From assembly GCF_013408535.1 (NCBI RefSeq), contig NZ_JACBZA010000001.1, forward strand, positions 2,564,850 to 2,628,849: DNA of 64,000 nucleotides, in the 5' to 3' direction. Position numbers and translations under genes: made by a program. The DNA is from Actinopolymorpha cephalotaxi (lineage in GTDB: Bacteria > Actinomycetota > Actinomycetes > Propionibacteriales > Actinopolymorphaceae). Within the stretch, counting starts at the first letter, position 1. Every line of letters begins with the position of its first letter. The notes below the pieces were generated by a model. That model did no database searches and was not told the DNA's origin. It saw only the letters and a program-made list of their open reading frames with translations. Below, one piece after another: positions 1 to 64,000 of this stretch.

Positions 1-163
1 TGAACGTCTTGTCGACCACCTTGCCCGACAGCACGTTCTTCAGCTTGGTGCGCACGACCGCGCCGCCCTTGCCGGGCTTGTGGTGCTGGAACCACACCAC
101 GCCCCAGAGCTGGCCGTCGAGGTTGAGCACCATGCCGTTCTTGAGGTCGTTCGTGGTTGCCAC
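1..163 (-). CDS. efp: Elongation factor P, N-terminal part (cut by window edge)
   Basis: Elongation factor P binds the ribosome between the P and E sites and relieves stalling at polyproline stretches. The 54 visible codons begin with GTG and read [18 protein letters not shown], followed by the KOW-like core with the KPGKGGA loop. That loop carries the lysine or arginine tip that is modified in some bacteria, here a lysine in HHKPGKGGA. The start is preceded by a weak purine-rich stretch. The rest of the gene lies to the left of the window. In other actinobacteria efp follows the M24 peptidase and aroQ, as here. Confidence is high because the N-terminal domain is strongly conserved. Confidence 0.93.
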
Positions 164-264
164 TGCGGTATTCGCCTCTCAGCTGCTGCGTTTCGTGTCG
201 CTTCGACCCGTTCGGGCGGAGCCGGCCGGCGCGCCTGGCGGGAACCAGCCGGAGCCGCTTCCCG

Positions 265-1365
265 TCAGGCCAGGACGAGGAGGTCCCTGTCGGCCTTGGT
301 GAGCACCTCCACCTCGCCGTCGTGGACGATCAACGTGTCCTCGATGCGGACACCACCGCGGCCCGGCAGGTAGATGCCCGGCTCGATGGTGACAGGAGTG
401 CGAGGGCCGAGTTTACCCTCCGCGATCTGGGCGAAGAACGGGTCCTCGTGGATCTCCAGCCCGACCCCGTGCCCCAGGCCGTGGGTGAACCGCTCGCCGT
501 AGCCCGCGGCGGCGATCACGTCCCTGGCCGCCGCGTCCACGTCCGACAGCGCGACCCCGGGTGCCAGCGCGTGCCGGCCCGCTCGCTGGGCGGCACGGAC
601 GACGTCGTGGATCTCGCGCTGCCAGTCCGCCGGCGCGGCCCCCACGACGACGGTCCGGGTGCAGTCGGCGTGGTATCCCTCGTAGCGGGCGCCGAAGTCG
701 ATCTTCAGGAAGTCACCCGGCGCGAGCAGCCGGTCGGTCGGCTGGTGGTGCGGAATGGCCGAGTGCTCACCGCCCGCGACGATCGTGTCGAACGCCACCG
801 CCTCGGCCCCGGCGGCGAACATCCGCGCCTCCAGGTCGCGGGCGATCTCGCGCTCGGACCGGCCCACGAGCCGGCCGGCGAACAGCTCGGCCAGCGCCTT
901 CGTGGACACCGCGCAGGCCTGCCGCAGGTGGTCGAGCTCGACACTGTCCTTGTCCACCCGCAGGCCCTCCACCGCCCGGTGCAGCGAGCCCGGCGCGAGG
1001 CCGGACTCGAGCGAAGGAAGCGACTCCAGCGCGTCGACGGTGAGCGAGTGCGTCTCCACACCGAGCCGGGACACGCCCCACGCGGCCGCGCGTCGGGCCA
1101 GTGCCGCCAGCAACTGCCGGTCGACGACGATCTCCAGGTCCGGGCACTGAGCCGCGGACTGGTCGGCGTACCGGCCGTCGGTGGCCAGCACCGCGGCGTC
1201 GTCGCCCTCGGTGCCGTCGGCGCGGACCAGCAGGGCGGCGTTGGAGCCGGTGAACCCGGAGAGGTACCGGACGTTGACGAGATGGGTGATCAGGGCGGCG
1301 GGAACGTCCCTGGCGGCGAGCAGGTCGCGCAACCGGGCCCGGCGGGCGGCGTGGATGTCAGGCAC
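265..1365 (-). CDS. M24 family Xaa-Pro aminopeptidase
   Basis: A cytoplasmic metallopeptidase of 366 aa expected to remove N-terminal residues ahead of proline. The N-terminal creatinase-like domain spans roughly residues 1-135 and the pita-bread catalytic domain 140-360. All five metal ligands of the family are visible: D223 and D234 (KIDFGARYEGYHADCTRT), H299 (HGLGHGVGLEIHEDP), E328 (TIEPGIYLPG) and E342 (VRIEDT). The length fits the short PepQ/YpdF-like subgroup rather than the 440-aa E. coli PepP. It lies 101 bp upstream of efp on the same strand and 110 bp downstream of aroQ, a conserved actinobacterial order. The exact substrate (dipeptide or longer peptide) cannot be told from sequence. 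Confidence 0.92.
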   Translation of the reverse strand: MPDIHAARRARLRDLLAARDVPAALITHLVNVRYLSGFTGSNAALLVRADGTEGDDAAVLATDGRYADQSAAQCPDLEIVVDRQLLAALARRAAAWGVSRLGVETHSLTVDALESLPSLESGLAPGSLHRAVEGLRVDKDSVELDHLRQACAVSTKALAELFAGRLVGRSEREIARDLEARMFAAGAEAVAFDTIVAGGEHSAIPHHQPTDRLLAPGDFLKIDFGARYEGYHADCTRTVVVGAAPADWQREIHDVVRAAQRAGRHALAPGVALSDVDAAARDVIAAAGYGERFTHGLGHGVGLEIHEDPFFAQIAEGKLGPRTPVTIEPGIYLPGRGGVRIEDTLIVHDGEVEVLTKADRDLLVLA

Positions 1366-1475
1366 CGCTCCACCCTTGCGCCCCGGCCCGCCCGGGGCAA
1401 GCCCCGGAGGTGATCACGTCCTGGACGTGCCTCGGACCGGACCTGCCTCGGGGACGGTGCGGAGCCGGCCGTGCC

Positions 1476-1910
1476 TCAGGGACGGTGGGTGGCCGCCACC
1501 GCCGACAGCGCCAGGCGGTACGACTCGAACCCGAAGCCCGCGATCGTCCCGGTCGCCACCCCGGCCACCACGCTGGTGTGCCGGAACTCCTCCCGCCGGG
1601 CCGGGTTGGTCAGGTGCACCTCGATCAGCGGAGCCGTGAGCTGGGCGCAGGCGTCGCGTACGGCGTAGGAGTAGTGGGTGAACGCGGCGGGGTTCAGCAC
1701 CACCGGCGTCGAGGCGTCGGCGGCCTCGTGCAGCCAGCCCACCAGCTCAGACTCCTGGTCGGTCTGGCGGACCTCCACCTCCAGGCCGAGCTCGGCACCG
1801 GTCTTGGCGCAGGAGGCCACCAGGTCGGCGTACGACGTGGAGCCGTAGACGTCCGGCTCGCGCGAACCGAGGCGGCCGAGGTTGGGGCCGTTCAGGACGA
1901 GAACACGCAC
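1476..1910 (-). CDS. aroQ: 3-dehydroquinate dehydratase, type II
   Basis: Catalyses the third shikimate-pathway step, 3-dehydroquinate to 3-dehydroshikimate, by the trans (type II) mechanism. The 144-aa length is typical of the dodecameric type II enzyme. The N-terminal signature [19 protein letters not shown] contains the catalytic tyrosine near residue 22. The later segments [10 protein letters not shown] and [17 protein letters not shown] carry the asparagine and histidine active-site positions. The family usually sits next to aroB; here three plus-strand genes and aroB lie beyond it, so it is probably transcribed separately from aroC-aroK-aroB. The ATG start follows a sequence without an obvious strong ribosome site. 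Confidence 0.95.
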
Positions 1911-1974
1911 CCGGTCAGGCTAGGGCATCCGCGGGCCGTCTCCCCGCCCGGCCGCCGCGCATCCGTGGCCAGGG

Positions 1975-2003
1975 CTGACGGACTGTGCGTACGGCATTAG
2001 CAT
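1975..2003 (+). promoter_or_regulatory. Promoter for a probably leaderless transcript
   Basis: A -35-like CTGACG at 1975-1980 and a -10-like TAGCAT at 1998-2003 are separated by 17 bp. The GTG start of the L7/L12-like gene at 2010 lies six bases after the -10, where transcription should begin, and no Shine-Dalgarno sequence precedes it. This matches the leaderless mRNAs known to be common in actinobacteria. It is an inference from spacing alone. Confidence 0.5.
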
Positions 2004-2009
2004 CCTCAC

Positions 2010-2666
2010 GTGAACGACGTCCTGCTGGTGATCCTCGCCGGACTCGCCGTCCTCGTGGGGATGGTGCTCTTCCGGCGACGCGGGCCCGGGGAAGACCGGG
2101 CCGTGCCGGGCGGCCGGCCGTACGCGGGATCCGGCCTCCCCGGGCAGCCGGGCCAGCCTGGGCAGGCCCGCCAGGCCGGGCAGTCCGGCGAGCCGGGGCA
2201 CGCCTCGGAAACCGGGCAGGATGTCCGGTCCGCGGCGTCCGGGCAGCCCGCCCGGACGGGCACCGCGCGGATCCTGAACCAGCCCGTCGACCCGATGGTG
2301 GTGGCCGTGGTGGTGGCGCTGGTCGGCCAGAACAAGAAGGTCAAGGCCGTCAAGGAGCTGCGCGACTCGACCCGGCTGGGCCTCGCCGACGCCAAGGCGC
2401 TGGTCGAGGCGATCGCCGCCGGGCACCGCCCGCCCACGGTCGTGCTGCGCGGCGACGCGGTCGACGTCACCCCGCCCACCGCGGCCCGGGGCCCGCACGG
2501 GTCACGCGGGTCACAGGAGTCACCGGGCCCGTCGCCGGCGGACCTGGCCGGACGCGCCCGGTCGCTGCGGTCGCAGGGCCTGGAGAACGAGGCGGTCCAG
2601 CTGGTCCGGGCCGAGACCGGAATGGGCCTGGCCGACGCGCAGCGGTTCGTCCGCGCGCTCGGCTGA
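2010..2666 (+). CDS. Membrane-anchored protein with ribosomal L7/L12 C-terminal-like domains
   Basis: A 218-aa protein with one N-terminal membrane segment (residues 3-20) and a basic RRR stop. A Gly/Pro/Gln-rich collagen-like linker follows (about 41-63). Residues 98-138 then resemble the ribosomal L7/L12 C-terminal domain (NKKVKAVKELRD, then LGLADAKALVEA). A second, shorter copy near 194-217 reads AVQLVRAETGMGLADAQRFV. In L7/L12 this fold recruits translational GTPases; whether it does so on a membrane protein is unknown. Proteins with this domain outside the ribosome exist in actinobacteria but I know of no assigned function. It heads a small plus-strand group with a MerR regulator and a cysteine-rich protein, inserted in the shikimate cluster. 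Confidence 0.75.
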   Translation: MNDVLLVILAGLAVLVGMVLFRRRGPGEDRAVPGGRPYAGSGLPGQPGQPGQARQAGQSGEPGHASETGQDVRSAASGQPARTGTARILNQPVDPMVVAVVVALVGQNKKVKAVKELRDSTRLGLADAKALVEAIAAGHRPPTVVLRGDAVDVTPPTAARGPHGSRGSQESPGPSPADLAGRARSLRSQGLENEAVQLVRAETGMGLADAQRFVRALG

Positions 2667-2741
2667 ACCCGAACCCACGTTCGGCGCATCCCCACGAGCC
2701 CAAACGAGCCGCACGAGTCGTCGACCGGAGGTGCCCCGCTG

Positions 2742-3134
2742 ATGCGGATGAAGGAGATGGTGGCGCGCACCGGGGTGCACGAGCGCCTGCTGCGCTACTA
2801 CGAGCAGCAGGGGCTGCTCGCCCCCGACCGGCTGCCGAGCGGCTACCGGGTCTACAGCGAGACCGACGTGGAGGCCGTCCGGCGGATCCGCTGCCTGCTG
2901 GCCGCCGGCCTGCCGACCGCCACCATCGCCCAGGTGCTGCCGTGCGTACGCACCGACGACGACCGGCTCGTCCCCACCTGCCCCGATCTGGTCGCCCGGC
3001 TTCACCGGGAACGCGAGCGCATCAGCCGCGCCATCGACGAGCTCGCCACCTCGCGGGAGATGCTGGACCACGTGCTGTCCGCGGCTCCCGAACCGCGACC
3101 CGATTCGCGACCGGAGGCGGGCCGGAACGCCTGA
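2742..3134 (+). CDS. MerR family transcriptional regulator
   Basis: A 130-aa DNA-binding regulator. The winged-helix domain is at the N-terminus (MKEMVARTGVHERLLRYYEQQGLL, then SGYRVYSETDVEAVRRI), followed by a dimerisation coiled coil (about residues 85-115). Two cysteines lie in the linker (LPCVRTDDDR and VPTCPDL), a pattern also seen in other actinobacterial MerR proteins of unknown effector; they could sense metal or redox state, but this is inference. A clear GGAGGTG ribosome site precedes the ATG at 2742. The Pro/Arg-rich tail is probably disordered. Its likely targets are itself or the adjacent cysteine-rich gene. Confidence 0.88.
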   Translation: MRMKEMVARTGVHERLLRYYEQQGLLAPDRLPSGYRVYSETDVEAVRRIRCLLAAGLPTATIAQVLPCVRTDDDRLVPTCPDLVARLHRERERISRAIDELATSREMLDHVLSAAPEPRPDSRPEAGRNA

Positions 3135-3175
3135 CCCTGGTGTGCCGGTGCGCGCGGCCGGGAAGTCTTTCAGCC

Positions 3176-3436
3176 ATGAGCGCCTGCGAGGTCTGCGGCA
3201 ACGACTACTGGATGTCGTTCGAGGTACACACCGGGAGCGGTGCGGTGCACACGTTCGACTCATTCGAGTGCGCGGTACAGCGGCTGGCTCCGGTGTGCGA
3301 GCAGTGCCGCTGCCGGATCATCGGGCACGGGGTGGAGGTCGACGGCAGGTTCTTCTGCTGCGCCCACTGCGCCCGTGGCTCCGGTGCCGCGCACGGCAAG
3401 GAGATCAGGGACGCCGCGGGAGTACGCCCCGGCTGA
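3176..3436 (+). CDS. Small cysteine-rich zinc-ribbon / metallothionein-like protein
   Basis: An 86-aa cytoplasmic protein with eight cysteines in two clusters: CEVCGNDYW at the N-terminus, a lone cysteine in FDSFECAVQ, then CEQCRCRIIGHG and FFCCAHCAR. The CxxC pairs suggest zinc or other soft-metal binding, and the C-terminal half resembles the prokaryotic metallothionein motif (GHG...DGRFFCCAHCA). I recognise it as a family widespread in actinobacteria without an established role. The ATG at 3176 is chosen because the cysteine motif starts immediately after it. It follows the MerR gene by 41 bp on the same strand, so metal-responsive co-regulation is plausible but unproven. Confidence 0.8.
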   Translation: MSACEVCGNDYWMSFEVHTGSGAVHTFDSFECAVQRLAPVCEQCRCRIIGHGVEVDGRFFCCAHCARGSGAAHGKEIRDAAGVRPG

Positions 3437-3470
3437 GCGGCCGGCCGACCGAGCCGGGTCTCGCGGGGGT

Positions 3471-6276
<2,806 letters not shown>

Positions 6277-6306
6277 GCCGGAAAGTCTTTCACGGCGCCT
6301 GTCGGC

Positions 6307-7026
6307 TCAGCGCGTGAGGTACCAGCCGAGCACGGGATCGCCGTACATCACCGTGAGCAGGAAACCCGCCAGCAGGAACGGCCCGAACGGGATCGCGGTC
6401 TTGCGGTGCGCGCGGCCGGCCACGACCAGGCCGAGGCTCACCAGCCCGCCGAGCACGAATGCGGCGAACGTGCCGACCAGGACGTACGGCAGGCCGAACC
6501 ATCCCAGGCCGACCCCGAGCACCCCGGCCAGCTTGACGTCACCGAAGCCGAGCCCGGACGGCGTGAGCATCCCCAGCAACGCCAGGAACAGCCACAGGGC
6601 CGCCCCGCCGACCAGCGCCCAGGCCAGCCGCGACCAGGCGCCGGTGACCAGCGCCGCGCCGCCGAGCAGCGCCACCACCACGGCGTACGACGGCAGGACC
6701 ACGGCGTTGGGCAGCAGCCGCACCCGCAGGTCGACGTAGCCGAGCAGGATCCCGGCCACGGCGAGGTAGAGAACGGCCGGCAGGGCCGCGTCGGGTCCCA
6801 GCCGCCAGCCCAGCAGTCCCCAGGTCAGGCCGGTCGTGACGGCGGCCACCACCGGCAGCGCCGGCCAGCGGGCGAGCTCGGCGTAGGAGACGGGTTCCTC
6901 GCCGTCCGGCTCGTCGTCCAGCCGGGCCGGATCGGGCAGGCGCGCCACCCAGGCCGGCACCAGCGCCCCGGCGGCACCGCCGACCGCGACGCAACCCGCC
7001 ACGAACGCGATGTCCCATGCCGTCAC
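6307..7026 (-). CDS. Prepilin peptidase (A24 family), peptidase domain only
   Basis: An integral-membrane aspartic protease of 239 aa that should cut the short leader from type IV pilin-like or Flp/Tad pilin precursors. The two catalytic aspartates are visible: D99 in GYVDLRVRLLPN and D163 in the GFGDVKLAG motif. About six to seven hydrophobic segments cover the sequence. The N-terminal methyltransferase domain with its CxxC pairs, found in PilD/GspO, is missing, as in many actinobacterial homologues that serve Tad pili. No pilin genes are in this window, so substrates must lie elsewhere. It lies between aroE and aroC, a position it also holds in mycobacteria. Confidence 0.88.
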   Translation of the reverse strand: MTAWDIAFVAGCVAVGGAAGALVPAWVARLPDPARLDDEPDGEEPVSYAELARWPALPVVAAVTTGLTWGLLGWRLGPDAALPAVLYLAVAGILLGYVDLRVRLLPNAVVLPSYAVVVALLGGAALVTGAWSRLAWALVGGAALWLFLALLGMLTPSGLGFGDVKLAGVLGVGLGWFGLPYVLVGTFAAFVLGGLVSLGLVVAGRAHRKTAIPFGPFLLAGFLLTVMYGDPVLGWYLTR

Positions 7027-7081
7027 GGTGACGGAGCCTAGCGGCCGGCGCGGGGTCGCGGCCGGTTGTCCACAGGGGTGG

Positions 7082-7924
7082 TCAACCGGCCCGGTCGCGC
7101 AGGGCCTCCTCGCCGGCGGCGCGCATCGTGGCCACCGGGATCGACGTCTTCCCGGTCATCTGCTCCACCTGCAGCGCGGCCTGGTGGACCAGCAGGTCGA
7201 GCCCGCCGACCACCACGCGCCCGGCCCGACCGGCGGCCTCGGCCAGCCGGGTCGGCCACGGGTCGTACAGCGCGTCGAAGACCACCTCGGCCCGCCGGGC
7301 GACCTCGGCGGCGACCGGTGCCGCCGCCTCGTCGGGGACGGTGGACACCGCGAGGTCCACCCCCGCCGGCAGGCCGGCCACCGCGTCGTCCCACGCGACG
7401 ACGCGCAGGTCGACGCCGAGCTCGGCCGCGAGCCGGTGCAGGTCCTGGGCGCGGGCGGGGTCGCGGGCCAGCGCCCACACCCGGCTCGCGTCCATCGCCG
7501 CCGCGGCGGCGAGGGCGGAGGAGGCGGTGGCGCCCACACCGACCAGCAGGACCTCGCGGACGGACGTGACGCCGCGCTCGCGCAGTGCCTCGATCACGCC
7601 GGGCACGTCGGTGTTCGTGCCGGTACGCCGGCCGCCGGCCAGCAGCACGGTGTTGACCGCGCCGACCAGCCGGGCGGGCTCGGCCACCTCGTCGCACAGC
7701 GGGATCACGGCCCGCTTGAGCGGCATGGTCAGGGACAGGCCGCGCCAGGACGCGTCCAGGCCTTCGAGGAAGGCGGGCAGTCCCTCCTCGTCCACCTCGA
7801 ACGCGTCGTAGCGCCACGGCAGGCCCAGCTCGGCGTACGCCGCGCGGTGCAGCACCGGCGACAACGAGTGCCCGATCGGTGAGCCGAGCACCGCGCAGCG
7901 GCGTACGTGCTCCTCGGGTCTCAC
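7082..7924 (-). CDS. aroE: Shikimate dehydrogenase
   Basis: Reduces 3-dehydroshikimate to shikimate with NADPH. The 280-aa protein begins GTG (RPEEHVRRCAVLGSPIGHSLSP), and the GSPIGHSLSP motif at the N-terminus is the substrate-binding signature. The catalytic lysine is in LTMPLKRAVI, and NTD and GVGATASSALAA mark the substrate and nucleotide-binding sites. The start at 7924 is chosen because mltG ends at 7929, only four bases upstream. It is probably the last gene of an alaS-ruvX-mltG-aroE transcript. Confidence 0.93.
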   Translation of the reverse strand: MRPEEHVRRCAVLGSPIGHSLSPVLHRAAYAELGLPWRYDAFEVDEEGLPAFLEGLDASWRGLSLTMPLKRAVIPLCDEVAEPARLVGAVNTVLLAGGRRTGTNTDVPGVIEALRERGVTSVREVLLVGVGATASSALAAAAAMDASRVWALARDPARAQDLHRLAAELGVDLRVVAWDDAVAGLPAGVDLAVSTVPDEAAAPVAAEVARRAEVVFDALYDPWPTRLAEAAGRAGRVVVGGLDLLVHQAALQVEQMTGKTSIPVATMRAAGEEALRDRAG

Positions 7925-7928
7925 GGCG

Positions 7929-9032
7929 TCAGCACCGGTCGGAGTGCGTACGGCACCAGCTCTGGAACTGCCGGACGTACCTCTCGTGCTCGGCGAGCGT
8001 GGTGGCGAACTTCGTCTCACCGGTGTCGGGGTTGACGGTCACGAAGTACATCCACGGGCCCTCGGCGGGATGGATCGCCGCCTTCAGCGCCCGCTCACCG
8101 GGTGAGTTGATCGGGCCCGGCGGCAGGCCCGCGTGCACGTAGGTGTTGTACGGCGAACGGTTGGCGCGCTCGGCACGAGTGGTCGAGGGGGTGTCGTACC
8201 GGTTGATCGCGTAGTGGACGGTCGAGTCCAGCTGCAGCCGCTGGTTCTTCGCCACCCGGTTGTAGATCACCCGGGCGACCTTCGGGAAGTCCGCGGGCCG
8301 GCGGGCCTCGGCCTCGACCAGGCTGGCGACCGTGACCACCTGCAGCGGGTCGAAGTCGGACTGCGCGGTGCTGTCGGTCAGGCCGAGCTGCCCGCTCACC
8401 TGGCTGTGCCGCCTGGCCATGTCGCTGAGCAGCGAGGCGGCCGTGGTCCCCGGGTCGATGTCGTAGGTCGCGGGGAACAGCATCCCCTCCGGCTTGTCCT
8501 TGGCGTACTTCGGCAGCCCCAGCGAGGACGGGTCCTTCAGCGCCTTGTCGAACTCCGACTTCGGGATCTTCGTCTTGTCGGAGAGGATCGACACGATCTG
8601 GGAGACGCGCCGGCCCTCGGGCACGGTCACGCGTTCCATGATCCTGGCGTCCGGGTCGAGCAGCAGGCCCAGCGCGTTCTTCGCCGCCATCTGCTCCCGC
8701 AGCCGGTAGTAGCCGGGCTGGATCGACAGCGCCCTGGAGTCGTTGCGGGCCGCCCGGGTGAACGCCTCGGCGCTCTTCACCACGTCCTTGCGCTCCAGCG
8801 TGTCGGCGATGTCGGTGCTGGACTCCCCCTGCTCGATCTGGACGACGACCTCGCCGTCGCCGGAACCGGAGTAGTCCGGGACGCTGAACACGTCCGACAG
8901 CATGGCGCGGCCCTTGACCACCGCGAACGCCCCCAGCCCGCCGATCACCGCGATGGCGAGCAGAACGGCGATACAGCCGCGCCCACGGCGGTGGCGTACG
9001 CGGCCGGAGGTCTGGAACCCGAGCTCACTCAC
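7929..9032 (-). CDS. mltG: Endolytic murein transglycosylase MltG (YceG-like)
   Basis: A membrane-anchored lytic transglycosylase that cuts nascent peptidoglycan glycan strands and so helps end their elongation. The 367-aa protein has a cytoplasmic basic N-terminus, a membrane segment at about residues 22-42 (CIAVLLAIAVIGGLGAFAVV), a LysM-like region and the YceG domain. The catalytic glutamate is expected in ASLVEAEA, within TVASLVEAEARRPADFPKVA, followed by the family motif LQLDSTVHYA. Its start overlaps the ruvX end by 8 bp. The grouping alaS-ruvX-mltG-aroE is standard in actinobacteria. Confidence 0.93.
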   Translation of the reverse strand: MSELGFQTSGRVRHRRGRGCIAVLLAIAVIGGLGAFAVVKGRAMLSDVFSVPDYSGSGDGEVVVQIEQGESSTDIADTLERKDVVKSAEAFTRAARNDSRALSIQPGYYRLREQMAAKNALGLLLDPDARIMERVTVPEGRRVSQIVSILSDKTKIPKSEFDKALKDPSSLGLPKYAKDKPEGMLFPATYDIDPGTTAASLLSDMARRHSQVSGQLGLTDSTAQSDFDPLQVVTVASLVEAEARRPADFPKVARVIYNRVAKNQRLQLDSTVHYAINRYDTPSTTRAERANRSPYNTYVHAGLPPGPINSPGERALKAAIHPAEGPWMYFVTVNPDTGETKFATTLAEHERYVRQFQSWCRTHSDRC

Positions 9033-9492
9033 TGGCGGTCCTTCTCCTTACGGTCGAGCCCGGCGGCTTTCCGGTGGAACGCTCGGTGTCGAGCGCGTTC
9101 TGCAGGATGACCGCTGCCGCTGCCTGGTCGATGCGGTCCCTGGTGCTCTTGGTGGACCGCCCCTGCGCCCGGAACCCCTGCTGTGCACCCACCGTCGACA
9201 GGCGTTCGTCGAACAGCCGCACCGGGACCGGTGCGAGCCGTTCGGCGAGCTCACCGGCGAACTCGCGCGCCTTCGCGGCGGCGGGCCCCTCCCGGCCCGA
9301 CAGCGACACCGGCAGTCCGACGACGACCTCGACCGCCTCCGACTCCTCGGCCAGCGCGGCCAGCCGATCGAAGTCACCCGCGCCGCGCCGGACCGTCTCC
9401 ACCGGAACGGCCAGAAATCCGGACGGGTCGCATCGTGCCACGCCAATTCGGACGTCGCCAACGTCGACACCCAGCCGTACGCCGCCGCGCAT
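9025..9492 (-). CDS. ruvX: YqgF/RuvX family putative pre-16S rRNA nuclease
   Basis: A 155-aa RNase H-fold protein. The E. coli homologue matures the 16S rRNA 5' end; the older name Holliday-junction resolvase rests on the fold. Visible motifs are GVDVGDVRIGVARCD with the first catalytic aspartate, VVVGLPVSLSG in the middle, and DERLSTVGAQ followed by a C-terminal DQAAAAVILQ segment with the last acidic residue. It starts 15 bp after the alaS stop and overlaps mltG, so it is translated from the alaS transcript. Confidence 0.93.
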   Translation of the reverse strand: MRGGVRLGVDVGDVRIGVARCDPSGFLAVPVETVRRGAGDFDRLAALAEESEAVEVVVGLPVSLSGREGPAAAKAREFAGELAERLAPVPVRLFDERLSTVGAQQGFRAQGRSTKSTRDRIDQAAAAVILQNALDTERSTGKPPGSTVRRRTASE

Positions 9493-9507
9493 CGTCGCCG
9501 TCCGCGC

Positions 9508-12186
9508 TCAGCTGCTCGTGACCCGGGTGCCGACGGCGTACTCGACCTCGCGGAGGGCCTCGTCGGCCTGACCGGGGTCGGTGCCGCCGCCCTGCGCGAC
9601 GTCGTCCTTGCCCCCGCCGCCACCGCCGAGCACGCCGGCGGCGATCTTGACCAGTGCGCCGGCCGAGAGCCGCCAGTTGCGGGCCTCGTCGTTGACCGCG
9701 ACCACGACCGAGGGCCGCCCGCCGCTGGCGCCGACGACGGCGACCACGGCCGGCCGGTCGGACGGCATCCGGCCGCGTACGTCCAGCGCCAGCTTGCGCA
9801 GGTCACCGGCCGAGGCGCCGTCCACCCGGTGGGCGACCAGCGCGACCCCGAACACGTCCTTGGGGTTGGCCGCGAGCTGGCCGGCCGCGGCGAGCACCTG
9901 CTGCACCCGGATGCGTTCCAGCTCCTTCTCGGCGGTGCGCAGCCGGTCGATGATGCCGGCCACCCGCTCGGGAAGCTCCTCCGGGCGGGCCTTGACCGCC
10001 TCGGCGAGCTGACCGAGCAGCACGTGCTCGCGGGCGAGGAAGCGGTAGGCGTCCGCGCCGACCAGTGCCTCGACCCGGCGGATACCGGCGCCGATCGAGG
10101 ACTCGGTCAGCAGCTTGACCACGCCCAGCTGGCCGGAACGGCCGGCATGCGTGCCGCCGCACAGCTCACGTGCCCAGTCACCGACCGAGATCACCCGCAC
10201 CACGTCGGGGTACTTCTCGCCGAACAACGCCATCGCGCCGGCCTGGCGCGCGTCGACCAGCGGCATCTCCTCCGCGGTCACCGGCAGGTCGGCGAGCAAC
10301 AGGTCGTTGACCCGCTCCTCGGCCTCGGCCAGCACGCTCTCCGGCACCGGGCCGGTGGAGGTGAAGTCGAACCGGAACCGGCCGGGGGCGTTCTCCGAGC
10401 CCGCCTGCGCGGCGGTCTCCCCGAGCGCCTCCCGGAACGCCTTGTGCACCATGTGGGTCGCGGTGTGCGCGCGAGAGATCGCCCGCCGGCGCTCCACGTC
10501 GACCAGCGCCTGTGCGACGGTGCCCGCCACGACCTCGCCCTCGAGCACCTTCGCCTGGTGCACGATCAGGCCCGACAGCGGCGACTGGACGTCGTGCACG
10601 ACCAGCCGCGCGCCGTTGGCCAGCTCGACCACGCCCTCGTCGGCCAGCTGACCACCGGACTCGGCGTAGAACGGCGTACGGTCCAGCACCAGCTCGACGG
10701 TCTCGCCCTCGCGGGCGGAGGTGACCGGCTCACCGCCCACCAGCAGGCCGGCCACGCGGCCTTCCGACCTCACCTCGTCGTACCCGGTGAACTCCACCGA
10801 GCGGCCCAGGGTGTCGGCGACCGAGCGGTAGGCGGACAGGTCGGCGTGTGCGGTCTTGCGGGAGGCGGCGTCCTGCTTCGCGCGGGTGCGCTGCTCGGCC
10901 ATCAGCCGGCGGAAGCCCTCCTCGTCCACCGACAGGCCGCGCTCGGCCGCCATCTCCATGGTGAGGTCGAACGGGAAGCCGTAGGTGTCGTGCAGCTGGA
11001 ACGCCCTCGCCCCGGCCAGCACCGAACCACCGGACTTGGTGGTCTCGGTCGCCGCGAGGTCGAAGATCTGGGCGCCGGTCTTCAGCGTGCCGAGGAAGGT
11101 CTCCTCCTCGGCGTAGACGACCGAGCTGATCCGCTGCCAGTCGGTCTCCAGCTCGGGGTAGGACAGCTTCATCCGCGACTGGCTGACCGGCAGCAGCGCG
11201 GGCATCGTCGCCTCGTCGACGCCGAGCAGCCGCATCTGGTTGACGGCCCGGCGGATGATCCGGCGCAGCACGTAGCCGCGTCCCTCGTTGCCGGGCGAGA
11301 TGCCGTCGCTGACGATCATCAGCGCCGAGCGCACGTGGTCGGCCACGACCCGCAGGCGTACGTCGGTCTGGTGGTCGGCGCCGTAGGAACGTCCGCTCAG
11401 CTCCGTCGCGCGGTCGAGGACCGGCCGGATCTCGTCGTTCTCGTAGATGTTGTCCACGCCCTGCAGCAGCGCGGCCATTCGCTCCAGGCCCATGCCGGTG
11501 TCGATGTTCTTGGCCGGCAGGTCGCCGAGCAGCTCGTAGCCCTCCTTGGCCGGGCCCTCGCCGCGGATCCACTGCATGAAGACGAGGTTCCAGAACTCCA
11601 GGTAGCGGTCCTCGTCGACCTCCGGTCCCCCCTCGGGGCCGTACTCCGGGCCGCGGTCGATGTAGAGCTCGCTGCACGGTCCGCACGGGCCGGGCACGCC
11701 CATCGACCACAGGTTGTCGGTCATCCCGCGGCGCACGATGCGGTGCTCGGGCAGCCCGATGAGGTGCTGCCAGATGCCGGCGGCCTCGTCGTCCTCGTGG
11801 TAGACGGTCACCCAGATGCGGGACTCCGGCAGGCCGAAGCCGCCGTCGGCGACCGGGCGGGTGATCAGCTCCCAGGCGTACTCGATCGCCTGTTCCTTGA
11901 AGTAGTCGCCGAAGGAGAAGTTGCCGTTCATCTGGAAGAACGTGCCGTGCCGGGTGGTCTTGCCGACCTCTTCGATGTCACCGGTGCGCACGCACTTCTG
12001 CACGCTGGACGCCCGCGGGTAGGGCGGGTTCTCCTGGCCGAGGAGGTAGGGCTTGAACGGCACCATGCCCGCGTTGACGAACAGCAGGTTGGGGTCGTCG
12101 AGCAGCAGGGAGGCCGATGGAACGACGGTGTGGCCGCGCTCCCCGAAGAAGCGCAGGTAGCGCCGGCGAATCTCCGCCGTGTCCAT
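9508..12186 (-). CDS. alaS: Alanyl-tRNA synthetase
   Basis: Charges tRNA-Ala with alanine and hydrolyses mischarged Ser/Gly-tRNA. The 892-aa protein is full length. The class II catalytic domain is N-terminal ([30 protein letters not shown]). The editing domain holds its zinc residues in [11 protein letters not shown] and [13 protein letters not shown], and a C-Ala domain with a GGGGGGKDD motif ends the protein. A GGAGGGA ribosome site precedes the ATG, which shares one base (TGATG) with the stop of the small membrane gene upstream. It heads ruvX, mltG and aroE. Confidence 0.98.
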
Positions 12187-12485
12187 CAGTTTCCGTCCCT
12201 CCAGCTCGAGTTCGGGTCACGGGCGAGGCGCGCGGCGGCCTCGGCGTCCAGACCCGCGTGTCCGTTCGGCTCGGGCGCGTCCAGCGCGAGCGCGGTGCGC
12301 AGCTCCTGCTCGCGGGCGTCCATGCCGGCCCGGATCTCCTCGCCGAACGCGCGTACGGCGTCGCCGAGCCCGCCCAGCTGCCTGGCCAGGCCCTGGGGGC
12401 TGAAGTTCTCCGCCTGCTGGGACAGCTTGCGGACGACGACCACGCCGACGGTGGCGCCCACGACGACCCACACCAATCGCCTCAT
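12186..12485 (-). CDS. Small membrane protein of unknown function upstream of alaS
   Basis: A 99-aa protein with one N-terminal membrane segment (residues 3-18, [15 protein letters not shown]) and a charged helical remainder ([24 protein letters not shown]). It resembles a family of short single-pass proteins found between DUF948 proteins and alaS in many actinobacteria, probably the one called DUF6167. No function is established. It overlaps the DUF948 gene by 4 bp (ATGA) and alaS by one base, so all three are likely on one transcript. The constant pairing with the DUF948 protein suggests a shared membrane role, which is inference. Confidence 0.75.
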
Positions 12486-12901
12486 GCGACGTCGGCCTCC
12501 TTACGGCGCCGGCCACCGCGCATCTGCGAACGCACCTGGCGCTCCACGTCGCGGCGGCCGCGGGCGGCGATCGCCCGGCGGACGCCGTAGGAGAAGGCGG
12601 CCGCCTTCACCAGCGGGCCGCCGAGCGTGGCCGCGAACAGCGAGCTCATGCCGGCGACGTTGTCGGAGACGGTCTGGACACTCGAGGTGATCGCGTCGAC
12701 GCGTTCGAGCTGGGCGTTGGTGGTCGTCACCGTCGTGGTGACCTCACCCAGCAAAGGTACGCTCTCGTCGGAGACGCCCCGGACGAGCAGACGGGTCTCG
12801 TCCAGCACCTTGCCGAGCTTGAGGATGGGGTAGGCGAGGAGCCCCACGAGCAGCAGCAGCGCCGCGGCCGCGATCAAGCCCGCGATTTCACCGGCAGTCA
12901 T
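12482..12901 (-). CDS. DUF948 family membrane protein
   Basis: A 139-aa single-pass protein: hydrophobic residues 5-29, then a Ser/Thr/Val-rich helical segment (GEVTTTVTTTNAQLERVDAITSSVQTV) that looks like a weak coiled coil, and a basic tail (RGGRRRKE). This layout is typical of DUF948, which is distantly related to methyl-accepting chemotaxis protein helices and has no proven function. I choose the ATG at 12901 over the TTG nine bases upstream. The gene starts the group that continues into alaS. Confidence 0.78.
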   Translation of the reverse strand: MTAGEIAGLIAAAALLLLVGLLAYPILKLGKVLDETRLLVRGVSDESVPLLGEVTTTVTTTNAQLERVDAITSSVQTVSDNVAGMSSLFAATLGGPLVKAAAFSYGVRRAIAARGRRDVERQVRSQMRGGRRRKEADVA

Positions 12902-13060
12902 GGCGACCAAACCTATAACGGTTGACAGCGCGGCGCGCGCCGCCCCTGGCTGCCGTGTCGTGGTGTCGACATGGCACGGTTTGCCCGGAGGTTTCCGCCG
13001 GCCCAGGAGTGCGGACGGACGGGCGGTAGGACAGGCCGGTCGCGGGAGCGGCCAGGGCGC

Positions 13061-14479
13061 TCACTCGTCGCCGGCGAGGATGCGCCGGATCCGCTCCAGG
13101 CGCTGTGCCGCGGCACCCTCGGCGCCCCGGTTGGTGGGCTGGTAGTAGGCCCGGCCGGCTATCTCGTCGGGTGCGTACTGCTGGGCGACGATCCCGCGCG
13201 GGTCGTCGTGGGCGTAGCGGTAACTGGCGCCGTGGCCGAGCTTCTTGGCCCCGCCGTAGTGCGCGTCGCGCAGGTGCGCCGGCACCCGGCCGATCCGGCC
13301 CGAGCGTACGTCGGCCTGGGCCGCCCCGATCGCGGTGACCACGGCGTTGGACTTCGGCGCCAGGGCGAGGTGGATGACGGCCTGGGCGAGGTTGATCGCG
13401 GCCTCGGGCAGGCCGACGAACTGGGTGGCCTGGTGCGCGGCCACCGCGACACCGAGTGCCGTCGGGTCGGCCATCCCGATGTCCTCGCTGGCCGAGATGA
13501 CCAGGCGGCGGGCGACGAAGCGTGGGTCCTCCCCCGCCTCGACCATCCGGGCGAGGTAGTGCAGCGCGGCGTCCACGTCGCTGCCCCGGATCGACTTGAT
13601 CAGCGCGCTGGCGACGTCGTAGTGCTGGTCGCCGTCGCGGTCGTAGCGGACCGCGGCCCGGTCGACCGCCGTCTCCAGCGTGGCCAGGTCGACCTCGCGG
13701 GAGTCCTTGGCCTGCGCGGCGCCGCCGGCGGCCTCGAGGTAGGTCAGCGCGCGCCGGGCGTCGCCGCCGGCCATCCGGACCAGGTGCTCGCGGGCCTGTG
13801 GGGCCAGCTCCACCGCGCCGGCCAGTCCGCGCTCGTCGGCCAGTGCCCGGTCCACCAGGTCGCCGATGTCGTCGTCGGACAGCGGCTCCAGCCGTAACAG
13901 CAGCGAACGCGACAGCAACGGTGAGATGACGGAGAAGAAGGGGTTCTCGGTGGTCGCGGCGACCAGGGAGATCCAGCGGTTCTCCACGCCGGGCAACAGC
14001 GCGTCCTGCTGGGCCTTGTTGAACCGGTGCACCTCGTCGACGAACAGCACCGTCTCCCGGCCCCGGCCGAGGTCGCGGCGGGCCGCGTCGATGACGGTGC
14101 GGACCTCCTTCACTCCGGCGGAGACGGCCGAGACCTCCACGAACGCGCGGTTGGTCTGGCGGCTCACGATCGAGGCGATCGTGGTCTTCCCCGAACCGGG
14201 CGGTCCCCACAGCAGCAGCGACATCGCCTGGTCGCCCTCGACCATCCGGCGCAGCGGCGCACCCGGCGCCAGGAGCTGGCGCTGGCCCACCAGGTCCTCC
14301 AGGCTCCGGGGGCGCATCCGGACGGCCAGCGGCGCCGCCTGGTGGTCGGTGTCGGCCAGGCTCCCCGAGCCACGGGCCGCACCGGCCCCGAAGCCATCGG
14401 CGCCGGCACGGCTGCCCGGGCCGTCGGATCCGCCGGCCCGGCCGGACACCTCGAACAACGCCTCGTCGGTCACGGCCAC
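13061..14479 (-). CDS. rarA: Replication-associated recombination ATPase RarA (MgsA)
   Basis: An AAA+ ATPase of the clamp-loader family acting at stalled replication forks. The 472-aa protein has a Gly/Ala-rich N-terminus of about 45 residues, then [15 protein letters not shown]. The Walker A is GPPGSGKTT, the Walker [16 protein letters not shown], and an arginine-finger region follows. The C-terminal MgsA tetramerisation domain includes [14 protein letters not shown] and [11 protein letters not shown]. It begins with GTG. The gene holds its usual actinobacterial position near alaS. A 159-bp gap separates it from the DUF948 gene, and the ABC importer ends 36 bp upstream. Confidence 0.93.
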
Positions 14480-14515
14480 GAGACTATCCGGGACCGCCCT
14501 CGTCCTCGCGGGCCG

Positions 14516-15670
14516 TCAGCGCAGCGACGTGAGGTCCTCCGGGTGGACCTCGCCGTCGCCCTCGGCCGCGGCGGCCGCGGCCACCTGGCTCGCCTGGGCG
14601 TCCGCTGCCGTCGGCGGGGCCGCGAAGTGGCAGGCCACCCGGTGCCCGCCGGCGATCTGCACCAGCGGCGGCTCCTGAGTGGCGCAGATCTCCTGCGCCT
14701 TCCAGCACCGCGTACGGAACCGGCATCCCGACGGCGGGTCGATCGGGCTGGGCACGTCGCCGAACAACCGGATCCGTTCCCGCCGGCCGCCGATCGCCGC
14801 CTGCCCCACGTCGGGCACCGCGGACAGCAGCGCCTGGGTGTAGGGGTGGTGCGGCCGGGAGTACAGCCGCTCCCGGTCGGTGATCTCCACGACCTTCCCG
14901 AGGTACATCACCGCGACCCGGGGACAGAAGTGGCGCACCACCGCCAGGTCGTGGGCGATGAACACGAAGGAGATGCCGAACTCCTTCTGCAGGTCCGCCA
15001 GCAGGTTGACGACCTGGGCCTGGATCGACACGTCCAGCGCGCTGACCGGCTCGTCGGCCACGATCAGCTTGGGCCGCACCGCCAGGGCCCGGGCGATCCC
15101 GATCCGCTGCCGCTGGCCGCCGGAGAACTCGCCCGGATAGCGGTTGTAGTGCTCGGGGTTGAGGCCCACCACCTCGAGGAGTTCCTGCACCCGCGACAGC
15201 ACCTTGTCGCGGGGAACGATGTCGTGCACGCGCAGCGGCGTGCCGACGATCGAGCCCACGGTGTGCCGGGGGTTCAGCGACGAGTAGGGGTCCTGGAAGA
15301 TGATCTGGATCTCGCGCCGGTACGGCAGCAGCTTGCGGCCCGACAGCTTGCTGATGTCGGTGCCCTCGAAGCGCACCTCGCCGCTGGTCGGGTCCAGCAG
15401 CCTGGTGATCAGCCGGCCGGTCGTCGACTTGCCGCAGCCGGACTCGCCGACCAGGCCGAGCGACTCCCCGCGCCCCAACGTGAACGAGACCCCGTCCACC
15501 GCCTGGACCTGGCCGACCACCCGCCGGACCACGCCGGCGGAGCGGACGGGGAAGTGCTTGACGAGGTCGCGTACCTCCAGCAGCGGAGCCGTGGGGTCGC
15601 CGACGGGCCCGCGCGCCCTGACGGCCGCGTGCGCCCCCGGCGTGGTCGTCGTAGTGGTGCTTTCGGTCAT
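14516..15670 (-). CDS. Opp/Dpp-type ABC importer, ATP-binding protein 2 (OppF-like)
   Basis: One of two cytoplasmic ATPases of a family-5 ABC importer. The 384-aa protein has Walker [13 protein letters not shown], signature [12 protein letters not shown] and Walker [15 protein letters not shown]. It ends with the oligopeptide-importer extension containing paired cysteines ([14 protein letters not shown]), which in relatives can hold an iron-sulfur cluster. The N-terminus is Thr-rich (TESTTTTTT) and the Ala/Glu tail is unusual but short. It is the last gene of the operon, 13 bp after the other ATPase. Confidence 0.93.
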
Positions 15671-15683
15671 GACAGCTTCTCCC

Positions 15684-16748
15684 TCACCCGAGCCGCGGCT
15701 GGATCTCTTCGACGAAGATCTCGTCGGGATCCGGTAGGTGGCAGCGCTTCAGGTGGTCGGCCACCCGCCCGCCGGGCCGCAGCTCCGGCAGGGTCGTGAC
15801 GCACCGGTCGTCGGGCAGCCGGGACGAGTACGGGCAACGCGGGTTGAACGAACACCCGGACGGCAGGTTGATCAGGCTGGGCGGCATCCCCTTGATCGGG
15901 TTCAGCCGCTGGTCCGGGTCACCGGTCAGGTGTGGCGCGCTGGACAGCAGCCCCCACGTGTAGGGGTGTTCGGGCCGGGTGAGGATCTGTTTGCCGGTGC
16001 CGTACTCCACACAGCGGCCGCCGTACATCACCAGCACGTCGTCGGCGACCTCGGCAACCACGCCGAGGTCGTGGGTGATCAGGATGATCGCCGACCCGAA
16101 CTCCCGCTGCAGGTCCTGCAGCAGGTCGAGGATCTGCGCCTGCACGGTCACGTCCAGCGCCGTGGTCGGCTCGTCGGCGATCAGCAGCTTGGGGTCGTTG
16201 ACGAGCGCCATCGCGATCATCGCCCGCTGGCGCATGCCGCCGGAGAACTGGTGCGGGTAGTCGTCGACCCGCCGGGACGCCTGCGGGATGCCCACCCGGT
16301 CCAGCATCTCGATCGCCCGCTTGCGGGCCTGGCCCTTGGACGCCTTGTGGTGGGCGAGGTAGGCCTCGGCGATCTGGTCACCGATGCTGAAGAACGGGTG
16401 CAGGCTGGACAGCGGGTCCTGGAAGATCATCGAGACGGCGTTGCCGCGGATGCGCCGCATGCGTTCGTCGTCCACGCCGATCAGATCCGTGCCCTGCAGG
16501 CGGATGCTGCCGCTGATCTTCGTCCGGCGCCGGTCGTGCAGACCCATGATCGCCATGCTGGACACGCTTTTTCCCGACCCGGACTCGCCGACGATGCCGA
16601 GGGTCCGGCCCAGGTGCACGTCGTAGGAGAGTTCTGTGACGGCGTTCACCATGCCGTCCGGGGTCGGGAAGCGGACAGTGAGGTTGTCCACCGCGAGGAA
16701 CGGCGTGTCGCCGTCCTCGGTGGTCCTGGACTTGTCGTTGGTGGTCAT
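15684..16748 (-). CDS. Opp/Dpp-type ABC importer, ATP-binding protein 1 (OppD-like)
   Basis: The partner ATPase, 354 aa, with Walker [13 protein letters not shown], signature [13 protein letters not shown] and Walker [15 protein letters not shown]. The C-terminal family extension carries cysteines in [18 protein letters not shown]. Its start overlaps the upstream permease stop by 4 bp (ATGA), indicating translational coupling. Together with the OppF-like protein it should form the heterodimeric motor that drives uptake through the two permeases. Confidence 0.93.
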
Positions 16749-17737
16749 CCGAGTCGCACCCGTGGGTCGAGGAAGCTGTAAACGATGTCGACGACGATGT
16801 TGAGCGCCACCAGCAGGAACGACGCGTACAACACCGATCCCATGATGACCGGCAGGTCGCCGTTGCCGAAGGCGTTGAGGGCGATCAGGCCGAGCCCCTG
16901 CACGTTGAAGATCTGTTCGGTGAACACCGTGCCGGTGAGCAGGTTGGCCAGGTCGAGGCCGAGGATCGTCACCACCGAGGTCAGGCCGGCACGTAGCGCG
17001 TGCTTGAAGTTGACCTTGCGTACGGTGAGTCCCTTGGCTCGCGCGGTCCGGACGAAGTCCTCACCGAGCGCCTCCACCATGGCGGCCCTGGTGTAGCGGG
17101 CGTAGCTCGTGGCGTACACCGCGCCGAGCACGACCCACGGCAGCAGCAGACCCTTGAACCAGCCGAGCGGATTCTGCAGTAAGGGTTCGTACCCGCTGCG
17201 TGGAAGGACCTGGTACTGGATCGTGAGGTAGATGGCGGCGAGCAGCGCGACGAGGTAGTACGGGAACGACGTCAGCACCATCGACCCGCTGACGAGTGTC
17301 TTGTCCCACAGCGTTCCGCGATGAATGGCCGCCAGCGCGCCGGTGGTCACGCCGAACACGGTGAAGATGACCATCGCGCCGAGTGCCACCGAGATCGTGA
17401 CGGGAATACCCTGCACGATCATCGTGGTGACCGGCTGGTCGGCCACGAACGAGTAACCCAGGCAGGGCACGTCGCACTTCTTCACGAAACCGCCGGAGTG
17501 GATCTCCCGCCCGGTGACGATACCGGTGAAGAACTCCGCGAACTGTTCGGGCATCGGCTTGTCCAGCGACAGGCTGCGGCGGATGTCCTGGAGCCGGTCG
17601 GGCGTGCAGTTGCGGTTGCCACAGATTGCGTACTCGGGCTGGGACGGCCCGAGGAAGAACAGGAAGAACGACGCGACCATCACCACGAGGATCACGGCGA
17701 TGCCGGCGACGATCCGTCGCACGATGTATCCGAACAT
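16745..17737 (-). CDS. Opp/Dpp-type ABC importer, permease 1 (OppB-like)
   Basis: An inner-membrane permease of 330 aa with six membrane segments. A large extracytoplasmic loop after the first segment contains four cysteines (YAICGNRNCTPD and KKCDVPCLGYS), unusual for OppB and possibly forming disulfides. The ATPase-contact EAA loop is near residue 220 (ALGEDFVRTARAKGL). It lies between the solute-binding protein gene and the ATPase genes and is separated from the former by a strong hairpin. Confidence 0.92.
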   Translation of the reverse strand: MFGYIVRRIVAGIAVILVVMVASFFLFFLGPSQPEYAICGNRNCTPDRLQDIRRSLSLDKPMPEQFAEFFTGIVTGREIHSGGFVKKCDVPCLGYSFVADQPVTTMIVQGIPVTISVALGAMVIFTVFGVTTGALAAIHRGTLWDKTLVSGSMVLTSFPYYLVALLAAIYLTIQYQVLPRSGYEPLLQNPLGWFKGLLLPWVVLGAVYATSYARYTRAAMVEALGEDFVRTARAKGLTVRKVNFKHALRAGLTSVVTILGLDLANLLTGTVFTEQIFNVQGLGLIALNAFGNGDLPVIMGSVLYASFLLVALNIVVDIVYSFLDPRVRLG

Positions 17738-17782
17738 GTTGGCAACCTCGCGGTGACGGACCGAAGGACAGTTGACCGAACA

Positions 17783-17815
17783 GCGGGTGGGAAGGGGATC
17801 GCCCTTCCCACCCGC
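17783..17815 (-). terminator. Perfect 14-bp hairpin between solute-binding protein and permease genes
   Basis: GCGGGTGGGAAGGG (17783-17796) and CCCTTCCCACCCGC (17802-17815) form a perfect stem with a 5-base loop just after the solute-binding protein stop. No U-run follows. Such structures usually attenuate read-through or protect the upstream message from 3' decay, so that binding protein is made in excess over permease. Either role fits. Confidence 0.7.
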
Positions 17816-17825
17816 CGGGTGCTAC

Positions 17826-19634
17826 CTACTGCTTCACGTACAGCTTGGTGAAGTCGGGCCCGCCGCTGAACGGGTCGAGAACGACGCCGCCGAGCTTGGA
17901 GCCGTACAGGAAGTTGGTCTTGCTGTAGTCGGTCGGAATGACCGGCAGGTACTTCTGCATCATCGACTTGTCCAGCTTGGCCCACTCCGGCTCCTGCTTC
18001 TTCAGCGGAAGCGAGGAGATCCGGTCGATCTCGGAGTTGACCTCGGGCACGTTCAGGAACGACTTGTTCGGCGCCGAGTTCGGGTTGAGGGCGATCAGCC
18101 GGCCGTCGAAGATGGCCGGGAACACCGTCGTTCCGGACGGCCAGTCAAGGCACCAGCCCAGCGGCCGGATGTTGATCTTCGACTTCGGGTTGTCGAACTC
18201 CGCCCGCACCTGGTCACGCGGCATCGGGATCGCGGTGGTCTTGAACCCCGCGGCCTTCAGCTTCTGCGACCGCACCGCCGAGACCTGCGCGGCGATGTCG
18301 TTGTCGTTGGAGTAGGCCCACACGACGTCGAAGCCGAGCTTGCCCGCCTTCTCCAGCATCTTCTTGGCCTTGGCGGGGTCGCCGTCACCCTTGGCGCCGT
18401 TGCCGAACAGGTCGTAGTTGACGAAGCCCGGTGTCACCTTCGGCAGGATCGTCGTCGCCGGGGCGTAGGTGAACGGGCTGTCGCCGGCCGCCTTGTGCAG
18501 CGAGTCGAACGGCCACGCCACCATCAGTGCCTTGCGCACCTCGAGCGGGATTCGCCGGGTGTCGAGGTAGATGAAGGTGGTGCAGGTGCCGTCACCGGTC
18601 ATCATCCGCTTCTCCGGCTCCTTGCCCTGGATCTTGGGCAGCAGCGAGGAGTCGACACTGTCGTAGGTGATCGCGGTCTGGTCCGGCCCGTTGTCCGCGA
18701 TCAGCTGCTCCTGCAGCTTGATCGGGTTCTGGCTGAACTTGAAGTCGTACTTGTCGACGTACTGGTGGCGCACCGGGTCGGTCTTGGGGTCCCACTGGTC
18801 GTTCTTGACCAGGACCAGGCGCTTGCCCTTCTGGTAGCTGTCGAACTTGTACGGGCCCGCGGCCAGCGGCTTGTTCCCGTAGGCGTCCTTGGTGTCCTTG
18901 GCCTGCGGAATCGGGCTGTACACCGGGAACGTCGCGTAGTAGGCGAGGTCCGGGAACGGCTTGGCCATCTTCAGGACGACCGTCTTGTCGTCGGGAGTCT
19001 CGACCCCGGGGTAGTCCAGCCCGCCGCCCTTGGCCTTGGACTTGAACGGACCCTTGTACTTTCCGCCGTCCAGGAAGTAGCTCTGCTGGTACGTCGGGCC
19101 GCCCGGAAGCTCCTCGGTGGCGAAGGACCGCTTCACCGCGTACGCGATGTCCTGGGACTTGATCGGGGAGCCGTCCTCGTACTTCAGCCCGTCCTTGAGC
19201 GTGAACTTCCACTCGGTGTAGTCAGCGTTGTGCTGACCCAGGTCGGTGGCCAGGTCCGGAACCAGGTAGTACTTCCCGTCCGCGCGAAGCTCCAGCGCGG
19301 TGAGAGTGCGTGCGGTCAGCCGCAGCACCGCCAGGGAGTCGATGTAGTAGGCCCTGGTGGGGTCGAACGTCTCCGGCGCCGCCGCGGTGAGGACGGTCGC
19401 GGTGCCGCCCTTCTGCGCACCGGCGATGTCCTTGGCCGGACCCTTGGCGTTGGCGTCCTGCACGACGTCGAAGCCGCCGCCCTTGGGCGCCTTCGCCGAA
19501 GAGTTGCTCTGCTGCTTCTTCTGCTGCTCCTGCGCCTTCTCCGAAGGAGAGGCGCCTCCCCCACAGGCGGCCGTCGTACCGAGCGCGAGCACGCCGGCAG
19601 CCACCGCCAACCTTCTCCATCGCATACGAGTCAC
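17826..19634 (-). CDS. Family 5 extracellular solute-binding lipoprotein
   Basis: The substrate receptor of the importer, 602 aa, exported and lipid-anchored. The signal peptide ends in a lipobox (GTTAACGGG, cysteine near residue 24). A Ser/Lys/Gln-rich spacer (KAQEQQKKQQSNSSAK) then leads to the SBP_bac_5 domain, with DLATDLGQHNADYTEWKFTLKDG and the C-terminal WAKLDKSMMQKYLPVIP typical of the family. Family 5 proteins bind peptides, oligosaccharides or nickel; the LacI-type operator upstream favours a sugar, but this is inference. The GTG at 19634 is chosen for its AAGGAAGG ribosome site. Confidence 0.92.
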   Translation of the reverse strand: MTRMRWRRLAVAAGVLALGTTAACGGGASPSEKAQEQQKKQQSNSSAKAPKGGGFDVVQDANAKGPAKDIAGAQKGGTATVLTAAAPETFDPTRAYYIDSLAVLRLTARTLTALELRADGKYYLVPDLATDLGQHNADYTEWKFTLKDGLKYEDGSPIKSQDIAYAVKRSFATEELPGGPTYQQSYFLDGGKYKGPFKSKAKGGGLDYPGVETPDDKTVVLKMAKPFPDLAYYATFPVYSPIPQAKDTKDAYGNKPLAAGPYKFDSYQKGKRLVLVKNDQWDPKTDPVRHQYVDKYDFKFSQNPIKLQEQLIADNGPDQTAITYDSVDSSLLPKIQGKEPEKRMMTGDGTCTTFIYLDTRRIPLEVRKALMVAWPFDSLHKAAGDSPFTYAPATTILPKVTPGFVNYDLFGNGAKGDGDPAKAKKMLEKAGKLGFDVVWAYSNDNDIAAQVSAVRSQKLKAAGFKTTAIPMPRDQVRAEFDNPKSKINIRPLGWCLDWPSGTTVFPAIFDGRLIALNPNSAPNKSFLNVPEVNSEIDRISSLPLKKQEPEWAKLDKSMMQKYLPVIPTDYSKTNFLYGSKLGGVVLDPFSGGPDFTKLYVKQ

Positions 19635-19670
19635 TTACTTGCCTTCCTTGCTGTGGGCCGTCGGCACGTG

Positions 19671-20648
19671 CTACCGACGAGTCGTTGGGTCGAAGGCGTC
19701 GCGGATCGCGTCGCCGAGAAGGTTCAGGGCCAGCACCAGAACGAGAATCGCCAGTGCCGGTTGCCAGAAGTAGATGGGGTACGTCTCGTAGTAGGAGAGC
19801 GCGGAGTTGATCGTGCGCCCCCACGAGGGTGTCGGCTCGGTCAGGCCGATCCCGAGGTAGGAAAGCCCTGCCTCCGAAGCGATGTAGCTCGGAACCGCCA
19901 GCGACAGGAAGACGATGATCTGCCCGGTGAGGTTGGGCAGCAGCTCGCGGAACAGGATCTGGCGGGTCGGCGCACCGATCGCCCGGGCCGCCTGGATGAA
20001 CTCCCGCTCGCGCAGCGACAGCACCTGTGCCCGCACCAGCCGGCCGAGGCCGGTCCAGCCGAAGACCGCGAAGATGGCCACCAGTGACCACAGGCGTACC
20101 CGCGAGACGGTGACCTCGTCGGCGGAGAACCACGACTGCACGACCGGGACGAAGGCGAACACGAAGAGGATCAGCGGCAGCGACAGCATCAGGTCGATCA
20201 GCCAGGAGATCGCCCGGTCGACCCACCCGCCGAGGAAACCCGCCAGCAGCCCCATCGCCGTACCGAGGATCGTGGAGATGGCCGCCGCGCTGGTCGCCAC
20301 GATCAGGGACGGGCGGCTGCCCTGCACCCACCGGGCGAACAGATCCCTGCCCAGGCGGGGTTCCAGCCCGAACGGATGCGCCGCGCTCGGGTTGACGGTC
20401 GGGAAGCCGTACTCGTCGACCAGGTCCTGGTGGAGGGTGCTCGGGTCGGTGTGCGTGAGGGCGGTGATGGCGTCGGCGAAGATCGCGAGCAGGACGAAGA
20501 AGAGAACGATGACCGCACAGACGATCGCGATCTTGTCCTTACGAAGCCGCTCCAGCGCGATCTGCGTCGGAGACTTGCTCTTGACCGGGTTCTCCGGAGG
20601 GGCGACCGGTGTGCTGCTTCCGGTCTCGAGCAGGGTCGGGTCCGCCAT
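19671..20648 (-). CDS. Opp/Dpp-type ABC importer, permease 2 (OppC-like)
   Basis: The second permease, 325 aa, with a charged N-terminus, a membrane segment at about 40-60 (IAIVCAVIVLFFVLLAIFADA), a loop with HPFGLEPRLGRDLFARWVQGSR typical of OppC, and five further segments. The EAA-type loop reads LREREFIQAARAIGAPT. It is the first gene of the operon, ahead of the solute-binding protein, so the order is C-A-B-D-F rather than the usual A-B-C-D-F. A LacI-type operator lies 132 bp upstream. Confidence 0.92.
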   Translation of the reverse strand: MADPTLLETGSSTPVAPPENPVKSKSPTQIALERLRKDKIAIVCAVIVLFFVLLAIFADAITALTHTDPSTLHQDLVDEYGFPTVNPSAAHPFGLEPRLGRDLFARWVQGSRPSLIVATSAAAISTILGTAMGLLAGFLGGWVDRAISWLIDLMLSLPLILFVFAFVPVVQSWFSADEVTVSRVRLWSLVAIFAVFGWTGLGRLVRAQVLSLREREFIQAARAIGAPTRQILFRELLPNLTGQIIVFLSLAVPSYIASEAGLSYLGIGLTEPTPSWGRTINSALSYYETYPIYFWQPALAILVLVLALNLLGDAIRDAFDPTTRR

Positions 20649-20779
20649 GAGTAGCCGTATGCCTTCCTGGCTTACGAATCACGACACACAGCAGTCGGCG
20701 ACGCGCTGTGCACAAAGATTGTGGTGCCTGACCATAAGCGAAAGAAGGGCATATACACAGCGCCGCTTGGATCACGATT

Positions 20780-20793
20780 TGTAAACGCTTGCC
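20780..20793. promoter_or_regulatory. LacI/GalR-type operator upstream of ABC importer
   Basis: TGTAAACGCTTGCC matches every fixed position of the LacI-family consensus NGNAANCGNTTNCN, with the central CG dyad at 20786-20787. It adjoins a -35-like TTGTCA (minus strand, 20795-20800), so a bound repressor would block the promoter. No LacI-family gene lies in the window, so the regulator is encoded elsewhere. LacI proteins nearly always respond to sugars. Confidence 0.65.
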
Positions 20794-20845
20794 GTGACAA
20801 CTGGTGAGCGAATTGCAGCAGCTACGGCACTCTCGGTAATAGAAA

Positions 20846-20875
20846 CGGCGGCCGACCCAATTGGGTCGGCCGCCG
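20846..20875 (-). terminator. Terminator of aspS
   Basis: A perfect 30-bp palindrome, CGGCGGCCGACCCAA and its complement, centred between 20860 and 20861 and 75 bp after the aspS stop. On the minus strand it is followed by TTTCTATT, a fair U-tract. It is the strongest intrinsic-terminator candidate in this part of the window. Confidence 0.75.
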
Positions 20876-20950
20876 AAACACAAACGTCATCGACGGGTAC
20901 TTGACGGCGATTCCCGTCGGCGTCCGTCGAGATCGAACGAGGTCGGTCCC

Positions 20951-22783
20951 CTACGCAGGGTTGTTCCTGTCGACGGTATCGGTCACCTTCTCCTCGTCCG
21001 CGCGATGCCGTCCGGTACCGGACGGCTTGCCCGGTACGACGTCGATTCCGGCCTCCCGGCGCTGCGCCGGCGAGATCGGCGTCGGCGCGCCGGTGAGCGG
21101 ATCGGCGCCGGACGCGCTCTTGGGGAACGCGATGACGTCACGGATGGACTCCGCACCGGTCAGCAGCGCCACCAGCCGGTCCAGGCCGAGCGCGATGCCG
21201 CCGTGCGGGGGCGGGCCGTACTTGAACGCCTCCAGCAGGAAGCCGAACTGACTGGCCGCCTCCTCCTGGGACAGCCCGATCAGGTCGAAGACGCGCTGCT
21301 GGACGTCGGCCCGGTGGATACGGATGGACCCGCCGCCGATCTCGTTGCCGTTCAGCACGATGTCGTACGCCTGGGACAGCGCCTGCCCCGGGTCCTCCTC
21401 GAACCGGTCGGCCCATTCCGCCGTGGGCGCGGTGAACGGGTGGTGGATCGCGGTCCACCCCTTCTCCCCGCCGAACGTCTCCACCGGCTCGAACATCGGC
21501 GCGTCGACCACCCAGCAGAACTCCCACCGGGAATGGTCGATCAGGCCACAGCGCTCGCCCACCTCCAGCCGCACCGCCGCCAGCAGCGCCAGCGCCTCCG
21601 TGCGGGGTCCGGCCGCGAAGAAGACGCAGTCCCCCGGCTTCGCGCCGGCATGCTGGGCCAGACCGGCCCGCTCGTCCTCGGAGAGGTTCTTGGCCACCGG
21701 GCCACCGAGCTCGCCGCCCTCACCCACCAGGACGTACGCCAGACCCTTCGCGCCGCGCGAGCGGGCCCACTCCTGCCAGGCGTCCAGCTCCTTGCGCGCC
21801 TGCCCCGCTCCCCCGGGCATCACCACGGCGCCGACGTGGAAGTCCTCGCCCTTGGCCTGGAACACCCGGAACGGCGTCTGCGCGAAGTACTCGGTGAAGT
21901 CGACCAGCTCGTTGCCGAAACGCAGGTCGGGCCGGTCGATGCCGAACCTGCGCATCGCCTCGGCGTAGGTCATCCGCGGGATCGGCAGCGAGATGTCGTA
22001 CCCCAGAACGTTCTTCCACACCAGGGTGAGCACCTGCTCGGTCAGCGCGATGATGTCGTCGGTGTCGCAGAACGACATCTCCACGTCGAGCTGGGTGAAC
22101 TCCGGCTGCCGGTCGGCCCGGAAGTCCTCGTCCCGGAAGCACCGCGCGATCTGGTAGTAGCGCTCGATGCCCGCGACCATCAGCAGCTGCTTGAACAGCT
22201 GCGGCGACTGCGGGAGGGCGTACCAGCTGCCCGGCTGCAACCGGACCGGCACCACGAAGTCGCGGGCGCCCTCGGGGGTGGACCGGGTGAGGTAGGGCGT
22301 CTCCACGTCGACGAAGCCGTGCTCGTCCATCACGTCGCGGATCAGCCGGGTGACCCGCGACCTGGTGCGCAGCTTGGCCGCCATCTCCGGCCGGCGAAGG
22401 TCGAGGTAGCGGTGCCGCAGCCGGACCTCCTCGTTGACCGGCGTCTGGTGGTGTTCCTCGATCGGGAACGGCAGTGCCTCCGCGGTGCTGAGCACCTGCA
22501 CCTCGTCGGCCACCACCTCCACCTCACCGGTGGGCAGGTTGGGGTTGGCGTTGCCCTCCGGGCGGCGGCGGACCTGCCCGACCACCCGCAGGCAGTGCTC
22601 CTGGCGCAGGCCGTGCGCGACCTCCTCGTCGCGGATCACCACCTGGACGGTCCCGGAGGCGTCCCGCAGGTCGAGGAACGCCACGCCGCCGTGGTCGCGG
22701 CGCCGGGCGATCCACCCGGCCAGGGTCACGGTCGCGTCCAGATGGTCGGCGTGGAGCGTGCCGGCCTCGTGCGTACGGATCAC
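20951..22783 (-). CDS. aspS: Aspartyl-tRNA synthetase (bacterial type)
   Basis: Charges tRNA-Asp, and possibly tRNA-Asn if the cell uses the GatCAB route. The 610-aa length and the GAD insertion between class II motifs 2 and 3 mark the bacterial type. An OB-fold anticodon domain is at the N-terminus ([23 protein letters not shown]). Motif 2 is [22 protein letters not shown] and motif 3 [14 protein letters not shown]. It starts with GTG 94 bp after hisS. A perfect-palindrome terminator follows it. Discrimination between Asp and Asn tRNAs cannot be decided by eye. Confidence 0.97.
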
Positions 22784-22811
22784 CCGTGCGTCTCCTTCGT
22801 CGTCGGTGCTG

Positions 22812-22850
22812 CTCGGTGCTGCCCAGGTGCTACTCGGTGCTGCCCAGGTG
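22812..22850. repeat. Short direct repeat between hisS and aspS
   Basis: The 18-mer CTCGGTGCTGCCCAGGTG occurs at 22812-22829 and again at 22833-22850, separated by CTA, giving a 21-bp period; a partial copy precedes it. It lies in the 94-bp gap between the hisS stop and the aspS start. No function is evident; slippage-type duplication is likely. Confidence 0.7.
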
Positions 22851-22877
22851 CGTTCTGACCGGTGTGTGCCGTTCTGG

Positions 22878-24155
22878 CTAGTCCTGTTCGGCGTGCGCCG
22901 GCGCCATCGCGCCGGCCACCACGTCGACCAGTTCGGCGAGCGGGACAGGCCGCTGGCCGCCGCCGCGCAGGTCCTTCAGCTGGGCGCTGTCCTGCTCCAG
23001 GTCGCGGTCACCGAGGACGAGCGCGAACGCCGCGCCGGAACGGTCGGCCGCCTTCATCGCGCCCTTGAGGCCCTGCCCGCCGTAGCTCGTGTCGGACCGT
23101 ACGCCCGCCGCGCGGAGGTCGCGCAGGAGGGTGACCGTCCGCCGCCGGGCCGCGGCGCCGAGGGGTACGACGTACACGTCGCACCGGCTGGTCTCCCCCA
23201 CCGTCAGGCCCTCCGCCTCCACGGCCAGAACGGTGCGGTCCAGGCCGAGCCCGAAGCCGACACCCCCGAGGTCGGGGCCGCCGATGGTGGCCAGCAGCCC
23301 GTCGTAACGCCCGCCGCCCCCGATCGCCGACTGCGCGCCGAGCCCGGGGTGGACCAGCTCGAACGTCGTACGGACGTAGTAGTCCAGCCCGCGCACCAGG
23401 CGAGGGGTGTCCTCCCACTCCACGCCGAGGTCGGCGAGGTAGGAGCGGACCTGGGCGTGGTGCTCCTTGCACGCGCCGCACAGGTGGTCGGTGATCAACG
23501 GCGCGTCCGTCAGCTGGGCCTGGACCTCCGGGCGCTTGTCGTCCAGCACCCGCATCGGGTTGATCGCCGCCCGCCGGCGGGTGTCGTCGTCCAGGTCGAT
23601 CCCGCGCAGGAAGTCCTGGAGAAGCTCGCGGTAGGCGGGGCGGCACTCCCGGCAGCCCAGGCTGTTGAGCAGCAGCCGGGTGCCGGTCAGTCCGAGCGAC
23701 CGCTGGGCCTGCCACGCCATCCAGACGATCTCGGCGTCCAGGGCCGGGTCGTCCCCGCCGATCGTCTCCACCCCCACCTGGGTGTGCTGGCGGTAGCGGC
23801 CCGACTGCGGCTGTTCGTACCGGAAGTTCTGCCCGGCGTACCACACCTTCACCGGAAGCTGCCCGCGGTGCAGGCCGCGCTCGGCGATCGCGCGCAGCAC
23901 ACCGGCGGTCCCCTCCGGGCGGAGGGTCAGCGAACGGCCGCCCCGGTCGGCGAAGGTGTACATCTCCTTCGTCACCACGTCGGTCGACTCACCCACGCCG
24001 CGGACGAACAGCCCGGTGTCCTCGAACAGCGGTGTCTCGACGTACTCGTATCCGGCCAGCCGCGGCGGTCGGCTCAGCGCCTCCCGCACCGCGAGCCAGG
24101 TCGCGGACCTCGGGGGTACGACGTCGAAGGTGCCCTTGGGCGCCTGGAAACTCAT
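22878..24155 (-). CDS. hisS: Histidyl-tRNA synthetase
   Basis: Charges tRNA-His. The 425-aa class II enzyme shows motif 2 with [19 protein letters not shown], the histidine-specific motifs [14 protein letters not shown] and GGGGRYDGL, motif 3 in [14 protein letters not shown], and a C-terminal anticodon-binding domain (DVYVVPLG, then VLGDRDLE). The start [15 protein letters not shown] is the usual N-terminus. It follows the MBL hydrolase gene by 9 bp, an arrangement conserved across actinobacteria. Confidence 0.97.
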
Positions 24156-24164
24156 CTGCGATCT

Positions 24165-24902
24165 TCACCCGCTCCGTGCCGGGCCGGGCACGAGCCCTCT
24201 CAGGAAGGGATTGGTCTGGCGTTCCCGGCCGATGGTCGTCTGGTCACCGTGGCCGGGCAGGACCACGATCCGGTCGTCGAGCGGCAGCACCTTGTCGGCA
24301 AGGCTGCGCAGCATCGTCGGATGGTCACCACCCGGCAGGTCGGTCCGTCCGATCGCCCCGGCGAAGAGCAGGTCGCCCGCGAACATCAGCTCGGGCGCCG
24401 CACCCGCCTGGCCGGTCCACGTCGGGGCGCCTGCCCCGCGCACGTCCCCCTCGACGGGGGTACGGAACGCGACCGACCCGCTCGTATGGCCCGGGGTGTG
24501 GTCGACGGTGAAGCTCAGCCCGGCGACGTCGACCCGCGTGCCGTCGGTGAGCTCGCGTACGTCGTCGGGCTCGGCGAACGACTGCCCGCCCCCGAGCAGC
24601 GCGCCGGCCCACTCCGGTGGCAGGCCGCGCATCGGGTCGGCGAGCAGCGGCCGGTCGGCCGGGTGCACCCAGCAGGTCGCGTCGTAGCTTCCGCACACTG
24701 GCAGCACCGACCACATGTGGTCGAGGTGCCCGTGGGTGAGCAGCACCGCGACCGGCCGGAGCCGGTGCTCGCGGACGACCTCGGCCACCGCGCCGGCCGC
24801 GTCCTGGCCCGGATCGACCACGACGCACTCCTGTCCCGCGCCGGTCGCCACGACGTAGCAGTTCGCGGCGAACACTCCGGTCGGGAAGCCGGCGACGAGC
24901 AT
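24165..24902 (-). CDS. Metallo-beta-lactamase-fold hydrolase (glyoxalase II-like)
   Basis: A 245-aa cytoplasmic MBL-fold hydrolase. The metal-binding motif THGHLDHMWS (HxHxDH) is at about residues 76-85. Further ligands are expected in DHTPGHTSGSV, AGDLLFAGAIGRTDLPGG and the C-terminal LPGHGDQTTIGRE. The pattern is closest to hydroxyacylglutathione-hydrolase-like thioesterases; actinobacteria lack glutathione, so the substrate may be a mycothiol or other thioester, which is inference. The gene stands directly upstream of hisS, as in Mycobacterium and Streptomyces. Confidence 0.85.
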   Translation of the reverse strand: MLVAGFPTGVFAANCYVVATGAGQECVVVDPGQDAAGAVAEVVREHRLRPVAVLLTHGHLDHMWSVLPVCGSYDATCWVHPADRPLLADPMRGLPPEWAGALLGGGQSFAEPDDVRELTDGTRVDVAGLSFTVDHTPGHTSGSVAFRTPVEGDVRGAGAPTWTGQAGAAPELMFAGDLLFAGAIGRTDLPGGDHPTMLRSLADKVLPLDDRIVVLPGHGDQTTIGRERQTNPFLRGLVPGPARSG

Positions 24903-25084
24903 GGAATCCTCTGCGGTCGGGTGGCGAGGTGGGGGACCTTCGAAGACTACCGGCGGGGTGTCCGGCGCGGCGAACCTGGCCGGTCCTGGCGATTAACGGG
25001 ACACACACCGCTACCGGACCCAGGGCGTCTCCTAGACTGGCACACCGGTCATCGGACAGCTAAGCGGAGAGAACGGGGCCTTCG

Positions 25085-25555
25085 GTGGTCACCAAGGAGC
25101 AGCGCCGACGCCGCCTCGCCAGGCAGCACTGGGAGCGTCAGCAGGTTCGCCGCACCACCCGGCGGCGCCGGGCACGACGAAACGGCATCATCGTGGCGGT
25201 CGTCGTCGGCGTGCTCGCCGTGGCCGCGGCGGTCTACCTGATCTTCTTCCTCGTGCGCGGCGACAGTTCCTCCGCGGCCGCCCGGCCGGGCACCTCGGCG
25301 CGGATCGGCGTACTCGCGGCACCACCGGCCGCGCCGGCGCCGGGCTACATTCTTGGGAACGGGGCCGATCGTCCGCGCCACGGCGAGCATCGCGCCGGGC
25401 CGGGCCGGCTGGTCCCGGTCGTGGCGAAAAACCCGGTGCCGAGGGATTCCTCACTGGCTACGGTGATTCGTCCCCGTTCGATCACGGGGGTTGCGGGGAC
25501 CGGGCAGGCGGCGTCCTCGGGCATCGGCAAAGATGTCAAGGTCACGACGACGTGA
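25085..25555 (+). CDS. Membrane-anchored protein, probable remnant of a cyclophilin-type PPIase
   Basis: A 156-aa protein starting with GTG: basic N-terminus (KEQRRRRLARQHWERQQVRRTTRRRRARR), one membrane segment at about residues 34-57 and a Pro/Ala/Gly-rich remainder with no recognisable fold. The basic start plus membrane anchor is like that of actinobacterial cyclophilin-type peptidyl-prolyl isomerases, which normally occupy this exact place between the MBL gene and DUF349/rel. No isomerase domain follows in any frame that I can see. It may be a decayed or truncated PPIase, or an unrelated small membrane protein. A TAGACT -10-like element lies at 25033-25038. Confidence 0.5.
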   Translation: MVTKEQRRRRLARQHWERQQVRRTTRRRRARRNGIIVAVVVGVLAVAAAVYLIFFLVRGDSSSAAARPGTSARIGVLAAPPAAPAPGYILGNGADRPRHGEHRAGPGRLVPVVAKNPVPRDSSLATVIRPRSITGVAGTGQAASSGIGKDVKVTTT

Positions 25556-25574
25556 TCTGCGACGGGAGCGTGCA

Positions 25575-26813
25575 GTGAGCGGAACGGCAGAGGAGCCCTG
25601 GGGCAGGGTCGCGGACGACGGCACCGTCTACCTCCGCACCGACGAGGGCGAGCGCGCCATCGGATCCTGGCAGGTCGGCGATCCCGAGGGAGCGCTGGCC
25701 TTCTTCCGCCGCAAGTACGACGCCCTCGCGCTGGAGGTCGACCTGCTCGCCTCCCGGGTGGACAGCGGCATTCTCGCCCCCGACGACGCCCACAACGCAC
25801 TGCGCCGCGAGCGCCGCAACCTCGCGGGCGCCCAGGCGATCGGCGACCTCGGCGCCCTGTCGGCCAAGCTCGACCGGCTGGAGGAAGTGATCGCCGGGCG
25901 GCGCGCCGAACGCCGCACCGAACGCAAGCGGCAGCTCGAGGAGGCCCGGACGGCCAAGGCGGCGATCGCCGACGAGGCCGAGACCCTGGCGGCCGGCTCG
26001 GACTGGCGGCACGGCGTCGGACGCTTCCGCGAGCTGCTCGAGCAGTGGAAGGCGCTGCCCCGGCTGGACAAGCAGACCGACGACGAGCTGTGGCGGCGGT
26101 TCTCCAGTGCCCGCACCTCCTACACGCGCCGGCGCAAGCAGCACTTCTCCGAGCTGAACGTACGCCGCGACGACGCCCGCCAGACCAAGGAGGCGCTCGC
26201 CGCCGAGGCCGAGGCGCTCGCCGACTCCACCGACTGGGGCCGCGGCAGCACGCAGTTCCGTACCCTCATGCAGCGCTGGAAGGCCGCCGGGCCCGCCGCG
26301 CGCGACGTGGAAGACCAGCTGTGGAAGCGGTTCCGGGCAGCGCAGGACCGGTTCTTCAACGCCCGCAACGCGACCTTCGCCGAGCAGGACGCGGAGTACC
26401 GCACCAACCTCGAGCAGAAGGAAGCGCTGCTGGTCGAGGCGGAGGCTCTGCTGCCGGTGCGCGACCACCGCGCCGCCCGGGAGGCCTACCGCTCGCTGCT
26501 GGCACGCTGGGACCAGATCGGGCGCGTCCCCCGCGACTCCGTCCGTCCGGTCGAGGGCCGGCTGCGCAAGGTCGAGGAAGCGATCAAGTCCGCGGAGAGC
26601 AACGAGTGGCGCCGGACCAACCCCGAGACGCGCGCCCGTGCCAACGACACGCTCACCCAGCTGCGCAACTCCATCGCCGACCTCGAACGCGACCTGGAAG
26701 CCCAGCAGGCGAAGGGCGACGTCACCGGCGAACGCCGCGCGCAGGAGGCACTGGACGCCCGGCGGGCCTGGCTGGCCGAGGTGGAGAAGACCCTCGACGA
26801 GTTCTCCGGCTGA
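25575..26813 (+). CDS. DUF349 domain protein
   Basis: A 412-aa highly charged, largely alpha-helical protein built of repeated DUF349 units. Three related segments can be seen: DWRHGVGRFRELLEQWKALPRLDKQTDDELWRRF, DWGRGSTQFRTLMQRWKAAGP followed by EDQLWKRFRAAQD, and REAYRSLLARWDQIGRVPRDSVRPVE. Long basic/acidic coiled-coil stretches join them. DUF349 proteins are widespread but without agreed function. The GTG at 25575 is chosen because it begins the conserved WGRVADDGTVYLRT motif. It follows the remnant gene by 19 bp and converges on rel. Confidence 0.88.
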   Translation: MSGTAEEPWGRVADDGTVYLRTDEGERAIGSWQVGDPEGALAFFRRKYDALALEVDLLASRVDSGILAPDDAHNALRRERRNLAGAQAIGDLGALSAKLDRLEEVIAGRRAERRTERKRQLEEARTAKAAIADEAETLAAGSDWRHGVGRFRELLEQWKALPRLDKQTDDELWRRFSSARTSYTRRRKQHFSELNVRRDDARQTKEALAAEAEALADSTDWGRGSTQFRTLMQRWKAAGPAARDVEDQLWKRFRAAQDRFFNARNATFAEQDAEYRTNLEQKEALLVEAEALLPVRDHRAAREAYRSLLARWDQIGRVPRDSVRPVEGRLRKVEEAIKSAESNEWRRTNPETRARANDTLTQLRNSIADLERDLEAQQAKGDVTGERRAQEALDARRAWLAEVEKTLDEFSG

Positions 26814-27131
26814 GCGAGCCTTGCATCACGGTCGGCTGCGTTGTCCTCGGCACGCATACTCCGGCGGAGTGTGAAACCTCGAGGTGGCTCTGACCCCCGC
26901 GGGTCCTTCACGCTTCACCGCGCTAGGAGGGGCCGGACCGCGAGTGTGAAACCTCGCGGGGGTCCTGACCACCCGGGCATTTCACGCTTCACCGGCTGGT
27001 GAGCCGCATCCCACCGGCTCGTGGGCCGCATCGAACGGCTCGGACCCGGGCCACCACGCGGAGGTCCTCCTCGGCACCCCGGCGATTCTTCCGCGGAGGA
27101 ATCGGCGAACCCGCCGAGCCTGGGCGTCGGG
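26814..27131. other. Convergent intergenic region with duplicated palindromic block
   Basis: This 318-bp gap separates the ends of the DUF349 gene and rel. It contains the duplicated element described separately (26867-26994). The remainder is GC-rich with no coding sequence that I can support and no clear promoter. Confidence 0.6.
26867..26994. repeat. Two tandem copies of an imperfect palindromic element
   Basis: GAGTGTGAAACCTCG occurs at 26867-26881 and 26942-26956, and TTCACGCTTCACCG at 26907-26920 and 26981-26994, so a roughly 54-bp element is repeated with a 74-75 bp period. Within each copy GTGTGAA can pair with TTCACGC (one G-U pair), forming a long-looped hairpin. Lying between convergent genes, it could act as a two-sided terminator or protein-binding site. 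Confidence 0.7.
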
Positions 27132-29618
27132 TCAGTTGGTGACGCGGTACGCGTCGAACACGCCGTCCACGCTGCGCACCGCGCGGAGCACGTGGCCCAG
27201 ATGCTTGGGGTCGCCCATCTCGAAGGTGAACCTGCTCTTGGCCACCCGGTCGCGGGTCGTGGTCACCGACGCCGACAGGATGTTGACGTGCTGGTCGGAC
27301 AGGATCCGGGTGATGTCACTGAGCAGCCGGGCGCGGTCCAGCGCCTCCACCTGGACGGCGACGAGGAACAGGCTCTGTGCCGTGGGCGCCCACTCGACCT
27401 CGACCATGCGTTCGGGCTGGGAGGTCAGGTGGCCGATGTTGACGCAGTCGCCGCGGTGCACCGAGACACCGGCCCCACGGGTGACGAAGCCGACGATCGC
27501 GTCGCCCGGCACCGGCGTACAGCACTTGGCCAGCTTCACCCAGACGTCGGTGACGCCCTTCACGACCACACCGGAGTCACCCCGGGGCAACCGCTCCTTG
27601 CGGCCGGTGTCCGGGGAGATGATCACAGCTTCGGAGACGTCCTCGGCCTCCTCGCCGGCGCCGCCGACCGACTCCACCAGCCGCCGGACCACCGACTGTG
27701 CGGTGATGGTGCCCTCCCCGACGGCGGCGTACAGCGCCGACACGTCGGAGTACTTCAGGTCGCGGGCGATCGAGGCCAGTGACTCGTGGGTGAGCATCCG
27801 CTGCAGCGGCAGGCCCTCCTTGCGGACCATCCGGGCCAGCTGCTCCTTGCCCTGGTCGATGGCCTCCTCGCGGCGCTCCTTGGTGAACCAGTGCCGGATC
27901 TTGTTGCGGGCGCGCGGGCTGCGGACGAAGCTCAGCCAGTCGCGGCTCGGTGCGGCGCCCTCGGCCTTGGAGGTGAAGACCTCCACCAGGTCGCCGTTCT
28001 CCAGCTGGCTCTCCAGCGGGACCAGCCGGCCGTTGACCCGGGCGCCGATGCAGCGGTGGCCGACCTCGGTGTGGATGGCGTACGCGAAGTCGACCGGTGT
28101 CGAGCCCATGGGCAGCGCGATCACGTCGCCGCGCGGGGTGAAGACGTAGACCTGGGTGGAGTTGATCTCGAACCGCAGCGACTCCAGGAACTCGCCGGGG
28201 TCCTCGGTCTCGCGCTGCCAGTCCAGCAGCTGCCGGAGCCAGGCCATGTCGTTGGGGCCGCCGCTGTCGGTCTCGGGAGCGGCGGTGGGGTCTTCCTTGT
28301 ACTTCCAGTGGGCCGCGACGCCGTACTCCGCCCGCCGGTGCATCGCGAACGTCCGCAGCTGCATCTCGACCGGCTTGCCCTCGGGCCCCATCACCGAGGT
28401 GTGCAGCGACTGGTACATGTTGAACTTCGGCATCGCGATGTAGTCCTTGAACCGCCCGGGCACGGGGTTCCATCGCGCGTGGATGACGCCGAGAGCGGCG
28501 TAACAGTCGCGTACGGAGTCGGTCAGGACGCGGATGCCGACCAGGTCGTAGATGTCGCCGAACTCCCGGCCGCGCACGATCATCTTCTGGTAGATCGAGT
28601 AGTAGTGCTTGGGCCGGCCGGTGACGGTGGCCTTGATCTTGGCCTCACGCAGGTCGGACTGCACCCGGTCGATGACCTTGGCGAGGTACTCGTCGCGCGA
28701 GGGCGCCCGCTCGGCGACCAGGCGGACGATCTCGTCGTACAGCTTGGGATGCAGGGTGGCGAACGCGAGGTCTTCGATCTCCCACTTCAGCGTGTTCATG
28801 CCGAGGCGGTGGGCCAGCGAGGCGTAGATCTCCAGGGTCTCCCGCGCGGTGCGTTCCTGGGAGGCCTGCTTGACGTAGCGCAGCGTCCGCATGTTGTGCA
28901 GCCGGTCGGCGAGCTTGATCACCAGCACCCGGATGTCCTTGGCCATCGCGATCACCATCTTGCGGATGGTCTCGGCCTGGGCACTCTCGCCGTACTTCAC
29001 CTTGTCGAGCTTGGTCACCCCGTCGACCAGCAGCGCGATCTCGTCGCCGAAGTCGTTGCGGAGCTCGGTGAGGGTGTACGGCGTGTCCTCCACCGTGTCG
29101 TGCAGTAACGCCGCGCACAGGGTGGGCGGCGTCATTCCGAGCTCGGCCAGGATGGTGGCGACCGCGACGGGATGGGTGATGAACGGGTCACCGCTCTTGC
29201 GGGTCTGGCCCCGGTGGTACCGCTCGGCCGTGTGGTAGGCGCGCTCGATCAGCGCCAGGTCGGCCTTGGGGTGGGTGCTGCGTACGATCCGGAACAACGG
29301 CTCCAGCACGGGGTTGCCCTGCGGGGCCCGGCCCAGCCGGGCAAGCCGCTGGCGCATCCGCCGCGACGAGGCGGAGAACGGGCCGACCGCCGCCTGCCCG
29401 CCGGAGGGGGCGGACGCGCGCCGGCCGCTCGTCGAGCCGGTCTCCCCGGTGCCGTTCGTGCCGTCGGCCTCGTCGGGCGACTCGGCCGGGCGGGTGTCGG
29501 ATTCCGGTGCGGCTGCCTCCAGAGCCGCGGCGCGACTTCTGGACACGCTCACCGAGCGGTGCGGCGCCGGAGACACCTCACGGCGCGCCGGCGCGGATGG
29601 AGCGGTCTCGTCGGCCAC
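27132..29618 (-). CDS. relA: Bifunctional (p)ppGpp synthetase/hydrolase (Rel)
   Basis: Makes and degrades the alarmone (p)ppGpp in the stringent response. The 828-aa protein has an HD hydrolase domain ([26 protein letters not shown]), the synthetase domain ([32 protein letters not shown]), a TGS domain ([14 protein letters not shown]), a zinc-finger-like region with KCCTPVPGD and a C-terminal ACT domain. The intact HD motif together with RFKD marks a bifunctional enzyme. A disordered N-terminus of about 90 residues precedes the catalytic core. The GTG at 29618 is chosen because AAGGAGAC precedes it and a promoter-like sequence overlaps the longer frame. Confidence 0.96.
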
Positions 29619-29647
29619 GGCGGTCTCCTTGGGGGCGGCAAGAAACC

Positions 29648-29679
29648 AGTTTACGGGCACCGGGTCGGGTTGCCGTCAA
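29648..29679 (-). promoter_or_regulatory. Candidate promoter of rel
   Basis: On the minus strand a -35-like TTGACG (29674-29679) and a -10-like TAAACT (29648-29653) are 20 bp apart, longer than the usual 17-18. The predicted transcript would start about 23 bases before the GTG at 29618 and include the AAGGAGAC ribosome site. It supports the shorter start for rel. Confidence 0.4.
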
Positions 29680-29849
29680 CCCTGTCCGAGCCCGTCCGAC
29701 GCCGACCCACCCGTCCCGGGTCGTACTGCCCTGCTCAGGATTGGCCGAGAATCGTCCCCCGTGAGCGGGCTGTCCGGCAGGTCCGGTTGGGCCGCTCCCC
29801 CAGTGTCCACCCCAGGCGTGTTCCCCGCCAGGCAGCAGGGCCCGGGTCG

Positions 29850-30392
29850 TCACACCGGAAGCAGTGAGTGAACGGTGAGATCGCCGGTCCTGGTGCGCGG
29901 GGCGAGGAACGTGAGCTCCAGCAGCACCGAGATTCCGACCACCTCCGCTCCGGCGTCGCGGACGAGGGCGTGCGTCGCCTCGACGGTGCCGCCGGTGGCG
30001 AGTACGTCGTCGACGATCAGCACCCGGTCGCCCGGCTCGAAGGCGTTCCGCTGCACCTCCAGCGTCTCCTGGCCGTACTCGAGGGCGTAGGAGCGGGAGT
30101 GCGTCGGGCCGGGCAGTTTGCCGGCCTTGCGGACCGGAACGAACCCCGCGCCCAGCGCCAGCGCCACCGGCGCGGCCAGGATGAAGCCGCGGGCCTCGAT
30201 CCCGACCACCTTGTCCACGCGCGGGGTGGCGTCCCGCCAGGGCGCGCCGAGGGCGTCGACCGTGTGCGCGAACGCCTCCGGCTCGGCCAGCAGGGGCGTG
30301 ATGTCCTTGAACACGACGCCGGGCTTGGGGTAGTCGGGGACGTCCCGGACCAGGTCCGCGACCAGGCGGTCCACCGACCGGATCTCGCTCAT
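29850..30392 (-). CDS. apt: Adenine phosphoribosyltransferase
   Basis: Salvages adenine to AMP with PRPP. The 180-aa protein has the PRPP-binding motif VLIVDDVLATGGT at about residues 123-135, the flexible-loop region RKAGKLPGPTHS and the N-terminal PDYPKPGVVFKDITPLL that is diagnostic for Apt. It overlaps the secF stop by 4 bp (ATGA), so it is coupled to the secDF operon; secF-apt-rel is a conserved actinobacterial order. Confidence 0.95.
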   Translation of the reverse strand: MSEIRSVDRLVADLVRDVPDYPKPGVVFKDITPLLAEPEAFAHTVDALGAPWRDATPRVDKVVGIEARGFILAAPVALALGAGFVPVRKAGKLPGPTHSRSYALEYGQETLEVQRNAFEPGDRVLIVDDVLATGGTVEATHALVRDAGAEVVGISVLLELTFLAPRTRTGDLTVHSLLPV

Positions 30393-31636
30393 CGGCCGTG
30401 CCCCTTCGGACGCCGCGTCGACCTCGGCTTGCGCTGCGGCTGGCTGCGCCCGGCCGACCTGCTGCTGGTCGACTGCGGCCTGCCGGCGGGACGGCCCTGC
30501 GCGCGCGAGGTCGCCGGCACCGACTGCCGGGTGCCGTTGGCTCCCTGGTCCTCACCGGAGGCGGCGGGCTCGCCGCCCTCGGCGCCGCCGGGCGTACCCG
30601 ACACTGCTGCCGGGCCCGCGGAACCGCTGGCCGCGCTCTTCGCCGCCGCACCCGCTCGGCGCTGCTCCACCCGACGGGAGAGCGCTCGCATCGCCGGCTC
30701 GCGCTCCTTCAGGTCGCACAGCAGCGGGGTGGCGATGAAGATCGAGGAGTACGTACCGACCGCGATGCCGATGAACAGCGCGAGGGACAGGTCCTTCAGC
30801 GTCCCCGCACCGAGCAGCCCGGCGCCCACGAAGAGGATGCCGGCCACCGGCAGGAGCGCGATGATCGAGGTGTTGATCGACCGGACGAGCGTCTGGTTGA
30901 CGGCGAGGTTGGCCGCCTCGCTGTAGGTCCACCGGCTCCCCGAGGAGATCGACCGGGTGTTCTCCCGCACCTTGTCGAATACGACCACCGTGTCGTACAG
31001 CGAGTAGCCCAGGATCGTGAGCACGCCGATGATCGTGGCCGGGGTGACGTCGAAGCCGACCAGGGCGTAGATGCCGACGGTGATCGCCACATCGTGCAGC
31101 AGCGCGACCAGCCCGGACACCGACATCCGCCATTCGCGGAAGTAGAGCCAGATCACGCCCATCACCAGGACGAGGAACACCCCGAGGCTGAGCAGTGCCT
31201 TGTCGGTGATCTGGGCGCCCCAGGTCGGCCCGATGCTGGAGTAGTCGATCTGACCCTCGCCGACCTTGAGCTGCTTGGCGATCGCGGTGCGGGCCTTCGC
31301 GATGTTGTCGGTGCTCAGGGGCGGGGTCTCGACCCGGACCTGGTTGGCGCCGATCGAGGTGACGATCGGCTCCGCGCGGCCGAGGACGCCGGTGTCGACG
31401 ACGGCGGTCCGGACGCCCGGGATGGCGTTCTGTGCCGAACCCGACGCCACCGGCGCCTGGAAGTCGACGCCGCCGCGGAACTCGATGGAGAACGCCAGGC
31501 CGCGGATCAGGACCGCCCCGATGGCGATCACCAGGACGACCGCGGAGATGAGGTACCACAGCTTCCGCCGGCCGACGAAGTTCAGCGAGACCTCGCCGGT
31601 GTAGAGCTTGTGCCCGACGGCACCCAGGCGCGACAT
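30389..31636 (-). CDS. secF: Protein translocase subunit SecF
   Basis: Membrane subunit that, with SecD, uses the proton gradient to help complete protein export through SecYEG. The 415-aa protein has a first membrane segment near residues 28-48, a periplasmic domain (FRGGVDFQAPV) and five clustered C-terminal segments containing GYSLYDTVVVFDKVRE and the RSINTSI motif. A long basic, Gly/Ser/Arg/Pro-rich cytoplasmic tail of about 85 residues follows, as in other actinobacterial SecF proteins. The ATG at 31634-31636 is chosen, with 1 bp between it and the secD stop. Confidence 0.95.
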   Translation of the reverse strand: MSRLGAVGHKLYTGEVSLNFVGRRKLWYLISAVVLVIAIGAVLIRGLAFSIEFRGGVDFQAPVASGSAQNAIPGVRTAVVDTGVLGRAEPIVTSIGANQVRVETPPLSTDNIAKARTAIAKQLKVGEGQIDYSSIGPTWGAQITDKALLSLGVFLVLVMGVIWLYFREWRMSVSGLVALLHDVAITVGIYALVGFDVTPATIIGVLTILGYSLYDTVVVFDKVRENTRSISSGSRWTYSEAANLAVNQTLVRSINTSIIALLPVAGILFVGAGLLGAGTLKDLSLALFIGIAVGTYSSIFIATPLLCDLKEREPAMRALSRRVEQRRAGAAAKSAASGSAGPAAVSGTPGGAEGGEPAASGEDQGANGTRQSVPATSRAQGRPAGRPQSTSSRSAGRSQPQRKPRSTRRPKGHGR

Positions 31637-31637
31637 G

Positions 31638-33377
31638 TCAGGCCCCCTTCGGCGACGAGGCGCGGGTCGAGGCGCGGGTTGCGGTGCGTGGAGCGAGGCG
31701 TTCGCGCGGCACACCGAGCCGGGTCGGATCGAGTCCGGAGAAGCGGTGGCCCTCACCGAAGAAGCGGGTGCGGGCCAGCAGGGTGACCAGCGGCTTGGTG
31801 AAGACGAACACGATGATGATGTCGATCAGCGTGGTCAGCCCGAGCGCGTACGCGAAACCGCGGACGTTGCCCACCGACAGCGCGTACAGCACCACCGCCG
31901 CCAGCAGCGACACCGAGTCGGCGGCGAGGATCGTGCGCCGGGCACGCACCCAGCCGGTCTCCACGGCGGTACGCAGACTTCGGCCGTCGCGTACTTCGTC
32001 GCGCAGGCGTTCGAAGTAGACGACGAAGGAGTCCGCGGTGATGCCGATGGCGACGATCAGTCCCGCGATCCCCGCCAGGGTGAGCGTGAAGCCCGCCGAC
32101 TTGCCGAGCAGCACCACCGAGGCGTAGACGAGGGCGCCGGCCGCCGCCAGGGACAGCACGACCACCAGGCCGAGGCCCCGGTAGTAGAAGAACGAGTAGA
32201 GCACCACGAGCGCGAGCCCGATCGCTCCGGCGACCAGGCCACCGGTGAGCTGGTCACTTCCCAGCGTGGGCGACACCGCCGAGACCTGGCTGGTCTCGAA
32301 CCTCAGCGGCAACGCGCCGTACTTCAGCGTGTTGGCGAGGTCGGTCGCCTCCTGCTGGGAGAAGTTGCCGGTGATGCTGGCCTGGCCGTCGGTGATCGGC
32401 CCCTGGATCACGGGGTACGACACGACCTTGCCGTCCAGCACGATCGCGAACTGGCTCAGCGGCTGCTGCAGTTGGTACATCTGCGTGCTCGCCTGCGCGA
32501 ACTTGCTCTTGCCCGCGCCCTTGAGGCGCAGCCCCACCTGCCACGCGAGCTGGTTCTGCGGCAGCTGGGCGCTCGCGTCGGCGATCTCGGAGCCGAGGAC
32601 GATCGCCGGGCCGAGGACGAACTTCGTCGTGCCCTCGCGATCACAGGTGAAGAGCGCCTGCTTGAAGTTGTCCTTGCCCGGCGTGTAGTCGGCGCACTTG
32701 AACTTCTGCAGGGCGGCCATCTGCTCGGGCGAGGCGCCGGTGGTGGAGACCCGGACCTTGCCGTTGTCGACCGTCGGCGTGGTCGCCTTGGGGGCGGGGA
32801 CAGTCGCCTTGGGAGTGGGCGTCGGTGTCGGCGTCGGGGCGTTCCGCCGGAACGCCTGCGGCACCGCCCGGCCGGGCGCGCGCGGCGCGGGGCTCTTGGT
32901 CGCCTTGTTCGAGGGTTTGACCGACGGGCCGACCGTCGGCTTGGGCGTGGCCTTCGACGTGGCCGGGGACTTCGACGGCGTCGGCTTCGGTTGCGGGGGC
33001 GCCGCCACCGGGGCCGCTGCCAGCACCTGCCGGAACCGAAGCTCCGCGGTGCTGCCCACCAACCGGACGATCTGGTCCTGGCCGACACCCGGCACCTCGA
33101 CCACGATGTGGTCGTTGCCCTGGGTGGTCACCTCGGCCTCGGCGATCGCGCCGACGCGGTTGCGGATGATCTCGACCGCCTCGGCGAGCTTCTCCGGGGT
33201 GATCGCACCCTGGCCCGCGGAGGGCCGGGCGGTCAGCGTGATGGAGGTGCCGCCACGTAGGTCGAGGCCGAGCCGTGGTGTCCACGCACCGAGCGTGGCC
33301 ATCAGCCCGACACCGACCAGCAGCGCCACCAGGAGCACCGCCAGAGAGCGCCAGGGATGCGGTCTCTTCGTCGCCAC
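31638..33377 (-). CDS. secD: Protein translocase subunit SecD
   Basis: Partner of SecF, 579 aa. The first membrane segment is at about residues 13-31, followed by LDLRGGTSITLTA, the P1 domain and a large periplasmic region. A Pro/Thr/Lys/Ala-rich low-complexity insert (about residues 145-235, with TPTPTPTPK) interrupts the periplasmic part. The C-terminal membrane block has GLVVVLSLAAAGALVYASVV and the conserved GITADSFVVYFERLRDEVRDG. It lies between yajC and secF in a yajC-secD-secF-apt operon. Confidence 0.95.
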   Translation of the reverse strand: MATKRPHPWRSLAVLLVALLVGVGLMATLGAWTPRLGLDLRGGTSITLTARPSAGQGAITPEKLAEAVEIIRNRVGAIAEAEVTTQGNDHIVVEVPGVGQDQIVRLVGSTAELRFRQVLAAAPVAAPPQPKPTPSKSPATSKATPKPTVGPSVKPSNKATKSPAPRAPGRAVPQAFRRNAPTPTPTPTPKATVPAPKATTPTVDNGKVRVSTTGASPEQMAALQKFKCADYTPGKDNFKQALFTCDREGTTKFVLGPAIVLGSEIADASAQLPQNQLAWQVGLRLKGAGKSKFAQASTQMYQLQQPLSQFAIVLDGKVVSYPVIQGPITDGQASITGNFSQQEATDLANTLKYGALPLRFETSQVSAVSPTLGSDQLTGGLVAGAIGLALVVLYSFFYYRGLGLVVVLSLAAAGALVYASVVLLGKSAGFTLTLAGIAGLIVAIGITADSFVVYFERLRDEVRDGRSLRTAVETGWVRARRTILAADSVSLLAAVVLYALSVGNVRGFAYALGLTTLIDIIIVFVFTKPLVTLLARTRFFGEGHRFSGLDPTRLGVPRERLAPRTATRASTRASSPKGA

Positions 33378-33409
33378 GTCGTCTACTCACTCTCCCCGTG
33401 AAGCGGGTC

Positions 33410-33775
33410 TCATGCGGTGGGGTCCTCGGGGCGGTCGCTCGGCGGCGTGGTTCCTTCGCCGACCTGCGACTGCGAGGGCTGATCCGGCTGGTCGATGATG
33501 CGGACGATGGCCTGGCGTACGTGCCGGGCGTACACACCCGGTGCGATCTCGAGCACCACCGCGTCGTCCTCCACGGCATGCACGGTGGCCAGCAGCCCGG
33601 CTCCGGTCATCACCTGCTGACCGGGCTGGAGCTTGCTCTGCATGTCCGAGGTCTCGCGCTGGCGGCGTCGTTGCGGACGAATCGCCACGACCCAGAACAA
33701 CGCCAGCAGAAGGATCGGGAGAAGCAGCGTCCAGTAGTTGGCGCCGCCGCCGGTGGCCGCCTGGCTGAGAAGCAT
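33410..33775 (-). CDS. yajC: Preprotein translocase subunit YajC
   Basis: Small accessory subunit of the SecDF-YajC complex. The 121-aa protein has one membrane segment (about residues 14-32, YWTLLLPILLLALFWVVAI), the conserved RPQRRRQRETSDMQSKLQPGQQVMTGAGLLATV, then an acidic tail. It starts 32 bp upstream of secD on the same strand. Its 211-bp upstream gap, after ruvB, contains a TAGACT -10-like hexamer on the minus strand at 33856-33861, suggesting its own promoter. Confidence 0.93.
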   Translation of the reverse strand: MLLSQAATGGGANYWTLLLPILLLALFWVVAIRPQRRRQRETSDMQSKLQPGQQVMTGAGLLATVHAVEDDAVVLEIAPGVYARHVRQAIVRIIDQPDQPSQSQVGEGTTPPSDRPEDPTA

Positions 33776-33986
33776 GGAGGTCGTTTCCTTCCCCGACGTC
33801 GCGATCGCCGGTTTGGTCGTCTGGCCACGGCCATGTCACGCACGGCCACCGGCGGAGTCTAGCGGCGCCGTCCGGCGCGGGGGCGTGCGACCTGTCCGTG
33901 GCGGGCGAGCCTTTCCCGCGGCTGCCGCGACGACCACGGCGATGACCATGGCGACGACCTTCGCGACGGGCCCGGCGCCACGCCGA

Positions 33987-35063
33987 TCACGGCTCGTCGA
34001 ACAGGCTGGGCGACTGCCCGAACGCCGCGTCGGCCGGAGGTGCCAGCCCGAGCTGCCGCCATGCCGCCGGCGTCGCCACCCGGCCGCGTGGAGTGCGGGC
34101 GAGGTAGCCCCGGCGGACCAGGAAGGGCTCGGCCACCTCCTCCACTGTCTCGCGTTCCTCGCCGACCGCGACGGCGAGGGTGGACACACCCACCGGGCCG
34201 CCACCGAACCGGCGGCACAGCGCGTCGAGCACGGCCCGGTCGAGCCGGTCCAGGCCCTCCTCGTCCACCTCGTACAGCTCGAGTGCCGCCTGCGCGGTCT
34301 TGGTGCGTACGACACCGTCGGCGCGGACCTGCGCGTAGTCGCGGACCCGGCGCAGCAGCCGGTTGGCGATCCGCGGCGTTCCGCGCGACCGGCCGGCCAC
34401 CTCCCGGGCGGCGTCGTCGGTGATGGGTACGTCGAGCAGGTGCGCGGACCGGCGGACGATCTCGTCCAGCTCGTCCACCTCGTAGTACTCCAGGTGGCCG
34501 GTGAAACCGAACCGGTCGCGCAGCGGACCCGGCAGCAGTCCGGCGCGGGTGGTCGCGCCCACCAGCGTGAACGGCGGAATCTCCAGCGGGATGGCGGTGG
34601 CGCCCGGCCCCTTGCCCACCACGACGTCGACCCGGAAGTCCTCCATCGCCATGTAGAGCATCTCCTCGGCGGGGCGGCTCATCCGGTGGATCTCGTCCAG
34701 GAAGAGCACCTCGCCCTCGGCCAGGGAGGACAGGATGGCGGCGAGGTCGCCGGCATGCTGGATGGCCGGGCCGCTGGTCACCCGCAGCGGCGCGGACAGC
34801 TCAGCGGCGATGATCATCGCCAGGGTGGTCTTGCCGAGCCCGGGCGGGCCGGCGAGCAGCACGTGGTCCGGCGGCCGGCCGCGGCTACGGGCCGCCTCCA
34901 GCACCAGCCCGAGCTGGTCGCGGACGCGGCCCTGGCCGATCAGCTCCCCCAGGGTGCGGGGACGCAGCGCCGCCTCGACGGTGCTCTCGTCGGCGGCCGC
35001 CTCCGCGGCGATCAGGGAACGGCCGACGGAGTGGTCGCCGCCGTCGTCGACGTGGGACGTCAT
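33987..35063 (-). CDS. ruvB: Holliday junction branch-migration ATPase RuvB
   Basis: The hexameric AAA+ motor that drives branch migration of Holliday junctions. The 358-aa protein has Walker [14 protein letters not shown], Walker B FLDEIHRM, sensor residues in GATTRAGLL, an arginine-finger region near RDRFG and a C-terminal winged helix ([15 protein letters not shown]). It lies 21 bp after ruvA in ruvC-ruvA-ruvB, downstream of a LexA box, and so should be induced by DNA damage. Confidence 0.97.
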
Positions 35064-35084
35064 GCGGACAACTCCTCGTCTTCC

Positions 35085-35762
35085 TCAGGCCCTGGAGAGC
35101 GTACGGAGTGCGGCTCGCAACAGCGCGGCCACGTCGGGCGCGCCGCCGCCGTTGGTGGGCTTGGCACCGTTGGCACCGTCCGCCCCGTTCCCGGCGGCCA
35201 TCTCCTCCGCCATCGGGGCCACGGCGTCCAGCGCGGACTCGGCCTCCCGCGCGGACCAGCCCAGGCCGAGCAGGGCGCCGCGTACCTGGTCACGCCAGGC
35301 GGCACCGGGCGCCACCCCCGCGACCGGAAGCGCGGCACCGGCACCGGCCGAGCCGCCGATCGGAGCGCCGAGCCGGTCCTTGAGCTCCAGCACGATCCGC
35401 TGGGCGCCCTTGCGGCCGATCCCCGGGACCTTGGTGAGCGCGGTGAGGTCCTCGGTGGCGACCGCGCGGCGGAGCTCGTCCGGACGGTGCACGGCCAGCA
35501 TCGCCTGGGCCAGCCTCGGCCCGACACCGCTCGCGGTCTGCAGGAGCTCGAACACCGCGCGCTCGTCGTCGTCGGCGAAGCCGTAGAGCGTCAGGGAGTC
35601 CTCCCGGACGACCAGGCTGGTCGGCAACTTCGCGGTCGCGCCCACGCGGAGCTCGGCGAGGGTGGCGGGCGCGGCGCGGACCTCCATGCCGACGCCGCCG
35701 ACCTCGACGACCGCGGTGTCGAGCCCGACGGAGGCGATGGTTCCACGGACGAATGCGATCAC
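35085..35762 (-). CDS. ruvA: Holliday junction-binding protein RuvA
   Basis: Tetramer that holds the four-way junction for RuvB. The 225-aa protein has an OB-fold N-terminus ([24 protein letters not shown]), two helix-hairpin-helix motifs ([14 protein letters not shown] and [14 protein letters not shown]), an Ala/Gly-rich linker and the C-terminal RuvB-binding domain ([16 protein letters not shown]). The GTG at 35762 is chosen: GAGGAGCA precedes it and it overlaps the ruvC stop by 4 bp (GTGA). Confidence 0.96.
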
Positions 35763-36463
35763 GTGCTGCTCCTCGGTGGGTCGGGGGCGCGGCGTGGAGT
35801 CTGCCACCCGACGGCTCCGGCCCTCGCCCCGGTCGTCGCTCCGGTCCCGGCCCTTGCGGCCTGGACCTTCGCCGCCTGGACTTTCGCCGCCTGGACCTTC
35901 GCGGCCTGCGTCTGCCGAGTCTTCGCGGCCTGGAGCTGCGCCGCCTGCATCTTCGACGCCTGGGCCTTCGCGGCCTCGATGCGAGCCGCCGCCGGTCCGC
36001 GCCACAGATGGCAGATGGCCAGTGCCAGCGCGTCGGCGGCGTCTGCCGGGCGGGGCTTGCTGGTCAGGGCGAGGATCCGGGTGACCATGTTCGTCACCTG
36101 TTCCTTGCCGGCCCGGCCGCTGCCGGTGACCGCCGCCTTGACCTCGCTGGGCGTGTGCAGGCCGACCGGGATGCCGCGCCGGGCCGCCGCGGCCAGGACG
36201 ACGCCGCTCACCTGGGCGGTTCCCATCACGGTGCGGACGTTGTGCTGGCTGAACACGCGTTCCAGGGCCACCGCGTCGGGGCGGTGCTCGTCCAGCCAGT
36301 CACCGACCGCCCGGTCGACGGCGAGCAGGCGGACGCCGAGATCCTCGTCGGGCCCGGTGCGCACGACGTCGACGGCGACCAACGCCAGCTGACGGGGATG
36401 CCCGCCCTGCACCAGCCCGAGCCCGCAGCGGGTCAGGCCGGGGTCGACTCCGAGCACCCGCAC
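35759..36463 (-). CDS. ruvC: Holliday junction resolvase RuvC with repetitive C-terminal tail
   Basis: Dimeric endonuclease that resolves Holliday junctions. Residues 1-156 form the complete RuvC domain with the acidic catalytic residues D7 (GVDPG), E68 (ALERVF), D141 and D144 ([10 protein letters not shown]). The protein is 234 aa, against about 173 in E. coli. Residues 160-203 are a basic Ala/Lys/Gln tail with five-residue repeats (QAAKV three times in a row), probably helical, followed by a disordered end. The encoding DNA (about 35850-35985) is a degenerate 15-bp tandem repeat. A LexA box lies 28 bp upstream of the start. Confidence 0.95.
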
Positions 36464-36491
36464 CGGCTGTCGTACCTCCCGCGTCGTTCAC

Positions 36492-36505
36492 CGAACACCT
36501 GTTCG
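36492..36505. promoter_or_regulatory. LexA (SOS) box upstream of ruvC
   Basis: CGAACACCTGTTCG (reverse strand CGAACAGGTGTTCG) fits the Gram-positive LexA consensus CGAACRNRYGTTCG at every position. It lies 28 bp upstream of the ruvC start. LexA repression of ruvCAB is established in other bacteria, including actinobacteria, so DNA-damage induction of this operon is expected. Confidence 0.85.
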
Positions 36506-36649
36506 GAGCCTAGCGGTGGTTGATCAGCGAGGCCGGCCGACGCGCCGGAGCGGGCCGAAGGTCGCGCGTACGCCGAGCGCGGTTCACCCCGGTCGCTCCG
36601 GTCGCCGCGAACGCGTGGCCCAGGCCGGCGACGATCACCGGCCGGACGG

Positions 36650-38410
36650 TCAGCCGGGCCAGTCCAGTCGAGGGATCGGGTTGTGCTCCAGCGGCCACCA
36701 CGACACTGGCTCGGCGCTCGCCACCGCGACCAGGAACAACGTCAGCGCGGCGAGCACGACCCCGGTCGCGACCAGCAGGCCCCGGCGCCGGCCGACGACC
36801 CGGCGCAGGATCCGCCGGGCACCCTCCTGGAGACCCTCGCCGCGGATGCCCCACCAGGTCAGCGCGGCGACGACCAGTCCGGTGACACCGCAGGCCAGGT
36901 CCCAGCGCGGGCGGATCGCGCCGACGTAGAAGAACAGGACGAGCACCGCCGCCAGGAACCCCGCGCCGATGAGCGCCGCGGTGACCGTGAGGGTGGTGAC
37001 CGCCGCCGCGCGTACGACGTGCCAGGGCAGCACGGCCGCGGCGGCGAACGGATCCGTCCGGCGCCGGCCACGCTGGTGGCGACGGCGTTCGACGAACCCG
37101 GCCGAACCCTGCACCGTCCACGCGACCAGCAGCCAGCCGATCAGAACCGCGAGCGCGCCGAAGGGCGCCACCGCCGCGAGCGCCCCGACGGTGAGGAAGC
37201 CCAGCCCGGTCAGCACGCGGTACGAGGACCGGGGCAGGCCCGAGTGTGACGCCCGGGCGGCGGCCTCGGCATCGTCCTCGCGGCCAGGGTCGAGCTCGCC
37301 GGGACGCCCCTCGCCCGGATGCCGCTCGTCGGCGTAGGCCTCGTCGGCGTAGGTCTCGTCGTGCCCGTCAGGCCCGTCGTCGCGCTGGTCGTCTCCGGGG
37401 ACGGCCGGGTAGACGGCGGTCCCGTCGGGCGAGGCGTACCGCTCGTCGGCGTAGGTGTCGTCCGCGTACGTCCCCACCGGAACGCCGGTCCCGAGGCGCA
37501 CCGTCTCCGGGTGCTCTGGGTCCTCGGGTTCGTACGCCCCCGCCGGGTCGTACGCGTCGTCGCCTCCGTCGTCCGGCGTCGAGACGGGCGGTTCCTCCCC
37601 CGTCTCCAGCCAGCGCAGCAGCTGTGCCGACGTCGGGCGTTCGGCGGGGTTCTTCGCGAAGCACCGCAGGAGCACCGGCTCCAGCCACTCCGGGCAGCCG
37701 GCGACGTCGGGGTCCTCGTGCAGAACGCGGTAGGCGACCGCCTCCAGCGGCCCGCGCCCGAACGGCGGCCGGCCGGTGGCGACGTAGGCGACCGTCGCCG
37801 CCCAGGCGTGCACGTCGGCGGCGCCGTCGACGTCGGCGCCGGTGAGGATCTCCGGCGCGACGTACCCGGGGGTGCCGTACACCAGGCCGGGCGTGGTCAT
37901 CCGGGTGTCGTCGGCGATCTGGGCGATGCCGAAGTCGATCACCACGGCGATCCCGTCGGCCAGCAGGACGTTGCCTGGCTTCAGGTCGCGGTGCACCACG
38001 CCGGCGCCGTGGATCGAGCAGAGCGCGTCGGCCAGGTCGCCGGCAAGGTCGGCCAGCTCCGCACCGGTCAGCGGGCCGTCGTTGTCGACCACCTCGTACA
38101 GCGCGGGCCCGTCCACGAAGTCGGTGACGAGGTACGGCGTGGCCGCGGCCACGTCGGCGTCGAGCACCTGGGCGACGTGCCGGCCGCGCACCCGGGCCAG
38201 CACCCTGGCCTCGCGGGCGAACCGGGCCCGTGACTCCTCGTCACCGGCGACGTGGGGCCGCAGGAGCTTGACCGCCACCACCCGGCCGCGAGGGTCGGTG
38301 GCCCGGTGGACCACACCCATGCCGCCTTCGCCGACCCGCTCGTGAAGCACATAGCCGCCGAGTCGGGCCGACTCGACAGTGGTGGCGTCGTCGGCGAGGT
38401 CACGTCGCAC
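36650..38410 (-). CDS. Membrane Ser/Thr protein kinase (Hanks type)
   Basis: A 586-aa kinase. The catalytic domain is at about residues 18-290: GEGGMGVVHRA glycine loop, K48 (VAVKLL), HRDLKPGNVLL with D142, DFG at 159-161, and GTPGYVAPEIL. An acidic Tyr/Ala/Asp/Glu-rich linker follows with repeated YADE units (about 360-420). Four C-terminal hydrophobic segments replace the single segment plus PASTA domains of PknB, so the sensor region is membrane-embedded. The GTG at 38410 is chosen because a promoter-like TACCGT ends six bases before it. It is inserted between yebC and ruvC, which are near neighbours in relatives; substrates are unknown. Confidence 0.9.
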   Translation of the reverse strand: MRRDLADDATTVESARLGGYVLHERVGEGGMGVVHRATDPRGRVVAVKLLRPHVAGDEESRARFAREARVLARVRGRHVAQVLDADVAAATPYLVTDFVDGPALYEVVDNDGPLTGAELADLAGDLADALCSIHGAGVVHRDLKPGNVLLADGIAVVIDFGIAQIADDTRMTTPGLVYGTPGYVAPEILTGADVDGAADVHAWAATVAYVATGRPPFGRGPLEAVAYRVLHEDPDVAGCPEWLEPVLLRCFAKNPAERPTSAQLLRWLETGEEPPVSTPDDGGDDAYDPAGAYEPEDPEHPETVRLGTGVPVGTYADDTYADERYASPDGTAVYPAVPGDDQRDDGPDGHDETYADEAYADERHPGEGRPGELDPGREDDAEAAARASHSGLPRSSYRVLTGLGFLTVGALAAVAPFGALAVLIGWLLVAWTVQGSAGFVERRRHQRGRRRTDPFAAAAVLPWHVVRAAAVTTLTVTAALIGAGFLAAVLVLFFYVGAIRPRWDLACGVTGLVVAALTWWGIRGEGLQEGARRILRRVVGRRRGLLVATGVVLAALTLFLVAVASAEPVSWWPLEHNPIPRLDWPG

Positions 38411-38416
38411 GCCAAC

Positions 38417-38446
38417 ACGGTAACCGCCGCCGGTGGCCGATGTCGG
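38417..38446 (-). promoter_or_regulatory. Candidate leaderless promoter of the kinase gene
   Basis: On the minus strand CCGACA (38441-38446) and TACCGT (38417-38422) are 18 bp apart, and the GTG start follows the -10 after six bases. No ribosome site is present. The match is modest, so the call rests mainly on spacing. Confidence 0.35.
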
Positions 38447-38538
38447 GCTCAAGGGGGCCTGTCCGACCCTGACGAAACCCTGAGGTGGACTACCCGGGCT
38501 GAGCGAAAACCTCTCGAAACAGGCGTAGGTACGACAAA

Positions 38539-38574
38539 CCGCCGCCCGCACCCGGATCGCGGGTGGGGCGGCGG
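38539..38574 (-). terminator. Terminator downstream of yebC
   Basis: CCGCCGCCC(G)CACCC pairs with GGGTGGGGCGGCGG around a short loop, giving a very stable hairpin with one bulge. On the minus strand it is followed by TTTGT. It lies just after the yebC stop and before the kinase, so the two are probably transcribed separately. Confidence 0.7.
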
Positions 38575-38592
38575 TGGACGCTCCGGGAAGTG

Positions 38593-39354
<762 letters not shown>

Positions 39355-39360
39355 GGCGGG

Positions 39361-39975
39361 CTACGCCTCCTTCACGAGTTCGACGAAGAAACGGTGGATG
39401 CGCGCGTCACCGGCAAGCTCGGGATGAAACGCCGTGGCGAGCAGGCGACCCTGGCGGACCGCGACGATCCTACCGGCGGCCGGGCCGGACGCGACGCGGG
39501 CGATCACCTCCGCACCCTCACCGACCGACTCCACCCACGGTGCCCTTATGAACACCGCGTGGTACGGCTGCGGCTGCGGGCTGGGGTCGATGGCGTCCAG
39601 CGGCACGTCGGCCTCGAACGAGTCGACCTGACGGCCGAACGCGTTGCGGCGTACGGTCACGTCGATCCCGCCGACGGTCTGCTGGCCCTCGATGCCGTCC
39701 TGGATCCGGTCGGCCAGCATGATCATGCCCGCGCAGGTGCCGAAGGCCGGCATCCCCCCGGCCACCCGCTTGCGCAGCGGCTCGAGCAGGTCGAACGCCG
39801 CCGCCAGCTTGAACATCGTGGTCGACTCACCGCCCGGGAGGACCAGGGCGTCGACGGCGAGGAGTTCCTCGGGCCGGCGGACGTTCACCGGCTTCGCGCC
39901 GGACTCCGCCAGCATCCGGTGGTGTTCGCGGACGTCGCCCTGCAGGGCGAGAATGCCGATGGTGGGTTCGCTCAC
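39361..39975 (-). CDS. pdxT: Pyridoxal 5'-phosphate synthase glutaminase subunit PdxT
   Basis: Class I glutaminase that feeds ammonia to PdxS for de novo vitamin B6 synthesis. The 204-aa protein shows [11 protein letters not shown] at the start, [11 protein letters not shown], the catalytic cysteine in [10 protein letters not shown] and the C-terminal His-Glu pair in [11 protein letters not shown]. It begins with GTG. A 243-bp gap containing a hairpin separates it from pdxS; the two are usually adjacent, so separate expression is possible. Confidence 0.96.
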
Positions 39976-40176
39976 TGGGTTCCTTGCGCGCTAGGGGCAC
40001 AGTCAGGACACACGTCCGGGCACGGTTTCGGGCACAGGTCCGGTCGGAGTTTTCCGGACGAGGTCCTAGGCAACGTTCCGGGCAAAGTCCCAGTCTACGA
40101 GCGCCGCCCAACCTGCTCGAGTCGTGCCGGGGCGTACCAACCCGTACCAACCCTCGTCAGGCTGTACGGAAACGGA

Positions 40177-40205
40177 AGGGCGCCGGTCGGCGCCGACGCC
40201 CCTCA
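40177..40205 (-). terminator. Hairpin between pdxS and pdxT
   Basis: On the minus strand GGGCGTCGGCGCC...GGCGCCC forms a GC-rich hairpin shortly after the pdxS stop, followed by TTCCGTTTCC. It looks like a weak intrinsic terminator or attenuator. The rest of the 243-bp gap shows nothing clear. Confidence 0.4.
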
Positions 40206-40218
40206 CCCGTCTGCCTGG

Positions 40219-41154
40219 TCACCAACCGCGGGTCGCGAGCCGCTCGCTCTCGGGAAGGTCGCGGACGTTCAGGCCGACCATCGCCTCGCCGAGGCCACGG
40301 GACACCTTCGCCACCACGTCGGGGTCGTCGTGGAAGGTGGTCGCCTTCACGATCGCCTCGGCCCGCTTGGCCGGGTCGCCGGACTTGAAGATGCCCGAGC
40401 CGACGAAGACGCCCTCGGCTCCGAGCTGCATCATCATCGCCGCGTCGGCCGGGGTGGCGATGCCGCCGGCGGTGAACAGCACGACCGGCAGCTTGCCGGC
40501 TCGGGCCACCTCCTGCACCAGGTCGTACGGCGCGCGCAGCTCCTTGGCGGCGACGAACAGCTCCTCCTCGTCGAGGGTGGCGAGGCGGCGGATCTCGGCG
40601 CGGATGGACCGCATGTGGCGGGTGGCCTCCACGACGTTGCCGGTGCCGGCCTCGCCCTTGGAACGGATCATCGCCGCGCCCTCGGACAGGCGGCGCAGCG
40701 CCTCGCCGAGGTTGGTGGCGCCGCACACGAACGGGACGGTGAACGCCCACTTGTCGATGTGATGCGCCTCGTCGGCCGGGGTGAGGACCTCGGACTCGTC
40801 GACGTAGTCGACGCCGATCGCCTGCAGGACCTGGGCCTCGGCGAAGTGGCCGATGCGGGCCTTGGCCATCACCGGGATGGAGACCGCGCCGATGATGCCG
40901 TCGATCATGTCGGGGTCGCTCATCCGGGCCACGCCGCCCTGCACCCGGATGTCGGCGGGGACCCGCTCGAGCGCCATCACCGCGACGGCGCCGGCGTCCT
41001 CGGCGATCTTCGCCTGTTCGGGCGTGACCACATCCATGATCACCCCGCCCTTGAGCATCTCCGCCATGCCGCGCTTGACCTTGGCGGTCCCGGTGACGGG
41101 AGCGGTGGTGGGCCGGCTGGTGGCGTCGGTGGGTGTGGACTGGGGTTCGGTCAC
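40219..41154 (-). CDS. pdxS: Pyridoxal 5'-phosphate synthase synthase subunit PdxS
   Basis: Condenses ribose 5-phosphate, glyceraldehyde 3-phosphate and PdxT-derived ammonia into pyridoxal phosphate. The 311-aa TIM-barrel protein is full length, with a Thr/Pro-rich N-terminus of about 22 residues before [19 protein letters not shown]. It contains the active-site lysine region ([23 protein letters not shown]) and the phosphate-binding loop ([18 protein letters not shown]). The LemA-like gene is 81 bp downstream... that is, it lies on the same strand just upstream in transcription order. Confidence 0.97.
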
Positions 41155-41235
41155 TGTCTACCTCGCGAGAATGGGCACGGAACGGCACATCCATGGTAGG
41201 CGACCGCGCGTGACGCTCCGCCGCGTGGCGGGTGA

Positions 41236-41769
41236 TCAGGGTGCGAGACCGGCCGGCGGGGTGACGTCCATCTCCACCGTGGCCGGCATCCGCGCGTGCC
41301 CGGCCAGCCGGAACCACCGCACCAGCCGGCGTCCGCGCAGGGCGCGGGTGGTGGCCACGGTGTCGTTGTGGAACCTCCGGGCCATCTCCACCCGGCGGCA
41401 GGCGGCGCCGAGTTCGGCGAGCAGTTCGGCGGCGCCGGGCTCGGCGGCGATCTCCTGACTGGTCTCCACGTCGGGGAACACCACCGCCAGTGCCTTGGAC
41501 AGGTCCGAGCCCGCGACCTCGCGTTCCTCCTCGTCGTCGGCGGCGCTGGAGCGCTGGGCGGCGTCGATCACCAGCAGCGAGGTGGCCGGGTCGAGCATGC
41601 CGGACGTCGCGACCTCCAGCGCGATCGCCGCCCGGCGGAACAGCTGGGCCTCCAGGACCGCCCCGGCGGCGTCGAGCCGGGCGTGCAGCCGGTCGATCCG
41701 GCCCGCGGTCCAGGACAGGTAGACCCCGGCCACCGCGAGGACCGCGAGGACGAGCAGCAGCCAGTTCAC
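41236..41769 (-). CDS. LemA-like membrane protein
   Basis: A 177-aa protein with one N-terminal membrane segment (residues 3-18, LLLVLAVLAVAGVYLS) and an alpha-helical remainder. Two segments resemble the LemA family: RIDRLHARLDAAGAVLEAQLFRRAAIALEVA, and RRVEMARRFHNDTVATTRALR followed by a hydrophobic/basic end. The Asn-Asp of RFHNDTV matches the LemA YND motif. The function of LemA proteins is not settled. The GTG at 41769 is chosen because it starts the membrane segment, 7 bp after pimA. Homologues of this gene occupy the same place in streptomycetes. Confidence 0.7.
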   Translation of the reverse strand: MNWLLLVLAVLAVAGVYLSWTAGRIDRLHARLDAAGAVLEAQLFRRAAIALEVATSGMLDPATSLLVIDAAQRSSAADDEEEREVAGSDLSKALAVVFPDVETSQEIAAEPGAAELLAELGAACRRVEMARRFHNDTVATTRALRGRRLVRWFRLAGHARMPATVEMDVTPPAGLAP

Positions 41770-41776
41770 CGGACCC

Positions 41777-42943
41777 TCACCGGACCTTCCCGCCCGGCCG
41801 GACGCCGCCACTCCGGTCGTCGGCCTCGCCGACGCCGGGATAGCCCGCGGCCACCATCTCGTACACCGAGAGGATCTCCTTGGCGACGGCGCTCCAGTCG
41901 TAGCGGCGCACGGCGACCCGGGCCGCCTCGCGCAGCCGGTCCCGCAGGGCCGCGTCCCCGAGCAGTTCCAGCGCACCGGTGGCGAGGTCGTCGCTGTCGC
42001 CGACCCCGAACAGCCGGCCGAGCCGGCCGCCGTCCACCACCAGCCGGAACGCGTCGAGGTCGCTGGCGAGCACCGGTGCGCCGGCCGCCATCGCCTCCAC
42101 CAGCACGATGCCGAACGACTCGCCGCCGGTCTGCGGCGCGACGTACACCTGCGAGCTGGCGAACATGTCGGCCTTGCCCTCGTCGTCGATCTTGCCGAGG
42201 AACGTCACCGCGTCCCGGCACTCGGCGGGCAGCCCGGAGCGGACCTCCTCGACGTCGCCGGGACCCGCGACCAGCAGGCGTACGCTGGGCCGGGCCCGCC
42301 AGATCGCGGGGAACGCCCGCAGCAGCACGGCAAGGCCCTTGCGCGGCTCGTCCAGGCGGCCCAGGAAGCACATCGTGCCGTCCTCGCCCTGCCACTCCGG
42401 CCGGGGTCGCGCACGGGCGAACCGGTCCACGAACAGGCCGTTCGGGATCACCACAGGTTCCCCACCAAGGTGCTGCACGAGGGTGTCCCGGGCCGGCTCG
42501 CTCACCGCGATCCGGGCGGAGATCTTCTCCAGCGCCGGGCGCAGGACGGACGAGGCGACGCTCATCATCCGCGAGCGCGGCATGGCGGTGTGGAACGTGC
42601 CCACGATCGGGCCGACAGCCGCCCACAGCGCGAGCAGCGACAGCGACGGGGTGGCCGGCTCGTGGATGTGCAGCACGTCGAACTGCCCGTCGCGGATCCA
42701 GCGGCGCACCCTGGCCGCCGACACCGGGCCGAACGCCAGCCGGGCAACCGAGCCGTTGTACGGCACCGGGACGGCACGTCCCGCGGGCACGACGTACGGC
42801 GGCACCGGCGTGTCGTCGTCGGCGGGCGCGAGCACGGACACGGCGTGTCCCTCGGCGAGGAGGACCTCGGCCAGGTCGCGGACGTGGTTCTGCACCCCGC
42901 CGGGCGCGTCCAGCGAGTACGGGCAGACGATGCCGACCCGCAT
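41777..42943 (-). CDS. pimA: GDP-mannose-dependent phosphatidylinositol mannosyltransferase (PimA-like)
   Basis: Adds the first mannose to phosphatidylinositol on the cytoplasmic face of the membrane. The 388-aa GT4 (GT-B) enzyme starts MRVGIVCPYSLDAPGGVQNHVRDLAE, with the acceptor loop typical of PimA, VLHIHEPATPSLSLLAL, PNGLFVDRF and the donor-site motif GGESFGIVLVEAMAAG. Its ATG shares one base with the acyltransferase stop. It belongs to pgsA-acyltransferase-pimA, which builds PIM glycolipids of the actinobacterial envelope. Confidence 0.94.
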   Translation of the reverse strand: MRVGIVCPYSLDAPGGVQNHVRDLAEVLLAEGHAVSVLAPADDDTPVPPYVVPAGRAVPVPYNGSVARLAFGPVSAARVRRWIRDGQFDVLHIHEPATPSLSLLALWAAVGPIVGTFHTAMPRSRMMSVASSVLRPALEKISARIAVSEPARDTLVQHLGGEPVVIPNGLFVDRFARARPRPEWQGEDGTMCFLGRLDEPRKGLAVLLRAFPAIWRARPSVRLLVAGPGDVEEVRSGLPAECRDAVTFLGKIDDEGKADMFASSQVYVAPQTGGESFGIVLVEAMAAGAPVLASDLDAFRLVVDGGRLGRLFGVGDSDDLATGALELLGDAALRDRLREAARVAVRRYDWSAVAKEILSVYEMVAAGYPGVGEADDRSGGVRPGGKVR

Positions 42944-43992
42944 CAGCGCCTCCGGTCGAGGTCCGCGCGGCGGGCGGGTTCGAGGTCGGAGATCCACAGC
43001 CGCTGCAGCATGTGCCAGTCCTGCGGATGCTCGGCGATCCCGGCGGCGAAGGCGTCGGCGACCTGCTGGGTGAGGTCGCGGATGGCCTGCCGCGAGCCGG
43101 GCGGCTTGGCGACCGCCGGGTGGAAGCGCACGTGCATGGTGGGTCCGTCGTACCACAGCGTGACCGGCAGCAGGGTGGCGCCGGTCCGTAGCGCCAGCGC
43201 GGCGGGTCCGGCGGGCATCCGGGTGCGCTCGCCGAAGAAGTCGACCTCGACGCCCCGGGCGGACAGGTCGCGGTCGGCGACCAGGCAGACCAGGCCGCCC
43301 TCCCGCAGCCGGTCGGCGAGCACCCGCATCGGGTCCGGGCCGCCGGTGGCGGCGAGCACCTGCATGCCGAGCGCGGCGCGGTAGGCGACGAACCGGTCGT
43401 ACAGGCGTTCGGGGCGGACGCGCTCGGCGACCGTGGTCACCGGCGCGCCGTTGGCGGCGGCCCACGCGCCCGCGAAGTCCCAGTTGCCCATGTGCGGCAG
43501 CGGCGCCACCACGCCCTTGCCGGACCGGATCGCCGCCCAGAACGCGTCCTCGCCGTGGGTGACGACGGCGCCCTTGATGTCGTCCGGGCCGAGGTCGGGC
43601 AGCCGGAACGCCTCACACCAGTAGCGGAAGTACGACCGCATCCCGGCCCGGGACAGCCGCCGGAGCTCCTCCGGGGTGGCGTCGGGGCGGACGCGGGCGA
43701 GGTTACGCTCCAGCCGCCGCACGCCCTTGAGCCGGCGCCGCCAGACGAGGTCGGCGCCGAGGCGCAGCAGGCCGTACGCGGCGGGGGCGGGCAGCAGGCG
43801 CAGGACCTTCCAGCCGACGGCGTAGGCGCGGTAGCTGGCGGCGTACTTCAGGCGAACCGGAAGCGTGAGGCGCTCGGTGTGCCGGTGATCTGTGGAGCTG
43901 TGATCTGGGGGGCTCTGCTCGGTGGGGTGGCTGTCGGTGTGCGGACGGTCTCGACCCGGCTCCTCGGCGGCGGGCCGGCCGGCTGCGATCAC
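42943..43992 (-). CDS. Phosphatidylinositol mannoside acyltransferase
   Basis: A membrane-associated acyltransferase of the LpxL/HtrB family that adds a fatty acid to the mannose of PIM. The 349-aa protein shows the catalytic histidine/glutamate-type motif in PLPHMGNWDFAGAW and the conserved DRDLSARGVEVDFFG and MPAGPAALALRTGA. An extra N-terminal extension of about 45 residues, His/Ser/Thr-rich, precedes the usual start at RLKYAASYRAY. The GTG at 43992 is chosen because its GTGA overlaps the pgsA stop and no alternative start exists near the core. Confidence 0.9.
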   Translation of the reverse strand: MIAAGRPAAEEPGRDRPHTDSHPTEQSPPDHSSTDHRHTERLTLPVRLKYAASYRAYAVGWKVLRLLPAPAAYGLLRLGADLVWRRRLKGVRRLERNLARVRPDATPEELRRLSRAGMRSYFRYWCEAFRLPDLGPDDIKGAVVTHGEDAFWAAIRSGKGVVAPLPHMGNWDFAGAWAAANGAPVTTVAERVRPERLYDRFVAYRAALGMQVLAATGGPDPMRVLADRLREGGLVCLVADRDLSARGVEVDFFGERTRMPAGPAALALRTGATLLPVTLWYDGPTMHVRFHPAVAKPPGSRQAIRDLTQQVADAFAAGIAEHPQDWHMLQRLWISDLEPARRADLDRRR

Positions 43993-44729
43993 CGGGCCTC
44001 CCTCTCCGCACCCGGGCCGGTGCTCGGGCCGGCGCTCGGGCCGGCCCCCGGCCGCTCGGCGCCCGCCCGGTTGGCGGCCCTGCCCGTCGCGGCACCGCCC
44101 GGGCTCCGACCCGGGCCTGATCCACCCTCGTTCGCCGCCGCCTGCGCCCGCACCGCGAGAATCCGCTGTACGACGGTCACCGTGCTCGCGACCGCCAGCA
44201 GGCACAGGACGGCCGGCAGCAGGAACGGCACTCCGAGCCCGGCCAGTCCGGTGGCCACCAGGACGGCGACCAACCGGTCGGCGCGTTCGGCGATGCCGAC
44301 GTTGGCGGTCATCCCCAGGCTCTCCGCCCTGGCCTTGGCGTACGACGTGACGTTGCCCATCACCAGGCAGTAGAGCGCCACGCAGGCGAGCCAGAACGCG
44401 TCGCCGCCGCCGGCGAACCACAGCGTCAGGCCGCCGAACACCGCGGCGTCGCCGATCCGGTCCAGAGTGGAGTCGAGGAACGCGCCCCACTTCGACGACC
44501 GCTGCGACATCCGGGCCATCAGCCCGTCGATCATGTCGGAGAACACGAAGAAGGTGATGAACACCGTCCCCCAGAAGAGCACTCCGCGGGGGTAGAAGGC
44601 GAGCGCGCCGACGCACAGCCCGGCGGTGCCGACCACCGTGACGATGTCCGGGCCGATGCCGACACGCAGGAAGAACCGCGCGACCGGGGTCAGCAGCCGT
44701 AGCCAGAACTGGTGGAACCTTCGCAACAT
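43989..44729 (-). CDS. pgsA: Phosphatidylinositol phosphate synthase (CDP-alcohol phosphotransferase)
   Basis: Makes phosphatidylinositol phosphate from CDP-diacylglycerol and inositol phosphate, the first PIM step. The 246-aa membrane protein has about six hydrophobic segments and the complete CDP-alcohol motif DMIDGLMAR...GAFLDSTLD, with all four aspartates. The C-terminal 45 residues are Gly/Ala/Arg-rich and presumably disordered. It is the first gene of pgsA-acyltransferase-pimA and is divergent from the EF-G-like gene. Confidence 0.93.
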   Translation of the reverse strand: MLRRFHQFWLRLLTPVARFFLRVGIGPDIVTVVGTAGLCVGALAFYPRGVLFWGTVFITFFVFSDMIDGLMARMSQRSSKWGAFLDSTLDRIGDAAVFGGLTLWFAGGGDAFWLACVALYCLVMGNVTSYAKARAESLGMTANVGIAERADRLVAVLVATGLAGLGVPFLLPAVLCLLAVASTVTVVQRILAVRAQAAANEGGSGPGRSPGGAATGRAANRAGAERPGAGPSAGPSTGPGAEREAR

Positions 44730-44963
44730 GTGGGGCAGCCCGCTCGCTCGGTGACCTGGTCGTCCGTCTGCGCGTCGCCAGCGTTCCGTCGGGGTTCGCG
44801 AGACGCGCCGATGCTACTCAGCGCGTGGGGCTTGTGCGCTGGCCGGGCCGGGTGAAAGGTGGAAAACCACATGTCAGGGCGCCGTCACGGACGGCAGCCG
44901 TCCGGGCGCGTCCGGCTGTATCCACGCAGGATCCACGCAACGCGCGCGCAAGGAGGCGTCGCC

Positions 44964-47129
44964 ATGGCGGACAAACAAGGCAACCCCGGTGGAGCCGCCG
45001 GTCAGGCACCGACGGCCGACCGGCCCGATGCGATCCGCAACATCGTGCTGGTCGGCCCGTCCGGCTCCGGCAAGACGACCCTGGTCGAGGCCCTGCTGGC
45101 GGCCACGGGAGCGATCCCCCGCCCCGGCCGGGTGGAGGACGGCGCGACCGTCAGCGACTTCGACGAGGTGGAGCATCGCCAGCAGCGGTCGGTCGGCCTG
45201 TCCCTGGCGCCGGTCGTGCACGACGGCATCAAGATCAATCTGCTGGACACTCCCGGGTACGCCGACTTCGTGGGCGAGTTGCGGGCCGGACTGCGCGCCG
45301 CCGACTGCGCGTTGTTCGTGATCGCCGCGAGCGAGGGGGTCGACGGCCCGACCCAGGCGCTGTGGCAGGAGTGCGCCTCGGTTCGCATGCCGCGGGCGGT
45401 GGTGATCACCAAGCTCGACCACCACCGGGCCGACTACGCGGGCGTGCTGGCGCAGGCGCGGGCGGCCTTCGGGGAGAAGGTGCTGCCGCTGTACCTCCCG
45501 GTCGACGGCCAGGGCGAGGTGACCGGGCTGGTCGGGTTGTTGTCGGAGAAGCTGTTCGACTACTCCTCGGGCGCCCGCACCGAGGGCACCGCACCGCAGG
45601 AGTACGCCGACGCGACGGCGGAGGCGAGGGGCACGCTGATCGAGGGCGTCATCGAGGAGTCCGAGGACGAGTCCTTGATGGACCGCTACCTCAGCGGTGA
45701 GCAGATCGACGCGAAGGTCCTGGTGGACGACCTGGAGAAGGCGGTCGCGCAGGCGTCGTTCTTCCCGGCCCTGCCGGCGTGCGCGACCACCGGCGTGGGC
45801 ATGACCGAGCTTCTGGAGGTGATGACCAGCGCGTTCCCCTCCCCGCTCGAACACCCCCAGCCCGAGGTCTACACCCCGGTGGGCAAGTCGGAGGGCCGGC
45901 TGCCCTGCGACCCCGACGGACCGCTGCTCGCCGAGGTGGTGAAGACCTCCTCCGACCCCTACGTCGGCCGGATCAGCCTGGTGCGGGTCTTCTCCGGAAC
46001 CGTACGGCCGGACACCGTGCTGCACGTGTCGGGGCACTCCTCGGCGTTCTACGGCGAGGAACGCGGCCACGAGGACCACGACGAGGACGAGCGGGTCGGT
46101 TCGCTGTCGTCGCCGCTGGGCAAGCAGCAACGCCCGCTGAACCACTGTGTGGCCGGGGACATCGCGGCCATCGGCAAGCTGTCCCGTGCCGAGACCGGCG
46201 ACACCCTCTCGGCCAGGGAACACCCGCTGCTGATGCGGCCCTGGTCGATGCCCGAGCCGCTGCTCCCGATCGCGGTCACCGCACACGCCAAGGCCGACGA
46301 GGACAAGCTGTCGCTCGGGCTGGCCCGGCTGGGCGCGGAGGATCCGACGCTGCGGATCGAGCACAACGCCGAGACCCACCAGCTGGTGCTGTGGTGCATG
46401 GGCGAGGCGCACGCCGACGTCGTCCTCGACCGGCTCGCCAACCGGTACGGCGTGTCGGTGGACCAGGTTCCGTTGCGGGTGCCGCTGCGGGAGACCTTCG
46501 GCCGCAAGGCGACCGGGCGGGGGCGGCACGTCAAGCAGAGCGGCGGCCACGGCCAGTACGCCGTCTGTGAGATCCAGGTCGAGCCGCTCCCCCAGGGCTC
46601 GGGCCTGGAGTTCGTGGACAAGGTGGTCGGCGGCTCGGTCCCCCGGCAGTTCATCCCGAGCGTGGAGAAGGGCGTACGCGCGCAGATGGAACGCGGGATC
46701 AACGCCGGCTACCCCGTCGTCGACATCCGGGTGACTCTGGTGGACGGGAAGGCGCACAGCGTCGACTCCTCCGACATGGCCTTCCAGACCGCGGGGTCGC
46801 TGGCCCTGCGCGAGGCCGCCCCGGACGGCCAGGTCTGCCTCCTCGAACCCGTCGACCTGGTGTCGGTGCTGGTCGACGACGACTTCGTGGGCACCGTGAT
46901 GGGCGACCTGTCCGGGCGGCGGGGCCGGGTGCTCGGCACCGAGCCCGTCGGGCAGGGCCGGACGCTGGTGAAGGCGGAGGTGCCGCAGATCGAGATCACG
47001 AGGTACGCCGTCGACCTGCGGTCGATGGCGCACGGTAACGGCACCTTCACCCGGGAGTTCGTACGGTACGAGCCGATGCCGGCACAGCTGGCGAGCAAGC
47101 TCGCGAAGGAGCAGGCCGCCGACGGCTGA
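44964..47129 (+). CDS. EF-G-like translational GTPase (EF-G2 type)
   Basis: A 721-aa paralogue of elongation factor G. The GTPase domain has P-loop GPSGSGKTTLVEA, G3 DTPGYADF, and G4 TKLD in place of NKxD. The switch I RGITI motif of EF-G reads RSVGLSL. Domains II-V follow, with the domain IV loop region KQSGGHGQYAVCEIQ and the tail RFVRYEPMPAQLASKL. Mycobacterial EF-G2 lacks normal translocation activity, so this is probably not the housekeeping factor; its role is unknown. AAGGAGG at 44950-44956 sets the ATG. The gene also sits beside pgsA in streptomycetes. Confidence 0.9.
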   Translation: MADKQGNPGGAAGQAPTADRPDAIRNIVLVGPSGSGKTTLVEALLAATGAIPRPGRVEDGATVSDFDEVEHRQQRSVGLSLAPVVHDGIKINLLDTPGYADFVGELRAGLRAADCALFVIAASEGVDGPTQALWQECASVRMPRAVVITKLDHHRADYAGVLAQARAAFGEKVLPLYLPVDGQGEVTGLVGLLSEKLFDYSSGARTEGTAPQEYADATAEARGTLIEGVIEESEDESLMDRYLSGEQIDAKVLVDDLEKAVAQASFFPALPACATTGVGMTELLEVMTSAFPSPLEHPQPEVYTPVGKSEGRLPCDPDGPLLAEVVKTSSDPYVGRISLVRVFSGTVRPDTVLHVSGHSSAFYGEERGHEDHDEDERVGSLSSPLGKQQRPLNHCVAGDIAAIGKLSRAETGDTLSAREHPLLMRPWSMPEPLLPIAVTAHAKADEDKLSLGLARLGAEDPTLRIEHNAETHQLVLWCMGEAHADVVLDRLANRYGVSVDQVPLRVPLRETFGRKATGRGRHVKQSGGHGQYAVCEIQVEPLPQGSGLEFVDKVVGGSVPRQFIPSVEKGVRAQMERGINAGYPVVDIRVTLVDGKAHSVDSSDMAFQTAGSLALREAAPDGQVCLLEPVDLVSVLVDDDFVGTVMGDLSGRRGRVLGTEPVGQGRTLVKAEVPQIEITRYAVDLRSMAHGNGTFTREFVRYEPMPAQLASKLAKEQAADG

Positions 47130-47328
47130 CCGGGCGAGCTGATCCGGACGGTGATCCGGGCGCGATCCAGGCGGTGGGCCGGGCGGCGATCCGCCGGGGC
47201 GAGGGTAAACGCGCCTCGTTCCGGCGGCCGCCCCGTGGCCAGTGCTGGAAGGTGCGCCCCGGCGTGGGCCGATGCGTCACTACGCTCGACCGCATCCCAG
47301 CACCACGCTGCCTCAGGAAGGACCGTCC

Positions 47329-48303
47329 ATGCCCCTGACGTTCGACATGCCGAGGGAACAGCTCGCGACGTACACCGGCACCAACCCCCGGCCCGCGGAC
47401 TTCGACGAGTACTGGGACGCCGCGCTGGCAGAGCTGGACGCCCTCGACCCGAAGGTCGAGCTGGAGCCGGCCGACTTCCAGACGGCGTTCGCCGAGTGTT
47501 TCCACCTGTGGTTCCAGGGCACCGGCGGCGCCCGGGTGCACGCCAAGCTGCTGCGCCCCCGCAATGCCGCCGAGCAGCACCCCGGCGTGGTCCACTTCCA
47601 CGGCTACTCCGGCCGCTCGGCCGACTGGTCGGAGCTGCTCGGCCACGTGGCGATGGGATACACCGTCGCCGCGCTGGACTGCCGCGGCCAGGGCGGGCTG
47701 TCGGAGGACGTCGGCGGGGTGACGGGCTGGACCCTGCGCGGGCACATCGTCCGCGGGCTCGACGACGGCCTGGCACAGGCCCCCGAGAAGCTCTACTACC
47801 GCCACGTCTACCTCGACACCGCCCTGCTGGCCCGGATCGTGATGGGCATGGACGACGTGGACGAGAACCGCGTCGGCGCCACCGGCGGCAGCCAGGGCGG
47901 CGGGCTGACCCTCGCCTGCGCGGCTCTGGAGCCCAGGATCAGGCGGGCCGCGCCGACGTTCCCGTTCCTGACCGACTACCGGCGGGTGTGGGACCTCGAC
48001 CTGGCCAAGAACGCCTACGCCGAACTGCAGGAGTGGTTCCGCCGCTTCGACCCGCTGCACGAGCGCGAGGACGAGGTCTTCACCACCCTCGGGTACGTCG
48101 ACGTCCAGCACCTCGCGCCGAGGATCCGGGCGGAGGTCCTGATGGGTGTGGGGCTCGGTGACCAGGTGTGCCCGCCGTCCACGCAGTTCGCGGCGTACAA
48201 CAAGATCACCAGCCCGAAGTCGCTGCGGATGTACCCCGACTACGGCCACGAGGGCCTGCCCGGCAACGGCGACGCGATCTACACCTTCCTGGCGCAGCTG
48301 TAG
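47329..48303 (+). CDS. Acetyl esterase of the acetyl-xylan esterase / cephalosporin-C deacetylase family
   Basis: A 324-aa alpha/beta-hydrolase of the AXE1 family, which removes acetyl groups from xylo-oligosaccharides and from cephalosporin C. The N-terminal [17 protein letters not shown] is typical. The nucleophile serine is in [11 protein letters not shown], the GYSGRS region forms the oxyanion site, and the His is in DYGHEG near the C-terminus. No signal peptide is visible, so it acts inside the cell on imported sugars. ATG at 47329 follows AGGAAGGA. A 199-bp gap without clear elements precedes it; a bipartite hairpin follows it. Confidence 0.92.
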
Positions 48304-48328
48304 GACCCCGGCTTCACCGAAATCCGGC

Positions 48329-48394
48329 TCGGGCCGGGGCGCGAGCGACGTGGGGTGCCGACCGCACCCGACGGCTCGGCCCCGGCCCGAATCT
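48329..48394 (+). terminator. Bipartite hairpin terminator after the esterase gene
   Basis: TCGGGCCGGGGC (48329-48340) pairs perfectly with GCCCCGGCCCGA (48379-48390), and an inner GGGTGC/GCACCC pair extends the stem. On the plus strand ATCTTTCC follows. It should separate the esterase and cupin transcripts. Confidence 0.6.
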
Positions 48395-48434
48395 TTCCTG
48401 GGTTCCCGTCTCCGTGACCAGGCACAGTAGGTGC

Positions 48435-48830
48435 ATGACCAACGAACCGATCGCGCTGAACGAAGCGCTGGCATCCTTCGACGCGCGGTGGAGCCCGCGC
48501 ATCGTCACCCGGGTCAACGACTACGACGTCCGGGTCGCCAAGGCCGAAGGCGACCACGTCTGGCACGTCCACGACGACACCGACGAGTTCTTCCTGGTCC
48601 TCGACGGGGAGTTACACATCGCTCTTCGGGAACCCGCCGGCGAGCGGACCGTGGTCCTGCGGCCCGGATCGGTCTTCACCGTTCCGCGGGGCACCGAGCA
48701 CAAGCCGTCCGCGCCGTCGGGTGCGTCGGTCCTGCTCCTCGAGCCCACCGGGACCTCCAGCGTGGGCGACCGGCACGACGAGGTGCCCGGCCACGTGGAC
48801 GCCACCGTCGGGCACGAGCTGGGTACCTGA
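48435..48830 (+). CDS. Small cupin-fold protein
   Basis: A 131-aa single-domain cupin. Motif 1 is HVWHVHDDTDEFFLVLDGELHIAL (HxH...E) and motif 2 is LRPGSVFTVPRGTEHKPSA, with all likely metal ligands. Such stand-alone cupins are of varied function (isomerase, dioxygenase, sugar binding) and the substrate cannot be told from sequence. The ATG at 48435 is the only start before the fold. It converges on the HIT gene across a 14-bp tandem repeat. Confidence 0.85.
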   Translation: MTNEPIALNEALASFDARWSPRIVTRVNDYDVRVAKAEGDHVWHVHDDTDEFFLVLDGELHIALREPAGERTVVLRPGSVFTVPRGTEHKPSAPSGASVLLLEPTGTSSVGDRHDEVPGHVDATVGHELGT

Positions 48831-48852
48831 GCCCGCCGGGCCGGTCGTACGA

Positions 48853-48930
48853 GTCGGTCGTACGAGATCAGTCGTACGGGATCAGTCGTACGGGATCAGT
48901 CGTACGGGATCAGTCGTACGGGATCAGTCG
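48853..48930. repeat. 14-bp tandem repeat between convergent genes
   Basis: Four exact copies of ATCAGTCGTACGGG occupy 48867-48922, with a diverged copy at 48853-48866 and a partial copy at 48923-48930 that contains the stop codon of the HIT gene. Each unit has the palindrome CGTACG. Copy number is probably variable by slippage. Confidence 0.92.
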
Positions 48931-49505
48931 GTCGGCCAGGACCTCGCCAGCAGCGCCCGGGTCTCGCGCAGCAGCACCGGCAGCACCCTGGTTCCGCCGA
49001 CGATCGGCATGAAGTTGGTGTCGCCCGCCCACCTCGGCACGATGTGCTGGTGCAGGTGGGCGGCGATTCCGGCGCCGGCGACCGGGCCCTGGTTCAGCCC
49101 GATGTTGAACCCCTGCGCGCCCGACACCTCCCGCACCGCACGCATGGCCTGCTTGGTGAGCCGGGCCACCTCGTCGGTCTCCTCGTCGGTGAGCTCGGTG
49201 TAGTCGGCGACGTGGCGGTACGGGCAGACCATCAGGTGGCCGGGGTTGTAGGGGTAGAGGTTGAGCACGGCGAAGGCGACCTTGCCGCGGGTGACCACCA
49301 GCCCGTCCTCGTCGGAGCGGTCCGGGATGTCGCAGAACGGACATCCGTCGCCCGGACCGTCGCCGCGCGGCTTGTTCTCGCCGAGGATGTAGGCCATCCG
49401 GTGCGGCGTCCACAGCCGCTCGAACGCGTCGGGGGTGCCGACGCCTTCCTGCCGCTCGGGCTGGTCGGGCTGATCCGGCTGGTGCTGGTGCTCCGGCTCG
49501 TCCAC
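48924..49505 (-). CDS. HIT family hydrolase/phosphorylase (Ap4A phosphorylase-like)
   Basis: A 193-aa histidine-triad protein. The triad HLHQHIVPRW is near residue 150, preceded by the conserved GFNIGLNQGPVAGAGIAAH. The N-terminal CPFCDIP and WTPHRMAYILG match the actinobacterial subgroup whose M. tuberculosis member (Rv2613c) is an Ap4A phosphorylase. The 20-residue N-terminus is Gln/Pro-rich. The GTG at 49505 is chosen as the last start before the conserved region. In relatives the gene lies between thrS and pgsA; here other genes separate them. Its stop codon is inside the 14-bp tandem repeat. Confidence 0.9.
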   Translation of the reverse strand: MDEPEHQHQPDQPDQPERQEGVGTPDAFERLWTPHRMAYILGENKPRGDGPGDGCPFCDIPDRSDEDGLVVTRGKVAFAVLNLYPYNPGHLMVCPYRHVADYTELTDEETDEVARLTKQAMRAVREVSGAQGFNIGLNQGPVAGAGIAAHLHQHIVPRWAGDTNFMPIVGGTRVLPVLLRETRALLARSWPTD

Positions 49506-49570
49506 CCAGCAGATCTTACGGACGGCGCCCGGCCGGTGCGCGCCTCGCCCGTCGCCGAGTCCGGTCCGGC

Positions 49571-50977
49571 TCAGGTCAGGAAGCGCTGCACGGCCCGCAT
49601 CTTGTTCATGGCGTCCAGCGCCGCGACCTTGTAGGACTCCGCCAGCGTGGGGTAGTTGAACACCGCGTCCACGAGGTAGTCGACGGTGGCTCCGCAGCCC
49701 ATCACGGTCTGCCCGATGTGCACCAGCTCGGTCGCTCCGGTGCCGAACACGTGCACGCCGAGCAGCGTCCGCTCCTCCGCGTGCACGAGCAGCTTGAGCA
49801 TGCCGTAGCTGTCGCCCAGGATGGCGCCGCGGGCCAGCTCGCGGTAGCGGGAGATCCCCACCTCGAACGGCACGTTCGCCTCGGTCAGCTCGTCCTCGGT
49901 GCGGCCGACGTAGCTGATCTCGGGGATCGTGTAGATGCCGATCGGCTGCAGCTCGCCCATCTCGGTACCGACGGGTTCCTCCAGCGCGTGGTAGGCGGCC
50001 CGCCGGCCCTGCTCCATCGAGGTGGCCGCCAGCGCGGGGAAGCCGATCACGTCGCCCACGGCGTAGATGTGGGGTACGGCGGTGCGGTAGAACTCGTCGA
50101 CCTTGATCCGGCCGCGGGCGTCGGCCTCCAGCCCGGCGTTGCCGACCTCGAGCCCCTCGGTGACGCCCTGCCGGCCCGCGGAGTACATCACCGTGTCGGC
50201 CGGGATCCGCTTGCCGCTCTCCAGGACGGTGAGCGTCGCGCCGTCGTGGTGGTCGACCCGGGCCACCGTCTCGTTGAACCGGAACGTCACCGCGAGGTCG
50301 CGCAGCTGGTACTTCAGCGCCTCGACGATCTCCAGGTCGCAGAAGTCCAGCATCCGGTCGCGGCGTTCGACCACCGTGACCTTGCTGCCCAGGGCGGCGA
50401 ACATCGAGGCGTACTCGATACCGATCACCCCGGCGCCGACCACCACCATCGACGACGGGATCTGGTCCATCTCCAGCAGCTGGTCGGAGTCGACGATGCT
50501 GCGACCGTCGAAGGCCACCGAGGACGGCCGGGCCGGGCGGGTGCCGACCGCGATCACGATCCGGTCGGCGGTGACGGTGCGTACGCCGCCGTCGGGTCCG
50601 GTGACCGCGACGGTGTGGTCGTCGACGAACCTGCCCACGCCGAACAGCATCTGCACGCGGTTGCGGGCGAGCTGGCTGCGGATCACGTCGATCTCGCGGC
50701 CGATGACGTGCTGGGTACGCGCGGACAGGTCGGCGACGGTGATGTCGTCCTTCAGCCGGTACGCCGAGCCGTACAGCTCCCGCTGGTTGAGCCCGGTGAG
50801 GTAGAGGATCGCCTCGCGCAGCGTCTTGGACGGAATGGTCCCGGTGTTGATGCAGACACCGCCGATCATGTGCCGCTTCTCCACCACCGCCGTGCGGCGG
50901 CCGAGCTTGGCACCGGCGATCGCGGCCTTCTGGCCGCCGGGCCCGGATCCGATGACGAGCAGGTCGTAGTCGTACAT
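49571..50977 (-). CDS. sthA: Soluble NAD(P)+ transhydrogenase (SthA-like flavoprotein)
   Basis: An FAD-dependent enzyme exchanging hydride between NADPH and NAD+. The 468-aa protein has the FAD-binding [17 protein letters not shown], the region [15 protein letters not shown] with a single cysteine (the second redox cysteine of lipoamide dehydrogenases is replaced by Thr), the NAD(P)-binding [13 protein letters not shown] and [12 protein letters not shown]. Loss of the disulfide pair is characteristic of SthA. The ATG at 50977 starts [11 protein letters not shown]. It is inserted between HIT and thrS. Confidence 0.92.
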
Positions 50978-51100
50978 CCGCACTCTCCTGACACGATCTG
51001 GCTGGCACCGGCGACGGCCCGACTCGTCCATCCTGCCGGGACTCCGCACTTGTGTCGATCAGTGCCCGATCAGTGCCCGCTCGGTGCGACCCAGGGCCGC

Positions 51101-51988
51101 TCAGGGCCCGGCCGCGACCAGGGCATCGAGGCCGTCCCGGTCCAGGAACCCGGCCGCTCCCCCGGCCGCGCCGACCTTCCAGGAGGCGAAGTACGCCGCC
51201 CTCGACAGCGCGGCGCGCGGGTCCAGTCCGCGGGACCACCCGTCCAGGAACGCGGCGAACAACGCGTCGCCGGCCCCGACCGTGCTGACCACGGCCCGCG
51301 TGCGGACGGCAGGAACGTGCACGGGCGGTTCGCCGCGGACACCGAGCAGCGCGCCGTCCGCTCCGAGCCCGACCACGACGACGGCGGTTCCGTGCCGACG
51401 GTGCTGCGCGGCGACGAAGTCCCCAGGTGGGAGGTCGAGGCGTTCGTGGGAGGCGAACAGCAGGTCCGCCCCGGCCAGCCAGTCACGGTTGTAGGCGTCG
51501 TCCGGGCCGGACACCGCCTGGACATCGGCGGCCACCGGCACCCCGCGCTCACGGGCCTCGGCCAGCAGCGGGCGGGCGTAGCCGATGGTGCCGAGCACGG
51601 CCAGCCGTACGTCCGCGAGCAGTCCGGGCACCAGCTCCGGTGGGTACGCCGCGCGCTGGACGTCCTTGAGGTCGACGAGGTTGCGGCGCCGGCCGTCCGG
51701 GTCGTACCGCACCAGCGACTGCGCGGTGGCGGGGGTCGCCCGTACGACATGGGTCGGGTCCAGCCCGCGGGCGGCGAGCGTGCGTACGCACACGTCACCG
51801 AGCAGGTCCTGGCCGACGACCGACGCGAAGCGGACGTCCTGACCCAGCGTGTGCAGCGCCGACGCCACGTTGACGCCGACCCCGGACACCGAGGTGGACA
51901 GGACGTGCTCACCGAACGCGTCGGCGTCGCCCAGCAGGCCGTCGGGCACGGTCGTCTCGACGCAGGTGTGCCCGACGACCGCGATCAC
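51101..51988 (-). CDS. PfkB family sugar/nucleoside kinase
   Basis: A 295-aa ribokinase-fold kinase. The N-terminal dimer/lid motif is SGVGVNVASALHTLG and the catalytic STVGAGDALFAAFLDG (TxGAGD-type) contains the base aspartate. Substrate (ribose, fructose phosphate, adenosine or other) cannot be decided. It starts 21 bp after the thrS stop on the same strand, so it is likely co-transcribed with thrS. The gene sits among core genes but is not usually part of this cluster. Confidence 0.88.
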   Translation of the reverse strand: MIAVVGHTCVETTVPDGLLGDADAFGEHVLSTSVSGVGVNVASALHTLGQDVRFASVVGQDLLGDVCVRTLAARGLDPTHVVRATPATAQSLVRYDPDGRRRNLVDLKDVQRAAYPPELVPGLLADVRLAVLGTIGYARPLLAEARERGVPVAADVQAVSGPDDAYNRDWLAGADLLFASHERLDLPPGDFVAAQHRRHGTAVVVVGLGADGALLGVRGEPPVHVPAVRTRAVVSTVGAGDALFAAFLDGWSRGLDPRAALSRAAYFASWKVGAAGGAAGFLDRDGLDALVAAGP

Positions 51989-52009
51989 GCACGCCGCCGC
52001 GGAACGGAC

Positions 52010-53995
52010 CTAGACCTGGACGCGGCTGCGTACGGCCTCGAGGATCTCTGCCACCGCCTCGTCGACCGGCACGCCGTTCTTCTGCTCACCGGAGCGGTAC
52101 CGGAACGACACCGCACCCTTGGCGACGTCGTCGTCGCCGGCCAGCAGCATGTATGGCACCTTCTGCTTCTGCGCGTTGCGGATCTTCTTCTGCATCCGGT
52201 CGTCGGAGGTGTCGATCTCGACCCGGATGCCGTGCTCGGCGAGCTTCGCGGCGACGTCGCGGAGGTAGGGCACGTGCTCGTCGGTGATCGGGATCCCGAC
52301 CACCTGGACCGGCGCCAGCCAGGGAGGGAACGCGCCGGCGTAGTGCTCGACCAGGACGCCGAGGAACCGTTCGATCGACCCGAACTTTGCCGAGTGGATC
52401 ATCACCGGCTGCTGTCGCGACCCGTCGGCCGCCTGGTACTCCAGCCCGAACCCGGCCGGCTGGTTGAAGTCGTACTGGATGGTCGACATCTGCCAGGTGC
52501 GCCCGATCGCGTCCCGGGTCTGCACCGAGATCTTCGGGCCGTAGAACGCCGCGCCGCCCGGGTCGGGCACCAGCTCCAGGCCGGTCTCCTTGGCGGTGTC
52601 CTCGAGGATCTTGGTGGCCTCGGCCCACTGCTCGTCGGAGCCGATGAACTTGTCGGAGTCGTCGCGGGTGGACAGCTCGAGGTAGAAGTCGTCCAGCCCG
52701 AAGTCCTTGAGCAGCCCGAGCACGAAGCCGAGCAGGTGCTTGATCTCGTCGGCCGCCTGCTCGGGCGCGACGTAGGAGTGCGAGTCGTCCTGGGTCATGC
52801 CGCGCACCCGGGTGAGGCCGTGCACGACGCCGGACTTCTCGAACCGGTAGACCGCGCCGAACTCGAAGAACCGCAGCGGCAGCTCGCGGTAGGAGCGGCC
52901 CCGCGAGCGGTAGATCAGATTGTGCATCGGGCAGTTCATCGCCTTGACGTAGTAGTTCGCGCCCTCCAGCTCCATGGGCGGGAACATCGTGTCGGCGTAG
53001 TACGGCAGGTGCCCGGAGGTCTCGAACAGCCCCTGCTTGGTGAGGTGCGGCGTCCCGACGTACTGGAAGCCCTCCTCCAGGTGGCGCCGGCGGACGTAGT
53101 CCTCCATCTCCCGCTTGATGACACCGCCCTTGGGGTGGAACACCGCGAGGCCGGAGCCGAGCTCGTCGGGGAAGGAGAAGAGGTCCAGCTCGCGGCCGAG
53201 CTTGCGGTGGTCGCGCCGCTCGGCCTCCTCCAGCCGCTGGAGGTAGGCCTTGAGCGCGTCGCGGGACTCCCAGGCGGTGCCGTAGATGCGCTGCAGCTGG
53301 GGGTTCTTCTCACTGCCCCGCCAGTACGCCGCCGCCACCCGCATCAGCTTGAACGCCGGGATGGTGCGGGTGGTGGGCAGGTGCGGTCCGCGGCACAGGT
53401 CCTTCCAGGCCAGCTCGCCGTCGCGGCGCAGGTTGTCGTAGATGGTCAGCTCGCCGCCGCCCACCTCGACGCCGGCGCCCTCCGCGGCCGCGCCGGCACC
53501 GCCCTTGAGACCGATGAGTTCCAGCTTGTACGGCTCGCCGGCCAGCTCGGTGCGGGCGTCGTCGTCGCCGACCACCCGCCGGGAGAACGCCTGCCCCTCC
53601 TTGACGATCTCCTGCATGCGCTTCTCGATGCGCTTGAAGTCGTCGGGATGGAACGGCTCGGCGACGTCGAAGTCGTAGTAGAAGCCGTTCTCCACCGGCG
53701 GGCCGATGCCGAGCTTCGCCTCGGGGAAGAGCTCCTGCACCGCCTGGGCCAGCACGTGCGCGGTGGAGTGCCGCAGGATCGCCCGGCCGTCGGTGCTGTC
53801 GATCGCCACCGGCTCCACCTCGTCGCCGGCCGACAGCGGCCAGGCGAGGTCGCGCAGCTCGCCGTTGACCCGGGCGGCCACGACGGAGCGGTCGCCCGGT
53901 TGGACGCCGAGCGCCGCACCGGCCGTCGTGCCCGTCGTCACCTCGGCCTCGGCGTGCTCGCCGGAACGGACGACGGTGACGGTGATCTCGGACAC
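52010..53995 (-). CDS. thrS: Threonyl-tRNA synthetase
   Basis: Charges tRNA-Thr and edits mischarged serine. The 661-aa protein has a TGS domain, the N2 editing domain ([21 protein letters not shown]), the class II core with [26 protein letters not shown] and the zinc cysteine in that motif, and a C-terminal anticodon domain ([19 protein letters not shown]). The GTG at 53995 starts [12 protein letters not shown]. No T-box-like leader is visible in the 100 bases upstream. Confidence 0.97.
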
Positions 53996-54098
53996 TTCGG
54001 GCTCCTCCGGGGGTACGGGGACAGCGAGTGGACTGAGTGGACTACCCGGCGATCCTATGCGGTGCCCCCGGGTGTCCCGGAGCCGCCGCACGCGCCTG

Positions 54099-54683
54099 TC
54101 AGGACCGCGCACCGGCCGGCCGGTAGCCGACCCCGACCTGGGCGGGGCGCAGCAGCCGGTCGGCCAGCGCGTAGCCGGGCCGGCGCACTTCCACCACCCG
54201 GCCCACCTGGTCGCCGGGCTCGACCGGAACCCGGGCCACCGCCTCGTGCACCCGGGGGTCGAACTCCTGACCTGTCGCGTCGACCTCGCGCAGGCCGCGC
54301 CGGTGCAGGATCTCCAGCAGCTCCGCGCGCACCGAGCCGAGGTTTCCGGCGTCGTCCGCGGCATCGTTCGCGTTCCCGTCACGGGCCACCTGGCCGGTGA
54401 GCGCGTCGATCCGGTCCACGACGAGCAGGATCTCCCGGGCCAGCGGCGCCACGAACTCCTCGACCAGGCCCTGCCGGGCGAACTCCAGCTGGCGGTACAG
54501 CTCGTCGTACATCCGCTGCCGGGCCTGGTCCTCCAGCAGGCGGCGCTGGAACAGGTCGCGCAGCGCGGCCACCTCCTTCGCCAGCTCGGCCACCTCCGGC
54601 GACCCGGCCAGGTGCTGCGCGGCCGGCCCCCCGTCAGGCTGCTCGGCCGGTTGCCTCACCGGCTGCGAGGTTCGTTCGGACAT
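54099..54683 (-). CDS. GrpE-like nucleotide exchange factor
   Basis: A 194-aa cytoplasmic GrpE homologue. A coiled coil occupies about residues 28-70 ([38 protein letters not shown]). The C-terminal beta domain contains [46 protein letters not shown], the GrpE signature region. It is smaller and more diverged than the housekeeping GrpE, which should be encoded elsewhere with dnaK. It starts 2 bp after the J-like gene and should serve the Hsp70 encoded two genes upstream. Confidence 0.85.
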
Positions 54684-54685
54684 GC

Positions 54686-55762
54686 CTAGATTCCCTTCCG
54701 GAAGGTTCCGCCGTAGGTGGGCCCGCGGCCGCCGCCCCGGCCGCGGCCGTATCCGCGCCGGTGCTGCTTCCAGGCCGGCTGCCGGTGGCGGAAGACGTAC
54801 AGCACGAGAATCAGCACGATCCAGCACGCGCCCACCACCCGCAGGCTCTGCACGTGGGCGAGGGCGACGAACAGGATCGCGCCGGCCAGCGGGACGAGGT
54901 ACAGCCGCAGCGAGCGGCTGCGCACCCACACCGGGGCGCGGGCCTCGGCGAGCAGGTCCTTCAGCTCCTCGGCGTACATCGTCACGTTCCAGTCGGTCAG
55001 GCCGAGCTTGCGGATGCGGCGCAGGTGCCGGCGGACCAGGGTGTACTGCCGCCGGGAGGTGATGACCGGCCGGTCGGTTCCCCGGCCGTCGCCCCAGTGG
55101 TCGACGCTGGTGACGGCCACCTCGTACAGCGCGGTGGCCAGCGCGACCTTGACGTCCTCCGCCTCGGGGTTGGCCTCGGCCGCGCGCTGCAGGACCGCCA
55201 GCCCCTCCTTCACCTTGCCGGCACCGACCTGGGCGGCACCCAGGCCGGTGAGCGCGCGGAGATTGCCGGGCTCGCGTTCACGGACGTAGTCGTACTCGGC
55301 CTGGGCGAGGCGCCACCTGCCCTGCTCGAGGTAGCGGTCGCCCCGGCGCAGGTGGTCGTGCAGGTCGGGATCGCGGCGGTGACCGGACGAGCCCTGGCCG
55401 CCGGAGCCGGTCCCGCCGGAGCCGGAGCCACTCGACCCCCTCGGCCCGCCCGGTGCGGGGGCCGGCGCGGGCACCCGGTCGCGAACGCCGCCGCCGGGGC
55501 CGGTCGCGCCGCCCGCGGTCGCCGCGGCCTGCCGGGCCCGGGCGAGTTTCTCGTCGTACGCCGAACGTGCCGCCGGGTCCAGCAGCGCCTTCTCCGCCGC
55601 GTCGACGTCACGCACCCGCTGCTCGGCGTAGGCCCGGCGCTCGGGGTCCGGGCTGGACTGGCGGCGCACCCAGACCCGGCGCTGCGCGGTGATCGCCGCC
55701 CGGATCTGCTCGGCGCCGGCGCTCGGCGCGACCTCGAGGATCTCGTAGTAGTCGACGGGCAT
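54686..55762 (-). CDS. Membrane-anchored J-domain/TPR protein with degenerate HPD motif
   Basis: A 358-aa protein. Residues 1-70 form a J-like domain (DYYEILEVAPSAG, then RDVDAAEKALLDPAARSAYDEKL), but the HPD tripeptide that activates Hsp70 reads SPD (37-39). A Gly/Pro/Ser-rich linker (80-130) leads to TPR-like helices (135-215, HLRRGDRYLEQGRWRLAQAEYDYV). Two membrane segments follow at about 286-303 and 307-325, and the tail is Arg/Gly-rich. It should face the cytoplasm at the membrane. Possibly it recruits the adjacent Hsp70 without stimulating its ATPase in the standard way; this is inference. Confidence 0.8.
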   Translation of the reverse strand: MPVDYYEILEVAPSAGAEQIRAAITAQRRVWVRRQSSPDPERRAYAEQRVRDVDAAEKALLDPAARSAYDEKLARARQAAATAGGATGPGGGVRDRVPAPAPAPGGPRGSSGSGSGGTGSGGQGSSGHRRDPDLHDHLRRGDRYLEQGRWRLAQAEYDYVREREPGNLRALTGLGAAQVGAGKVKEGLAVLQRAAEANPEAEDVKVALATALYEVAVTSVDHWGDGRGTDRPVITSRRQYTLVRRHLRRIRKLGLTDWNVTMYAEELKDLLAEARAPVWVRSRSLRLYLVPLAGAILFVALAHVQSLRVVGACWIVLILVLYVFRHRQPAWKQHRRGYGRGRGGGRGPTYGGTFRKGI

Positions 55763-55821
55763 GGTCTCAGTCGTCTTCAGTCAGCACAGTCGGCTCGGTC
55801 GTCATCGGTCGGCTCGTCGGC

Positions 55822-57408
55822 TCAGCTGATGTCGAGCAGCCGCATCCGGTCGGTGGCCGACGCGACCTCGCCCTCGGCCATCGTGGCGACGTTGTTCACC
55901 TCGAAGGTGCCGATCCGCTCCCCCGACGTCTTGTCGTGCACCTCGATGAAGACTGTCTGGTCGATGTCGTACGCGTAGACCACCTCGAACGGCGCGCCCG
56001 CCGGATAGGGCGGGATGTCGAAGGTCTGCTCGCCGATCGCGCGTACGTAGTCGGGGTCGTCGTCGTCGCCCTGGGTCACCTCGACCTTGAGCCGGGTCTG
56101 GTTGTTCTCGATGGTCTCGAACACCTGGCCGCGCTTGGCGGGGATCTTGGTGTTGGCCGGGATGATGACGACGTTCTCCACGTCCTCGGCCGAGGCGGCG
56201 CCGCGGCGTACGGCCAGCGCGCCCAGCCCCTGCGAGGTGACGTCGCGCACCCGGGGGCGGGTCACCGCCGACGCCAGCACCGGCAGCGGCTCCGCGCTGA
56301 TGCCGTCGACCGTGCCGGAGGCGCTGCCGTTCGTGCTCTCGCCGGTGACCTTGTCGAGGTCGACCAGGTGCGCCTGGATCGCCGCACCCAGCGCGACCAC
56401 CTCGTCGGGATTGACCGTACGGATGGGCTCCCGACCGGCGACCTTCCCGATCATCGCCCGCACCATCGGCATCCGGGTCGACCCGCCCGCGAGCAGCACG
56501 TGGTCGACACCGGGCCAGTCCAGGCCGGCGTCACCGACGACCATCTCGGCGATGTCGCGGGTGCGGCTGACCAGGCTGGAGGTGACGTCCTCGAACTCCG
56601 CCCGGGTCAGCGGCACGACCTTCGACACCCCGCCGCCGGACAGCACCACCCGGGTCTGCTCGACCGTGGTGAGGCTGCGCTTGGCGATCTCGGCCTTCTC
56701 CCGCAGGTCCGCCTCGGCCTCGGCGCCGTCCAGCAGGCTCGGCCCACCGGCGGCCTGGAAGCGTTCGTCCAGCAGGCGCATCAGCAGGTTGTCGAAGTCG
56801 AAGCCGCCGAGGTTGCGGTCGCCGTGGGTGGCGAGCACGTCGAAGTCGCCGCCGCCCACCCGCATCACGGTCACGTCGAACGTCCCTCCGCCGAGGTCGT
56901 AGACACACACGGTGCCCTCGACCTCGTGCTCGACGCCGTAGGCGAGTGCCGCGGCGGTCGGCTCGTTGAGGACCCGGGCGACGTTCAGCCCGGCGATCCG
57001 GCCGGCGTCGATGGTCGCCCGCCGCGGGGCGTCGTCGAAGTACGCGGGGACGGTCACCACCGCGTCGGTCACCGGCGAACCCAGCGCGAGTTCGACGTCG
57101 TCCTTGATGCGGCGCAGGATGATCGCGGAGATCTCCTCCGGCCGGTACGTCGTCCCGCCGCTGGTCTCGAACTTCCAGCTCGGGTCGCCCATCGACCGCT
57201 TCACGAACTGCACGACGTCCAGCGGCGCGGTCACCGCGGAGCGTTTCGCCATCGTGCCCACGATCGGCAACTCGTCCTGGAACAGCACGACCGACGGCGT
57301 GAGGCGCTCGCCGTCCCGGTTGACCACGATCTCGGGCTTGCCGAGGTCGTTCACCCGCGCGGCGGCGGAGTAGGTGGTGCCCAGGTCGATACCGATCGTG
57401 TGCCCCAC
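55822..57408 (-). CDS. Hsp70 family chaperone with shortened C-terminus
   Basis: A 528-aa DnaK-like protein; DnaK proper is about 610-640 aa. The nucleotide-binding domain is complete: IGIDLGTTYSAAA, FDDAPRRATIDAGRIAGL, LNEPTAAALAYG, DLGGGTFDVTV and LLAGGSTRMPMV. After about residue 370 comes a beta-sandwich-like substrate domain (about 120 residues), but the alpha-helical lid is largely missing. The last residues (VATMAEGEVASATDRMRLLDIS) are short. It is the first gene of Hsp70 - J-like - GrpE-like and differs from the housekeeping DnaK. No CIRCE or HAIR element is visible in the 209 bp upstream, where GGAACCAGTCC is repeated twice. Confidence 0.9.
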   Translation of the reverse strand: MGHTIGIDLGTTYSAAARVNDLGKPEIVVNRDGERLTPSVVLFQDELPIVGTMAKRSAVTAPLDVVQFVKRSMGDPSWKFETSGGTTYRPEEISAIILRRIKDDVELALGSPVTDAVVTVPAYFDDAPRRATIDAGRIAGLNVARVLNEPTAAALAYGVEHEVEGTVCVYDLGGGTFDVTVMRVGGGDFDVLATHGDRNLGGFDFDNLLMRLLDERFQAAGGPSLLDGAEAEADLREKAEIAKRSLTTVEQTRVVLSGGGVSKVVPLTRAEFEDVTSSLVSRTRDIAEMVVGDAGLDWPGVDHVLLAGGSTRMPMVRAMIGKVAGREPIRTVNPDEVVALGAAIQAHLVDLDKVTGESTNGSASGTVDGISAEPLPVLASAVTRPRVRDVTSQGLGALAVRRGAASAEDVENVVIIPANTKIPAKRGQVFETIENNQTRLKVEVTQGDDDDPDYVRAIGEQTFDIPPYPAGAPFEVVYAYDIDQTVFIEVHDKTSGERIGTFEVNNVATMAEGEVASATDRMRLLDIS

Positions 57409-57617
57409 GAGTCCGTCCCTTCCAACACGCCGTCAACCACACCGAAGACCGGCCGGAGAACACACCGGCGACCGGGCCGGAACCAGTCCGGAACCAGTCC
57501 ACCCAACGTAGCTGAACCTTCACCTTCGTGGCGTTCCGCCATCCCGGCATCATGCCGCCCGGATCCGACATCCCCGGGACGACCGCGGTACCGCGCGTTC
57601 CGGTTACCCTCCCGTTC

Positions 57618-58418
57618 GTGCTCATCCTGTTGCCGCCCTCGGAGGGCAAGGCCGCCCCCGGCAGAGGACGTCCGGTCGACCTGGACTCGCTGTCGCTGCC
57701 CGAACTCACCCCGGCCCGTACGAAGGTCCTCGACGCGCTGGCCGGTCTGTGCGGCGACACGGAGCGGACCGACGAGGCGATGGCAGTGCTCGGGCTGTCC
57801 GCGAGCCAGCGCGGCGAGGTCGAACGCGACGCGCGCCTGCGCGACGCGCCGACGCTGCCGGCGGCCAGGCTGTACACCGGAGTGCTGTACGACGCACTCG
57901 ACTTGGCCTCGCTCGGGGCGGTACAGCGTCGCCGGGCGCAGCGCTTCCTGCTGGTCTGCTCCGGCCTGTGGGGCGCGGTCCGGTTGCGTGACCGCATTCC
58001 GGCGTACCGCTGCTCGATGACGGTCCGGTTGCCCGGCGTCGGCCCGCTGGGCGCCTTCTGGCGGGAGAGCATGCCGGCCGCGATCGCCGGTGCTGCCGGC
58101 CGCGGGCTGGTGCTGGACCTGCGCTCCTCGGCGTACGCCACCGCCTGGACGCCCACCGGCGAACTGGCCGGGCGCACCGCGACCGTGCGGGTGCTGCAGG
58201 AGACGCGGCCCGGCGACGCCTCCAGCCGTACCGTCGTCAGCCACTTCAACAAGGCCACCAAGGGCCGGCTGGTCCGCGACCTGCTGAACAGCGACGACAC
58301 CCCACGCCGCCCCGCCGACCTGGTCGAGGTGCTGCGGGGGCTGGGCTACCAGGTCGAGGCCGAGCGCCCCGAGCGCGGACGTCCCTGGCCGCTGGACGTC
58401 GTGGTCACCTCCGTCTGA
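57618..58418 (+). CDS. yaaA: Peroxide stress protein YaaA (DUF328)
   Basis: A 266-aa cytoplasmic protein of the YaaA/DUF328 family; the E. coli member limits free iron and DNA damage during peroxide stress and binds DNA. All family motifs are seen: ILLPPSEGK at the N-terminus, LYTGVLYDAL, SGLWGAVRLRDRIPAYR, LVLDLRSSAY and VSHFNKATKGRLVRDLL. The GTG at 57618 is chosen because it begins the LPPSEGK strand; longer starts add a Pro-rich stretch. It is divergent from the Hsp70 operon across 209 bp. Confidence 0.93.
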   Translation: MLILLPPSEGKAAPGRGRPVDLDSLSLPELTPARTKVLDALAGLCGDTERTDEAMAVLGLSASQRGEVERDARLRDAPTLPAARLYTGVLYDALDLASLGAVQRRRAQRFLLVCSGLWGAVRLRDRIPAYRCSMTVRLPGVGPLGAFWRESMPAAIAGAAGRGLVLDLRSSAYATAWTPTGELAGRTATVRVLQETRPGDASSRTVVSHFNKATKGRLVRDLLNSDDTPRRPADLVEVLRGLGYQVEAERPERGRPWPLDVVVTSV

Positions 58419-58568
58419 ACGGCCCGCCGGGGAACGGCCGCAGACTCAGGTGCTTCCGTCCGGCCGGCCCCGGAACGTCGCGGCCGATCCGTCGACGACC
58501 CTCGGCGCACGGAACGTGACCGGTGACGAGCGCGGACCGCACATGACGCGAACGAACGACACAAACGA

Positions 58569-58604
58569 CGAGAGCTCGTCACCGGCGTCGGCGACGAGCT
58601 CTCG
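58569..58604. terminator. 12-bp hairpin between yaaA and tRNA-Val(CAC)
   Basis: CGAGAGCTCGTC (58569-58580) and GACGAGCTCTCG (58593-58604) are perfect complements with a 12-base loop. On the minus strand TCGTTTGTGTCG follows, so it may terminate the tRNA transcript; on the plus strand it could end yaaA. Confidence 0.55.
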
Positions 58605-58621
58605 ATCTGCAGTGCTTTCGG

Positions 58622-58693
58622 TGGGCGATACTGGGATCGAACCAGTGACCTCTTCGGTGTGAACGAAGCGCTCTCCCGCTGAGCTAATCGCCC
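58622..58693 (-). tRNA. tRNA-Val (anticodon CAC)
   Basis: A 72-nt cloverleaf on the minus strand: acceptor GGGCGAT/ATCGCCC, D-arm GCTC...GAGC, anticodon arm CTTCG-TTCACAC-CGAAG with anticodon CAC, T-arm ACTGG-TTCGATC-CCAGT, and discriminator A. The CCA end is not encoded. It reads GUG valine codons, common in this GC-rich genome. Confidence 0.95.
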
Positions 58694-58741
58694 CTCTTGC
58701 ACGCCCCGAGCGGGGCGACAGAAACCCTAGCGCATCGCCAT

Positions 58742-59443
58742 CTACCGCAACGACCGGACCCACTCCCAGGCGGAGACGACCGGGCCGGGCCATCCCTGCG
58801 TCACCACCCAGGCAGCGGCGGCAGCGGCGACGAGCACCACCACGCCGGCGCCGATCAGGAGATTGCGCCTGCGGGCCTTCGGGTCCATCGCCTTCTCACC
58901 GGCGGCGCGGGCCTTGTCCTTCGACCACTCCAGAGTCCGGTGCGCCCACGCGAACTCCGTGGCCAGCACGGCGAGTCCGAGGATGACCGTCAGCCAACCC
59001 GGACCGGGCGCGATGAACATGACGAGCCCGGCGACGATGAGGAGTACGCCGACCACGAACACCGCGCCGCGCCACGTGGCGTTGAGCGTGGGGTGGCGGC
59101 GGATGCGGCGGCGCGCGCGGTGGTGCCAGCGGATCCGGCGCCAGGGCCGGTGCTTCTTCCCGTGTTCACCGTCGTGCTCGCTGTCGTGCTCACCATCGTG
59201 TTCACCGTTGCGCTCGCCGTCGGGTCCGTCCCGATGCTCGCCGTCGTGCTCGCTCTGCGGCTGATGGCCTTCGTGGTCGGCTGATCCCCGATCGTCCGAC
59301 CCGGGCGGCGTGTCGTTTTCGGTGTCGTTCTCGGAGTTGTCGGCGACGCCTTCGACGCTGTGCCGGTCGGGGCGCGGAGGCGCGACGGCCTGCCGTCCAT
59401 CGGCCACACCCTCGCCGTGGTCGGTGTGTCGGTAGGCGCTCAC
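58742..59443 (-). CDS. PGPGW family membrane protein with His/Asp/Glu-rich N-terminus
   Basis: A 233-aa protein of the PGPGW (TIGR02611-like) transmembrane family. Membrane segments lie at about residues 126-146 and 149-166, with the signature APGPGWLTV at 145-153, and a third at about 195-214. The N-terminal 100 residues are low complexity; residues 65-97 are a run of Glu-His-Asp-Gly repeats (EHDGEHDSEHDGEH) that could bind divalent metal, followed by a basic stretch (HRPWRRIRWHHRARRRIRR). No function is established. The GTG at 59443 follows a good CAGGAGGA site. It is divergent from the SsgB-like gene. Confidence 0.85.
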   Translation of the reverse strand: MSAYRHTDHGEGVADGRQAVAPPRPDRHSVEGVADNSENDTENDTPPGSDDRGSADHEGHQPQSEHDGEHRDGPDGERNGEHDGEHDSEHDGEHGKKHRPWRRIRWHHRARRRIRRHPTLNATWRGAVFVVGVLLIVAGLVMFIAPGPGWLTVILGLAVLATEFAWAHRTLEWSKDKARAAGEKAMDPKARRRNLLIGAGVVVLVAAAAAAWVVTQGWPGPVVSAWEWVRSLR

Positions 59444-59744
59444 GAATCCTCCTGCGTGGTTCTCCGCGCTTCGTCCGTTATGGTTTGAGCGCGGGGCCCG
59501 GAGACATAATGCCCCCACTGCCAGTGGTATAGCCGCAGAGCCTACCGTGAGGTCCGACCCCCTTCTGCGGAAGGGAAAACCGCGATCTCGTCTCGCATAC
59601 TGAGAAGTTTGGCGGGGCGAATTCGACCAGACCGGGACGCACCCACCTTCCCGGTTTGATGCAAGGGACTTTGGAGTAGCAGACTCTCGCGCTATGGCCC
59701 TACCGCCGGTCCCGCACCACCCACGGAAAGGCCCCCGCCCCCCG
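59444..59744. other. Divergent intergenic region before the SsgB-like gene
   Basis: About 300 bp between two divergent genes, with lower GC than the coding parts. It holds the CCACTG-C-CAGTGG inverted repeat (59515-59527), which could bind a dimeric regulator, and several AT-richer patches (TATGGTTTGAG, GACATAATG, GGTATAGCC) that could be promoters. None has a convincing -35/-10 pair. Confidence 0.5.
59515..59527. promoter_or_regulatory. Inverted repeat in divergent control region
   Basis: CCACTG and CAGTGG flank one C, a perfect 6-bp dyad about 218 bp upstream of the SsgB-like start and 72 bp upstream of the PGPGW gene start. It could be an operator for a dimeric regulator; no family consensus is recognised. 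Confidence 0.35.
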
Positions 59745-60182
59745 ATGGATGCACTCCCCGCTTCGATCACGCACGCGCTGCCGCTTCGTCTCATCGACGG
59801 AACGGGAGCCGCGCTGCGGCTGACCGCAGAGCTCCGATACGACGCCGCCGACCCGTATGCCGTCGACGCGGTGTTCCATACCGGCGAACCCCGCGGTGTC
59901 CGCTGGGTCTTCGCCAGGGAACTCCTGTCCGAAGGTCTGTTCCGTCCCACCGGTGACGGTGACGTGCACGTTTCGCCCCTCGTGGACGAGACGGGCCGCG
60001 CCATCGTGCTCATCGAGCTCCGCTCCCCCGACGGGGAGGCGGTGCTCCATGCTCCGGCGGACGGCCTCGCGACCTTCCTGCAGAGCACGTACTCGCTGAT
60101 CCCCCCGGGTGAGGAGAGCGGGCACGTCGACCTCGACCTGCTGGTCGAGGAACTGCGTCGCAGCTCCGGCCCGGCGGTCTAG
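59745..60182 (+). CDS. SsgA/SsgB family sporulation and cell-division regulator
   Basis: A 145-aa protein of the SsgA-like family, which in streptomycetes recruits FtsZ to sporulation septa. The family core is clear: LRYDAADPYAVDAVFHTGE, RWVFARELLSEGLFRPTGDGDVHVSP and VLIELRSPDGEAVLHAPADGLATFL, ending with HVDLDLLVEEL. It is closest in pattern to SsgB. The ATG at 59745 gives the usual family length; an upstream ATG at 59694 would add 17 residues. Its presence suggests a filamentous or sporulating organism. Confidence 0.9.
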   Translation: MDALPASITHALPLRLIDGTGAALRLTAELRYDAADPYAVDAVFHTGEPRGVRWVFARELLSEGLFRPTGDGDVHVSPLVDETGRAIVLIELRSPDGEAVLHAPADGLATFLQSTYSLIPPGEESGHVDLDLLVEELRRSSGPAV

Positions 60183-60300
60183 CCAGGCTACGCGCGGATC
60201 GACCCCGGCCCACCTCTGGGTGGTCCGGGGTCGATTCGACGTTGCGTACGGAACCTCGGCACAGTCGCGCGGTCACGGTGTGTCGCCGGCCGCGCTCCGG

Positions 60301-61122
60301 TCAGGGATCGATCCGGTCGGCCGCCGCGCGGGCGAACTCCGCCATCACGCGCGCGGTCACCGGACCGGGAGCGGTGAGCTTCCGCCCGTCCAGTGAGTTC
60401 ACCGCCTGCACGTCGCGGGTGGTCGAGGTGAGGAAGAGCTCCTCCGCCTCCTCCAGCGCGCTCATCGGCAGGTCCTTCTCGTACGCCCCGCACCACTCCA
60501 GCACCAGGGCGCGGGTCACGCCGGCCAGGCAGCCCGCCGACAGTGGCGGGGTGTAGACCTCTCCGCCGAGTACGACGAACAGGTTCGAGCCCGTCCCCTC
60601 GCACACGTTGCCGACGGTGTTGGCGAACAACGCCTCGGTCGCGCCGCGTTCGCGCGCGTGGGCGAGCGCGACGACGTTCTCCGCGTACGACGTCGTCTTC
60701 AGCCCGGCCAGGGCGCCGCGCTCGTTGCGCGGCCACGGAACGGTGGCCAGTGCGGTGGAGTCGGGGCGGGCCGCCAGGTCGGCGATCGCCACCATCAGGG
60801 TCAGCCCCTGGTCGCCGCGTTCGGACCCGAGCGGCGCGGGCCCGCCGGTGACGGTGATGCGCAGCCGGCCGTCGGGCTGGTCCCACGCGTCCAGGACGGC
60901 CGAGACGCCGCGGCGTACGGCGGCCAGGTCGAGCCCGGTGAGCCCGAGGCCGTTCGCGGAGCGGGCCAGCCGGTCCAGGTGCCTGGTGAGTGCGAACGGC
61001 CGGCCGGCGACGACCTTGAGCGTCTCGAACACACCGTCGCCGACGGTGACGCCGTGGTCCAGCGGAGCCAGCGCGGGTGCGTACGGATCCTCGACGAGGC
61101 GGTCGTCGACCCAAACTCTCAT
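60301..61122 (-). CDS. Class IV PLP-dependent aminotransferase (aminodeoxychorismate lyase-like)
   Basis: A 273-aa fold-type IV PLP enzyme. Visible motifs are HGVTVGDGVFETLKVVAG, ALTRHLDRLARSANGLGL, the PLP-lysine region LKTTSYAENVVALAHARERGATEALFAN, GNVCEGTGSNLFVV, and the C-terminal EEAEELFLTSTTRDVQAV. The family includes 4-amino-4-deoxychorismate lyase (folate), D-amino-acid and branched-chain aminotransferases. The pattern suggests the lyase, but I cannot exclude a transaminase. The ATG at 61122 starts RVWVDDRLV. Chorismate itself comes from the aro genes in this window. Confidence 0.85.
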   Translation of the reverse strand: MRVWVDDRLVEDPYAPALAPLDHGVTVGDGVFETLKVVAGRPFALTRHLDRLARSANGLGLTGLDLAAVRRGVSAVLDAWDQPDGRLRITVTGGPAPLGSERGDQGLTLMVAIADLAARPDSTALATVPWPRNERGALAGLKTTSYAENVVALAHARERGATEALFANTVGNVCEGTGSNLFVVLGGEVYTPPLSAGCLAGVTRALVLEWCGAYEKDLPMSALEEAEELFLTSTTRDVQAVNSLDGRKLTAPGPVTARVMAEFARAAADRIDP

Positions 61123-61233
61123 TCTGCGCACACGTCCCTTTCTGCGACGTTCGACCTGACCTAGGTCGCCGTTGGCCAGCACGGCCAGCCTATGGCCCCG
61201 GGCGGGCACCCACGGATACCTACCCTCCGAACC

Positions 61234-62421
61234 ATGGGGGGTCGTGGACGGCCCGGGCGGGCGCTGTCTGCCCGGGCGAAGGAGCTCGTGTCGTACGCCG
61301 TCGTAGGGGCACTCGCCCTGGGCGCGGGGTGTTCCGCACCGCCGGGCGCCGGCCAGGGCCGACCGGCCGGCGGCGCCTCGTGGGTCTCGGCGCCGGCTGG
61401 CTCGGGGACGACTCACACCCCGGCCGGCACGTCACGAAAGCCCCACACCCCGGCGGCCCGGGTCACGCCTCCGCACGCGCGGGAGCCCATCACGCTGTCG
61501 TTCGCCGGCGACATCCACTTCCAGAACCAGCTCAGGCCGCGGCTGGCGAACCCGGGGACCGCGCTGGCTCCCCTGCGACCGGAGCTGTCCGGTGCCGACC
61601 TCACCGTCGCGAACCTGGAGACGGCGATCACCACCCGTGGCCGGGCCGAGGACAAGCGCTACCGGTTCCGGGCGCCGCCGAGCGCCTTCGCCGCGGTGGC
61701 CGCCGCCGGGATCGACGTGGTGACGATGGCCAACAACCACGCTGTCGACTACGGGCCGGTCGGGCTGCGGGACACCCTCGCCGCGGCTGCGCACGCTCCG
61801 GTGGCCGTGGTCGGCATCGGGTCGGACGCCACCCAGGCGTTCGCGCCGTACGTGACCCGGATCCGGGGTACGACGGTCGCGGTGATCGGCGCGGACGCGG
61901 TGCCGGACCCCACCACCCGGCACTTCGCCGCGGACGACGACAGCGCCGGAATCGCGGTGGCCGTACGGCCGGACCGGCTGGTGGCCGTCGTGCGGGCGGC
62001 CCGGCGTAACGCGGACGTGGTGGTGGTCTACCTCCACTGGGGCCAGGAACGGGTCGGCTGTCCCACCTCCGACCAGCGCGAGCTCGCCCGGCGGCTCGCC
62101 GAGGCCGGAGCCGACGTCGTGGTGGGCAGCCACGCGCACATCCAGTTGGGCGCGGGGAAGCTGGACGGCACCTTCGTGGCGTACGGCCTGGGCAACTTCG
62201 TGTGGTACTCCCGGAACAGCCGGCGCGAGTCGACGACAGGTGTGCTCACCCTGACCATGGAGGGGCGGTCGGTGCGCGGGGCTCGCTGGACGCCGGGCCG
62301 GGTCGGCGCAGACGGGCTGCCCCGATTCACCGCCGGTGACCAGGCTGAACGCCTGCGCCGGGAGTTCGCGGATCTGACCGGCTGCACCGGTTTGGGACGG
62401 ATAGGGACACCCCCGGTTTGA
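61234..62421 (+). CDS. CapA family lipoprotein
   Basis: A 395-aa protein of the CapA/PGA-capsule-like metallophosphatase fold. The N-terminus has a lipobox (ALGAGCSAP), so it is exported and lipid-anchored. The core contains SFAGDIHFQNQL, LTVANLETAITTRG, MANNHAVDYGPVGLRDT, VYLHWGQERV, VVGSHAHIQLG and YGLGNFVWYS. The D, H, N and H residues of the metal sites are present. CapA in Bacillus helps poly-glutamate capsule synthesis, but most actinobacterial copies are uncharacterised. The ATG at 61234 is chosen because it gives a normal signal length; 61192 is possible. No other capsule gene is nearby. Confidence 0.88.
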   Translation: MGGRGRPGRALSARAKELVSYAVVGALALGAGCSAPPGAGQGRPAGGASWVSAPAGSGTTHTPAGTSRKPHTPAARVTPPHAREPITLSFAGDIHFQNQLRPRLANPGTALAPLRPELSGADLTVANLETAITTRGRAEDKRYRFRAPPSAFAAVAAAGIDVVTMANNHAVDYGPVGLRDTLAAAAHAPVAVVGIGSDATQAFAPYVTRIRGTTVAVIGADAVPDPTTRHFAADDDSAGIAVAVRPDRLVAVVRAARRNADVVVVYLHWGQERVGCPTSDQRELARRLAEAGADVVVGSHAHIQLGAGKLDGTFVAYGLGNFVWYSRNSRRESTTGVLTLTMEGRSVRGARWTPGRVGADGLPRFTAGDQAERLRREFADLTGCTGLGRIGTPPV

Positions 62422-62479
62422 GCCCGGCGTGGGATCCGATAATGTTCACTGCGCGTCGAGGAAACAGCTCGGGGCACAT

Positions 62480-62552
62480 GCGGACGTAGCGCAGCTGGTA
62501 GCGCATCACCTTGCCAAGGTGAGGGTCGCGGGTTCGAATCCCGTCGTCCGCT
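62480..62552 (+). tRNA. tRNA-Gly (anticodon GCC)
   Basis: A 73-nt cloverleaf: acceptor GCGGACG/CGTCCGC, anticodon arm TCACC-TTGCCAA-GGTGA with anticodon GCC, T-arm GCGGG-TTCGAAT-CCCGT, discriminator T. No CCA is encoded. First of three tandem tRNA genes, an arrangement common in actinobacteria. Confidence 0.96.
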
Positions 62553-62605
62553 CGGAGCGGGCCTGGGGCTTGGGTTTTGATCCAGGTCAGCAGGGCGGCG
62601 CCGTT

Positions 62606-62676
62606 GGTGGAGTGGCCGAGAGGCGAGGCAACGGCCTGCAAAGCCGTGTACACGGGTTCAAATCCCGTCTCCACCT
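62606..62676 (+). tRNA. tRNA-Cys (anticodon GCA)
   Basis: A 71-nt cloverleaf: acceptor GGTGGAG/CTCCACC, anticodon arm ACGGC-CTGCAAA-GCCGT with anticodon GCA, T-arm ACGGG-TTCAAAT-CCCGT, discriminator T. It lies between tRNA-Gly and tRNA-Val. Confidence 0.96.
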
Positions 62677-62696
62677 CCAACCCCCTCGCACCATGC

Positions 62697-62768
62697 GGGC
62701 GATTAGCTCAGTGGGAGAGCGCTACCTTGACACGGTAGAGGTCACTGGTTCAATCCCAGTATCGCCCA
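62697..62768 (+). tRNA. tRNA-Val (anticodon GAC)
   Basis: A 72-nt cloverleaf almost identical to the tRNA-Val(CAC) at 58622-58693 except in the anticodon arm (CTACC-TTGACAC-GGTAG, anticodon GAC), one D-loop base and one T-loop base. It ends the tRNA cluster and is followed by a terminator. Confidence 0.96.
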
Positions 62769-62786
62769 CCCCGTATACGCAGTTCG

Positions 62787-62810
62787 GGCCCCGCTTCGGC
62801 GGGGCCTTTT
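62787..62810 (+). terminator. Intrinsic terminator of the tRNA cluster
   Basis: GGCCCCGC-TTCG-GCGGGGCC-TTTT: a perfect 8-bp stem with a stable TTCG tetraloop and a U-run, 18 bases after tRNA-Val(GAC). The clearest intrinsic terminator in the window. Confidence 0.92.
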
Positions 62811-62956
62811 GCTTGTCCGGCCCCGGCTCGTCCCGCCGGCCGCTCCGATGTGAACGATCTTCGGTCACCGACCGCCCACTCGGTCCACTTCCGCTCAGGC
62901 TTGCCACCGCCAGTAAGGTAAAGGGACGGTAAAGCGAGCGGAGGAGGTGGCGCATC

Positions 62957-63466
62957 GTGCGTTCCTCCCCCGGCTCTGCCCGAGCGGGCCGCCTCCGGCA
63001 CCGACGCAACCCGTCGGCCCCACCGGCCCCACCGGCCCCATCGGTCCCGGCAACGCGGTCCGCTCACTCCGCCCTGCTCCTGCTGAGTGTGCTGGCCGTG
63101 CTGTTCGGGACCCTGCTGACCGGCCCCGAGCCCGCCGTCAGTCCTCCCCCGGCCCTGCGCGCCTCCGCCGCCGGCACCACCCACGCCTCGAACCCGGCCG
63201 GCGAACCCGTTGCCACCGCGGTCGCCGGCGGTGAGCACACCGCCACGTCCGCGTCACCGGCGCCGGACCACGGCGAGCGACCCGACGCGGCAGTGTCCGC
63301 CGGGGCACCGCTGATCTCCTGGGTGCACGGACTCAACTCCACCCTCCCCGACCAGGCGCCGACGCTCGGCGTCTCCGCCGCCACCGCGCCCCCGCCCGGG
63401 GCCACCCGGCAGGTGCACGCCGCCCTCACCGACCACCACCCGAGCCGCGCACCTCCGCAGGCCTGA
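62957..63466 (+). CDS. Hypothetical membrane-anchored or secreted protein
   Basis: A 169-aa protein not recognised. A long basic, Pro/Ala-rich N-terminus (PSAPPAPPAPSVPATRS) precedes one hydrophobic segment at about residues 38-56 (HSALLLLSVLAVLFGTLLTG); the rest is Ala/Pro/Ser/His-rich and probably extracellular and disordered. The GTG at 62957 has a strong GGAGGAGG site eight bases or so upstream, which supports real translation. It lies between the tRNA cluster and the antiporter gene. It could be a secreted or cell-surface protein; no family can be named. Confidence 0.5.
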   Translation: MRSSPGSARAGRLRHRRNPSAPPAPPAPSVPATRSAHSALLLLSVLAVLFGTLLTGPEPAVSPPPALRASAAGTTHASNPAGEPVATAVAGGEHTATSASPAPDHGERPDAAVSAGAPLISWVHGLNSTLPDQAPTLGVSAATAPPPGATRQVHAALTDHHPSRAPPQA

Positions 63467-63701
63467 CGAGCCGACTCCGTCCGCCTGAGCTCTCCGCACG
63501 CCCCGGTACGCCCGTGCGTGCGCATCATCCGGAGGTCCGACCCGTGAACCGCTCCTGCGCGGTGCACGGCGTGGTCGCGCACCCCGGCCGGCCTGTCACC
63601 AGGCTCCGCGCCGGCACCTGCTCGTTCGTGGCTTCCCGCCACGACCACCGCGCCGTGACCCCACCCTCGCCGCCCACGCTCTCGCCGCCCACCCCACCGT
63701 C

Positions 63702-64000
63702 ATGAGCGCCGCCGAGCTCAACGTCGTCCTCGCGGGCGCGATGCTCGTCCTGCTCGCCGCGACGGCCGCGGTCCGGCTGTCGGCGAAGGCGGGCCTGCCC
63801 ACCCTGCTGGTCTACCTCGCCATCGGGCTGGTGATCGGCGAGGCCGGGCTCGGCCTGGAGTTCGAGGACGCCCAGCTCACCCAGAACCTCGGCCTGATCG
63901 CGCTCGCGGTGATCCTCGCCGAGGGCGGGCTCACCACCCGCTGGTCGGCGATCCGGCCGGTCGTCGAGGTCAGCGCGATCCTGGCCACCCTGGGCGTGGC
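63702..64000 (+). CDS. Cation (K+ or Na+)/proton antiporter, N-terminal part (cut by window edge)
   Basis: The first 99 codons of a CPA1-type membrane antiporter. Hydrophobic segments are at about residues 5-22, 30-50 and 62-80. The sequence GLPTLLVYLAIGLVIGEAGLG and NLGLIALAVILAEGGLTTRW are typical of the K+/H+ (NhaP2/CvrA-like) subgroup. No ribosome site precedes the ATG and the start may differ slightly. The 235-bp gap before it shows nothing recognisable. The rest lies beyond the window. Confidence 0.85.
   Translation, partial: MSAAELNVVLAGAMLVLLAATAAVRLSAKAGLPTLLVYLAIGLVIGEAGLGLEFEDAQLTQNLGLIALAVILAEGGLTTRWSAIRPVVEVSAILATLGV

What the first reader, a model, noticed from the sequence alone, without database searches (positions are those of the whole stretch)
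54099..57408. Non-canonical membrane-linked Hsp70/J/GrpE operon
Three adjacent genes form a complete but altered chaperone triad: an Hsp70 of 528 aa whose helical lid is mostly missing, a J-like protein with TPR helices and two C-terminal membrane segments in which the catalytic HPD reads SPD, and a compact GrpE-like protein. In established Hsp70 biology HPD is needed to trigger ATP hydrolysis, so this module either works without J-stimulation or uses another activator. Its membrane anchor suggests a dedicated substrate at the inner membrane.
Basis: partly seen in the sequence, partly recalled or inferred. Interest (0 to 1): 0.75.

Follow-up and report, generated by a model that had tools for sequence, protein, structure and literature searches.

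The report
Lidless Hsp70 with HPD-less J partner
A soil actinobacterium carries, beside its ordinary heat-shock chaperones, a small dedicated chaperone set whose probably membrane-bound helper lacks the three residues thought to switch such chaperones on, and the relatives found here share that loss, so it looks selected rather than accidental.

Summary
Observation confirmed. An Hsp70 (528 aa), a J/TPR protein (358 aa) with two C-terminal hydrophobic segments and a GrpE (194 aa) lie in one minus-strand gene run (54099-57408) of an Actinopolymorpha genome that also has five other Hsp70s, three other GrpEs and four HPD-bearing DnaJs. The three genes are adjacent in 20 of 21 related loci found. 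HPD is absent from all 22 J proteins: the aligned triplet is SPD in 11, otherwise QAD, SAD, APD, APS, AAD, KGG or HPN. The Hsp70 changed too: lid gone (18 of 18), linker VLLL replaced, J-contact D477 lost (18 of 18), and both residues that hold the HPD aspartate lost together in four members. ATPase residues and most cleft salt-bridge residues remain. The J domain is under purifying selection within the genus. Most likely this is a specialised, membrane-tethered Hsp70 cycle in which a pseudo-J domain docks the Hsp70 rather than switching it by HPD. In five relatives an FtsK/SpoIIIE ATPase gene follows the module, and in two Kribbella a CHAT (caspase-like) gene; in all eight Actinopolymorphaceae loci thrS follows. 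It is neither HscC/DjlC-type nor the published GAP1-N2 Hsp70 system. No biochemistry was possible.

The parts
55822..57408 (-). Hsp70-family ATPase, 528 aa (GTG start): NBD, long linker, SBD-beta, no helical lid
   Evidence: ORF; PF00012 E=5.3e-120; alignment to E. coli DnaK/HscA/HscC; model (mean pLDDT 67.7); tree
56362..57408 (-). nucleotide-binding domain (residues 1-349); T199, D201, E171, K70 equivalents present; GrpE signature loop 6 residues shorter than in DnaK
56257..56361 (-). long variable linker (about residues 350-384) before PRVRDVTS, which replaces DnaK VLLLDVTP
   Evidence: pLDDT under 50 over 355-424
55822..55887 (-). C-terminal stub (residues 508-528 and stop), in place of the lid and tail of E. 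coli DnaK
   Evidence: 20 residues after DnaK 505 in 18 of 18 family members; one short helix 512-522, low confidence
54686..55762 (-). J-like / TPR / two-segment membrane protein, 358 aa
55532..55762 (-). pseudo-J domain (residues 1-77); helix II 17-34, helix III 40-60
   Evidence: AlphaFold2, block pLDDT 85-94; hhalign to canonical DnaJ, probability 97.9
55646..55654 (-). S37-P38-D39, aligned with HPD by hhalign and MAFFT
   Evidence: read
55661..55669 (-). V32-R33-R34, the residues that fall on HPD if helix II is read without a gap; helical in the model
54938..55366 (-). TPR region (residues 133-275)
   Evidence: TPR_19 and TPR_16; structure matches to TPR chains
54860..54910 (-). hydrophobic segment 1 (residues 285-301)
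   Evidence: hydropathy 2.12; helix
54794..54844 (-). hydrophobic segment 2 (residues 307-323)
   Evidence: hydropathy 2.49; helix
54099..54683 (-). GrpE-like nucleotide exchange factor, 194 aa
   Evidence: PF01025 E=2.6e-23, 83 bits (cut-off 25.8)

Best explanation
A dedicated, membrane-tethered Hsp70 system that runs beside the housekeeping DnaK machines. Shown: a conserved gene run of a lidless Hsp70 with intact ATPase residues, a TPR protein whose J domain has lost HPD in every family member found, and a GrpE, with changes on the Hsp70's J-docking side as well. Inferred: the two C-terminal helices hold the J-like protein in the cytoplasmic membrane with both ends inside; its TPR domain selects the client; its pseudo-J domain binds the Hsp70 as a dock or placer (Pam16-like) rather than as an HPD trigger; hydrolysis comes from the intrinsic rate, from the client, or from a trigger not yet identified; without a lid, client holding is weak and short; GrpE resets the nucleotide, which fits the retained cleft salt-bridge residues.
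For: HPD in 0 of 22 J proteins. The three genes adjacent in 20 of 21 loci: Actinopolymorpha and its family, Kribbella, another family of the order, a Rhodococcus plasmid, a MAG, other families of the class and other classes of the phylum. The 18 Hsp70s compared form one side of a branch, 97/97. Lid lost 18 of 18; L392 kept as L or M in 2 of 18; D477 lost 18 of 18; E206 acidic in 1 of 18; R167 and Q378, which bind the HPD aspartate in DnaK (PMC8215388), both lost in 4 of 18 (G041, G425, G403, G645) and both kept in 5 of 5 DnaK controls, HscA and HscC (the four own-genome DnaKs are two near-identical pairs). In G403 (SPD) and G645 (APD) the J protein keeps D although both Hsp70 partners of that D are gone, so D39 is probably kept for another reason; it directly precedes helix III. 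K70, E171, T199, D201: 18 of 18 each; cleft positions K55 (K/R) 18 of 18, R56 15 of 18, E264 (E/D) 18 of 18, E267 18 of 18. J-domain dN/dS 0.11-0.30 in three comparisons within the genus. At least two hydrophobic segments near the C terminus in 20 of 22 J proteins. The genome holds four DnaJs with HPD and three other GrpEs.
Against: No biochemistry. R167 and Q378 are both kept in 13 of 18, the window included, so the aspartate pocket is mostly still there. The Hsp70 GrpE signature loop is 6 residues shorter than in DnaK, a change that in HscA and HscC goes with apparently not using GrpE (PMC8215388). hhalign and MAFFT both put SPD on HPD, so a working variant motif is possible. E206 is also R in E. 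coli HscA, which works with HscB, so that change alone proves nothing. Hydropathy is a crude membrane test; it also gave one marginal segment in the GrpE, taken as a soluble control.
Confidence: 0.5

Rival explanations
1. The SPD loop is a working variant of HPD: J and Hsp70 co-evolved, as DjlC (HPE) and HscC did, and the J-like protein does stimulate ATP hydrolysis of this Hsp70 only.
For: hhalign and MAFFT align SPD with HPD. R167, Q378, D393 and P419 are all kept in the window Hsp70. E. coli DjlB and DjlC read HPE, and DjlC stimulates HscC (PMC8215388). A designed J-domain analogue without HPD stimulated Hsc70 (PMC13254874, passage).
Against: The triplet is not kept (SAD, QAD, AAD, APS, KGG, HPN in relatives). 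The histidine is absent in 21 of 22 and the one H has lost the D (HPN). HPN and QPD abolish stimulation in tested J proteins (PMC13254874). Helix II runs through 34 and helix III starts at 40 in the model. R167 and Q378 are lost in G403 and G645, which keep SPD and APD.
Confidence: 0.22
2. The trigger is supplied in trans: one of the genome's HPD-bearing DnaJs pairs with the pseudo-J protein (Pam16/Pam18-like) and activates the membrane Hsp70.
For: Four DnaJs with HPD in the genome. R167 and Q378 are kept in the window Hsp70. Pam16, with DKE in place of HPD in yeast, binds Pam18 (PMC13254874).
Against: The Hsp70 linker and acidic J-docking positions differ from DnaK. R167 and Q378 are lost in four relatives. 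No second J gene was found beside the triad except in G015, whose two J genes both lack HPD.
Confidence: 0.15
3. The triad is the chaperone part of a secretion or conflict system (FtsK/SpoIIIE motor or CHAT protease with partner proteins); the window copy is a stand-alone derivative. Compatible with the main explanation.
For: An FtsK/SpoIIIE ATPase gene follows the module in 5 loci (L094, L088, L087, L092, L120) of the 20 whose downstream side could be read at least in part (L051 ends there). These ATPases are mutually homologous, and an 86-aa helical protein is shared by three of the loci. Two Kribbella triads are followed by a run of genes with a CHAT protein. One copy is on a plasmid.
Against: No FtsK of this kind in the window or the other seven Actinopolymorphaceae loci, where thrS lies downstream, nor in G000 at E<=1e-50. 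A search of 396 genomes found this FtsK family in 8, but the query was built from triad-linked copies, two of which (G294, G425) are the best hits themselves; the five further places I read, in four of the other six genomes, had no Hsp70, J or GrpE of this family nearby. My Fisher test on those counts (p=0.002) is therefore circular and is withdrawn. In L120 the FtsK frame is split in two and the Hsp70 is a remnant, so that locus may be decaying. No PADLOC model fits the window Hsp70 or GrpE; the J protein matches only a generic TPR model.
Confidence: 0.3
4. A decaying relic: HPD and the lid were lost because the module is no longer used.
For: Loss of HPD and lid; one relative (L120) holds only an Hsp70 remnant, no GrpE and a split FtsK.
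Against: dN/dS below 0.4 in the J domain, TPR region, NBD, SBD and GrpE core within the genus; intact frames and conserved gene order; losses shared across classes of the phylum.
Confidence: 0.05

Closest known systems
E. coli HscC with DjlB/DjlC
   Same: A diverged, shorter Hsp70 paired with tail-anchored J proteins whose HPD is altered (HPE), beside the housekeeping DnaK system; shortened GrpE-signature region in the Hsp70 (PMC8215388)
   Different: HscC keeps more C-terminal residues (84 after DnaK 505, against 20) and R167 and Q378; it lacks the cleft salt bridges and is thought not to use GrpE (PMC8215388). DjlB/DjlC keep H and P; TPRs were not sought in them. The window Hsp70 is 46% identical to E. 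coli DnaK and 36% to HscC over the NBD.
Type IV / pseudo-J proteins (Pam16, DnaJB13; plant J-like proteins seen only in a search listing)
   Same: Recognisable J domain with HPD replaced (PMC13254874, section 7 and passages read)
   Different: A bacterial gene run in which the pseudo-J is encoded with its own Hsp70 and GrpE, and the Hsp70 side has changed too
GAP1-N2 GTPase-centric systems, second theme (Kaur et al. 2020, PMC7159879, sections 28 and 29 read)
   Same: Neighbourhoods, mostly in actinobacteria and firmicutes, with HSP70, GrpE and a DnaJ- or TPR-fused protein; membrane-linked
   Different: No GAP1-N2 match in 14 of the 15 triad genomes searched; the one match lies on another contig than the triad. 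The published J/TPR protein carries FNIII repeats; Pfam found none in the window protein.
DnaK/DnaJ/GrpE
   Same: Three components, NBD catalysis residues, cleft salt-bridge residues, GrpE
   Different: No lid, altered linker, no HPD, probably membrane-tethered J protein

Membership tests
Hsp70 superfamily | Hsp70 NBD with ATPase residues, plus SBD-beta | tested here: met
   PF00012 E=5e-120; K70, E171, T199, D201 in 18 of 18; Foldseek E=9e-44 to DnaK
DnaK type | helical lid and VLLL linker | tested here: not met
   20 residues after DnaK 505; linker PRVR
HscC type | cleft salt bridges absent in most members, no GrpE use, shortened lid (PMC8215388) | tested here: not met
   K55, R56, E264, E267 equivalents present in the window Hsp70; GrpE gene in the run; lid absent rather than short. 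GrpE use itself not testable here.
Functional J-domain protein | J-domain helical hairpin | tested here: met
   hhalign probability 97.9; helices I-IV in the model; Pfam DnaJ 24.3 bits alone, 29.1 with frame neighbours, cut-off 27.8. Foldseek gave no PDB match at E<=0.001 for the whole model.
Functional J-domain protein | HPD motif | tested here: not met
   0 of 22
Functional J-domain protein | stimulates Hsp70 ATPase | not testable with these tools
   needs purified proteins
Type IV / pseudo-J protein | clear J domain with HPD non-conservatively replaced (PMC13254874) | tested here: met
GrpE | PF01025 over its curated cut-off | tested here: met
   83 bits, cut-off 25.8
GAP1-N2 Hsp70/GrpE conflict systems | GAP1-N2 gene in the neighbourhood | tested here: not met
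   PF20013: no match in G000; 1 of 15 triad genomes searched (of 21 loci), on another contig. The accession was recalled; the tool returned it as GAP1-N2.
Membrane protein | insertion in the cytoplasmic membrane | not testable with these tools
   hydropathy and model only

The most novel reading that the evidence does not exclude
A complete bacterial Hsp70 cycle has evolved away from HPD control: Hsp70 and pseudo-J lost the trigger together, and a membrane-bound TPR/pseudo-J platform places a lidless Hsp70 and GrpE on clients of a membrane machine. In several lineages that machine is an FtsK/SpoIIIE motor with small helical partner proteins, making this a chaperone-driven feeding module of an undescribed transport or conflict system, from which the window copy became stand-alone.
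Probability: 0.22. Interest if true: 0.85.

Novelty: new variant of a known kind. Interest (0 to 1): 0.6.

Why it matters
A 2026 review calls it enigmatic whether HPD deviations are accidents of evolution or selected for, and says the role of such proteins in the Hsp70 network is not elucidated (PMC13254874, section 7 and passages read). Here the pseudo-J is encoded with its own Hsp70 and GrpE, is under purifying selection within the genus, and the Hsp70 shows matching losses. Three proteins from an organism not known to me as a pathogen can be purified and assayed, so the question becomes directly testable. If the Hsp70 cycles without HPD, the rule that HPD is indispensable has a natural exception.

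Tried and rejected
Only dnaK of the genome: rejected. Intact HPD elsewhere in the J domain: rejected. HscC ortholog: rejected. GAP1-N2 system: rejected. Known anti-phage system: no PADLOC model fits the window Hsp70 or GrpE, and the J protein matches only a generic TPR model. HspR/HAIR control: a recalled consensus gave no match in the window with up to 3 mismatches. Sigma-70 scan of 53900-57700: no promoter-like site. Sister families with intact HPD outside the phylum: not reached; the one genome-contig scan gave 7 loci and the plasmids gave one full relative. G703, a TPR-type match without the J part, was left out. Hsp70s of G008, G011 and G294 (cut by the stretch or contig end) and G652 (remnant) were left out of the 18 compared. 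The structure search of the J model was filled by TPR matches and had none at E<=0.001, so the J fold was barely tested there; one J-domain chimera appears at E=0.026. A Fisher test of FtsK with the triad is withdrawn as circular, because the FtsK query was made from triad-linked copies; the odds of the transport rival and of the novel case were lowered for that (0.35 to 0.30, 0.25 to 0.22), and those of the relic rival raised from 0.04 to 0.05 for the split FtsK in L120. Proteins downstream of FtsK have no Pfam match over cut-off; an ART hit in L087 (E=0.01) and a WXG100_2 hit in L120 (E=0.29) are below cut-off and are not claimed. The paper searches did not list this triad with FtsK; that is no proof that it is not in print.
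Full report
What is there. On the minus strand of the window three genes follow one another: an Hsp70 (57408-55822, 528 aa), a J-like protein (55762-54686, 358 aa) and a GrpE (54683-54099, 194 aa), with gaps of 59 and 2 bases. Pfam supports all three: HSP70 E=5e-120, GrpE E=3e-23, TPR repeats, and a DnaJ match of 24.3 bits that is under its cut-off for the protein alone and over it with frame neighbours (29.1). A threonyl-tRNA synthetase gene lies downstream and yaaA diverges upstream.

Not the only chaperone set. The genome has ten HSP70 matches in six genes, four GrpEs and, besides this protein, four DnaJ genes, each with HPD. One of the other Hsp70s, an orphan at 5.93 Mb, belongs to the same lidless family; no J or GrpE of this family was found within the 15 kb read around it.

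Relatives. I gathered 21 loci with 22 J proteins (G015 has two). Hsp70, J and GrpE genes are adjacent in 20 of 21; the order is Hsp70-J-GrpE in 18, with the doubled J of G015 among them, and J-Hsp70-GrpE in two (G041, G403). In G294 the Hsp70 is cut by the contig end. The exception, G652 (L120), has J followed by an FtsK gene whose frame is split in two, no GrpE, and a weak Hsp70-like remnant of about 40 codons (11.7 bits). The family is sparse: I recognised it in 4 of 396 genomes drawn over the phylum (three matches nearly full length, G425 over part) and in 5 of 394 over the class, while all eight listed genomes of the window's own family have it (41 genomes without a match are not listed there).

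The J domain. None of 22 has HPD in its first 120 residues. Under MAFFT the aligned triplet is SPD 11, QAD 3, SAD 2, APD 2, and APS, AAD, KGG and HPN once each (for G041 and G652 I read the alignment rows, because the script's motif finder caught the wrong tryptophan there). hhalign agrees with SPD over HPD, with a gap of five residues in helix II. Read without that gap, W31, invariant in both family alignments, falls on the aromatic residue before HPD, and V32-R33-R34 fall on HPD. The AlphaFold2 model, from 8 sequences with block pLDDT of 85-94 here (whole model 77.0, pTM 0.51), has helix II at 17-34 and helix III at 40-60; I read this as a longer hairpin with a shorter tip loop than in DnaJ (DnaJ helix limits recalled). 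D39 sits directly before helix III. D, S, N or G at that place fits a helix N-cap (inference). Either way the histidine is gone in 21 of 22, and the one that has it (Rhodococcus, HPN) lacks the aspartate. HPN and QPD are reported to abolish stimulation; HPE of DjlB/DjlC is the only replacement said to be tolerated (PMC13254874, section 7 read); I saw HPE in both genes.

The Hsp70. I aligned 18 family members (17 loci and the orphan; G008, G011, G294 and G652 left out as incomplete) with E. coli DnaK, HscA, HscC and four own DnaKs, which are two near-identical pairs. Lid: 20 residues after DnaK 505 in 18 of 18, against 133-153 in five DnaKs, 84 in HscC, 114 in HscA. Linker: L390 is L or V in 3 of 18, L392 is L or M in 2 of 18, D393 is kept in 18 of 18, P396 becomes S in 17. 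J-docking residues: E206 acidic in 1 of 18, D477 kept in 0 of 18, R167 in 14, Q378 in 13, P419 in 18. R167 and Q378, which hold the HPD aspartate in DnaK (PMC8215388, section 8 part 1 read), are lost together in G041, G425, G403 and G645. Two of these (G403 SPD, G645 APD) keep the aspartate in J, so that aspartate is unlikely to be kept for that pocket. Catalysis: K70, E171, T199, D201 in 18 of 18. Cleft positions: K or R at 55 in 18, R56 in 15, E or D at 264 in 18, E267 in 18 (that these four positions make the salt bridges is recalled). The GrpE signature region is shorter (11 residues, 7 in G403, against 17 in DnaK). HscA and HscC have a related loss and are thought not to use GrpE (PMC8215388, section 12 part 2 and passages read), so this sits oddly with a conserved GrpE gene. 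The Hsp70s form one side of a branch with support 97/97 (unrooted, with long-branch warnings for HscC, HscA, G425 and G403).

Selection. Against A. rutila, A. pittospori and A. alba, dN/dS is 0.11, 0.30 and 0.15 in the J domain, 0.14-0.37 in the TPR region and 0.08-0.16 in the NBD; the J and Hsp70 linkers are looser, 0.39-0.61 and 0.64-1.4. The HPD-less domain is not drifting within the genus.

Membrane. At least two hydrophobic segments near the C terminus in 20 of 22 J proteins (G015b and the MAG have one). In the window they are model helices flanked by arginine-rich ends, which suggests a hairpin with both ends in the cytoplasm (inference). The GrpE gave one marginal segment by the same measure.

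Wider context. Five loci carry an FtsK/SpoIIIE ATPase behind the module: Rhodococcus plasmid L094, L088, L087, L092 and L120. These are mutually homologous, and an 86-aa helical protein is shared by L094, L120 and L087. A search of 396 genomes found this FtsK family in 8, but its query came from triad loci, G294 and G425 among them, so the association cannot be tested with it; five further FtsK places read, in four genomes, had no triad nearby. In two Kribbella loci the triad is followed by a run of genes with a CHAT-domain protein. In eight of eight Actinopolymorphaceae loci a thrS gene lies downstream and no such FtsK was seen (two of the stretches are short, and in A. alba yaaA lies between). 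The published idea nearest to this is the second theme of GAP1-N2 systems (PMC7159879, sections 28 and 29 read), but GAP1-N2 has no match in 14 of 15 triad genomes searched and lies on another contig in the fifteenth. CoCoNuT work describes WXG100/FtsK operons as mobile, secretion-like units (PMC11090510, passages read); a link is not shown here.

Verdict. A real, conserved variant of the Hsp70 machine, not an artefact and not HscC. Whether it runs without J-stimulation is unproven; the joint change of both partners makes that the likeliest reading.

Noticed in passing
L084:6305-7987 (G000 at 5.93 Mb): Orphan Hsp70 of the same lidless family, with Q378 changed to M, beside a long ORF with a ParA/CbiA-like domain; no J or GrpE of this family nearby.
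   Followed up: partly
L094:4413-11280 (Rhodococcus pseudokoreensis plasmid): Hsp70, J, GrpE, FtsK and an 86-aa helical protein in one run on a plasmid; J reads HPN.
   Followed up: partly
L120:4304-9124: J-like gene followed by an FtsK gene split in two frames and small genes, with only an Hsp70 N-terminal remnant and no GrpE found.
   Followed up: partly
L091:1786-6357 and L123:10123-17228: Kribbella triads followed by a run of genes that includes a CHAT-domain protein.
   Followed up: partly
L086:6650-8577: Two tandem J-like genes, both SPD, in one gene run.
   Followed up: no
L085:11174-13153: ISL3 transposase and two Hsp70 fragments behind a J-Hsp70-GrpE set.
   Followed up: no
L093:5566-14854 (G000 at 5.72-5.73 Mb): Two full-length DnaKs, identical over the NBD columns used for the tree, flank grpE, dnaJ, a short gene and a gene that looks ClpB-like by eye.
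   Followed up: no
window 55822-55887 and family C termini: All 18 family Hsp70s compared end the same distance after DnaK 505 with a short tail, often hydrophobic near the very end; a possible peptide for the TPR domain of the J partner.
   Followed up: no
window 57528-58418: yaaA (peroxide stress protein) diverges from the Hsp70 gene; it lies close by in A. rutila, A. pittospori and A. alba too; shared control is unknown.
   Followed up: no
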